Shown here piece by piece: positions 1 through 38,425 of a stretch of 38,425 nt of DNA (within the stretch, counting starts at the first letter, position 1; each line of letters begins with the position of its first letter). The notes beneath the pieces are model-generated. The model searched no databases, was not told the origin of the DNA, and worked only from the letters and a program-made list of their open reading frames with translations. Where the stretch lies: positions 1 through 38,425 of the forward strand of contig CAMCCU010000002.1 of NCBI GenBank assembly GCA_945872975.1, written 5' to 3'. The position numbers and the translations under genes are program-made. Source of the DNA: Pedosphaera parvula Ellin514. Lineage in GTDB: Bacteria > Verrucomicrobiota > Verrucomicrobiia > Limisphaerales > JADJPG01.

Positions 1-28
1 TGGTCGCGTCTGATAGATCAATTATCAC

Positions 29-658
29 ATGGTTCCGCTACAAAAACTGTTGGGAAAAGAAGACCGGTTCTTTGATCTGTTCGAAGCCAGCGCTGAGCAG
101 GCTTGTGAGAGCGTTCGCGCGCTCCGGAAGTTCCTGCAAAACCTTGGCCCCAATGTTTCGCTCGACGAATTTGCCGCGTCCCGTCGCAAGGACAAAGCCA
201 TCACGGCGGAGATTAACGAGGCGCTCTGCACCAGCTTCCTCACCGCCTTGGAACCGGAGGACATCGAGGCGCTCTCCAGCTGCATCTACAAGGTTCCGAA
301 GACCTGCGAGAAGATCGCCGAGCGCATCCTGCTGGCCCCGCAGCATCTTCAGGGGATCGATCTAACACCGCAGGTCGCCATGCTGGAGAAGGCGACCGAC
401 ACGCTGCTTCTGATGGTGAAAGATTTACGGAAGGGACTGCCGCGTGCCCGCCTTGCGACGCTGAATCAGCAGATGCAAACCATCGAGGGCGACGCGGACA
501 AGGCGACGAACGAGCTGCTCCGGGGCTTGTATAACGCAACGGAGAATCCCGGTCGCGTGCTCTACTTGAAGGATATTTACGAGCTGCTGGAGAAGGTGAC
601 CGATCGCTGCCGGGACGCCGGCAATGTCATCCTCCAGATTGTTCTCAAAGGTTCCTGA
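29..658 (+). CDS. DUF47 / PhoU-like protein (Pit-accessory type)
   Basis: A 209-residue, all-helical, soluble protein that I assign to the DUF47 (PhoU-like, Pit accessory) family. Support comes from its length, the opening LxxLLGKEDRFFDLFEASAEQ-like segment (about residues 4-24), the two-repeat helical layout, and the C-terminal segment YLKDIYELLEKVTDRCRDAGNVI (about residues 180-202), which is typical of the family. Members usually sit beside a Pit phosphate permease and are thought to modulate low-affinity phosphate transport in the cytoplasm. No permease gene follows here, because the next gene is convergent, so a partner could only lie to the left of the window. An in-frame TAG at 14-16 makes the ATG at 29 the first possible ATG start. 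No Shine-Dalgarno sequence is visible. The family call is fairly firm; the phosphate role rests on family knowledge alone. Confidence 0.8.
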   Translation: MVPLQKLLGKEDRFFDLFEASAEQACESVRALRKFLQNLGPNVSLDEFAASRRKDKAITAEINEALCTSFLTALEPEDIEALSSCIYKVPKTCEKIAERILLAPQHLQGIDLTPQVAMLEKATDTLLLMVKDLRKGLPRARLATLNQQMQTIEGDADKATNELLRGLYNATENPGRVLYLKDIYELLEKVTDRCRDAGNVILQIVLKGS

Positions 659-675
659 GGCTGGTCGCCCCGGTG

Positions 676-1179
676 CTACTCGCCTTGCACAGAACGGTCC
701 AGGTGTCTCCCCACATCGATTCGAGCAGCCGCTGCTTCCCGCAGCAGGCGGGTCAGGCCGGGAGGAATCGTCGAGTCGCCCAGCGCATAGTGATTTCTGA
801 GGGCATGTTTGAACGCCTGAGTCACCAGCCAGCGTAACAAACCCCGATGGTCGCGGCGAAAGCGCGTGATTGCAGCCGGGCTGGGCGGTTTGTTGATGAC
901 CTTCCCCTTGATGAGTTCATCCCGATAGCACAGCTCGCTGATTTCCTCGGACTCGCAAATGCCCAGCGCGTAAGCATAGCCCATCAGGATGAGGAGGAAG
1001 CGCGGATGAAAGTTTGGGTTCGCCTTCAAGAACCGCATCAACTCCGGGTTGGCCCAATCGAGGCTGTCCACATCCTCCTCCAGGCGCTTCAGCAAGGCCA
1101 CCTTGTCGGCCCATTGCGTAATGTCCCAAGGAACTTTGAACTTCTCTGTTCGCACCGCGCTGTCCGTTGCTCCGCTCAT
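676..1179 (-). CDS. stand-alone transposase N-terminal domain (DUF772-like) protein
   Basis: This 167-residue protein resembles the N-terminal DNA-binding domain of IS5/IS1182-type transposases (DUF772). The central segment (about residues 50-120) carries the usual pattern: an HPRFLLILMGYAYALGI stretch, SEEISELCYRDE, and ITRFRRDH, followed by a helix. The catalytic DDE part is absent, and the gene ends in an ordinary stop with no transposase remnant downstream. No terminal inverted repeats were seen at its flanks. It may be a domesticated transposase domain acting as a DNA-binding protein, or the remnant of an insertion sequence. The reading frame is intact and its composition matches its neighbours, which favours a maintained gene. 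It is convergent with the DUF47 gene, 17 nt away. Confidence 0.65.
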   Translation of the reverse strand: MSGATDSAVRTEKFKVPWDITQWADKVALLKRLEEDVDSLDWANPELMRFLKANPNFHPRFLLILMGYAYALGICESEEISELCYRDELIKGKVINKPPSPAAITRFRRDHRGLLRWLVTQAFKHALRNHYALGDSTIPPGLTRLLREAAAARIDVGRHLDRSVQGE

Positions 1180-1305
1180 TTTATGCTGTGTGAACTGATG
1201 GTTGGTTTTCCGTAAGGCAACTTCGTCTTCAACTATGGCGAATACGTTACGGGACTGGAAACGATTTGGCGACGATTGAATCGATGAAGAAGCGGCGTTC
1301 CCCGG

Positions 1306-2277
1306 CTACATGATTTTCAGCTTGGGCAGGTCTTGCGAATCCACCAGACCCACCGGTTCCTTCTTCGCGTTCACCACGATCAAGTCGTCGATGTTCCGCT
1401 CGTTAAAAATCTTCAATGCCTCCATCGCCAGGGCGTCATCCTTGAGACAAATAGGATCTCGCGTCATCACGCTGGAGAGCGATCTCATCAGGATTTTCTC
1501 ATCTGTGGCCATGTGCCGGCGCAGGTCGCCATCAGTGAACACGCCGACGAGCTTGCCGCGCGCATTGACCACGCTGACGCTGCCGGACTTCGCGTGCGTC
1601 ATCACGAGCAACGCTTCCTTCACGGTCAAAGCTTCCTGAGCGACGGCATTGCGCGAATCCTTGCGCATGATGTCGCGAACCTGAAGCAGCAGGGAGCGGC
1701 CGATGGCGCCGGCGGGATGATGGCGGGCGAAGTCCTGCTCCTTGAAACCGCGCGCCTGGAGGACCGCCATCGCCAGTGCGTCGCCCATCACCAGCATGGC
1801 CGTGGTGCTGGAGGTCGGCGCGAGATTGAACGGACACGCCTCCTTCGGCACCTTGACGTTCAACACCACATCGCTGCGTTTGGCGACGGTTGACTTGGCG
1901 TTGCCGGTCATGGCGATGATTTGCACCGAGAAGCGCTTCATCGCGGGAAGCAGGTTGATCAACTCCTCCGATTCGCCCGAGTAGCTCAGCGCGAGGACGA
2001 GGTCGCCGTCGTTGAGGATTCCCAGGTCGCCATGCAGCGCGTCCACGCTGTTCAAGACGACGCTCGTTGAACCGGTGCTCGTGAGCGTTGCGGCGATCTT
2101 CTGGCCGATGTTGCCGGACTTCCCGATGCCGACGATGACGATCTTCCCGCGCTGTCCGAGCGTGGCGACGACCAGTTCGACGGCGCGTTCGAAGGCGTCG
2201 TCCAGGAGGGCGCGCACGGCTTTGATGCCGGCGATCTCGATGTCGAACACCGTGCGTGCCCGGGTCAAATGACTCAT
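1306..2277 (-). CDS. kdsD: D-arabinose-5-phosphate isomerase (KdsD/KpsF)
   Basis: This enzyme converts D-ribulose 5-phosphate to D-arabinose 5-phosphate, the first step of Kdo synthesis for lipopolysaccharide, in the cytoplasm. The 323-residue length is normal for the family. An N-terminal SIS domain (about residues 30-190) carries the GIGKSGNIGQKIAATLTSTG sugar-phosphate-binding segment, ALSYSGESEE, and the HPAGAIGR motif. Two CBS domains follow (about residues 200-323), with VFTDGDLRR in the first and VGLVDSQDL in the second. The start ATG is preceded by a C-rich leader without a Shine-Dalgarno sequence. The gene is transcribed divergently from the GT2 gene, so both promoters should lie in 2278-2412. 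It implies a Gram-negative outer membrane with Kdo-containing LPS. Confidence 0.95.
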   Translation of the reverse strand: MSHLTRARTVFDIEIAGIKAVRALLDDAFERAVELVVATLGQRGKIVIVGIGKSGNIGQKIAATLTSTGSTSVVLNSVDALHGDLGILNDGDLVLALSYSGESEELINLLPAMKRFSVQIIAMTGNAKSTVAKRSDVVLNVKVPKEACPFNLAPTSSTTAMLVMGDALAMAVLQARGFKEQDFARHHPAGAIGRSLLLQVRDIMRKDSRNAVAQEALTVKEALLVMTHAKSGSVSVVNARGKLVGVFTDGDLRRHMATDEKILMRSLSSVMTRDPICLKDDALAMEALKIFNERNIDDLIVVNAKKEPVGLVDSQDLPKLKIM

Positions 2278-2412
2278 GGCTGCGGAGGTTGCCAGCGGCG
2301 CAGAATGGTTTCAATGCCGCAATGCGCGCCGCGATTTCGCACTTAACGAACCAACTTCAAGGTTGAGTTCAAGGGGTTCCTCGCTTAGTTGTCTTCGGGC
2401 ATTGTCCCATGC

Positions 2413-3147
2413 ATGAGCCAGAAAACATTAGTCATCGTCCCGACCTACAACGAGCGCGATAATCTGCCGCCGCTGGTTCAACGCCTGATGGCGTTGCCGG
2501 TCGAGGTGGATGTGCTGGTGGTCGATGACAATTCGCCGGACGGAACGGGAAAGCTGGCGGATGAATTGGTCGCCAAAAATCCCCGGCTGCACGTCCTGCA
2601 TCGCAAGGACAAGGACGGATTGGGTCGGGCTTACTGCGCGGGTTTCGGCTGGGCGCTCCAGCGGGATTACGAATTCATCTTCGAGATGGACGGCGATTTC
2701 TCGCATAACCCCGATGACACTCCGGTCTTCCTCAAAGCCGCGCAGAACGCCGATCTCGTCATCGGCTCGCGTTATTGCGATGGCATTCGCGTCATCAACT
2801 GGCCGCTGAACCGGCTCATCTTGAGCATGGGCGCCGGCATGTATGTGCGCTTCGTCACCGGGATGCGCATCAGCGATCCGACGGGCGGCTTCAAATGTTT
2901 CCGCCGTCGCGCTCTCCAGAGTTTGAACCTCGATGCCGTGCGCTCGAACGGCTACAGCTTCCAGGTGGAGCTGAGCCACAAGATCTGGATGCAGGGGATG
3001 CGGATCGCCGAAGTCCCGATCATCTTCACCGACCGGATTCAAGGCAGCTCCAAGATGTCGCGGAAGATCGTCTGGGAAGCCTTCTGGATGGTGTGGCGCC
3101 TGTGGTTCCAGGCGGGCCTGCGCCGTTCGCCGAAACACCGGACCTGA
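2413..3147 (+). CDS. polyprenol-phosphate mannosyltransferase-like GT2 glycosyltransferase
   Basis: This 244-residue GT-A fold enzyme belongs to glycosyltransferase family 2, of the dolichol/polyprenol-phosphate mannose synthase type. It would transfer a hexose (mannose or glucose) from a nucleotide sugar to a lipid phosphate at the inner face of the membrane. Visible motifs are IVPTYNERDNL near the start, VVDDNSPDGT, EMDGDFSHNP (the DxD metal/nucleotide site), IGSRY and DPTGGFKCFRR. No C-terminal membrane domain is present, as in single-domain bacterial enzymes. I chose the ATG at 2413. A TTG 24 nt upstream would add eight residues (MSSGIVPC) that fit the family poorly. The donor sugar cannot be read from the sequence. 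Confidence 0.88.
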   Translation: MSQKTLVIVPTYNERDNLPPLVQRLMALPVEVDVLVVDDNSPDGTGKLADELVAKNPRLHVLHRKDKDGLGRAYCAGFGWALQRDYEFIFEMDGDFSHNPDDTPVFLKAAQNADLVIGSRYCDGIRVINWPLNRLILSMGAGMYVRFVTGMRISDPTGGFKCFRRRALQSLNLDAVRSNGYSFQVELSHKIWMQGMRIAEVPIIFTDRIQGSSKMSRKIVWEAFWMVWRLWFQAGLRRSPKHRT

Positions 3148-3291
3148 TCGCTCATTCGCCGAATGCTGACGGCTGGACGCACCGTTGGCTCCGGTCCCTG
3201 ACTGCACCAGGAATCGCCAACGGAAGCCGTTCCTGACAGGCTGCTTTTTCCTCTAGGCGACGCTGGTTCGCCTCCACATACTCGCACCGCA

Positions 3292-4719
3292 ATGAATACA
3301 GTTGGCGTTGGCACTGTTCCCGAATCCATAGGCACCCACCAGAAGGCTCTCCGCATCAATCTCGACAAGGCTGTCTATGGCACCTTCGCCGAGATCGGGG
3401 CCGGACAGGAGGTCGCCCGCTGGTTTTTCCGTGTCGGCGGCGCGTCCGGCACGATCGCGAAAACGATCTCGGCCTACGACATGCAGGTGAGCGATGCGAT
3501 CTATGGCAAGTGCGAGCGTTACGTCGGACGCCAGCGACTGCTCACCATGCTGGACCATGAGTATGGGCTGCTGCTGGAACGTTTGAGGGAGCAACGCGGC
3601 GAGAGCACGCGCTTCTTCGCCTTCGCCGAAACGGCCGCCGCCCAGGGCTACATCCATCGCGACGAATGCCACGGATGGATGGGGGTTCGGTTCCAATCCG
3701 AGCCCGGTGCCGAGCCTTCGCAGATTCTTCTGCACGTCCGCATGGTGGACAAAGAAAACCTACCGCAACAGGAAGCGCTCGGCATCGTCGGCGTGAACCT
3801 GCTCTACGGCGCCATCTATCACACGCGCGAACCGGAGACGATCATCCAGTCGCTGATCGACTCGCTCACGCCGGAACGGATCGAGGTGGACATGATCAAG
3901 TTCTCCGGCCCGGCTTACGCCGCGCTGGACAACCGCTTGATGAGCCTGCAACTCGTGCAACGCGGCCTGACGCGCGCCGCGATGTTCACGGCCAACGGCG
4001 AGGTGGTGAACGCCGCCGAGACGCTTTACAAGAAGCCCATCCTCGTCGAGCGCGGGAGCTTCCGGCCCGTCACGAAGGTCACGCTCGACATGCTGCACTG
4101 CGCTCAGGCGCAATTCGTGCAGGAGCCCGGCGTGGAAGGCGAGGAGACGCTGGTGCTGATGGAGATGACGTTGAAGAACCTGGCGGATGGCGGCGCGATC
4201 GATCACCGCGACTTCCTCGACCGCGTGGACATCCTCAGCACGCTGGGCAAGACCGTGATGGTCTCGAACTACGCGGAGTTCCACCGTCTGGCGTCGTATC
4301 TCTTTCGCTACACGAAGAAGAAGATCGGCATCGTCATGGGCGTGCCGACGCTGCGCGAGATTTTCGACGAGAAGTATTACGCGGATCTCGAGGGCGGCAT
4401 TCTCGAATCGTTCGGGCGCATGTTCAAAAACGATCTCAAGCTCTACGTCTATCCGCAGCAGGAACAAAAGAACGGCGCGCTCATCACCGCCGGGAACATG
4501 CGCGTCGCGCCGCATCTCAGCCATCTCTTCGCCTACCTCCACGAGAATCGTTACATCGAGGCCTTGCGGGATATCGACGAGAAATGCCTGCCCATCCTCT
4601 CCCGCAGCGCCCTCGCCAAGATCAAGAGCGGCGATGCCTCGTGGGAAGAAATGGTGCCCGCCGAAGTTTCAGCGATCATCAAGGAGCGGCGGCTCCTGGG
4701 CTATCAACCGCAGGCGTAG
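3292..4719 (+). CDS. conserved protein of unknown function, 475 residues
   Basis: I do not recognise a characterised function. The protein is soluble, with no signal peptide or membrane segment. Notable is a Gly-rich stretch at about residues 34-60 (EIGAGQEVARWFFRVGGASG followed by TIAKTISAYD), which looks like a conserved active or binding site. I have an unverified memory of similar proteins in Bacteroidetes and Verrucomicrobia that carry inconsistent automatic names such as nicotinate-nucleotide adenylyltransferase or TonB-dependent receptor; nothing visible here supports either. The C-terminal third contains IVMGVPTLREIFDEKYY and ITAGNMRVAPHLSHLFAYL. A SAM-methyltransferase-like gene starts 15 nt downstream and is probably co-transcribed. 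The start ATG is preceded by a C-rich leader without a Shine-Dalgarno sequence. Confidence 0.85.
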   Translation: MNTVGVGTVPESIGTHQKALRINLDKAVYGTFAEIGAGQEVARWFFRVGGASGTIAKTISAYDMQVSDAIYGKCERYVGRQRLLTMLDHEYGLLLERLREQRGESTRFFAFAETAAAQGYIHRDECHGWMGVRFQSEPGAEPSQILLHVRMVDKENLPQQEALGIVGVNLLYGAIYHTREPETIIQSLIDSLTPERIEVDMIKFSGPAYAALDNRLMSLQLVQRGLTRAAMFTANGEVVNAAETLYKKPILVERGSFRPVTKVTLDMLHCAQAQFVQEPGVEGEETLVLMEMTLKNLADGGAIDHRDFLDRVDILSTLGKTVMVSNYAEFHRLASYLFRYTKKKIGIVMGVPTLREIFDEKYYADLEGGILESFGRMFKNDLKLYVYPQQEQKNGALITAGNMRVAPHLSHLFAYLHENRYIEALRDIDEKCLPILSRSALAKIKSGDASWEEMVPAEVSAIIKERRLLGYQPQA

Positions 4720-4734
4720 CGCCCTTCCGCCCTC

Positions 4735-5439
4735 ATGAGCAAGCAAGGTCTCGTCCTCGAAAAAGTCGTGCTCCTCGGCCGCACGTTCGAAGAATACGTC
4801 CTCTACTTCGCCCTCGATCCCGAAGCCTTGCGCGGACGTTCGGTGCTCGATGTCGCATCGGGTGTCAGCTCCTTTTGCGCGGAGGCCAACGCGCAAGACA
4901 TTCACGCCACCGCCTTCGATCTCATCTACGATTCCTCGCCCGACGAGATCCAATCCCGCTGCGAGCCGGACCTGGATCAAGTCACGCGGAATATCGCGCT
5001 GGCGAAAACTTACAAGTGGGATTTCTACCAGTCACCGGAGGGAATGCGGCGCTACCGCGAGCGCGCCTACCGGGCGTTCCTCGCCGATTACCGGACGCAG
5101 CGCGGTGCGCGCTATGTCGCGGGCAATCTGCCACGGCTCCCGTTCGCCGACGGGCAGTTCGACATCACACTGACTTCCTATCTGCTCTTTGTTTACGAAC
5201 ACCGCTTCGACTACAAGTTCCACAAACGATCCGTCCTCGAGATGATGCGCGTCACCAGGGACGAAGCGCGTTGCTATCCCATTGTCACCTTCGAGGCGAG
5301 TCGCAGCAGCTACATTGACAGGCTGCAAAGCGATCCGGACCTCGGGCATCTGACGTTTGAACAAGTCCGCACCGACTTTGAATTTCTGATCGGATCGAAT
5401 TTCTTCCTGCGCATCCGCCACCGCGCCGGGGCAAAATAA
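4735..5439 (+). CDS. SAM-dependent methyltransferase-like protein
   Basis: A 234-residue protein with a Rossmann-type methyltransferase pattern. VLDVASGVSSFCAEA (about residues 37-51) matches motif I, although the usual GCG is replaced by ASG. It is followed by TAFDLIYD, then RYVAGNLPRLPFADGQFDITLTS, which is the typical motif IV region of class I methyltransferases. The substrate is unknown. The gene lies 15 nt after the 475-residue unknown, which suggests one transcript and related roles. Its TAA stop lies inside the U-run of the terminator that belongs to the opposing EF-hand gene. The altered motif I leaves open a non-methylating or weakly SAM-binding member. Confidence 0.72.
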   Translation: MSKQGLVLEKVVLLGRTFEEYVLYFALDPEALRGRSVLDVASGVSSFCAEANAQDIHATAFDLIYDSSPDEIQSRCEPDLDQVTRNIALAKTYKWDFYQSPEGMRRYRERAYRAFLADYRTQRGARYVAGNLPRLPFADGQFDITLTSYLLFVYEHRFDYKFHKRSVLEMMRVTRDEARCYPIVTFEASRSSYIDRLQSDPDLGHLTFEQVRTDFEFLIGSNFFLRIRHRAGAK

Positions 5440-5481
5440 AACCCCACCGTCAATCCAGCCAGAGGCCGACTGACGATGGGG
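5433..5481 (-). terminator. intrinsic terminator of the EF-hand gene
   Basis: On the minus strand an 11-bp stem (5471-5481 with 5442-5452, one mismatch) encloses an 18-nt loop that holds a further GCC/GGC mini-stem. It is followed directly by TTTTATTTT (5441 down to 5433). It lies 20 nt past the stop of the minus-strand EF-hand gene. The plus strand has no T-run after the stem, so it is directional. The U-run overlaps the stop codon of the convergent methyltransferase gene. Confidence 0.8.
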
Positions 5482-5500
5482 CTAAAGCTAAAGGAAAGCC

Positions 5501-5764
5501 TTATTCCTTCTTCTTGCGGGGGCCACCAAGACCGGCCTTCTGCATCTTCTCCTTGTCCTCGGCGCTGATTTCTTTGCGCTCTTCGGGGGAGAGTTTGCCA
5601 TCTTTATCTTTGTCGTATTTGCCAGTGATTTCCTTGCGGAGAGCCTTCTGCTCTTCCGTCAACGCGGGGCGCTTGGGCTTCTCCGGCGCCTTTTCATCTT
5701 CAGCGCGAGCCGAGAAGGCCATGGCGCTGGTCAAACCAACTACAAGAATCAATACACGCAACAT
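5501..5764 (-). CDS. small secreted EF-hand protein
   Basis: An 87-residue exported protein. Residues 1-21 form a signal peptide (MLRVLILVVGLTSAMAFSARA), and the mature part is rich in Lys and Glu. It contains one canonical EF-hand loop at residues 51-62, with D51, D53, D55, G56, L58 and E62 in the calcium-ligand positions. The tail is strongly basic (GGPRKKKE). An upstream in-frame ATG would add 43 residues before the signal peptide, so the start at 5764 is preferred. Small proteins with a signal peptide and EF-hand are frequent in planctomycetes and verrucomicrobia; their roles are unknown, and calcium binding here is inferred from the motif. Confidence 0.8.
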   Translation of the reverse strand: MLRVLILVVGLTSAMAFSARAEDEKAPEKPKRPALTEEQKALRKEITGKYDKDKDGKLSPEERKEISAEDKEKMQKAGLGGPRKKKE

Positions 5765-5958
5765 ATGAGGAATCTTTCTATCGTTTATTGTTTGTTTAAC
5801 TGTCGTTGCCGACACAGTGAATGACGCGGTGGGCGAAACGGGGGTTACAACTCTTTTACCCCCCCTTAACCACCGACCAGCTGGCGAATGCAACCGGGAA
5901 CGACCTCGACAATCGAAACGGGAATCTTTACACGAGACTCATCGTCAACCCTCACTAC

Positions 5959-6891
5959 ATGCTCCCGCTTATGCGAACCGCGCCCATTCTCGCCCTCCTC
6001 GTCACAATGGTTCTCATCCCGACGCTCGCGCGAGCGGAGGACGAACTTCCCTACGTCCAACGCAAAGATATCGTCTTCGGCGAGGTACATGGGACCGGTT
6101 TACTGATGGATATTTTCACACCGAAGGGAAAGTCCAACGGCCTCGCCATCGTCGATGTCGTCAGCGGCGCGTGGTATTCCGACCGGAACAAGATTCGCGA
6201 CCACACCATCGCGCAGCTCTACAACATTTACTGCTCGCGAGGCTACATCGTCTTCGCGGCGCGACCGGGCTCGAAGACGCGCTACACCGCCGCCGAGATG
6301 GATCAACATGTGAAGCTGGCGATCCGTTATGCGAAGGAACACGCGGGCGAATTCAGCATCGACCCGTTGCGACTCGGCATCACGGGCGCATCCGCCGGCG
6401 GACACCTCGCGACGCTCGCCGCCCTCACGCCCGTCGAGGCAAAGGCAAACTCCAAGAATCCGCTGGAGCGCCATGACACCACCGTGCGCGCCGTCGGCGT
6501 CTTCTTCCCGCCAACGGACCTGGTCGATTGGGACAACGGCAAGGAGCCGGACATGAAGATTCTCGCTCCCCTGCTCTTCTTGAACGGCAAGCAAGGGCAC
6601 AGTGACGAGGAGATCAAGAAAGCCGCGAGAGCCGTCTCGCCGCTCCATCGCGTCGGCAAGCCCACCACTCCCTTCCTGCTCATCCACGGCGACGCGGACA
6701 AAGTCGTTCCTCTCTCGCACTCCGAGAGATTGGTCGCTGCGATCAAGAGCGCCGGAGGTTCAGCCGAGCTGATTGTCAAAGCCGGCGGTGGCCATCCATG
6801 GCTCACCATGTCGCAGGAAGTGCGAGTAATGGCCGACTGGTTCGACAAACAATTGAGCCCATCAGCACCGCCCGCCAGTTCAACGAAGTAA
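5959..6891 (+). CDS. exported alpha/beta-hydrolase (esterase-like)
   Basis: A 310-residue alpha/beta-hydrolase with an N-terminal signal peptide (cleavage likely after ALARA-type residues 24-26). The catalytic triad can be placed: nucleophile S145 in GASAGG, Asp in HGDADKVVP (about residue 247), and His in GGGHPW (about residue 279). The usual HGGG oxyanion segment is replaced by DVVSGAW (about residues 67-72). The protein most resembles BD-FAE-like and carbohydrate-esterase families. It is predicted to act in the periplasm or outside the cell on an acyl or aryl ester; the substrate cannot be read. The ATG at 5959 precedes the signal peptide; an ATG at 5971 is an equally workable start. The longer frame back to 5821 is implausible. 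Confidence 0.8.
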   Translation: MLPLMRTAPILALLVTMVLIPTLARAEDELPYVQRKDIVFGEVHGTGLLMDIFTPKGKSNGLAIVDVVSGAWYSDRNKIRDHTIAQLYNIYCSRGYIVFAARPGSKTRYTAAEMDQHVKLAIRYAKEHAGEFSIDPLRLGITGASAGGHLATLAALTPVEAKANSKNPLERHDTTVRAVGVFFPPTDLVDWDNGKEPDMKILAPLLFLNGKQGHSDEEIKKAARAVSPLHRVGKPTTPFLLIHGDADKVVPLSHSERLVAAIKSAGGSAELIVKAGGGHPWLTMSQEVRVMADWFDKQLSPSAPPASSTK

Positions 6892-6959
6892 TCCTCCATC
6901 ATCCGGACGAGGCAAACTTTACCCTTGTCCCTCCTCTCGCTCATCGCAATCGTACCGCA

Positions 6960-7742
6960 ATGGTCGCCGCCAAAGTAACGCCTGCCGATCTTCGCGCGAT
7001 GAAATCTCGCGGAGAACTCATTCCTTCGCTCACGGCCTACGATTATCCGCTCGCCAAGCTCCTCGATGAAGCCGGCATCCCGCTCATCCTCGTCGGCGAT
7101 TCGCTCGGCATGGTTGTGCTCGGGTACCCGGATACCACGCACGTGACGATGGCGGAAATGGAGCATCACGTCCGCGCCGTGGCCCGCGCCAGACCACGCG
7201 CCTTGCTGGCCGCCGACCTTCCCTACCACAGCTACGAGAATCCGCGCAGCGCGCTGGAGAATTCGCAGCGCCTCGTCGCCGCCGGTGCCGAAGCCGTGAA
7301 GGCCGAAGGCGGTCGATCCATCCTCGAGCAAGTGCGCGCCATCGTCGGCGCAGGCATTCCGTTTCTCGGCCACCTCGGCATGTTGCCGCAGAGCGTGCTG
7401 GAGGAAGGCGGCTATCACATCAAGGGCAGGCAGGACGCCGAACGCGCCGCCCTCCTCGCCGACGCAAAGGCACTAGAAGAAGCCGGGGCCTTCGGCATTG
7501 TGCTTGAGCTCGTCACGCCTCCCGTGGCGAGGGAGATTTCGCAATCCATCTCGATCCCCACCATCGGCATCGGCTCCGGCCCGGATTGCGACGGACAGAT
7601 TCTGGTGACGCCCGATCTCGTCGGTGGCTTTCCGTGGTTCACTCCAAAGTTCGTCAAGCCGCGCATCCACACGGGCGACGACATCCGTGCTGCTGTTGCC
7701 GAATGGAGCCAGACTCTCTTGAAGCCAAAATCATCCCCGTGA
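6960..7742 (+). CDS. panB: 3-methyl-2-oxobutanoate hydroxymethyltransferase (PanB)
   Basis: This enzyme adds a hydroxymethyl group from 5,10-methylene-THF to alpha-ketoisovalerate to give ketopantoate, the first committed step of pantothenate and CoA synthesis. At 260 residues it has the usual length. Recognisable blocks are SLTAYDYPLAKLLDEAG, ILVGDSLGMVVLGY with the Mg-binding Asp, THVTMAEMEHHVRAV, AADLPYHSY, GAEAVKAEGG, FLGHLGMLPQ, and IPTIGIGSGPDCDGQILV. A longer in-frame extension to 6798 overlaps the preceding esterase and lacks family similarity, so the ATG at 6960 is chosen. The stop codon overlaps the likely GTG start of moaC. The methylene-THF it uses could come from the SHMT module encoded at 9486-11654. 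Confidence 0.95.
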   Translation: MVAAKVTPADLRAMKSRGELIPSLTAYDYPLAKLLDEAGIPLILVGDSLGMVVLGYPDTTHVTMAEMEHHVRAVARARPRALLAADLPYHSYENPRSALENSQRLVAAGAEAVKAEGGRSILEQVRAIVGAGIPFLGHLGMLPQSVLEEGGYHIKGRQDAERAALLADAKALEEAGAFGIVLELVTPPVAREISQSISIPTIGIGSGPDCDGQILVTPDLVGGFPWFTPKFVKPRIHTGDDIRAAVAEWSQTLLKPKSSP

Positions 7743-8200
7743 AACTCACCCACATCGATTCCCGCGGCCAGGCCAGCATGGTTGACGTTTCCCACAAGCC
7801 CATCGTGCTCCGCGAAGCCTTGGCGCGCGGCGAGATTCGTTTGCAGAAGGCAACCATCGCCCTCATCCAGTCGAACCAGATCGCGAAAGGCAACGTGCTC
7901 GCCACCGCCCGCATCGCCGGCATTCAGGCCGCGAAGAAGACCGGCGAGCTCATCCCCCTCTGTCATCCGCTGCCCATCACGCACTGCGAGGTGGACTTTG
8001 AGATTCCGAAAACTCGCGACCGCATCGCCATCAGCGCCAGCGCCAAGATCGCGGCGCAAACCGGCATCGAGATGGAAGCGCTCACCGCCGTCGCCATCGC
8101 CGCGCTGACGATCTACGACATGTGCAAGGCGGTGGACAAACGCATGACCATCGGCGCGATCAAGCTCGTGTCGAAGACCAAACGAGAGCTCAAGCAGTGA
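7739..8200 (+). CDS. moaC: cyclic pyranopterin monophosphate synthase (MoaC)
   Basis: MoaC acts after MoaA to form cyclic pyranopterin monophosphate in molybdenum-cofactor synthesis. The 153-residue product carries the family signatures: KLTHIDSRGQASMVDVS at the N-terminus, the LCHPLPITHCEVDFEI segment with its conserved His residues, and GIEMEALTAVAIAALTIYDMCKAVDK. I chose the GTG at 7739, whose GTGA overlaps the panB TGA by 4 nt and gives the usual N-terminus. An in-frame ATG at 7703 would add 12 residues and overlap panB by 40 nt; it remains possible. The mogA/moaB-type gene follows 70 nt downstream, consistent with a cofactor cluster, but no moaA, moaD or moaE is in the window. Confidence 0.93.
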   Translation: MKLTHIDSRGQASMVDVSHKPIVLREALARGEIRLQKATIALIQSNQIAKGNVLATARIAGIQAAKKTGELIPLCHPLPITHCEVDFEIPKTRDRIAISASAKIAAQTGIEMEALTAVAIAALTIYDMCKAVDKRMTIGAIKLVSKTKRELKQ

Positions 8201-8270
8201 CTGTGACCGCTGACGCACCACTCTTCGATTCCTGATTTACCGTTCCTTCCCGCACTGCTTAACTCCCGCC

Positions 8271-8753
8271 ATGCAGATCCACACCGGCATCATTACGATT
8301 TCAGACCGCGCATCGAAAGGTCTCTACGACGATCTCGGCGGTCCCGCGCTCAAGAAAGCCGCTGAAGGCTACGGCTGGAAAGCCGCCGCGGAGGCGCTCG
8401 TGCCCGACGAGATACGCGACATCCAGCGCGCGATTCGCGAACAGATCAACCAGGGCTGCCAGCTGATCCTCACCACCGGCGGCACCGGCGTTGCGCTGCG
8501 CGATGTCACGCCGGAAGCCGTCCGTGAGATTGCCGTCCGGGAACTCCCCGGCTTCGGCGAAGTCATGCGCGCCGAGTCGATGAAGATTACCAAGAACGCC
8601 ATCCTTTCGCGCAATCTCGCCGCAGTCGTCGGCAACGCCCTCGTCATCTGCCTGCCCGGCAAGCCCAGCGGCGCCGTGGAATGTTTAAGCTTCGTCGTCG
8701 GCGCGATTCCGCATTGTGTCGAAGTGCTCCAGGAAGTCCCGACGAGCTGCTGA
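8271..8753 (+). CDS. molybdopterin adenylyltransferase family protein (MogA/MoaB)
   Basis: A 160-residue single-domain member of the MoCF-binding family. It has IITISDRASKGLYDDLGGP near the N-terminus and the hallmark LTTGGTGVALRDVTPEAV segment (about residues 66-83), followed by GNALVICLPGKPSGAVECL. MogA activates molybdopterin by adenylylation; MoaB-type homologues have a similar role or a regulatory one. Sequence reading alone does not separate the two, so no symbol is given. Proximity to moaC supports a role in molybdenum-cofactor synthesis. The ATG start follows a CCCGCC leader without a Shine-Dalgarno sequence. Confidence 0.9.
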   Translation: MQIHTGIITISDRASKGLYDDLGGPALKKAAEGYGWKAAAEALVPDEIRDIQRAIREQINQGCQLILTTGGTGVALRDVTPEAVREIAVRELPGFGEVMRAESMKITKNAILSRNLAAVVGNALVICLPGKPSGAVECLSFVVGAIPHCVEVLQEVPTSC

Positions 8754-8760
8754 TTCCATC

Positions 8761-9126
8761 ATGCGCCACCTTCTCACCTGCATCGTTCTCGCCTTGGTCG
8801 CCACCAGTTGCGTCACCAAGTCCGGCGCACGTCGCGAAGCACAGAAGACTCTCTTTGAGAGTCAGCGACGCGAAGCGATGGAACTGCAACAACGCGAACC
8901 AGCCGTTTGGTTTCGCGGCGACATCAGGAATCCGCGCGTTGTCTGGCGTGAAGACCTGACCCTCGTTGAAGCCCTCGAATCCGCGCAATACACCCGGGAT
9001 CAGAATCCTCATACCCTCACCGTCACGCGCAAAGGGGAAGTCTTCAAAGTGAATGTCCGGCGGCTCCTCCGTGGACAGGAAAATCCTGTCCTCGAACCCG
9101 GCGACATCATTGACGTGCGTCATTGA
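8761..9126 (+). CDS. SLBB-domain lipoprotein (polysaccharide-export-like)
   Basis: A 121-residue protein. Residues 1-17 form a lipoprotein signal ending in VATSC, with C17 as the lipidation site. A short helical stretch follows, then one SLBB-like domain (about residues 50-121). The pattern is GDIRNPRVVWREDLTLVEALESA, a beta hairpin around HTLTVTRKGEVFKV, then LEPGDIIDVRH at the very C-terminus; this LxPGDxIxV ending is typical of Wza-type export proteins. It is far shorter than a full polysaccharide export protein and lacks the Poly_export domain. The start lies 7 nt after the mogA-like stop, so it is probably transcribed with that gene although the functions appear unrelated. Its partner is unknown. 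Confidence 0.72.
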   Translation: MRHLLTCIVLALVATSCVTKSGARREAQKTLFESQRREAMELQQREPAVWFRGDIRNPRVVWREDLTLVEALESAQYTRDQNPHTLTVTRKGEVFKVNVRRLLRGQENPVLEPGDIIDVRH

Positions 9127-9485
9127 ACCTGGCGTCTTATTTCGACCTCTTTGAAGTCCACGTCCCCTGTCCGGGGTTTCTTCCATAGCCGGTTTCACGC
9201 GCTCCCGTTGTATTGTCGCCAGCGACGTGAGGGAGTGGACCCTGACCGTGGCAAGCCGACCTCCACCTCGTCCCTGAATCAATTCCCTGACCTTCTCATA
9301 CCGATGACGTCAATTGACATTGGTGGCGAATGGATGGCGCATGGCAGCCCGTCCGCCTTCTTACGACGGAGGCGCCTTGTTTGTGAACTGTATCGCGGGG
9401 AGAGAATCGTTCGATTCGGCCCAAATGGATTTCGCCGTTGACGTTTTGGGGTGCCACGACCAATTTTATCGCCGTTGAGTCTGGA
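9127..9485. other. 359-nt intergenic stretch, no convincing gene
   Basis: No reading frame here looks coding; the short frames have no recognisable motif and overlap on both strands. Near the left end a small CCCC/GGGG hairpin followed by TTTCTT (about 9160-9178) could be a weak terminator for the panB-to-SLBB series. At 9404-9417 there is a 6+2+6 inverted repeat (GAATCG-TT-CGATTC), about 70 nt before the fusion gene, which could be an operator. I see no convincing -35/-10 pair and no known riboswitch. Confidence 0.5.
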
Positions 9486-11654
9486 ATGAAAACCATCCTT
9501 TTTGTCTGCACTGGCAACATTTGTCGCAGTCCCATGGCCGAGGGGCTCTTTCGCCATGCCGTCAAAGGCCGGGGCGATTTCGAGGTGTTCTCAGCCGGTG
9601 TCGGGGCGATCGATGGCCTGCCGCCCAGCGAACATGCCGTGCGGGCGGTGCGCGAACTAGGCATCGATATCTCCCGGCAGCGCAGCCGGATGCTGACGGC
9701 GGATCTCGTCCGCCGCGCGGACTACATCTTCGGGATGACGCACAGCCACGTGGACGCCATCATGCTGCTCTACCCGCAGGCAGCAGAGAAGACGTTCCTC
9801 CTGCGCGAGTTCGATGAGACTCTCGACAGCTACGAGAATGATATTTCCGACCCAATTGGCGGCTCGCTGGAAGTTTACCAGAACTGCCGCGATCAGGTGG
9901 AGCAAGGGATCGCTTCGATGATGAAGTTCATTGAGCAAACCTCCGTGTCTTCAGGGCAGCGCGAATCCGCTCCACCGAAGACGATTGCGATCGGTTCGGA
10001 CCATGGCGGTTTTGAACTCAAGGAATTTCTCAAGCTTCACCTGAAGAAGCGCGGTGTGGCGGTGGCGGATTTCGGCACGAACTCACGGGAGTCCACGGAT
10101 TACCCGGACTACGCGCACGCCGTGGCCCAGAGCGTGGCGGAGCGCCAAAATGAATTCGGCATCCTCATTTGCACGACTGGCGTCGGGATGAGCATTGCGG
10201 CGAACAAGGTTCCCGGCATACGCGCGGCGCTCATTGTGGATCCGCATACCGCCGAGATGTCCCGCCGGCACAACAACGCCAATGTTCTCTGCCTGGGCGC
10301 GGAGGGCGCGGACGCGGAGTCCACCATTCGCATCGTCGATGCTTTTCTGAACGCACCATTTGAAGGCGGCCGTCATGAGCGGCGCGTCAATAAGTTTGAA
10401 CCTACAACCGCACTTATGGATTTGAAACTCAGCCACGTTGACCCCGAAATCTCCCAGGCCATCAATCTTGAACGCCAGCGTCAGCAGGAAAACATCGAGC
10501 TGATCGCCAGCGAGAACTTCACCAGCCCGGCGGTCATGGAAGCCCAGGGCTCCGTGCTCACGAACAAGTACGCGGAAGGCTATCCGAAGAAGCGCTGGTA
10601 TGGCGGCTGCGAGAACGTCGACACCGTGGAACAAGTCGCGATCGATCGTGCGAAGAAACTCTTCGGGGCTGAACACGCCAATGTGCAGCCGCACTCCGGC
10701 AGCGGCGCAAACATGGCGGTCTATTTCGCCTTCCTGAAACCGGGCGACAAGATGCTGACGATGGACTTGAGCCACGGCGGGCATCTAACCCATGGCAACA
10801 AGGCAAATTTCTCCGGCAAGTTCTTCGAGATCGTTCACTACGGCGTGCGCAAGGAAGACGAGCGCATCGACTACGATCAACTGGCGCAGATGGCGCGGGA
10901 GCATCGTCCGAAGATGATCACTGTCGGTGCCAGCGCGTATCCGCGCATCATCGACTTCGCGCGCATGGGCGAGATCGCCCGTGAAGTCGGCGCGATGCTG
11001 CTGGCGGACATCGCACACATCGCCGGACTGGTCGCGGCGGGAGAACATCCGAGCCCGATGGCCCACGCGGATTTCGTCACCACCACAACGCACAAAACCT
11101 TGCGCGGCCCTCGCGGCGGCCTCGTGATGTGCAAAGAGAAATACGCGAAGGAGATTGACTCGCAGGTGTTCCCCGGCATCCAGGGCGGACCATTGATGCA
11201 CGTCATCGCGGCGAAGGCCGTCTGCTTTCAGGAAGCGCTGCAACCGGGCTTCAAGAGTTACCAGCAGCAGATCGTGAAGAACGCGAAGGCGCTGGCCGAG
11301 GGGCTCAAACGAAACAGCTTCCGGTTGATCAGCGGCGGGACGGAGAATCATCTGGCGCTGGTCGATGTGGGATTGCGCGGACTGACCGGGAAGGACTGCC
11401 AGATCGCCCTCGATGAAGCGGGCATCACGGTGAACAAGAACACCATTCCCTTCGAGACCCGTTCGCCGTTCCAGGCCAGCGGCATTCGAGTCGGCACTCC
11501 GGCTGTCACAACCCGTGGAATGAAGGAGGCGGAAATGGCGGCGATCGCTGACATGATCAGCGAAGTATTGATGGATATAAAGAATGTTGACGCCGCCCAT
11601 GCAGTGCGCCAACGTGTTCGCGAACTTACGGCGAGATTTCCATTGCCGTATTGA
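9486..11654 (+). CDS. three-domain fusion: LMW protein phosphatase + RpiB + serine hydroxymethyltransferase
   Basis: One uninterrupted 722-residue frame joins three enzymes. Residues 1-150 are a low-molecular-weight phosphatase with the P-loop C8-TGNIC-R14-S and the DPIGG general-acid Asp (about residue 122). After a short linker, residues 165-305 are ribose/galactose-6-phosphate isomerase B with SDHGG (171-175), the catalytic Cys in [14 protein letters not shown] (about 229) and [10 protein letters not shown]. Residues 311-722 are a full-length serine hydroxymethyltransferase with the PLP lysine in [14 protein letters not shown] (about 537). SHMT makes glycine and methylene-THF from serine; RpiB interconverts ribose and ribulose 5-phosphate. 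The ATG at 10416 could serve as an internal start for a separate SHMT. In Bacillus, ywlE, rpiB (ywlF) and glyA are near-neighbours, so the fusion mirrors a known gene order. The P-loop has Ile where YwlE arginine phosphatase has Thr, which suggests tyrosine rather than arginine specificity. Confidence 0.92.
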
Positions 11655-11814
11655 GTGAACTGACTTAAGCCAGACTAATCTCCGAATTGGCCGGGGGCCT
11701 GAAAGAATCATCCCCTTGGTCAATCCAACAAAGCGACTGCTGCGTCCTATCAACCCCGGCTTGCGCATCGGTTCGTTTCGCGACGAAGCTTTTAGCTGAT
11801 ATACAGTAACCATT

Positions 11815-13413
11815 ATGCCCGACAATCCGCTCCCTCCGAAAAGATCTCCCCGCCCCAAAGGGCCGTCAAAAAAGCAGCCTGAGAACGCGACGCTGCCTCA
11901 GGATGGCAATGTAGCCACTGTCATAGCCCACCCTGCACAGCAGACCAGCAACACGACTGCGGGAGGCGGACCAAGACCGCCCCGCTTCCAAAAAGGTGGC
12001 CGGCCAAGCAAGCCCCAGCGAGGACCCGGACCCGCCCCGCAAGCGCTGACCAAGAACGAAGCCGACATCCAACTGCCGACTCATCCGGTAGAGGTGCCTC
12101 CTGAAACGCAGGAAGAGGAAGAAGCGGCTGCTGCGGCGTCCACCAAGCCTGCATTTACCATCAACATCGCCAAGCTGCAGGCGATGTCGATGACTGAGCT
12201 GAACCAGATGGCGAAGGACTTGACCATCGAGAACTTCGGCACCATGCGCAAGCATGAGGTCATCTTCCACATCCTCCAGAAGAACGCCGAACGCAGCGGC
12301 ATTCTGTTCTCTGAAGGCGTGCTGGAAGTGTTGCCCGAAGGCTTCGGCTTCCTCCGCTCGCAAAGCTTCAACTATCTTTCCTGCCCGGAAGACATCTATG
12401 TGTCGCCGTCGCAGATCCGCCGCTTCGATCTCCAGACCGGCAACCTGATCGCCGGCCAGATCCGTCCGCCAAAGGAGAAGGAACGTTTCTTCGCCCTCCT
12501 CAAAGTCGAAGCAGTCGATACGGAAGACCCGGAGAAAGCGAAGGACAAGACACATTTTGAGAACCTCACGCCGCTCTTCCCCAACAAGCGGTTCATCCTA
12601 GAGACAGATCAGGACGAGCTTTCCACCCGTGTCGTTGATCTGGTCTGTCCGATCGGCAAGGGCACCCGCGGCATCATCGTCGCTCCGCCGCGCACCGGCA
12701 AAACGGTGCTGATGCAGAAGCTGGCGAATGCCATCCTCAAGAACAATCCCGAGTCCTACCTCTTCATCCTGCTCATCGACGAGCGCCCCGAGGAAGTGAC
12801 GGACATGGAGCGCAGTTGCAAAGGCGCAGAGGTCATCAGCTCGACCTTCGATGAACCGCCCGAGCGCCATGTGCAGGTCGCCGAAATGGTGATCGAAAAG
12901 GCCAAGCGCATGGTGGAACACAAGCGCGACGTAGTCATCCTGCTCGACTCGATCACTCGACTGGCCCGCGCCTACAACACCGTGCAGCCGCACTCCGGCA
13001 AGATTCTTTCCGGCGGTGTCGATGCCAACGCATTGCACAAGCCGAAGCGCTTCTTCGGCGCCGCGCGTAACATCGAAGAGGGCGGTTCACTGACCATCAT
13101 GGCGACGGCTCTCGTCGATACCGGCAGCCGCATGGATGAAGTCATTTTCGAAGAGTTTAAGGGCACCGGCAACATGGAGATTCATCTGGATCGCCATCTT
13201 GTTGATCGCCGTATCTTCCCCTCGGTCAACATCGAGATGTCCGGCACCCGCAAGGAAGAGCTGCTCTACCATCCCGACGAATACAACAAGGTCGTCATGC
13301 TCCGCCGTGCGCTCACCGGAGTGCCGCCAGTGGAGGCGATGGAGCTTCTCCTGAACAAACTCAAAAAGACCCAGAGCAACATCATGTTCCTGCTGGGAAT
13401 GAGCGGAGTCTAG
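11815..13413 (+). CDS. rho: transcription termination factor Rho
   Basis: Rho is the hexameric RNA-dependent ATPase/helicase that ends untranslated transcripts. The 532-residue product has a disordered N-terminal extension (residues 1-110) rich in Pro, Gln, Lys, Arg and Gly and ending in a Glu/Ala stretch. A Rho N-domain follows (about 115-155), then the cold-shock-like RNA-binding domain ([16 protein letters not shown], about 167-182). In the ATPase core, Walker A is APPRTGKT (290-297) and Walker B is [17 protein letters not shown], with the Q-loop and R-loop region near [20 protein letters not shown]. The extension makes it longer than E. coli Rho (419 residues). The gene is followed by its own intrinsic terminator. 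The 160-nt leader after the fusion gene shows no obvious regulatory fold. Confidence 0.97.
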
Positions 13414-13442
13414 CGGGTTCTCTGCATCCTATTTCAAGTCAC

Positions 13443-13476
13443 ACGAGGACAGGTTCACCTGTCCTCGTTTGCTTTA
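13443..13476 (+). terminator. intrinsic terminator after rho
   Basis: A perfect 11-bp stem (13443-13453 with 13458-13468) closes a TTCA loop and is followed by a T-rich tail (TTTGCTTT). It starts 30 nt after the rho stop. The minus strand shows no T-run past the stem, so it serves rho rather than the convergent cytochrome operon. Confidence 0.88.
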
Positions 13477-13487
13477 TACGGGGCTGC

Positions 13488-15266
13488 CTACCGTGCTTCG
13501 TACCAATCGCCGCGCAGCCAGTCTGCCAGCAAGCCGATGGATTGAGCGTCGAGGACCTCGTCCTTTCCGAACGCGGGCATGCGATCATTGCGCTTGCCGT
13601 AAAACCGATCGTGCGCCGGATCTGAAAGGATGGAGATCAACCACTCGCGCGATCCGTAGCCGGTGAGGTCCGGCGCGGACGCATCATCGTCCTTCCGGCG
13701 GAACTGATGGCACTCAGTACAACGCATCGAGTCGCCTGCCGCCAGGGCCCGGCCTTCCGCGATGACAGCAGCATCCACTACATCAGACGTGCGCTGGCTC
13801 TTGAGTTCAGCTTCGGCGGAAATGGCCGCGATGACTTTCTTCAACTGCGCCTGTTCCTCCGCAGAAAAGCCCGCGATGTCCTTCTTCACGAACTTCACCA
13901 TCTTGCCGTCGCGAAACTTCGTCCCTCCAAAATAATTCGTGGAGCCGACCTTGGCGGGATCAAGCAATCCGGCCAGCCATGGCCGGCCAGCGAATCCCTT
14001 GAGGTCCGCCGCCGACTGCGCATCCTTCGGAACGTTTCCCAATCCATCGTGCCCGTCGTAGCGATGGCAACTGGCGCAGTTCTTCGCGAAGAGCTTCGGC
14101 CCCTGCGTCAACGGATCAGTGCGCAGCAGATTCACCGCGCCCAGTTGCGAGATGCCCGCTGGTGACTGCGCGAGTTCCTTCACGCGCTCCGCCTCGATGT
14201 GCCCGGCTTTGACGCCAGCGAGATAGTCGGGGTTCCGCCCATCTTCAGCGATCGCCAGCCACGTCAACAGCCCGGCACCCGCCAGCAGCGACCACATCAA
14301 GCCGAGATTGAACCGGTGACCCAGCTTCCAATTTCCAAAAAACGGCATGGCAAACACCACGAGCATCACGACCGTCGGGATGATGATCGCCCCCCAGATT
14401 TCCGTGCCGCCGGGGAAATATTTCAGGAACTGGAACAGGAAGAGGAAATACCATTCCGGCCGCGCTGCTGAATACGGTTCCGACGGGTCGGCAGGTGCCG
14501 TCAACTCCGCGCCGTGCGTGCGGATGACGAGGAACAACACCGCCGCGAGCACAGCCAGACAGGCCACGGCATCCTTCAACACCTGGTCCGGCCAGAACGC
14601 CGCATCGGGGCGCATCCTCGGCTCCTTCGCCTTCAAGCCATGCCGACGAAACAGATAAATATGCCCCACCAACAGCGCGATGATCGACGCGGGCAGCACG
14701 CCTGCGTGCAGCGCGAAGAAACGGGTCAACGTGTGATGCCCATAATCCGAGCCGCCAATAATCAGCTTCTGCACTTCCGCGCCAAAGACGGGCGTGATGG
14801 CCGCGATGCTCGTCGCCACCTTCGTCGCCCAATAACCTTTCTGATCCCAAGGCAACAGGTAGCCCGTGAGCGACAGACCCATCACCAGCATCAGCAGCCC
14901 GAGGCCGAACCAAAAGTTGATCTCGCGCGGTGCCTTGTAAGCGCCATCGATGACGACCTGCATCAGGTGCAAGACCAGCAGGACGTTCATCGCCTGCGCC
15001 GTGTAGTGATGCAAACCGCGCAGGAACCAGCCGCCCATCATCTCATTTTGGATGTAGTAAACGCTCTCCCACGCCGTCTGCGAACTCGGGCTGTAGGCCA
15101 TCCAAAGGAAGATTCCCGTGATAAATTGGATCGCGAGACAGAAGGTCAGCGTGCTGCCCCAGACGTAGCGCCAGCGCGCGCCGCCGGGAACGTTCTCATA
15201 CAAGGCATGCTTCACGATCGCCTTGTAGCCAGTGCGCTGGTCCAGCCAGCCGAGCAGCGAATTCAT
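13488..15266 (-). CDS. cytochrome b with fused C-terminal diheme cytochrome c
   Basis: The quinol-oxidising membrane subunit of a bc-type complex, 592 residues. The cytochrome b6-like N-terminal part has the heme His pairs H86/H100 and H187/H202; the 14-residue interval in the second pair is the b6-type spacing. The subunit-IV-like part carries the PEWYFLFLFQFLK Qo-site motif. After the last membrane helix, a periplasmic tail holds two c-type heme sites, CASCH (about 397-401) and CTECH (about 516-520), with Met ligand candidates such as DRMPAFG near the end. The tail would replace a separate cytochrome c1 or f. I chose the ATG at 15266 because its ATGA overlaps the Rieske TGA; the longer frame would reach into the Rieske gene. 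Confidence 0.93.
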   Translation of the reverse strand: MNSLLGWLDQRTGYKAIVKHALYENVPGGARWRYVWGSTLTFCLAIQFITGIFLWMAYSPSSQTAWESVYYIQNEMMGGWFLRGLHHYTAQAMNVLLVLHLMQVVIDGAYKAPREINFWFGLGLLMLVMGLSLTGYLLPWDQKGYWATKVATSIAAITPVFGAEVQKLIIGGSDYGHHTLTRFFALHAGVLPASIIALLVGHIYLFRRHGLKAKEPRMRPDAAFWPDQVLKDAVACLAVLAAVLFLVIRTHGAELTAPADPSEPYSAARPEWYFLFLFQFLKYFPGGTEIWGAIIIPTVVMLVVFAMPFFGNWKLGHRFNLGLMWSLLAGAGLLTWLAIAEDGRNPDYLAGVKAGHIEAERVKELAQSPAGISQLGAVNLLRTDPLTQGPKLFAKNCASCHRYDGHDGLGNVPKDAQSAADLKGFAGRPWLAGLLDPAKVGSTNYFGGTKFRDGKMVKFVKKDIAGFSAEEQAQLKKVIAAISAEAELKSQRTSDVVDAAVIAEGRALAAGDSMRCTECHQFRRKDDDASAPDLTGYGSREWLISILSDPAHDRFYGKRNDRMPAFGKDEVLDAQSIGLLADWLRGDWYEAR

Positions 15267-15811
15267 GACGCGACGACCTTCTCGTGAACGCCAGCGCGAT
15301 AATTCTCGAACTTCACCCACACGCCGCCGTCATCGCTGACTTTCACTTCCATCGTGTCCAGCGGGCGCGGGCTCGGGCTGCTGGGATCTTTGATCGCGCC
15401 GTCGAGCGCGAAGCTGCTGTTGTGGCAGGGGCAGAGATATTGTTTTTGGTCCGGCTGATAATTCACGAAGCAACCGGCGTGCGGACAGACGACGTTGATG
15501 GCCTGAACGTCCTTCGCTCCTGTCCGGCGCAGGTAAACCGCACCGACGCGCACCTGGGGGAATTTGTTCCACGCATCCTGGCGCTCTGAGACCACGGGAT
15601 ACTGACGCGGCGTTCCGTCCTCGGGCAGCGCGTTCAAAGTCGCCACGCGCAGAAACGTTCCCGCCCTGGCCTTGTGCCGCAGCGGATCCAGCAGCGTGAC
15701 CAATCCCGCGCCCGCAGGCACCAGCGTTGTCACCGCGCCAATTCCAACAGCGGCGGCTTTCAGCAGAAAGTCGCGTCGCCCGGATTGGGACTCATCATCT
15801 TGTTCAGCCAT
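15263..15811 (-). CDS. Rieske iron-sulfur protein of a bc-type complex
   Basis: A 182-residue Rieske subunit that passes electrons from quinol to cytochrome c. A twin-arginine motif (GRRDFLLKAA, residues 11-20) is followed by a hydrophobic anchor (about 21-42) that probably stays in the membrane. The [2Fe-2S] ligands are C109 and H111 in CPHAGC and C127 and H130 in CPCHNSSF, with the disulfide pair C114/C129. It is the first gene of a two-gene operon and overlaps the cytochrome b-c gene by 4 nt (ATGA). With only these two genes the complex lacks a separate cytochrome c1. The 210 nt upstream separate it from a divergent receiver-like gene and should contain its promoter. Confidence 0.95.
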   Translation of the reverse strand: MAEQDDESQSGRRDFLLKAAAVGIGAVTTLVPAGAGLVTLLDPLRHKARAGTFLRVATLNALPEDGTPRQYPVVSERQDAWNKFPQVRVGAVYLRRTGAKDVQAINVVCPHAGCFVNYQPDQKQYLCPCHNSSFALDGAIKDPSSPSPRPLDTMEVKVSDDGGVWVKFENYRAGVHEKVVAS

Positions 15812-16021
15812 GTTACGTGTTAAGAATATCCTTCACCGATATTGCTGCCGAAGACCAACGGATGATTGGAAGGATCACTTCAAAAAGGCAAAACGTATTT
15901 GCCCCAAAACCACACCAGCCCGACATCAGGCGACTTTGATCCTCACATCCCGGATGTCGAAAAACGGATGGAGTCGAAAAGTTTTTTGCAATTTCGGATG
16001 TGCTGTCCCACTCTTCCGCCG

Positions 16022-16396
16022 ATGAAGCGACCGCTCGCGCTGCTGCTCTACGAGAAACTCCTGCCCGGTGGCCAGTTGGTCAACCGGCTGCAGGATCTTG
16101 GCTATCGCGTGCAGCCCGTGCCGGCACCGGCGGACCTGCAATCCACGGCGGAACGCGAGACGCCCATGCTCGTCTTCATCGATCTGGAGCCTCGTTACGA
16201 ATCCATCTGCGACGCCATCGCCACGCTGCGGCGCAACGCCGGAACCAGCCACATTCCCATCGTCGCCTTCGCCAGCCAGCAGAACGTCCAGGCGCACGAA
16301 AAGGCCCGTCAGTCGGGTGCCACGCTCGTCGTCAATGACTCCGCGCTCCTCCTTCACTTGAACCAGTTTCTCGACCAAGCGCTGCACGTCGAGTAA
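16022..16396 (+). CDS. degenerate response-regulator receiver-like protein
   Basis: A 124-residue single domain with a CheY-like alternation of beta strands and helices. A phospho-acceptor-like Asp is at D54 in LVFIDLEP. Other receiver signature residues are missing: the acidic pair after strand 1 is reduced to YE (10-11), the Thr/Ser after strand 4 is Ala in VAFAS, and the strand-5 Lys is replaced in LVVNDS (N105). It is therefore probably a pseudo-receiver used for protein contacts rather than classic phosphotransfer. No output domain is present. The longer frame back to 15866 has no domain-like sequence. The gene lies 36 nt before hemQ and is likely co-transcribed with it. Confidence 0.68.
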   Translation: MKRPLALLLYEKLLPGGQLVNRLQDLGYRVQPVPAPADLQSTAERETPMLVFIDLEPRYESICDAIATLRRNAGTSHIPIVAFASQQNVQAHEKARQSGATLVVNDSALLLHLNQFLDQALHVE

Positions 16397-16432
16397 GCCC
16401 ACAGCCTCCGCCTCACCAAAGCCCGATTTACC

Positions 16433-17251
16433 ATGACCACCATTCCGACTGTGAAACTCGACCGGGGCATCCATGTGATGCACCTCTTCTATAAAATAGA
16501 TCGCGTCCGCTGGTCGCAACTTGCACCCGGCGAATCCGCCGCCGTGCGTGCGCGCCTGGAAGCTCTCTGCGCCGCGAACGCCGAAGTCTCCCACCCGCGG
16601 CTCGTCACCTACGCGAACGTCGGCGGCAAAGCAGACTTCGCGTTCATGCTCTACGCCGCCGAGTTCGGCCAGATCGGCCAGATGCACCGTGATTTGGAAG
16701 CGTGTTTCCCTCCCGGCATTTTGCAGACGGTTTACACCTACCTCAGCGTGACCGAGCTCAGCGAATACATGTCCACGGACGATGACAATCGCCGCATGTT
16801 GACCGAGCAGGAGAAGCTCGAACCGGGCACCGAGGCCTTCGACAAACGCTTCGCTGAGCTCGATGCGCGCAAGAAGGAGTACGAGCACTACCGGCTCTAC
16901 CCCGAATTGGCCGACTGGGAAGTGATGTCCTTTTACCCGATGAACAAGCGCCGTTCCGGGAACGACAACTGGTACGTGCTCGACATGGCGACGCGGAGAA
17001 AGCTGATGGGCGGGCACGCGCGGGTCGGCCGCAAATACGCCGGTCGCGTCTCCCAGCTCATCACCGGTTCCACCGGCATCGACGACTGGGAATGGGGCGT
17101 CACCCTCGTGGCGCATCAGATCGACGCGCTCAAGGAGATCGTTTACGAAATGCGCTTCGATGACGTCAGCGCGCGCTACGGGGACTTCGGGGTGTTCTAC
17201 ATCAACCTCCGCCTGCAACCTGCGGCGCTCTGGGATCACCTGCGCCTGTAG
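16433..17251 (+). CDS. hemQ: coproheme decarboxylase HemQ (chlorite dismutase family)
   Basis: HemQ (ChdC) carries out the last step of the coproporphyrin-dependent heme pathway, decarboxylating Fe-coproporphyrin III to heme b with peroxide. The 272-residue length fits. Family signatures are WEVMSFYPMNKRR with the catalytic Tyr (about Y168), DNWYVLD, the heme-ligand His (about H195) in MGGHARVGRKYAGRV, and ITGSTGIDDWEWGVTL. The distal Arg typical of true chlorite dismutases is not apparent, which favours HemQ. It fits a genome that also makes b- and c-type cytochromes, such as the bc complex encoded just upstream on the other strand. The ATG follows a GATTTACC leader. Confidence 0.92.
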   Translation: MTTIPTVKLDRGIHVMHLFYKIDRVRWSQLAPGESAAVRARLEALCAANAEVSHPRLVTYANVGGKADFAFMLYAAEFGQIGQMHRDLEACFPPGILQTVYTYLSVTELSEYMSTDDDNRRMLTEQEKLEPGTEAFDKRFAELDARKKEYEHYRLYPELADWEVMSFYPMNKRRSGNDNWYVLDMATRRKLMGGHARVGRKYAGRVSQLITGSTGIDDWEWGVTLVAHQIDALKEIVYEMRFDDVSARYGDFGVFYINLRLQPAALWDHLRL

Positions 17252-17260
17252 CCGCCAATT

Positions 17261-17986
17261 TCAGAACAGCTCCGGCGAAGTCGCGATGAGCTGCTCCACG
17301 TTCGCAGCGGTCACGAGGACGAAGCGTTTCGCGAACTCGGCTTTCCAATCCTTCCCCGCCGGTGCATCGCCCCCGGGCCCGCCGGGCTTCGGCAGGACAA
17401 AGGCCACGAGCTTGCCGGACTTCACCGCCTTGATAATCGTCTGGGCGTCGGCGATACCTCGGAAGTCGGGCAGGAGCAGCGCGAACTTCGACGACGACGC
17501 CGCATTCCACGCCTGACATTCGTTCAACTCCACGGGCAGACCAATCAGGCTGACCACCACCGCGCAATCGCCGTGTTGCTTGATGAGCTTGTCGAACCCA
17601 TCGGGAGCCACGAGAAAACTTAACGGCGTGGTCGTCTCCACATCCGACAGGAGCGCCGCCGGATTCTCCCGCGCCTCAGGCCGCAACTCTGGGAACGCCA
17701 CCGCGCCAATGGTTATCTTGGTTCCCAATCCCGCGCGCAGCCCCGCCAACCCCGCCTGCTCCATGTCAGCAATCGCCTTCGCGATATCCGCACGCTGCGT
17801 GAACGGATTCGACATCACCAATATCTTCGAGCCGGGCAGCGAGCGAACCAACTCCTCCGCCAAACCGCGCGCCGCCAGCTCACGCGTCAGCAGCGCCGTC
17901 CCTTGCGGATCCGCTTGGGTGAAGAACCACGCCGCTGCGCCGACGATGCCCAGGACGAGAAAGATGAGTGCAGGCTTCTGTTGCAT
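17261..17986 (-). CDS. membrane-anchored protein of unknown function
   Basis: I do not recognise a family. The 241-residue protein has one N-terminal hydrophobic segment (about residues 6-22, LIFLVLGIVGAAAWFFT) that could be a signal anchor, followed by a soluble domain with alternating strands and helices. Phrases such as KILVMSNPFTQRADIAKAIADMEQAG and DCAVVVSLIGLPVE recall a periplasmic-binding-like or Rossmann-like fold, but no active site can be named. It starts 7 nt after the pseudopilin-like gene and is probably in the same operon, which suggests a role at the envelope. It is convergent with hemQ, 9 nt away. Confidence 0.72.
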   Translation of the reverse strand: MQQKPALIFLVLGIVGAAAWFFTQADPQGTALLTRELAARGLAEELVRSLPGSKILVMSNPFTQRADIAKAIADMEQAGLAGLRAGLGTKITIGAVAFPELRPEARENPAALLSDVETTTPLSFLVAPDGFDKLIKQHGDCAVVVSLIGLPVELNECQAWNAASSSKFALLLPDFRGIADAQTIIKAVKSGKLVAFVLPKPGGPGGDAPAGKDWKAEFAKRFVLVTAANVEQLIATSPELF

Positions 17987-17993
17987 GAATCAG

Positions 17994-18668
<675 letters not shown>

Positions 18669-18790
18669 GACTTGTGTCCCGCAAGACTAACAGAAATTGA
18701 ATACGGGTCAAACAACGCCGTCATCGAGGCGCTCCCCGCTCGGAAAAGAGCCGGGGATCCCCGCCGTTTCCCGCCCTCCACTCCGGCAGC

Positions 18791-20260
18791 ATGCTTTTTA
18801 ATTCCGGCATCTTCCTCCAGTTCTTCGCGGCGTTCCTGCTGCTTTACTGGCTCGTCCGCGGCAGCCTCTCGCGGCGTAACTGGCTCATCCTCGCCGCCAG
18901 CTACCTCTTCTACGGCTGGTGGGCGCCAGTCTCTGATTCGTCGGAAGCCAATTCCGCCGACGCCCTCGTCACCGCCATCTGGCACTGCCGTTTCCTTGCC
19001 CTCCTCGTCGCCACCAGCCTCTTCGATTTCTTCATCGCCCGCCGTCTGGACAGCCTCCAGTCACAGGCCCAGCGCAAATATCTCCTCACCGCCAGCATCG
19101 TCGCCAATCTCGGCGTGCTCAGCTTCTTCAAGTATGCGGACTTCTTCCTCCATGCGGCCACCGACGCCTTGAATGCCCTCGGTCTCTCCGTCGCCCCGCG
19201 CACGCTCGGTCTCGTCCTGCCGGTCGGCATCTCGTTCTACACCTTCCAGTCGATGAGCTACACCATCGACGTCTATCGCCGCGAACTCCCCGCCACGCGC
19301 AGCCTCACCAACTTCCTCGCCTTCGTCTCCTTCTTCCCGCAACTCGTCGCCGGCCCCATCGAACGCGCCAGACACCTCCTCCCGCAGTTCGAGCGCACGC
19401 GCGTCATCACGCTCCCCATGGTGCAGGAAGGCATCTGGCTCATCCTCTGGGGCATGTTCAAGAAAGTCGTGCTCGCCGACAACTTCGCGCCGCTCGCCGA
19501 CATGGTCTTCGGCGACAAGTCCTACTCCGCCGCCACCGTCGTTCTGGGGACGCTCGCCTTCGGTCTGCAAATCTATTGCGACTTCTCCGGCTACTCGGAC
19601 ATCGCCCGCGGCACCGCGCGCGTGCTGGGGTTCGACATCATGTGGAACTTCAACCTCCCTTACTCCGCCACGAGCCTGCGCGAGTTCTGGCAACGCTGGC
19701 ACATCAGCCTCTCCACCTGGCTGCGCGACTACCTCTACATTCCGCTCGGAGGCAATCGCCTCGGCTCCACCCGAACCACCATCAACCTTACCCTCACCAT
19801 GCTGCTCGGCGGACTCTGGCACGGCGCCGCGTGGAACTTCGTCCTCTGGGGACTCTGGCATGGAGCCGGCCTCGCCCTCACTCGCTCTTCCATTACCAAT
19901 TTTCAATTCTCAATTCTCAATTCCAAAGTCGGCCGCTCCCTCGCCTGGCTCGCCACCATGCTCTTCGTCTTCTACGGCTGGCTCCTCTTCCGCGCCACCT
20001 CGCTCAGCCAAATCACCGCCATGACCCGCGCCCTCGGCGACTTCACCGCGCCCGCCTGGATCACCAGCTTCGTCCTCAACCTAATCGTCTTCACCCTGCC
20101 ACTGGCCGCGATGGAGCTCTGGCAGCACAAGACCCGCAATCTCCTCGCGCCTCTCGGGCTTCCTCGCTGGTTGTTGATGACGCTGCAAGGCGCGCTCCTC
20201 ACCGCCGTCATCCTCTTCTGGGACAAGAAAGGCTCCACCTTCATCTACTTCCAGTTCTGA
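18791..20260 (+). CDS. AlgI-like membrane-bound O-acyltransferase (MBOAT)
   Basis: A 489-residue polytopic membrane protein of the MBOAT family, closest to AlgI/DltB-type enzymes that move acetyl groups across the inner membrane for polysaccharide acetylation. Family blocks are FNSGIFLQFFAAFLLLYW at the start, LPVGISFYTFQSMSYTIDVYR, FVSFFPQLVAGPIERARHLLPQF, DFSGYSDIARGTARVLGFD, and LREFWQRWHISLSTWLRDYLYIPLGGNR. The catalytic His is H344 in GGLWHGAAWNFVLWG. An insert-like AT-rich stretch at about residues 371-378 is encoded by three TCAATTC repeats. The SGNH-like gene starts 8 nt after the stop, so the two probably form an acetyl-transfer pair. The acceptor polymer is unknown. Confidence 0.93.
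   Translation: MLFNSGIFLQFFAAFLLLYWLVRGSLSRRNWLILAASYLFYGWWAPVSDSSEANSADALVTAIWHCRFLALLVATSLFDFFIARRLDSLQSQAQRKYLLTASIVANLGVLSFFKYADFFLHAATDALNALGLSVAPRTLGLVLPVGISFYTFQSMSYTIDVYRRELPATRSLTNFLAFVSFFPQLVAGPIERARHLLPQFERTRVITLPMVQEGIWLILWGMFKKVVLADNFAPLADMVFGDKSYSAATVVLGTLAFGLQIYCDFSGYSDIARGTARVLGFDIMWNFNLPYSATSLREFWQRWHISLSTWLRDYLYIPLGGNRLGSTRTTINLTLTMLLGGLWHGAAWNFVLWGLWHGAGLALTRSSITNFQFSILNSKVGRSLAWLATMLFVFYGWLLFRATSLSQITAMTRALGDFTAPAWITSFVLNLIVFTLPLAAMELWQHKTRNLLAPLGLPRWLLMTLQGALLTAVILFWDKKGSTFIYFQF
19903..19923 (+). repeat. heptamer tandem repeat (3 x TCAATTC) inside the AlgI-like gene
   Basis: Three perfect head-to-tail copies of a 7-nt unit, preceded by the related TACCAATTT. The unit is AT-rich within a gene of about 60% GC. 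Because seven is not a multiple of three, gain or loss of one copy would shift the reading frame after residue about 378, downstream of the catalytic His but before the last membrane helices. Confidence 0.85.
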
Positions 20261-20268
20261 TTCGCCCC

Positions 20269-21249
20269 ATGAAAAGCCACACCTGCGAATTCACCGCCAA
20301 AGCCCTCGCGCCACTCGTTGGCTGGCCGTGCGTAGTGGTCGTCGCGTTCGCGGTGCTGATGCACGCCGGGGCCAGCCTTCGTCTCCTGCCCGCGCCGCGG
20401 CCCACACTCGACACCGAGCGCACCGTGCTCCTCCATCAAGCCGACGCGGCCCAATCGACGCACGACGCCGAGATCGTTCTCCTCGGCGACTCGTCCTGCC
20501 TGATGAACATTTCCGCACGCCAGCTCAGCACAGAGCTGGGGCGTCCCGTGCTCAATCTCGGCACGTTCAGCTTTCTCGATGTCAATGCTCACGCCTCGAT
20601 GCTCCGGCAATATGCGCAGGCCAATCCCGGGAAGCTCCGCGCCGTCGTTCTGCTGATGCACGCCGAATCCCTGCGCCGCCTCAGCGCGGAACCTTACTAC
20701 GTCGAGACGCTCGAGAACTTCTGGGCCGGCCGGGATCACTTCACAACCGAAACCATCGCCGGCCAGGTCAACCGCGCGCTCGGCGTCGACATTTTCAAGG
20801 GTCGCCTTCTCAGTCGCGCGCTACCGCTCCCGCTGGGTGGCGCTTACGGTCGCCGCTACGGATTCACGAGCGATCTCGAATCCGCTCTCACCGCCGAATC
20901 CGGCAGCGCCATCGATCCCGATCCTCAGCCGCTCACCGGCACCGCCGAGTATCGTCTCGCGCCCACCCTGGAGAAGGCGTCTCGCAACCTCCGCTCCGCC
21001 GTGCCGCCCGCCGTCACTCTTTTCGTCGGCATCACTCCCGCGCCCGAACGCTTCGCTGGCGCACGCTATCCCGCGCAACAAGCCGCCATGCTTCGGCAAT
21101 GGGCGGACTGGCTAGGCGCCACGGCCTTGACCAATCTTCCGCCCACGCTGCCGGATGCCGACTTCGTCCGCACCACGCATCTCAGCGAAAACGTCATCCC
21201 CGCCTATACACGTTCGCTCGCCAAAGCGATGGATTCGCACCGGCAGTGA
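20269..21249 (+). CDS. membrane-anchored SGNH-like protein, probable AlgI partner
   Basis: A 326-residue protein with one N-terminal membrane segment (about residues 12-36) and a periplasmic domain. The layout is that of SGNH hydrolases: block I is LLGDSSCLMN (about 71-80), with Ser in GDSS; block II-like is LNLGTFSF (about 96-102, with Gly); and the C-terminal DADFVRTTHLSE carries the expected Asp and His (His about 304). AlgJ/AlgX- and DltD-type proteins of this design accept the acyl group from an MBOAT protein and pass it to a polysaccharide. The 8-nt gap to the AlgI-like gene supports that role. The frame extends far upstream inside the previous gene, but only the ATG at 20269 gives a sensible N-terminus. 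Confidence 0.75.
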   Translation: MKSHTCEFTAKALAPLVGWPCVVVVAFAVLMHAGASLRLLPAPRPTLDTERTVLLHQADAAQSTHDAEIVLLGDSSCLMNISARQLSTELGRPVLNLGTFSFLDVNAHASMLRQYAQANPGKLRAVVLLMHAESLRRLSAEPYYVETLENFWAGRDHFTTETIAGQVNRALGVDIFKGRLLSRALPLPLGGAYGRRYGFTSDLESALTAESGSAIDPDPQPLTGTAEYRLAPTLEKASRNLRSAVPPAVTLFVGITPAPERFAGARYPAQQAAMLRQWADWLGATALTNLPPTLPDADFVRTTHLSENVIPAYTRSLAKAMDSHRQ

Positions 21250-21310
21250 ACCGCAACAACGCCCGCTCGTCCGCCTTGAATCTTCCGCGCCTTCTTGTCA
21301 TGAAGTCGCC

Positions 21311-22333
21311 ATGCAAACTCCAAATCCCCTGCTCTCCCGTCGTGACGCGCTGAAGTCCACCCTGGTCACCGCTTCCGCCGTCACTGCGGCAGCGTTCGCA
21401 CCCGGCTCCCTCCAAGCCGCCGAAACCCCGCGCCCGCCAGATGCCCGACGTGCTTCGACGAAGCGTTATGAGATGAAGAAGTCGATCAACCTCTGGGCGT
21501 TCCCCTACCCGGATCGGATGAATCTCCGCGAATGTCTTCAGCTCGCCAAGGACGCGGGCTTCGACGGCATCGAGCTGAACTACGACCTCGACAATGATCT
21601 CTCGCCGAAGTTCGGCACGAAGGACTACGAGAAGATTCGCAAGATGGCCGACCAGATCGGGATCGCCATCAGCGGCTTGTGCTCCTTTCTCTTCTGGCCC
21701 TATCCGCTGACGAGCAACGATCCCGTGAAGCGCGAGCGCGGCATCGAGCTGGCCGGCAAGATCGCCCAGGCCGCGCACGATCTCGGCGTCGAGAATGTCC
21801 TCGTCGTCCCTGGCGCCGTGCATATTCCGTGGCGCACCGATCACGAACCAGTGCCGAATGACGTCTGCGATCGTCGCGCGCGCGAAGCCGTCGCCCGGCT
21901 CCTCCCGCAAGCCGAGAAGCTCAAGGTGACGCTCAACATGGAGAACATCTTCTTCAACGGCTACCTGATGACGCCGATGGAAATGAACTCCTTCGTGGAC
22001 AGCTTCAGCAGCCCGCACATCCGCGTTCATTTCGACACCGGCAACATCTCGATGTTCCAGCACGCGGAGCACTGGGTGCCCATCCTCGGCAAGCGCATCC
22101 AGAACATTCACTTCAAGGAATACACGAAGAAGGGCACGGACTATTCGCTCGAAACGTTTCGCCCGCTCCTCGACGGCACCACGAACTGGCCGGGCGTCAT
22201 GGACGCGCTCGACGCCACGGGCTATCGCGGCTACCTGACGTTCGAGTATTTCCATCCCTACCTGCACTATCCGGAGGCGCTGGTTTACCAGACCTCCGAC
22301 TCATTGAACCGCATGCTCGGCCGCAAAGTTTGA
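21311..22333 (+). CDS. Tat-exported sugar phosphate isomerase/epimerase-like TIM barrel
   Basis: A 340-residue protein of the xylose-isomerase-like TIM-barrel group (AP endonuclease 2 fold). The N-terminus has a twin-arginine signal (LSRRDALKSTLVTASAVTAAAF, with cleavage near ALQAAE). In the barrel, LAKDAGFDGIELNYD, NVLVVPGAV, LNMENIFFNG, VHFDTGNIS, IQNIHFKEY and YLTFEYFHPY match strands that supply metal ligands (Glu, Asp, His, Glu). It is predicted to be a periplasmic enzyme acting on a free sugar or its derivative; family members include epimerases, isomerases and inosose dehydratases. The ATG at 21311 is chosen because it precedes the Tat motif; the upstream frame overlaps the SGNH-like gene. 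Confidence 0.85.
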   Translation: MQTPNPLLSRRDALKSTLVTASAVTAAAFAPGSLQAAETPRPPDARRASTKRYEMKKSINLWAFPYPDRMNLRECLQLAKDAGFDGIELNYDLDNDLSPKFGTKDYEKIRKMADQIGIAISGLCSFLFWPYPLTSNDPVKRERGIELAGKIAQAAHDLGVENVLVVPGAVHIPWRTDHEPVPNDVCDRRAREAVARLLPQAEKLKVTLNMENIFFNGYLMTPMEMNSFVDSFSSPHIRVHFDTGNISMFQHAEHWVPILGKRIQNIHFKEYTKKGTDYSLETFRPLLDGTTNWPGVMDALDATGYRGYLTFEYFHPYLHYPEALVYQTSDSLNRMLGRKV

Positions 22334-22356
22334 CGAGCGGAATCTGACCCGCGCGC

Positions 22357-23538
22357 CTACCTCCCCTGCTCCACCGGGAATCCGAACTTGGCGAGCATCA
22401 CGGTTCCGTTCACCTGCGTCTGCACGAAGAACTTCAAGAACCCGCTCTTCGGTGCGATGAAGCGGAACGGCACTTCCGGTCCGCTTCGGGACAGCTCATG
22501 CGGCGGCTCACCGTGTGAGTGAACATGGATGACAGTGTTCCGATCATCCATGAAACCGACGATGTGAGCGAAGGCTCCCATCAACGGCTCCAGCGCGAAA
22601 CACGGCTTGCCTTGAGCGTCCAAGACGCGGATCCGGGCGTTCACCGGCTGGCCGGCGACCACCTTCTTGCGATCGAAACTGAGGTCGAACTGCCATCCAT
22701 CCACCTTGCTCTGCATCTGAGTGACACGAGCTGGAATGACGAGCGTGGGCGACACCGTCCCGATGACCGCCTGAGGTGCTTCGCTCCGGCCGGTCGCCAG
22801 CGGCGTGACATCGAGCCACATGAGATAATTCCCCGTCTTGCGGGGCGTGAACACGAAGACAAAGTCGCCGGGGCGACCGGAAGTGATCGGATGTTCGTGA
22901 TGATAATCTTCGAGCATCGGATCGATCATCAGGGCGTGCAGACGTCGCGTGTGCGTTTCGATGAGCTGCAAGGAGCCGACTCCCGCGCCCTTCGCATCGC
23001 GTAGTCTCAGATCGACCTGCACGGTTTGATTGGAGACCAGTGGTGGTGCGGTCGCCTTCACGATGAGCGTCGGTGAAGCCGGAAGCATCAGAGCCGGGTT
23101 GATCGCCGCGATGCCGAGCTTGAGCGAGCCGGGCAAATACTTGCCGTAGAGTTCATCCATCAAGGAGCGAACCTGCGCTACTGACTGCGTGAAGCTGCTG
23201 ACGTTGGTCGTGGTCGCGGCATCGACGAGCTGCGGACGGAGCTTGCCCAAAGCATCCATGGCTCCACGGACCGCCTTCATCGTCTGCGGTCCCTGCTTCA
23301 CACTGCCGCGATGCAGCAAGGCAAACTTGTTCAGGAGCACGTTGACGCGACCGGGAGCAAAACCCCACGCGTCCGCTTTGGGAACTTCTTCCAGCGCCTC
23401 CAGTTCGATAACTGTTTGCTGCCACAAGTCCGGAAGCGCTCCGCCATCCGTCCCGCACCAGACGTCGCCCAGCGGAGCACTGGCATGAACCAGCACCGCA
23501 CTCGCGCACAACAGACAACCGATCATCGCAGGAATCAT
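22357..23538 (-). CDS. secreted His-rich protein with two tandem beta-sandwich-like modules
   Basis: A 393-residue exported protein with a signal peptide (residues 1-20). The N-terminal half (30-140) is helical and looks like a four-helix, cytochrome-c'-like or metal-handling bundle, without a heme motif. The C-terminal half contains two related modules. In the first, LHALMIDPMLEDYHHEHP leads to FTPRKTGNYLMWLDV (about 200-245). In the second, FAHIVGFMDDRNTVIHVHSHG leads to FIAPKSGFLKFFVQTQV (about 323-377). The His clusters resemble those of secreted YtkA/FixH-like and heavy-metal-associated proteins, so copper or another metal is a possible ligand; this is inference. It is convergent with the TIM-barrel gene, 23 nt away. 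The start follows a T-rich leader. Confidence 0.68.
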   Translation of the reverse strand: MIPAMIGCLLCASAVLVHASAPLGDVWCGTDGGALPDLWQQTVIELEALEEVPKADAWGFAPGRVNVLLNKFALLHRGSVKQGPQTMKAVRGAMDALGKLRPQLVDAATTTNVSSFTQSVAQVRSLMDELYGKYLPGSLKLGIAAINPALMLPASPTLIVKATAPPLVSNQTVQVDLRLRDAKGAGVGSLQLIETHTRRLHALMIDPMLEDYHHEHPITSGRPGDFVFVFTPRKTGNYLMWLDVTPLATGRSEAPQAVIGTVSPTLVIPARVTQMQSKVDGWQFDLSFDRKKVVAGQPVNARIRVLDAQGKPCFALEPLMGAFAHIVGFMDDRNTVIHVHSHGEPPHELSRSGPEVPFRFIAPKSGFLKFFVQTQVNGTVMLAKFGFPVEQGR

Positions 23539-23676
23539 ATTCTAAAAAAGGCTGGCACCCGACCAGTGCTCCGTCAAGGAACGCACCAAGGCCAGGCCAT
23601 CGACACCTAGTTCCTTCGGAGGAGGACACGACTGACTCAAGGTCGAATAAATCAACGCCGATACCGTGCAAAAGAA

Positions 23677-24804
23677 ATGCGCACCACAAAAGCAGTCCTG
23701 TTCGGGCTTGCCGCCATCTTGCTTGGCGGCGTTCTTCTGTTCAACGGCGTCCGCGAGTATCGCCAGAGCCGGCGATTGCAGACGGAAGGCCAGTCCGTCA
23801 CCGCGACGGTTGTCGATGAACGCACCGTGCATCGCACCAAGGGACGTTCGCGCTACTATCTCACCGTGGAGTTCGAGACCGAGGACAGGCAGGCCATCAC
23901 TCGTGAGCTGAAGGTGAGCCGATCCACTCACACCGACGGCGTGGCAGACAGGTCCATCAAGGTTCATTTCCTTCCGAACGATCTCATCGTGATCCAGGGC
24001 GGACCCAGCGTGGATGTTTCGTGGGCCTCCATACCCTTTGGACTGCTCATCCTAGGTGGCGGCGTCGTGCTGATCGTCTTCCGCAAGCAGCCGACCAATC
24101 GCCGTGAACTGGCCGAGAGCACGGCGGAGAATCTCGCCGCGTTATGCGATACGAATCAGCAGTATGTCCCTGCGGACGCCCTCCAGTTCAAGCGGGTGGA
24201 CATGGTATTCTACGACGACAGCCAGCGGTTACTGGAACGTCTCGGCTTCGTGTTCCTGGAAGATGTCGAGGTCATCCCCAACAAGCCGAACAAGAGCTTC
24301 GCCCGCACTTTTCTGCGAGTGATGTTGAGCGCCGACCGGACGCGCATCGCCACAATCTTCCACCTCAAGCCCGGCTGGATGCTCAAGCTTTTGGGCGCAA
24401 AGGAAACGCGCGTTTACGGAATCGACACGCAGCTCTCCGACAACTCCTTCATTTGCACGGACAATGCCGAGTCGTGTAACGCGCTCAACAACCCTCCCAC
24501 CATCAGCGTCTCGCATCTGCCCGCCACAACGAGCGTCGGACTGGTCCTCGAAGCGCACAACAACCGGGTCGAAGCACACACCGTATTCCGCGTCGGCGCA
24601 CTTCCCGTCCGGATGCAAAGCGCCGAAGACGTTCGGCGTTCCATGGATCTGCAGCAACGCATAAAAGCGGCGTTTCGCACCGAAGCCGGATTATCCAACG
24701 AAGAACTGGAGCGTCTCGCCGGGGCGACGAACGATCCCGTGGTCAACAACCTCGCCGACGACTTGAAGCAGCCGCGCGAGCCGTCTCGCCGCAGGGCTGG
24801 GTGA
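23677..24804 (+). CDS. DUF3592-like membrane protein
   Basis: A 375-residue protein with two membrane helices (about residues 8-25 and 114-135) that flank a periplasmic beta domain resembling DUF3592 (TEGQSVTATVVDERTVHRTKGRSRYYLTVEFETEDRQ, then IKVHFLPNDL and VIQGG). The cytoplasmic C-terminal part (136-375) is longer than usual and contains a domain I do not recognise, with CNALNNPPTISVSHLP. A helical tail resembles a coiled coil and ends in Arg-rich sequence. DUF3592 proteins have no known function. The gene is transcribed divergently from the His-rich secreted protein, with 138 nt between them for promoters. Confidence 0.7.
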   Translation: MRTTKAVLFGLAAILLGGVLLFNGVREYRQSRRLQTEGQSVTATVVDERTVHRTKGRSRYYLTVEFETEDRQAITRELKVSRSTHTDGVADRSIKVHFLPNDLIVIQGGPSVDVSWASIPFGLLILGGGVVLIVFRKQPTNRRELAESTAENLAALCDTNQQYVPADALQFKRVDMVFYDDSQRLLERLGFVFLEDVEVIPNKPNKSFARTFLRVMLSADRTRIATIFHLKPGWMLKLLGAKETRVYGIDTQLSDNSFICTDNAESCNALNNPPTISVSHLPATTSVGLVLEAHNNRVEAHTVFRVGALPVRMQSAEDVRRSMDLQQRIKAAFRTEAGLSNEELERLAGATNDPVVNNLADDLKQPREPSRRRAG

Positions 24805-25035
24805 CGCCGGGGCTCATCCTCGACCGGCTGTGTGAGAACGGCTGACCGTTGGAATAGCAGCATCGTGATTCTCTCCAGGCCACGGAATGATCGCCATGCT
24901 TCCGAAGATTTCCAACGGCCCAGTCCAGCAGTTCACCCCTCAAACACAGCACTTCACGGCATACTCCTGCTGCCTGGAGACCTTCCCTGCTACCTTCCAG
25001 CCGTTCACCACGACAATCATCAGAAATTGCAATTT

Positions 25036-26184
25036 ATGAACAACCAACAACTGTTCCATGCTCTCAAAATAGGAACCAAGTCAGTCTTCGGCATCGCTTT
25101 GGCAGCAGTCGCTGTCGCGCTGCCTGACACCACATCCGCCCAAGGCTGCGTGGCGGCACGCGGCGCCGGCATGACCTGCTCGCCAAACGCCCTGCACTTC
25201 GGCGAGAATCTGCCGCCATCCTCAGGCTTCCAGATGAACGTCGGCTACCGCTGGCTGCAATCAGACCGTCATTTTAGCGGCTCGCATGAAAACAAGGAGC
25301 GTCAGGAGGAAGGCAGCGAGGTCATCAACAAGTCACAATTTACGGACGTCACTCTGTCTTATGCGTTCAACCCCCGGTTTAGCGCATCCTTCACGATTCC
25401 TTTTGTGCTCCACGATCGGTCGCAAGTTGTTCGCTCCAATGACGTCTCCCGAACCATTCTTCAGCGGTTTCATACTCAATCCTCCGGCATCGGCGACATG
25501 CGCCTCGAAGGAAACGGGTGGATCCTCGACCCAGCCACGCACATGAAAGGCAACGTCCTCATTGGCATCGGGCTCGACATGCCCACCGGCGAAAAGGACG
25601 CCAAGGACACTTTCCAAGTTTTCAGAAACGGCCAGATTCTCGCCGAAGAACGTAACGTCGATCAATCCATCCAACCCGGTGATGGCGGCTGGGGTCTGGC
25701 GCTGAGCATCTATGGCTATCAACAGATCGTTCCTCGTCTGAACGCGTTCGTGAACGGTGCCTACACCATCACACCAGAAGAGAAGAATGGCGTCCTGACC
25801 TCGCGGTCCAATCCATTTGAAGCCGAAATGTCGATCGCGGACACCTACATGGGACGAGCCGGACTTGAATTCGTCGTATGGCCAAAGTATGGGCTCGCGT
25901 TGAGCCTCGCGGGTCGCATTGAAGGCGTGCCGGTGCATGATGCCATCGGTGGCAGCGATGGCTTCCGCCGGCCGGGCTTTGCCATCTCGATTGAGCCCGG
26001 CGTCATGGCGACCTACAAGTCATGGTCGTTCGGCATCTATGCTCCCGTTTCCCTCTACCGCAACCGCGAGCAGAGCGTTCCGGACAAACAGTACCAAGAA
26101 ACCAATCCCACATCCCCATCCCGTCACGGCGACGCAGCGTTCGCTGATTACCTGATCATGTTCAATCTGACAAAGCGGTTTTAA
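25036..26184 (+). CDS. outer-membrane beta-barrel protein (transporter-like)
   Basis: A 382-residue protein with a signal peptide (about residues 1-35, ending in PDTTSAQ). A short Cys-containing segment (GCVAARGAGMTC) follows, then alternating amphipathic strands with turns: FQMNVGYRWLQSDRHF, FTDVTLSYAFNPRFSASFTIPF, GNVLIGIGLDMPTGEKD, and RLNAFVNGAYTITPEE. The C-terminus is LIMFNLTKRF, an aromatic Phe ending typical of BAM-targeted barrels. It resembles the transporter/MetA-like outer membrane family of unknown substrate. The start at 25036 precedes the signal peptide; the frame back to 24832 carries nothing sensible. A strong hairpin terminator follows 48 nt after the stop. Confidence 0.78.
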   Translation: MNNQQLFHALKIGTKSVFGIALAAVAVALPDTTSAQGCVAARGAGMTCSPNALHFGENLPPSSGFQMNVGYRWLQSDRHFSGSHENKERQEEGSEVINKSQFTDVTLSYAFNPRFSASFTIPFVLHDRSQVVRSNDVSRTILQRFHTQSSGIGDMRLEGNGWILDPATHMKGNVLIGIGLDMPTGEKDAKDTFQVFRNGQILAEERNVDQSIQPGDGGWGLALSIYGYQQIVPRLNAFVNGAYTITPEEKNGVLTSRSNPFEAEMSIADTYMGRAGLEFVVWPKYGLALSLAGRIEGVPVHDAIGGSDGFRRPGFAISIEPGVMATYKSWSFGIYAPVSLYRNREQSVPDKQYQETNPTSPSRHGDAAFADYLIMFNLTKRF

Positions 26185-26231
26185 GAGTGTTGAAGAGCAC
26201 CATTTCCAACGCCCGTTCCGTTGGACAGCAA

Positions 26232-26270
26232 GACACCCCAAGCCGCGAGGCTTGGGGTGTCCTTGTTTCC
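26232..26270 (+). terminator. intrinsic terminator after the beta-barrel gene
   Basis: A perfect 13-bp stem (26232-26244 with 26249-26261) is capped by a GCGA (GNRA) tetraloop and followed by CTTGTTT. It sits between two convergent genes. The opposite strand has little T after the stem, so termination is mainly for the plus strand, though the hairpin could also protect the 3' end of the purM operon transcript. Confidence 0.85.
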
Positions 26271-26293
26271 AAAGTTTACATGCGACGACCGCG

Positions 26294-26626
26294 TCAAATC
26301 CCGAGGTTCGCCAGCGTCGTGCAAATGGAGTTCACGGCTTGAACCAGCTTGGGATGAGATTCCTCGAATCCCTGAACGGAAGACGACAAACCCTTTAACG
26401 AAAGCTCCGCCAGCTCAGGATTCTTATCCTCCCGAATCGCTTCGTGCGTCGAGACCGCCGCGAAGCCTGCGATGCTCTGCGCCTGTTCGGCATCGGTTTC
26501 AGATAGATCCGAAACCTCGGCCTTCAGCGTCGCCAGCAGTTTCAGCAACTCGGCGCGATTCTCATCGTTGACGGATTCCGCCCCGCGCAGTCGCTCTTCG
26601 ATTTTGCTGATGGTATCTCGAATCAT
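26294..26626 (-). CDS. DUF4404 family protein
   Basis: A small, acidic, all-helical cytoplasmic protein of 110 residues. The first helix pair (IRDTISKIEERLRGAE, then ELLKLLATLKAEVSDL) and the ending FEESHPKLVQAVNSICTTLANLGI match the DUF4404 pattern, in which the F-E-x-x-H-P segment is followed by a terminal helix closing in LxxxGI. The function is unknown. The gene starts 20 nt after purM and is likely co-transcribed with it, but I see no reason to tie it to purine synthesis. The start has no Shine-Dalgarno sequence. Confidence 0.78.
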   Translation of the reverse strand: MIRDTISKIEERLRGAESVNDENRAELLKLLATLKAEVSDLSETDAEQAQSIAGFAAVSTHEAIREDKNPELAELSLKGLSSSVQGFEESHPKLVQAVNSICTTLANLGI

Positions 26627-26646
26627 ATTGGAAAATTTAGTTTGCT

Positions 26647-27705
26647 CTAAGTTTTAAGGACTCTCGCCAGGCCGCTGCCTTTGACGACTTCACCAATGAA
26701 CCACGCCTTGTGTTTCTGCGCCCGCACGAATTTCAACACGGCATCCGCCTTGTCCGCCGGAACGATGATGGTCATGCCAATGCCCATGTTGAACACTTGA
26801 TAGAGCTCGTCATCCGGCACGCCACTCTTCGCCTCGATCATCTTGAAGATGGGGAGCATGTCCCATGATCCTTTGCGAATCACCACGTCACACTTCTTCG
26901 GCAACACGCGCGGGATGTTGTCCACGAACCCGCCGCCTGTGATGTGCGCCAACCCTTTGACGACGCGCGGCTGGCCATCGCGGTTAAATTTCTTCAGGAG
27001 CGACTGGACCAGCATCCCGTAGCTTACGTGGACCTTGAGCATCTCGTCACCAATGGTGTTGCCAAGCTCAGCCACGCGGCTCGTGGGCTTCAGTTTAAGT
27101 TGATCAAAGAAGATCTGACGCGCCAGGGAATAGCCATTGGTGTGGAGACCGCTCGCCTCGAGTCCAATCACCACATCGCCGGGGCGAATCGCCTTGCCGT
27201 CCAGCATCCGGGATTTCTCGACCACACCAACGATCGTTCCGCTGACGTCATACTCCCCAGGTTGGTAGAAGCCCGGCATCTGCGCCGTCTCGCCGCCGAC
27301 CAACGCGCAGCGGTTCGCGGCACAGCCGCGGGCGAATCCCTTGATGATCTCCGTAAAAACGTGTGGCTCCAACTTACCAGTCCCGAGGTAATCGAGGAAG
27401 AAAAGGGGCTCGGCTCCCAGCACTGCAATATCGTTCACGCAGTGGTTCACCAAGTCTTCGCCAATCGTGTCGTGGCGATCCATCGCGAAGGCAATCTTCA
27501 GCTTCGTACCCACGCCATCGACGCTCGAGACGAGGATTGGCTGCTTAAGCTGCCGGGTGTTGAGAGCGAACAAGCCGCCGAACCCACCCACCTTCCCCAT
27601 CACCTCGCGGCGATGCGTGGACGCGAGCAGTTGAGGCAGGGTCGCCTTCATCCTGTTGCCAAGGTCGATATCCACACCAGCGCGCGCGTATGCTTTCTGT
27701 TTCAT
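26647..27705 (-). CDS. purM: phosphoribosylformylglycinamidine cyclo-ligase (PurM, AIR synthase)
   Basis: PurM closes the imidazole ring of formylglycinamidine ribonucleotide with ATP to give aminoimidazole ribonucleotide, the fifth step of purine synthesis. The 352-residue length is normal. Signatures are YARAGVDIDLGNRM at the N-terminus, the ATP-site segment SSVDGVGTKLKIA, DLVNHCVNDIAVLGAEPLFFLDYLGTGKL, ALVGGETAQMPGFY, GDVVIGLEASGLHTNGYSLAR, and AHITGGGFVDNIPRVLP. It is the first gene of a two-gene unit with the DUF4404 gene. Upstream lie a sigma70-like promoter and a structured leader RNA (27791-27903), which could control its expression. The ATG has a CUCCCCUC leader instead of a Shine-Dalgarno sequence. 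Confidence 0.97.
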   Translation of the reverse strand: MKQKAYARAGVDIDLGNRMKATLPQLLASTHRREVMGKVGGFGGLFALNTRQLKQPILVSSVDGVGTKLKIAFAMDRHDTIGEDLVNHCVNDIAVLGAEPLFFLDYLGTGKLEPHVFTEIIKGFARGCAANRCALVGGETAQMPGFYQPGEYDVSGTIVGVVEKSRMLDGKAIRPGDVVIGLEASGLHTNGYSLARQIFFDQLKLKPTSRVAELGNTIGDEMLKVHVSYGMLVQSLLKKFNRDGQPRVVKGLAHITGGGFVDNIPRVLPKKCDVVIRKGSWDMLPIFKMIEAKSGVPDDELYQVFNMGIGMTIIVPADKADAVLKFVRAQKHKAWFIGEVVKGSGLARVLKT

Positions 27706-27790
27706 GAGGGGAGTGAGTAAACCGCCAAGCCGTCAAACACGCCAAGCGCAAACTTCTGGTTTTAGTCGTTGGTGAAAAATCGAGGAGAGG

Positions 27791-27868
27791 AAAAAGTGAT
27801 TCGGGCAACAGACGCCAAGGAGGTGGGGGTGGAGAACCCCGCTGAAGAAACGTTCTGCTACCCGAATC
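27791..27868 (-). ncRNA. rod-like structured RNA upstream of purM (leader or sRNA candidate)
   Basis: Read on the minus strand from 27868, an 8-bp end stem GAUUCGGG/CCCGAAUC (27868-27861 with 27805-27798) is followed by a small UAG/UUG internal loop. A second stem, CAGAACG/CGUCUG (one bulge), leads to a large asymmetric internal loop and an apical GGGGU/ACCCC hairpin with a UCUCC loop. The end stem is followed by AC and UUUUU (27795-27791), as in an intrinsic terminator. The promoter just upstream predicts transcription to start at the first base of the end stem. It could be a free small RNA, or an attenuator or ligand-sensing leader 86 nt before purM. It does not match the tRNA, SRP RNA, 6S, ZTP or PRPP riboswitch patterns I know. 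The opposite strand could also fold, but its T-run lies further from the stem. Confidence 0.5.
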
Positions 27869-27874
27869 GAGTTC

Positions 27875-27903
27875 TTTTTAAGAAACACGCCCTGACATGT
27901 CAA
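27875..27903 (-). promoter_or_regulatory. sigma70-like promoter upstream of purM
   Basis: On the minus strand a perfect TTGACA (27903-27898) is separated by exactly 17 nt from TAAAAA (27880-27875; four of six matches to TATAAT). A start site seven bases on falls at 27868, the first base of the structured RNA. It would drive the leader RNA, purM and the DUF4404 gene. Confidence 0.6.
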
Positions 27904-28226
27904 GCGGCGTTCCTGATTTTTTTGTGACATTTTATTCATGGAATTTCCCGCGTTCTCCTAATTGAGAATTCAAATCGCAAAATCCAGCCTTGCTCGACGC
28001 TTCGCCGCGTTGAGTCCCCTGACGCTTCGGGGACGTGAACTTTCCTCAAGACTGCAACCCAGCCAGCCGAAACCAACTTGGTTACAGACACGTCGAAATC
28101 GGGCCTGCCGCATCGAATTTACCGTGCGCGGCTCGCATCTTGATGACCGCTCATTCATCTGCGACGCAGAAAACCTTGGTCAACATTTGCGCGCGTCTGA
28201 CGTGTATGTGTAGTTTAGTGAATTCT
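27904..28226. other. intergenic stretch between the purM promoter and the giant LTD/CotH gene
   Basis: No gene is seen. The left part (27904-27970) is AT-rich, as expected beside the purM promoter. At 28014-28034 a 6-bp hairpin (GTCCCC with GGGGAC, 9-nt loop) may be part of a leader for the downstream gene. The coding frame of the giant protein extends back to 28035, but the extra 64 residues come before a clear signal peptide and are unlikely to be made. No convincing plus-strand -35/-10 pair was found. Confidence 0.5.
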
Positions 28227-31200
28227 ATGAAACATTTTGCGCTGGTGGCCTGTCTGGCATTGGCCGCGCTTTTGGCAACGGCTTCGGCCCGGGCCCAATC
28301 GATCGTGATCAACGAGATCATGTATCATCCAGCCTCCGAGAATCCGCGCGAGGAATACGTCGAACTGCACAATCCGACCGGAACAAACGTGAACCTCTCC
28401 GGCTGGACGATTTCCGGTGGCATCGCCTTCACCTTCCCCACGAATATCATCTTGAATGCCGGCCAATACCTCGTGGTCGTGGCGAATCTGGCTGCGTTTG
28501 ACGACAAGTATCCGGCCGTCGGAAATATCATCGGCCCATGGCTTTCCTGGACGGTCACCAACGTCAACGGACGCTCCTTCACCAACTTCACTCCGACTCT
28601 CAGCAACACCCGCAACGCCATCAATCTCCGCGACGCGCAGGGGAACGACATCGACAACGTCACCTACGCTGACGACGGCGACTGGGCAGTGCGCCAGAAG
28701 AGCCTCAGCCTCTCGGGCGTGCGCGGTTGGACGTGGTTCACGGAAGCGGATGGATTGGGAAAGTCTCTCGAACTCATCCAGCCCGGTCTCGACAACAGCT
28801 CCGGCCAGAACTGGGGCGCGAGCACGGCGGTCAATGGAACGCCTGGCGTGGCCAATTCCATCCGCGCATCGAACGTCGCTCCGATGATCTTGAATGGCAC
28901 CCACCTGCCGGTGATTCCTAAATCGACCGAGCAGGTCAGCGTCACCGCGCGCATTGTTGATGAGAATCTTGCGGGCGTCAGTGTGGTGCTGTTCTTTCGC
29001 AACAATACCGCCAGTCCCACACAGTTAGCGTCCACGCTCATGCTGGATGACGGCGCGCACGGAGATGGCGCGGCCGGGGACGGGCTTTACGGCGCTCTGT
29101 TCGCCGCGATGCCGAACAACACGCTCATCGAATTCTACATCCAGGCCACCGACAGTGGCGCTCGCTCCCGCACCTGGCCTGCCGCTGCCATCAATGCGTC
29201 TGATTTGGGCGGCGGGAATCTCGGTCAGGTCGCCAACGCGATGTTTCAGGTGGATGACTCGGTTTATACCGGCACAACTCCGCTCTACAAGCTCATCATC
29301 ACCGCCGAGGAGATCGCCACGCTCACCACCATCTTTAACAGCGCGGTCAATAGCGACGCACAGGTGAACGCCACGTTCCTCAGCGTCGAAGGCAACAACG
29401 TGGAGCGCCGTTACTTCGCGGGCATTCGCAATCGAGGCCATGGCAGTCGTTCCGGCAACCCTCACAACTACCGGATCAATCTTCCTGCTGCGACGCCATG
29501 GAAAGGTGTCACGGCCCTGAACATGAACGCACGCACGGTGCCGGCCCAGGTCGTCGCCTGCACGCTCGCGCAAAAGGCGGGTATTGCCGGCAACAACTCT
29601 CACTTCGCTCAGTTTCGCGTGAACAATGGCGCCGGGCCCGGCGGCTCTCCGCCCAATGACCTGTATGCCGCCAACGAAGAACCTGGCAGCGCGTGGGCCA
29701 GTCGCAGTTTCCCGGATAACGGCGGCGGCAACTATTATTCTGTCGTGCGCGATATTGCGCCGAAGGAGTTCGGCTACCGTGGCGAGAATCCAGCCTCTTA
29801 CCAGAACACCTACTTCAAAGGCAGCAACGTGAGCGAGGACGACTGGCGCGACCTCATCGGCATGCTGGATGTGATGGGCGAGAACCAGACCGCCACCTGG
29901 ACCTCGGCGCGGGCGCGATCCGTGATCGATGTCGAGCAATGGCTGCGGCATCTCGCGGTGATGAGCCTGTTCGGGAACAGCGAGTCCGGCATCAACACGG
30001 GCAACAATGATGACTACGCGATGTATCGCGGCTTGAACGATCCGCGTTTCATCCTCGTGTATCACGATCTGGATTCCGTGCTCGGCCTCGGCTCGCTCGG
30101 CAGCGGCGGCGGCATCTTCGGCGCGACGACTTGCTGTGCTTCCGGCGACACAATTGGCATCAACAACGCCATGAACTTCTTCATGCACCATCCCGAGATC
30201 GAGCCGCTCTACTACCGCACGCTGCAGGATCTCATCAATGGGCCGTTCTCGGGAGCGGAGTTCAATCCAGCGGTCGATCAAGTCTTCGCCGATTTCCCGC
30301 AGCTCGCCGGCACAGCCACGACCGTGAAGAACTACATGGCTGCACGCCGGTTGACCGTTGCCGCGCTCATCGAAGGCCTGACCCCACCCGTGACGAACAA
30401 CCCGGTCGCGACCATCTCTGGCGAGCCTCGCACACCAACTTCCACCACTTCCGCCGCGCTCATCGTGGGCGGCGCGGACATCACTCACTACAAGTTCAAG
30501 CTGAACAACGGCGCTTACGGTTCGGAGTTCCCTGTCGCGACGACGCTGCGTCTGAACTCGCTCCCCAACAGCTCGACCAACACCGTCCACGTCATCGGCC
30601 GCAACTCCGGCGGTATCTATCAATCCACCGCTACACCGACCGTCTCGAAGACATGGGTGGTGAACTCATCCACGCCCACCGTGCGCCTGAGCGAAGTGCT
30701 CGCGCGCAACGATTCCGCGTTCAATCATTTCGGAACGCTTCCCGACGCCGTGGAATTGTTCAACGAAGGCGCATCTGCTGTGGACCTCTCCGGCATGCGG
30801 CTCACAGATGATCCAACGGCCCCTGACAAGTTCACCATCCCCGCTGGCACCACCCTCAATGCCGGCGCCTACCTGACGTTGCTAGCCAACAACGTCGATG
30901 GCACGTCGGGCTTTCATCTCGGCTTCTCGCTCGGTGCGAACGGCGACTCGGTCTATCTCTTTAATCGGGTGAGCAGCGGCGGCGCGTTGATCGACTCCGT
31001 GACGTTCGGTCTGCAACTGCCGAACCTTTCCATCAGCCGCGTGAGCACGAATGGCGATTGGTCCCTCAGCCACCCGACGCTCGGCTCGGCGAATGTCGCG
31101 CAGCCGCTCGGCACCGTATCCGCGCTGCGCATCAACGAATGGTTCGCCAGCAGTGAACCTCCGTTGACGGAGGACTACTTGGAGCTCTACAACCCTGCGG

Positions 31201-34200
31201 CTCAGCCGGTCGCTCTCGGTGGCTTGTATCTGACGGATTCCCCACTGGGTCGCGTGAAGCAGCATCGGATCGCCGATCTGAGCTTCATCAGTCCTGCCGG
31301 CTTCGCCTCGTTCATCGCGGATGGCGGCTCGTCCGCCGATCACTTGAACTTCCGGCTCACGTCCGATGTCGGCACCATCGCGCTGGCGGATTACCGCGAG
31401 ATGTTGATTGACTGCGTGAGCTATGGCCCGCAACGCGCGGGAATCTCGACGGGTCTCTGTCCGGACGGCGGCGTGACGAATTTGACTCAGGGCATTCGCA
31501 CTCCGGGTTCGCCAAATTATTGCCCCGTTCCTCCACCGCCGCCAGCGCCGCCAGTTCTCGTTAGTTTGGTTTCGCTCACGAACGTTTGGCGCTTCTTTAC
31601 GAATGGCGTCGAGCCGGCTGTGAACTGGACATCGCTGGATTACGACGAAGCTGGCTGGCAGGGCCAGGGTCCGGCGCTATTGGGGCGTATCCGTTCTACG
31701 GGAGGAGCATTTCTTCCGGAACCGGTAATGACGCCGCTGGGAGTCGCAAACGTTGCGCCCGGCAAGTTCACCTATCACTTCCGCACCAGCTTCATCCTTT
31801 CGGCAGTGCCCGCCTTCACCAGCCTCCAGATTTCCAACGTCGTGGATGATGGGGCGGTTTTTTATCTCAATGGCCTTGAGGTCGCCCGCTTCAATATGCC
31901 GGCCGGTCCCGTGGCCACCAATACCCCGGCTGCCAATAATCTGCTGGACGCCGTCTGGGCCAGCCCAAGTCCCTCCACGTTGAGTGTCACGAACCTGCAG
32001 GTTGGAATGAACGTTCTTGCGGTGGAGATCCACAACGCAACGGCGACCAGCCAGGACATAGTTTTCGGAATGCGCCTCGACGGAATCATCGTGACCAATT
32101 CCGTGGTCGTGGGCGGACTGGTCATCAGCGAAATCATGGCTGACAATGCTGGGAGCCTGACAGTCGATGGTCGTACGCCGGACTGGATCGAGTTTCACAA
32201 TCCCACCACGACCTCGGTGGATCTCGGCGGCATGAGCCTCAACGATCAGGTGAACAACAATCCCCAGCGTTGGATCTTCCCGGCCGGCTCTATCGTTCCA
32301 GCACGCGGCTATCTGGTCATCTATGCGGATGCTAGCGTCCCAGCTTCCGCCACCAACACCGGCTTCGGCCTCAAGGCGAACGGTGGCGCGGTCTATCTCT
32401 TCAATCGTGCTCCGGCGACGAACGAGATCATCGACCGCATCGAATATGGTTTGCAGACGCCGGATCTCTCCGTCGGCCGCGTCCCGGTCGGCAGCGCCAA
32501 TATCACCCTCACTCTTCCAACTCCCGGCGCAACGAACGTCGCCGCCGTGCTTGGCGAGGTGACGTTGCTGCGCATCAACGAGTGGATGGCGGACCCGGCG
32601 AGCGGCGACGATTGGTTCGAGATTTTCAACGGCGATACACGTCCCGTTTCTCTGGGCGCGCTGCGCCTCACGGATACCTATGGAAATGCGAACTCCTACC
32701 GTATCCCGGACCTTTCTTATGTAGGCGTGGGATCAAATGCCTTCGTCCGCTTCGATGCAGACAACCCTTCCACACCGTCCGGTCCTGAGCATGTGAACTT
32801 CAAGCTCGGCAAGGATGGCGACACCATCTTCCTGTTCACCGCGAATAACGGCGCACAGCTCGATGCCGTCTCCTTCGGCGCGCAGCTCACGGGCGTTTCG
32901 CAAGGCCGCCTGCCGGACGGTGCGTCCACGTTTGTTTCGTTCCCGGAAACACCGACGCCCAAGGACTCGAATTTCCTGCCGCTGACCAACGTCGTCGTGA
33001 GCGAGGTTCTCTCGCACACCGATCTGCCGCTGGAGGACGCCATCGAACTTCGCAACACGACCGGCCAGCCGATCAATATCGGCGGCTGGTGGTTGAGCGA
33101 TGCGAACGACACGCCGCGCAAGTTCCAGATCCCGGCGAACACCACGCTGCCAGCGGGCGGATTCAAGGTGTTTTACGAAGTGCAGTTCAACAACACGGAC
33201 AATGGAATTCCATTCTCGCTGAACTCAGCCAGGGGCGATCAAGTGTTTGTCTCGCAGACTACGCTGAATGGTTCGCTCACGGGCTATCGTGCGACGGCGA
33301 AGTTCGGACCGGCAGGCAACGGCGTCTCCTTCGGTCGCTACGTGAACAGCGTCGGCACTGTGGATTACGCGGCGATGAGCGCGCTGAGCTTCGGCACGAG
33401 CGTCACAGCGCAGAGCCCGACGAACGAGGTTACGCTCTTCCGCACCGGGGCGGGCGCGGCGAACGCGTATCCGAAGATTGGCCCCGTCATCATCAGCGAG
33501 ATCATGTATCACCCGCCGGACGTCGGAACGAACGACAACACCGTCGATGAGTTCATCGAGTTGCGGAACACCAGCGCCAGCACCGTGGTGCTCTACGATC
33601 CGGTGTATCCGACGAATGGCTGGAAGCTGCGCGACGCGGTGGATTTCCAGTTCAACAACACGCACTCCATCCCAGCCGGTGGCAGCATGATCCTGGTGGG
33701 CTTTGATCCCACGACAAACGTAACGGCGCTGGCGCAGTTCAGAGCGAAGTATGGCTCGAACCTCTTCCTTGTCGGACCCTACAGCGGCAAGCTCGACAAC
33801 AGCACCGAGAGTGTGGAACTCGCCCGTCCCGACGCGCCGCAGACTGCGGGTAACGACGCGGGGCTGGTTCCCTACATCCTTGTTGAGAAAGTCGCTTATC
33901 AGGATCGTGGCGCGTGGCCGACGAACGCGGATGGCTTCGGCATGTCGCTCCAGCGTGTGAGCGCCAGCGGATACGCGAACGAGCCGACGAACTGGATCGC
34001 CGCCGTTCCTGCACCCGACCCGGTTTCGCCGGGCGCGTTGGATTCCGACGGCGACGGCATGCCGGATAGTTGGGAAGATCAGTATGGCTTCAACAAGAAC
34101 AGCGCGGCGGATGCAGCGCTGGACTTCGATGGCGATGGGATGACGAATCTCCAGGAGTATCTCGCTGGCACGCATCCGAAGCAGGCGGGGAGCGCGCTGA

Positions 34201-34427
34201 GTTTGACCGCCACCCGGAACGGCGCCGACGCTGAGCTGCGTTTCAACGCCGTTGCTGGCAAGTCCTACACCATTCTTTACAGTCCCGTGCTGAACAGTCC
34301 GATTGTTTGGCAGCGTCTGGCCGATGTCCCGGTGCAGGTGAGCAGCCAGCCAGTCATGGTGACCGATGATTCCATTTCCGTCGGGAGCCAGCGATTTTAC
34401 CGGATCGTCACACCCGCTTTACCGTAA
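28227..34427 (+). CDS. giant secreted protein with lamin-tail domains and a CotH kinase-like domain
   Basis: A 2066-residue exported protein with signal peptide 1-23 (ending SARA). Reading along it: lamin-tail domain (LTD) 1 (about 26-211, starting IVINEIMYHP); a spacer with a beta-sandwich look; a CotH kinase-like domain (about 352-716) with NDDYAMYRG and the metal-site HDLDSVLG (about 613-620); LTD2 (about 818-960) and LTD3 (about 964-1096); a Pro-rich hinge (about 1100-1108); a galactose-binding-like domain (about 1111-1290); LTD4 to LTD7 (about 1296-1926), each starting with an S/N-E-x-[ML/WMA] strand such as ISEIMADN, RINEWMAD, VSEVLSH, ISEIMYHP; a calcium-binding thrombospondin-3-like repeat (DSDGDGMPDSWED and DFDGDGMTNLQE, about 1938-1981); and a C-terminal domain ending QRFYRIVTPALP. 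CotH-type kinases phosphorylate spore-coat proteins in Bacillus; here the target and the surface role are unknown. Confidence 0.85.
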   Translation: MKHFALVACLALAALLATASARAQSIVINEIMYHPASENPREEYVELHNPTGTNVNLSGWTISGGIAFTFPTNIILNAGQYLVVVANLAAFDDKYPAVGNIIGPWLSWTVTNVNGRSFTNFTPTLSNTRNAINLRDAQGNDIDNVTYADDGDWAVRQKSLSLSGVRGWTWFTEADGLGKSLELIQPGLDNSSGQNWGASTAVNGTPGVANSIRASNVAPMILNGTHLPVIPKSTEQVSVTARIVDENLAGVSVVLFFRNNTASPTQLASTLMLDDGAHGDGAAGDGLYGALFAAMPNNTLIEFYIQATDSGARSRTWPAAAINASDLGGGNLGQVANAMFQVDDSVYTGTTPLYKLIITAEEIATLTTIFNSAVNSDAQVNATFLSVEGNNVERRYFAGIRNRGHGSRSGNPHNYRINLPAATPWKGVTALNMNARTVPAQVVACTLAQKAGIAGNNSHFAQFRVNNGAGPGGSPPNDLYAANEEPGSAWASRSFPDNGGGNYYSVVRDIAPKEFGYRGENPASYQNTYFKGSNVSEDDWRDLIGMLDVMGENQTATWTSARARSVIDVEQWLRHLAVMSLFGNSESGINTGNNDDYAMYRGLNDPRFILVYHDLDSVLGLGSLGSGGGIFGATTCCASGDTIGINNAMNFFMHHPEIEPLYYRTLQDLINGPFSGAEFNPAVDQVFADFPQLAGTATTVKNYMAARRLTVAALIEGLTPPVTNNPVATISGEPRTPTSTTSAALIVGGADITHYKFKLNNGAYGSEFPVATTLRLNSLPNSSTNTVHVIGRNSGGIYQSTATPTVSKTWVVNSSTPTVRLSEVLARNDSAFNHFGTLPDAVELFNEGASAVDLSGMRLTDDPTAPDKFTIPAGTTLNAGAYLTLLANNVDGTSGFHLGFSLGANGDSVYLFNRVSSGGALIDSVTFGLQLPNLSISRVSTNGDWSLSHPTLGSANVAQPLGTVSALRINEWFASSEPPLTEDYLELYNPAAQPVALGGLYLTDSPLGRVKQHRIADLSFISPAGFASFIADGGSSADHLNFRLTSDVGTIALADYREMLIDCVSYGPQRAGISTGLCPDGGVTNLTQGIRTPGSPNYCPVPPPPPAPPVLVSLVSLTNVWRFFTNGVEPAVNWTSLDYDEAGWQGQGPALLGRIRSTGGAFLPEPVMTPLGVANVAPGKFTYHFRTSFILSAVPAFTSLQISNVVDDGAVFYLNGLEVARFNMPAGPVATNTPAANNLLDAVWASPSPSTLSVTNLQVGMNVLAVEIHNATATSQDIVFGMRLDGIIVTNSVVVGGLVISEIMADNAGSLTVDGRTPDWIEFHNPTTTSVDLGGMSLNDQVNNNPQRWIFPAGSIVPARGYLVIYADASVPASATNTGFGLKANGGAVYLFNRAPATNEIIDRIEYGLQTPDLSVGRVPVGSANITLTLPTPGATNVAAVLGEVTLLRINEWMADPASGDDWFEIFNGDTRPVSLGALRLTDTYGNANSYRIPDLSYVGVGSNAFVRFDADNPSTPSGPEHVNFKLGKDGDTIFLFTANNGAQLDAVSFGAQLTGVSQGRLPDGASTFVSFPETPTPKDSNFLPLTNVVVSEVLSHTDLPLEDAIELRNTTGQPINIGGWWLSDANDTPRKFQIPANTTLPAGGFKVFYEVQFNNTDNGIPFSLNSARGDQVFVSQTTLNGSLTGYRATAKFGPAGNGVSFGRYVNSVGTVDYAAMSALSFGTSVTAQSPTNEVTLFRTGAGAANAYPKIGPVIISEIMYHPPDVGTNDNTVDEFIELRNTSASTVVLYDPVYPTNGWKLRDAVDFQFNNTHSIPAGGSMILVGFDPTTNVTALAQFRAKYGSNLFLVGPYSGKLDNSTESVELARPDAPQTAGNDAGLVPYILVEKVAYQDRGAWPTNADGFGMSLQRVSASGYANEPTNWIAAVPAPDPVSPGALDSDGDGMPDSWEDQYGFNKNSAADAALDFDGDGMTNLQEYLAGTHPKQAGSALSLTATRNGADAELRFNAVAGKSYTILYSPVLNSPIVWQRLADVPVQVSSQPVMVTDDSISVGSQRFYRIVTPALP

Positions 34428-34454
34428 GCTCTCGTCTTTGATACAATACAGAAT

Positions 34455-37400
34455 ATGAACCTCATGAAGTTGACCACGCCCCTTTCCGCCGCGCTTTGTT
34501 TCGTCATCGCGATCAGCGCGTCCGCGCAAGTGCTCACCGTCCAAGTCGGGGCACCTCCGCCAGCCCCCACGCCCTTGGTGAACCACGGGGACATGTGGAG
34601 CTACCGCAAGGGAAGCAGCGAACCTCAGTCGGATTGGAAATCTATTGCTGACACCTCTCTTGATGGAACGTGGCTCACCGACGTCGGCGGGTTTGGCTAC
34701 GGCGACGGCGATGACGCCACGGTGCTGAACGACATGCTCGATGGCTATAACACAGTTTACATCCGGAGAAGCTTCTCGATTCCTGCTGGTGTGAATCCGG
34801 GCCGTCGCGTCCTTCTGACGATGGATTGGGACGACGGCTTCGTGGCTTATCTCGACGGCGTGGAGGTGCGGCGTTCATCAAACGTCGCGATCGCCAACCC
34901 GCTCTTCAACTCGCAAACGGTCGCTGGGCAAAACCATGAGGCTTCGGCAGGTGCCGGTGGTTCGCCGCCCACGACCTACGATCTCGGGACCGCTGGCGAG
35001 CTCCTTGCGCCCGGAGACCATGTATTGGCCATCCACGGGCTGAACTCGGATCTGGCCAGCAGCGACTTCTCGTTGATTGCCAATCTACGACTCGAAGGCG
35101 GAGCGTCCGTGGCGGGCGGCGGCGCTCTCTTCGCCATCGTCAACTCGGCCACGACGCCTTTGTCCGGCACGAACACGATCCCCGGTGCGACGCGTGTGAC
35201 GGTGAACGGCGAGGAGGCGGCTTACAATTCGCTCACGGGCGAATGGTCCCGCAACCATTCACTCGCGCCTGGCTTGAACGAGTTGTTCATTGCTGCGCTC
35301 GATGACACGGGCGCGCTGCTGGCGTCCACCAACCGCGCCGTGCTGCGAGAAACGACGATCATCCCGGTGAGCGGTGTGCTGGCGGGGAACAACGTCTGGG
35401 ACGGCGCGGATGGAACGTATCGGGTGAGCGGCACGGTGGTGGTTCCCGATGGTGCAAGCCTGACGATTACCAACGGCGCAGTCGTTCTCTTCGGCTCCGG
35501 TGCTTCATTGCACGCAACGACGAACGGGATCATCACAGCCGGTGGTTCGTCGGAAAAGCTGGTGCTGTTCGCGCCCGCCAATGGCGCAACACCCTGGGGC
35601 GACGTGGGCGCGTACGGCACCAATGCCATGCTGCGACTGAACTATGCGGAAGTCGTGGCCGGACAGATTCGACCGGTCAACGGCGGCACCACCATCATCG
35701 AGGATTCCGTGGTCCGCGATCACATCGCGGGCGTCGAAATGATTTCCGGCAACAACGGCGGCGGCCTGGTCATGACCCGCACCCACGCCCTGCGCTTCGG
35801 CGAGATGGATGCATCCGAGACTCCCGTGGCGATTTCAGGATGTTTATTGGAGCGGTTTGAAGTCGATGGCTTGGACATCAAGGGCACGAATGTTTCACTG
35901 AGTGTCTCACAGACCACTTTGCGCTACGGCGCCCCCTCAAACCTCAATGCTGACGGACTGGACTTCGGACCAGGTGCGGGGTTCGTTTCGCGCTCCCTCA
36001 TCCACGACTTCCCGGACAAGGGCATCTCGCTCGGAGGCGCGCCGGGGACGTTCGTGACCGAGACCCTTATTTACAACTGCGGCTTCGGCATCGCAGTGGC
36101 CTCGTCCACGAACTGTGTTCTGAATCATACGACCGTCTCGGGTTGCTCCACCGGCCTGTTCTTCCGCACCACGGCGCTGGATTCCTCCGACCTGAGAGGC
36201 ACGAATAACATCGTTTGGGGAAACAATTTCAACGCGGTGCTGACCGGCAATTCCACCCTCACGCTTGGATGCAGCGACGTGCAGGGCGGTTTCGTCGGGA
36301 CGGGCAACATCGATGCCGATCCGCTGTTTGTGAACACCGCCGCTCGCGATTTCCGTCTCCTGCCAGGCTCTCCTGCTCTCAACGCGTGCGGAGCCGCGCT
36401 GAACATGGGGCCGTCCTACGGCGCGGTTGATTTCATCGGAGGCATTCCCTCCGCTCCGTTCAATCTCGCCGCCATCGTGACGGGCACCGGGCCCATTCAA
36501 CTCGTGTGGCAGGAGGATGTGGACAACGAAACCGCGTTCGAGTTGCAGCGCTCCACCAATGGTGCCTTGTGGTCGGCTCTGGCTTTCGTAGGGGCAAATG
36601 TTCTCGGAGTTTCCGATGCGACAGCGGCCTTGGATCAGCGCTATTACTACCGCGCTCGGGCCGTGAATTCCGTGGGTGTCTCCCGCTATTCCAACGTCGC
36701 CTCAGCCATTCGCCGTGAGCCGGTCGTCTTCGTCGGCGGCGTGCTGGCGGCGAACACGACGTGGTCGCCTGGCATGGGCCCCATCACGGTGGTGTCCAAT
36801 CTCATCGTGCCTGCCGGCATCACCTTGACTGTGCAGCCGGGAACCGTCGTGAGACTGACCAACCTCGTCTCCATCATCGCGGCGGGTGGTGCGATCAACA
36901 TCGCCGGCACGGCGGACAACAAGGTGAAATTGATGCCGCTCAATGGCACGAACATCTGGGGCCAGCTCTCGGCGCAGTTTTCCGGTTCATTGACTGTGCG
37001 CCATGCTGACATCAGCTACGGTCAGGTGACGGTTTACAGCAACGCGGTCGGCCTGTTGGAGGACTCGTTCATCCACGACTATCGAAGGGCTGGTGCGCCG
37101 ATTCTCGTCGCCCCCATCATCCTCACGCACTTCGCGGCGCCCACCACGGTGCGCCGCTGCCATGTCCGCGAGTATCACGAAACGCTCTGGCGGAACGGCA
37201 TTCTGCTGATTGAGGAATGTCTGTTTGAAAACATTCACGGTGACGCCGTGGATTTTGATTCGGCACAAACGGGCACGGTCATTCGGAACTGCACCTTCCG
37301 TCACGGCACGTTTGGTAATGTCGATGCCGTGGACGTGGGGCCGGGCGATATCGCGGGTTCGTTCGATGTCCGGATCGAGAACTGCATGATGTTCGACTTT

Positions 37401-38096
37401 CCTTTTGACAAGGCTGTGTCCGTGGGTGACCGAGGATCGTCCTTCGGCACCATCGTGAGCAACTGCTTCATGTATTCGTGCCTCTCCGGCGTGATGTTCA
37501 AGGACAGCTGCGAAGGTAGCGTGCGCAATTGTACGATCGTCGAAAACAACTGGGGCCTCACGAACTACAACAAAGTGAACCCAGGTGCGGCCACAGGCGG
37601 TGGCATCACGACCAATACGCACAACAACATACTTTGGGGCAACGGCATCACCATCTCGATGGCTAACGGCGGGCAGCTCTATGCGGATCACAATCTCTTT
37701 GGAAATACGAACTGGCCCGGCGAAGCCAACATCAACGTCAACCCGCTCTTCGTGAATCCCGCCGGGCGCGACTACCGCCTTGCTCCCGGATCCCCGGCCT
37801 TGGGCGCGGGGCGTGACGGAGCAGATCTTGGCGCGCGATTCCCGGTGGGCGCGGCGATGGTATTGAGCCATCCGCGAATCGAAGCCATCGACAACACAGG
37901 CTCCAGTGCGGTGGTGCGTTTCTGGGCGGACAATGAGAAAACTTATTCACTGCTGTGCAGTCCGTTGGTAGAGGGCGGTCCTTGGGCGAAAGTCGCGGAT
38001 GTCGCGACCGCCGCCGCGCCGAGATTTCTCTCAGTTACCAATACTGTCGCGCCGGGCAACCGGTTCTATCGCCTGGTGACCCCCGCTGTTCCCTGA
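34455..38096 (+). CDS. secreted protein with two right-handed beta-helix modules
   Basis: A 1213-residue exported protein with signal peptide 1-24. Residues about 45-215 form a galactose-binding-like domain (WKSIADTSLDGTW, then MDWDDGFVAYLDGVEV). Two beta-helix modules follow, at about 305-645 and 757-1125, separated by a fibronectin-III-like domain (about 665-755, with YYYRARAVNSVGVSRYSN). Each module opens with a GVLAxNxxW segment and a VPxGxxLTxxxGxVV repeat, and ends with NxDADPLFVN or NVNPLFVN, RDFRLLPGSPAL or RDYRLAPGSPAL. These endings are usual in pectate-lyase-like helices of verrucomicrobia. The C-terminal 74 residues end NRFYRLVTPAVP and match the end of the preceding giant protein. 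It starts 27 nt after that gene, so the two are probably co-expressed. It may bind or cleave a polysaccharide; catalytic residues are not identifiable. Confidence 0.85.
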   Translation: MNLMKLTTPLSAALCFVIAISASAQVLTVQVGAPPPAPTPLVNHGDMWSYRKGSSEPQSDWKSIADTSLDGTWLTDVGGFGYGDGDDATVLNDMLDGYNTVYIRRSFSIPAGVNPGRRVLLTMDWDDGFVAYLDGVEVRRSSNVAIANPLFNSQTVAGQNHEASAGAGGSPPTTYDLGTAGELLAPGDHVLAIHGLNSDLASSDFSLIANLRLEGGASVAGGGALFAIVNSATTPLSGTNTIPGATRVTVNGEEAAYNSLTGEWSRNHSLAPGLNELFIAALDDTGALLASTNRAVLRETTIIPVSGVLAGNNVWDGADGTYRVSGTVVVPDGASLTITNGAVVLFGSGASLHATTNGIITAGGSSEKLVLFAPANGATPWGDVGAYGTNAMLRLNYAEVVAGQIRPVNGGTTIIEDSVVRDHIAGVEMISGNNGGGLVMTRTHALRFGEMDASETPVAISGCLLERFEVDGLDIKGTNVSLSVSQTTLRYGAPSNLNADGLDFGPGAGFVSRSLIHDFPDKGISLGGAPGTFVTETLIYNCGFGIAVASSTNCVLNHTTVSGCSTGLFFRTTALDSSDLRGTNNIVWGNNFNAVLTGNSTLTLGCSDVQGGFVGTGNIDADPLFVNTAARDFRLLPGSPALNACGAALNMGPSYGAVDFIGGIPSAPFNLAAIVTGTGPIQLVWQEDVDNETAFELQRSTNGALWSALAFVGANVLGVSDATAALDQRYYYRARAVNSVGVSRYSNVASAIRREPVVFVGGVLAANTTWSPGMGPITVVSNLIVPAGITLTVQPGTVVRLTNLVSIIAAGGAINIAGTADNKVKLMPLNGTNIWGQLSAQFSGSLTVRHADISYGQVTVYSNAVGLLEDSFIHDYRRAGAPILVAPIILTHFAAPTTVRRCHVREYHETLWRNGILLIEECLFENIHGDAVDFDSAQTGTVIRNCTFRHGTFGNVDAVDVGPGDIAGSFDVRIENCMMFDFPFDKAVSVGDRGSSFGTIVSNCFMYSCLSGVMFKDSCEGSVRNCTIVENNWGLTNYNKVNPGAATGGGITTNTHNNILWGNGITISMANGGQLYADHNLFGNTNWPGEANINVNPLFVNPAGRDYRLAPGSPALGAGRDGADLGARFPVGAAMVLSHPRIEAIDNTGSSAVVRFWADNEKTYSLLCSPLVEGGPWAKVADVATAAAPRFLSVTNTVAPGNRFYRLVTPAVP

Positions 38097-38129
38097 CCCA
38101 TTTGCCGTAGCTGTTATTGTTATGGAAAC

Positions 38130-38425
38130 CTACTTGCCAGCGTCGCCGAAAAAAGCGTCGCGCATACCTTCCACCGGCTCTGCTCTGCGATCGTCCCAGT
38201 AACGAAAGCCCGCCTTCCAATCCCAAATCGCCCAGCCCATGCCTGCGTCGGCAAGCGCCTCTAGGAATCTGTGTCCGCACAGATCACTCCTAAGCTCGCG
38301 GCCTTCGGCGCTTCCAGATTGTTGCCAAGGCTGGCCCCGCACGTGAAGTGGCGCGCTGCTTCGCGCGCGGGAGAGTTCGGCGTCTTGCCACGGTTGGCTA
38401 GCTCCATGCGGGTGGCTTTCTGCGC
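38130..38425 (-). CDS. C-terminal end of a GH5-like glycoside hydrolase (partial)
   Basis: On the minus strand an open frame runs from the window edge to a TAG at 38130-38132. Its last roughly 45 residues, from FLEALADAGMGWAIWDWKAG on through FRYWDDRR, look like the end of a family-5 cellulase-type TIM barrel, where WxxWD-like and GF.YW sequences close the barrel. The upstream part (38285-38425) stays open but shows no GH5 similarity and is rich in Arg, Ser and Pro. The gene may therefore be disrupted near 38285, or that part may be read in the wrong frame. The start lies outside the window. Family assignment rests on the last segment only. Confidence 0.5.
   Translation of the reverse strand, partial: AESHPHGASQPWQDAELSRARSSAPLHVRGQPWQQSGSAEGRELRSDLCGHRFLEALADAGMGWAIWDWKAGFRYWDDRRAEPVEGMRDAFFGDAGK
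38267..38284. repeat. inverted repeat at the edge of the GH5-like segment
   Basis: A 7-bp perfect inverted repeat, ATCTGTG-TCCG-CACAGAT. It lies where GH5-like sequence gives way to unrelated sequence on the minus strand, as would be expected for the end of a small inserted repeat element. Confidence 0.55.

Follow-up and report, generated by a model that had tools for sequence, protein, structure and literature searches.

A Multi-Copy Small RNA Family of the Verrucomicrobiota That Displays the 16S Anti-Shine-Dalgarno Sequence and May Repress Translation

Introduction

Only eight small RNA families were counted in the PVC group in a 2022 review (PMC9029176). One structured RNA of a related phylum group, the Acido-Lenti-1 RNA (RF01687) of Acidobacteria and Lentisphaerae, has been described and is not cis-regulatory (PMC2864571), but it matches neither the element discussed here nor 20 loci homologous to it. 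The closest likeness is found in another part of the bacterial tree. The NfeR1 and alpha-r14 small RNAs of Rhizobiales carry an ultraconserved anti-Shine-Dalgarno (anti-SD) sequence in the unpaired regions of highly variable stems and use it to occlude ribosome binding sites; AbcR1/2 and CcsR, with their CCUCC-type seeds, share the display of an unpaired anti-SD motif on variable stems (PMC10746234).

The element described here lies in a stretch of 38,425 nucleotides from Pedosphaera parvula Ellin514 (order Limisphaerales, phylum Verrucomicrobiota), which is called the window below. It is probably of the same functional kind as these anti-SD small RNAs: promoter and terminator signals recur among its relatives, and a conserved unpaired motif is held on variable stems. 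As in alpha-r14 (PMC10746234), the loop is common to sibling copies, and the stems are what sets them apart. The two designs differ, however. Each of the three hairpins of NfeR1 carries CCUCCUCCC, whereas the window RNA is a single rod whose internal loop, below the apical GC hairpin, has one ACCUCCUU in its 3′ strand; both ends of this RNA are locked in the terminator stem, it belongs to a different phylum, and no homology was detected. Kinship with alpha-r14/NfeR1 by descent was not borne out, as the window family is without CCUCCUCCC. The small RNA is unrecognised so far, both by Rfam 15 and by the open-licence literature: no Rfam 15 model matched the window element, either at the gathering score or at E-values up to 10, and a search of the 20 homologous loci with Rfam 15 returned tRNA only.

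The RNA Gene in the Window

The element, about 78 nt in length, occupies positions 27791..27868 of the minus strand and is very probably a discrete small RNA gene. This assignment is based on the strength of the fold, on order-wide copies with match boundaries at 27868, and on covariation. The gene sits between purM and a divergent reading frame of 2130 aa (28035-34427, plus strand), which resembles a secreted repeat protein of large size.

An earlier note on this DNA had read a TTGACA/17 nt/TAAAAA promoter with its +1 at 27868, the very first base of the rod, and this reading was confirmed in the minus-strand sequence. The -35 hexamer TTGACA is located at 27898..27903 and the -10 hexamer TAAAAA at 27875..27880, 17 nt 3′ of the -35 and six nucleotides (GAACTC) 5′ of G27868, the predicted start. 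The 3′ end is predicted in the U-run of an intrinsic terminator, five T at 27791..27795 that follow the AC trailing the 3′ arm of the end stem; the claim of a U-run behind the end stem thus stands as well. A generic promoter and terminator scanner called neither signal at 27791-27903, because its rules need a T ending the -10 hexamer and a loop of no more than 8 nt.

The minus strand folds with -37.3 kcal/mol (z = -6.0), and none of 200 shuffled sequences folded as well. The 5′ arm of the end stem (GATTCGGG, 27861..27868) makes 8 bp with CCCGAATC at 27798..27805, a 3′ arm that doubles as the terminator stem; both arms are supported by the fold and by covariation. A second stem of 6 bp (27860-27855/27811-27806) is stacked straight onto the end stem and is followed, beyond a bulged A at 27854, by an inner stem of 3 bp (27853-27851/27814-27812), the 5′ arms of the two stems together covering 27851..27860 and the 3′ arms 27806..27814, again with support from covariation. 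Further inward the rod opens into a large internal loop with strands of 10 and 11 nt. The 5′ strand (27841..27850) is the pyrimidine-rich TTTCTTCAGC, unpaired in the consensus. The rod is capped by the apical hairpin GGGG-TTCTCCA-CCCC (27826..27840) of 4-5 bp, with GGGG at 27840-27837 and CCCC at 27829-27826, in which compensatory changes include G-C to C-G and U-A. On the 3′ side of the loop, at 27817..27824, stands the exposed anti-SD sequence ACCTCCTT, which is that of the 16S 3′ tail. The rod of two stems, apical hairpin and large internal loop that had been drawn from the sequence was therefore found in all its parts, with the inner 3-bp stem as the one element that had been missed.

Compensatory Changes and the Strand of the RNA

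The comparison of copies gives evidence for an RNA structure. Among 85 distinct sequences from across the phylum, 96.7% of the cells in paired columns can pair, vs 77.8% in shuffles and 45-49% when the partners are slid; 19 of the 21 pairs have changed on both sides, which none of 500 shuffles could equal, and the compensatory cells number 288 against 58.5 in shuffles. Because this alignment is fitted to the structure, an arm-swap control was added. In the divergent copies the arms of one and the same copy pair with a mean of -25.8 kcal/mol, in comparison with -14.6 kcal/mol for arms taken from different copies, and only 1.7% of the swaps reach the own-arm median. Within the order alone, a MAFFT alignment gives seven pairs changed on both sides, and no shuffle equals it. 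The earlier note had named covariation among homologues as the check on its structure, and the compensatory changes across the phylum do hold the stems paired. The stems of the divergent copies are unrelated in sequence (mean identity of the 5′ arm 0.36); what these copies keep is the apical hairpin (U)GGGGUUCCUCACCCC together with the strand ACCUCCUUGGCG.

The paired cells contain 144 G-U but only 7 A-C, so the RNA is the minus strand. The plus strand was considered as the RNA and rejected: its fold is weaker (z -3.9), and the G-U pairs would turn into A-C there. A conserved peptide (AKEVGVENPAEETF in the plus frame, AUGGGGUUCCUC on the RNA strand of divergent copies) was rejected as well: from copy to copy the core has gained or lost single bases, and this shifts the frame. 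Inspection by eye led to the dismissal of two other candidates, an integron attC site, for which the boxes are missing, and a CsrA sponge, since the loops are without GGA.

Three class-level relatives (L161, L173 and L174, at about 1501-1569) are missing the apical hairpin and keep the end stem GAUUCGGG; they retain CUCCUUGG or UCCUUGG and (C)UCCUUGGCG, with part of the anti-SD lacking in L173, and have in common an extra 5′ sequence (CAGGTTAAGG) ahead of the stem.

Copies, Distribution and Promoters

The genome from which the window comes has five copies, four places being found by the region search and a fifth added by the covariance model. The matches of the window element to the other two full copies in this genome start exactly at 27868 and end in the U-run. 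The 77-nt unit is present in 54 of 58 sampled genomes of the order, every one from a different family, with 1 to 12 copies each and a best match mostly of 85-96% identity. A covariance model trained on 33 copies gave full-length matches well outside the order, and a second model found the RNA in 58 of 188 genomes sampled from the class and in 33 of 388 from the phylum, counts that are affected by the filters used on large sets, which drop weak matches. Many families of the phylum are without the RNA at the thresholds used. The RNA is thus spread over most genomes of the order and scattered over the phylum Verrucomicrobiota, all of these counts having been taken within samples of that phylum. 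In an exact-pattern scan of GTDB contigs at least 117 stretches matched the unit; among the matches listed, nearly all hosts are Verrucomicrobia, subdivision 3, Limisphaerales or Pedosphaera by record name, and the few others were deposited under the names Akkermansia, Omnitrophota and Desulfomonile (MAGs).

Sibling copies inside one genome have the loop in common and differ in their stems. The stems differ, too, in the genomes with unusually high copy numbers, among which G019 has 12 copies, G175 has 9-10 and G069 has 5. In these genomes the copy number may be regulated, or the copies may be spreading.

The promoter of the window copy is one of many. Counting a TTGACA/TATAAT pair with at least 9 of 12 matching positions, no more than 60 nt upstream of the unit, promoter-like pairs precede 79% of 162 distinct order-type copies, compared with 7% of shuffled flanks; outside the order the figure is 39% of copies, against 7% in shuffles. 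The promoters in the family mostly end 5-7 nt ahead of the first base pair, and U-runs trail most copies. Given the recurrence of 79% vs 7%, the coincidence of promoter start and first base pair, which had been noticed in the window copy, is beyond chance and can be taken as a rule of the family.

The Anti-Shine-Dalgarno Motif and a Proposed Mode of Action

The conserved core of the family consists of the apical hairpin GGGG-UUCCYCA-CCCC followed by ACCUCCUUGGCG, which is the 16S anti-SD sequence. The 16S tail in relatives reads GGATCACCTCCTT and is identical to the anti-SD motif of the RNA. The segment ACCUCCUUG is near-invariant in the family and predicted to be unpaired, with a mean probability of 0.89; its invariance is in part a matter of ascertainment, because the search models contain the anti-SD, while the drift of the stems and their compensation are unaffected. 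Since the RNA displays a copy of the sequence by which the ribosome docks on mRNA, it probably controls translation.

How this might work can be sketched from the structure. RNA polymerase would begin with the first nucleotide of the closing stem and halt at the U-run behind the last one, so that both ends of the transcript would be locked in a long stem and thereby protected. The sequence of this stem could drift freely provided that the pairing is kept. Its role would be to hold open an internal loop which cannot close, because pyrimidines face pyrimidines across it, and the GC-rich apical hairpin would fix the 3′ strand of the loop so that ACCUCCUU is exposed. The RNA would then pair with the Shine-Dalgarno (SD) sequences of mRNAs and block ribosome binding. 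A search of 30 genomes of the order gave no Hfq, so the pairing would need to do without it. On balance we favor this whole statement, a widespread small RNA that would be transcribed, pair with the SD sequences of mRNAs and repress them in an Hfq-independent manner, though by a modest margin over its being wrong. The window copy is a gene with several siblings, all of them for members of a non-coding RNA family; the family is well supported, and its mode of action is what we infer.

A pattern scan for targets with extended complementarity found none in the own genome, and the list, inspected by eye and without clustering of the downstream genes, held nothing recurrent. Such a lack of a common extended target fits broad SD pairing; it would also fit the main rival, in which the RNA is a decoy that draws off factors binding the 16S tail. 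It is possible, if rather unlikely, that the hairpin and ACCUCCUU imitate helix 45 and the anti-SD tail of 16S rRNA and titrate a protein or a nuclease instead of an mRNA; Era, an initiation factor or a maturation nuclease might, with similar reserve, be named as examples of the partner. The likeness to the 16S 3′ end is evident in the GC-rich hairpin which in nearly all copies has ACCUCCUU directly behind it. Moreover, the apical hairpin and the GGCG after the anti-SD are conserved beyond what simple SD pairing needs, which suggests a further partner. The imitation would be a loose one, however: the apical loop UUCCYCA is unlike the GGAA tetraloop of helix 45, and the linker is shorter, the 16S bases GGAUC between helix 45 and the anti-SD being reduced to one base or none. 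Unlike the 16S 3′ end, the window RNA also stands outside rRNA and is closed by a stem of its own. A related and still doubtful proposal is a housekeeping, multi-copy mimic of the 16S 3′ end, in competition with the 30S subunit for SD sequences or for proteins of the 16S tail.

Genomic Neighbors

Among order copies with enough flank, 81 of 140 have a tRNA-Asp(GTC) gene downstream on the same strand, at a distance of 53-180 nt with one exception at 306, even though the other neighbors vary. The upstream genes, named from sequence, differ by group: a cNMP-binding histidine kinase with mutL, scpA/scpB, or a Der-type GTPase. The RNA might be regarded as a control element that acts on the transcription or processing of tRNA-Asp, with the unlinked copies as by-products. 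This is improbable, considering that 59 order copies are unlinked, many of them with good promoters, that the divergent copies outside the order have no tRNA-Asp link within 400 nt, and that a second promoter-like motif (TTGAC) stands between the RNA and tRNA-Asp in many copies. The window copy itself belongs to the unlinked set; its genome is 76% complete, so a copy linked to tRNA-Asp may sit in the missing part.

At L006, L010, L071, L075, L095, L099, L110, L112, L117, L127, L150 and L198, tyrosine-recombinase-like genes, which fall into two families, lie immediately 3′ of the tRNA-Asp that comes after the RNA. Judging by these gene arrangements, it looks as if integrative elements use the tRNA-Asp downstream of the RNA as an attachment site.

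That the RNA could itself be mobile, a palindromic repeat of the REP or MITE-like type in which the fold merely follows from the termini, is brought to mind by the varying places of its 1-12 copies per genome and by the promoterless, decayed look of some. A promoter at the usual distance is found in 34% of the copies away from the tRNA-Asp locus vs 65% of those at it, and some of the former are probably decaying. A DNA repeat is nonetheless very improbable, as compensatory changes keep the pairs with G-U on one strand only, promoters and U-runs recur though they lie outside the repeated unit, and a search of viral contigs, phages and plasmids gave zero matches to the unit. Some of the copies linked to tRNA-Asp have integrases close by, and these seem to be exploiting the tRNA site.

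The earlier note had offered two designs, either a small RNA in its own right or a leader that ends in a terminator ahead of purM-DUF4404. Its gene names are correct by Pfam: purM (AIR synthase) at 26647..27705 on the minus strand, outside the RNA unit, followed by the DUF4404 gene at 26294-26626. A cis-acting leader, whether attenuator or riboswitch, would suit the position of the RNA 86 nt ahead of purM and on the strand of that gene, its terminator-like end, and the scanner's report of no other clear promoter-like site for purM. Yet among the recovered neighbors of all copies purM adjoins the window copy only, and so the RNA is not a purM leader; elsewhere it precedes tRNA-Asp or unrelated genes, and no alternative anti-terminator pairing is conserved. 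The leader reading is thus hardly tenable, and the proposed test with purine metabolites loses its rationale. The small RNA half of the choice is upheld by the recurrent 77-nt block with its own promoter, terminator and compensatory changes. The anti-SD motif had gone unnoticed in that note, and the other copies lay beyond its view.

Hardly any weight can be given to a 6S-like reading, in which a short relative of 6S would bind RNA polymerase by way of the open centre of the rod. In general outline the two are alike, each with a stem that closes the rod, an open middle and a hairpin at the apex (RF00013), but the window RNA has 78 nt vs 187, no match to RF00013 or any other Rfam model, and a loop conserved in sequence beyond mere openness. 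Canonical 6S is encoded by a gene of its own in 27 of 30 genomes, namely the own genome (G000:C157:7826-8009) and 26 others of the order.

Significance

An RNA with an exposed 16S anti-SD in an order where no Hfq was found would open up post-transcriptional control in the PVC group. It would be a clean case in which to learn how specificity arises in an RNA whose seed can bind any SD, or whether such an RNA acts on the ribosome as a whole. If the mimic of the 16S 3′ end should turn out to be the true reading, the RNA would set the cell-wide balance between SD-led and SD-less translation.
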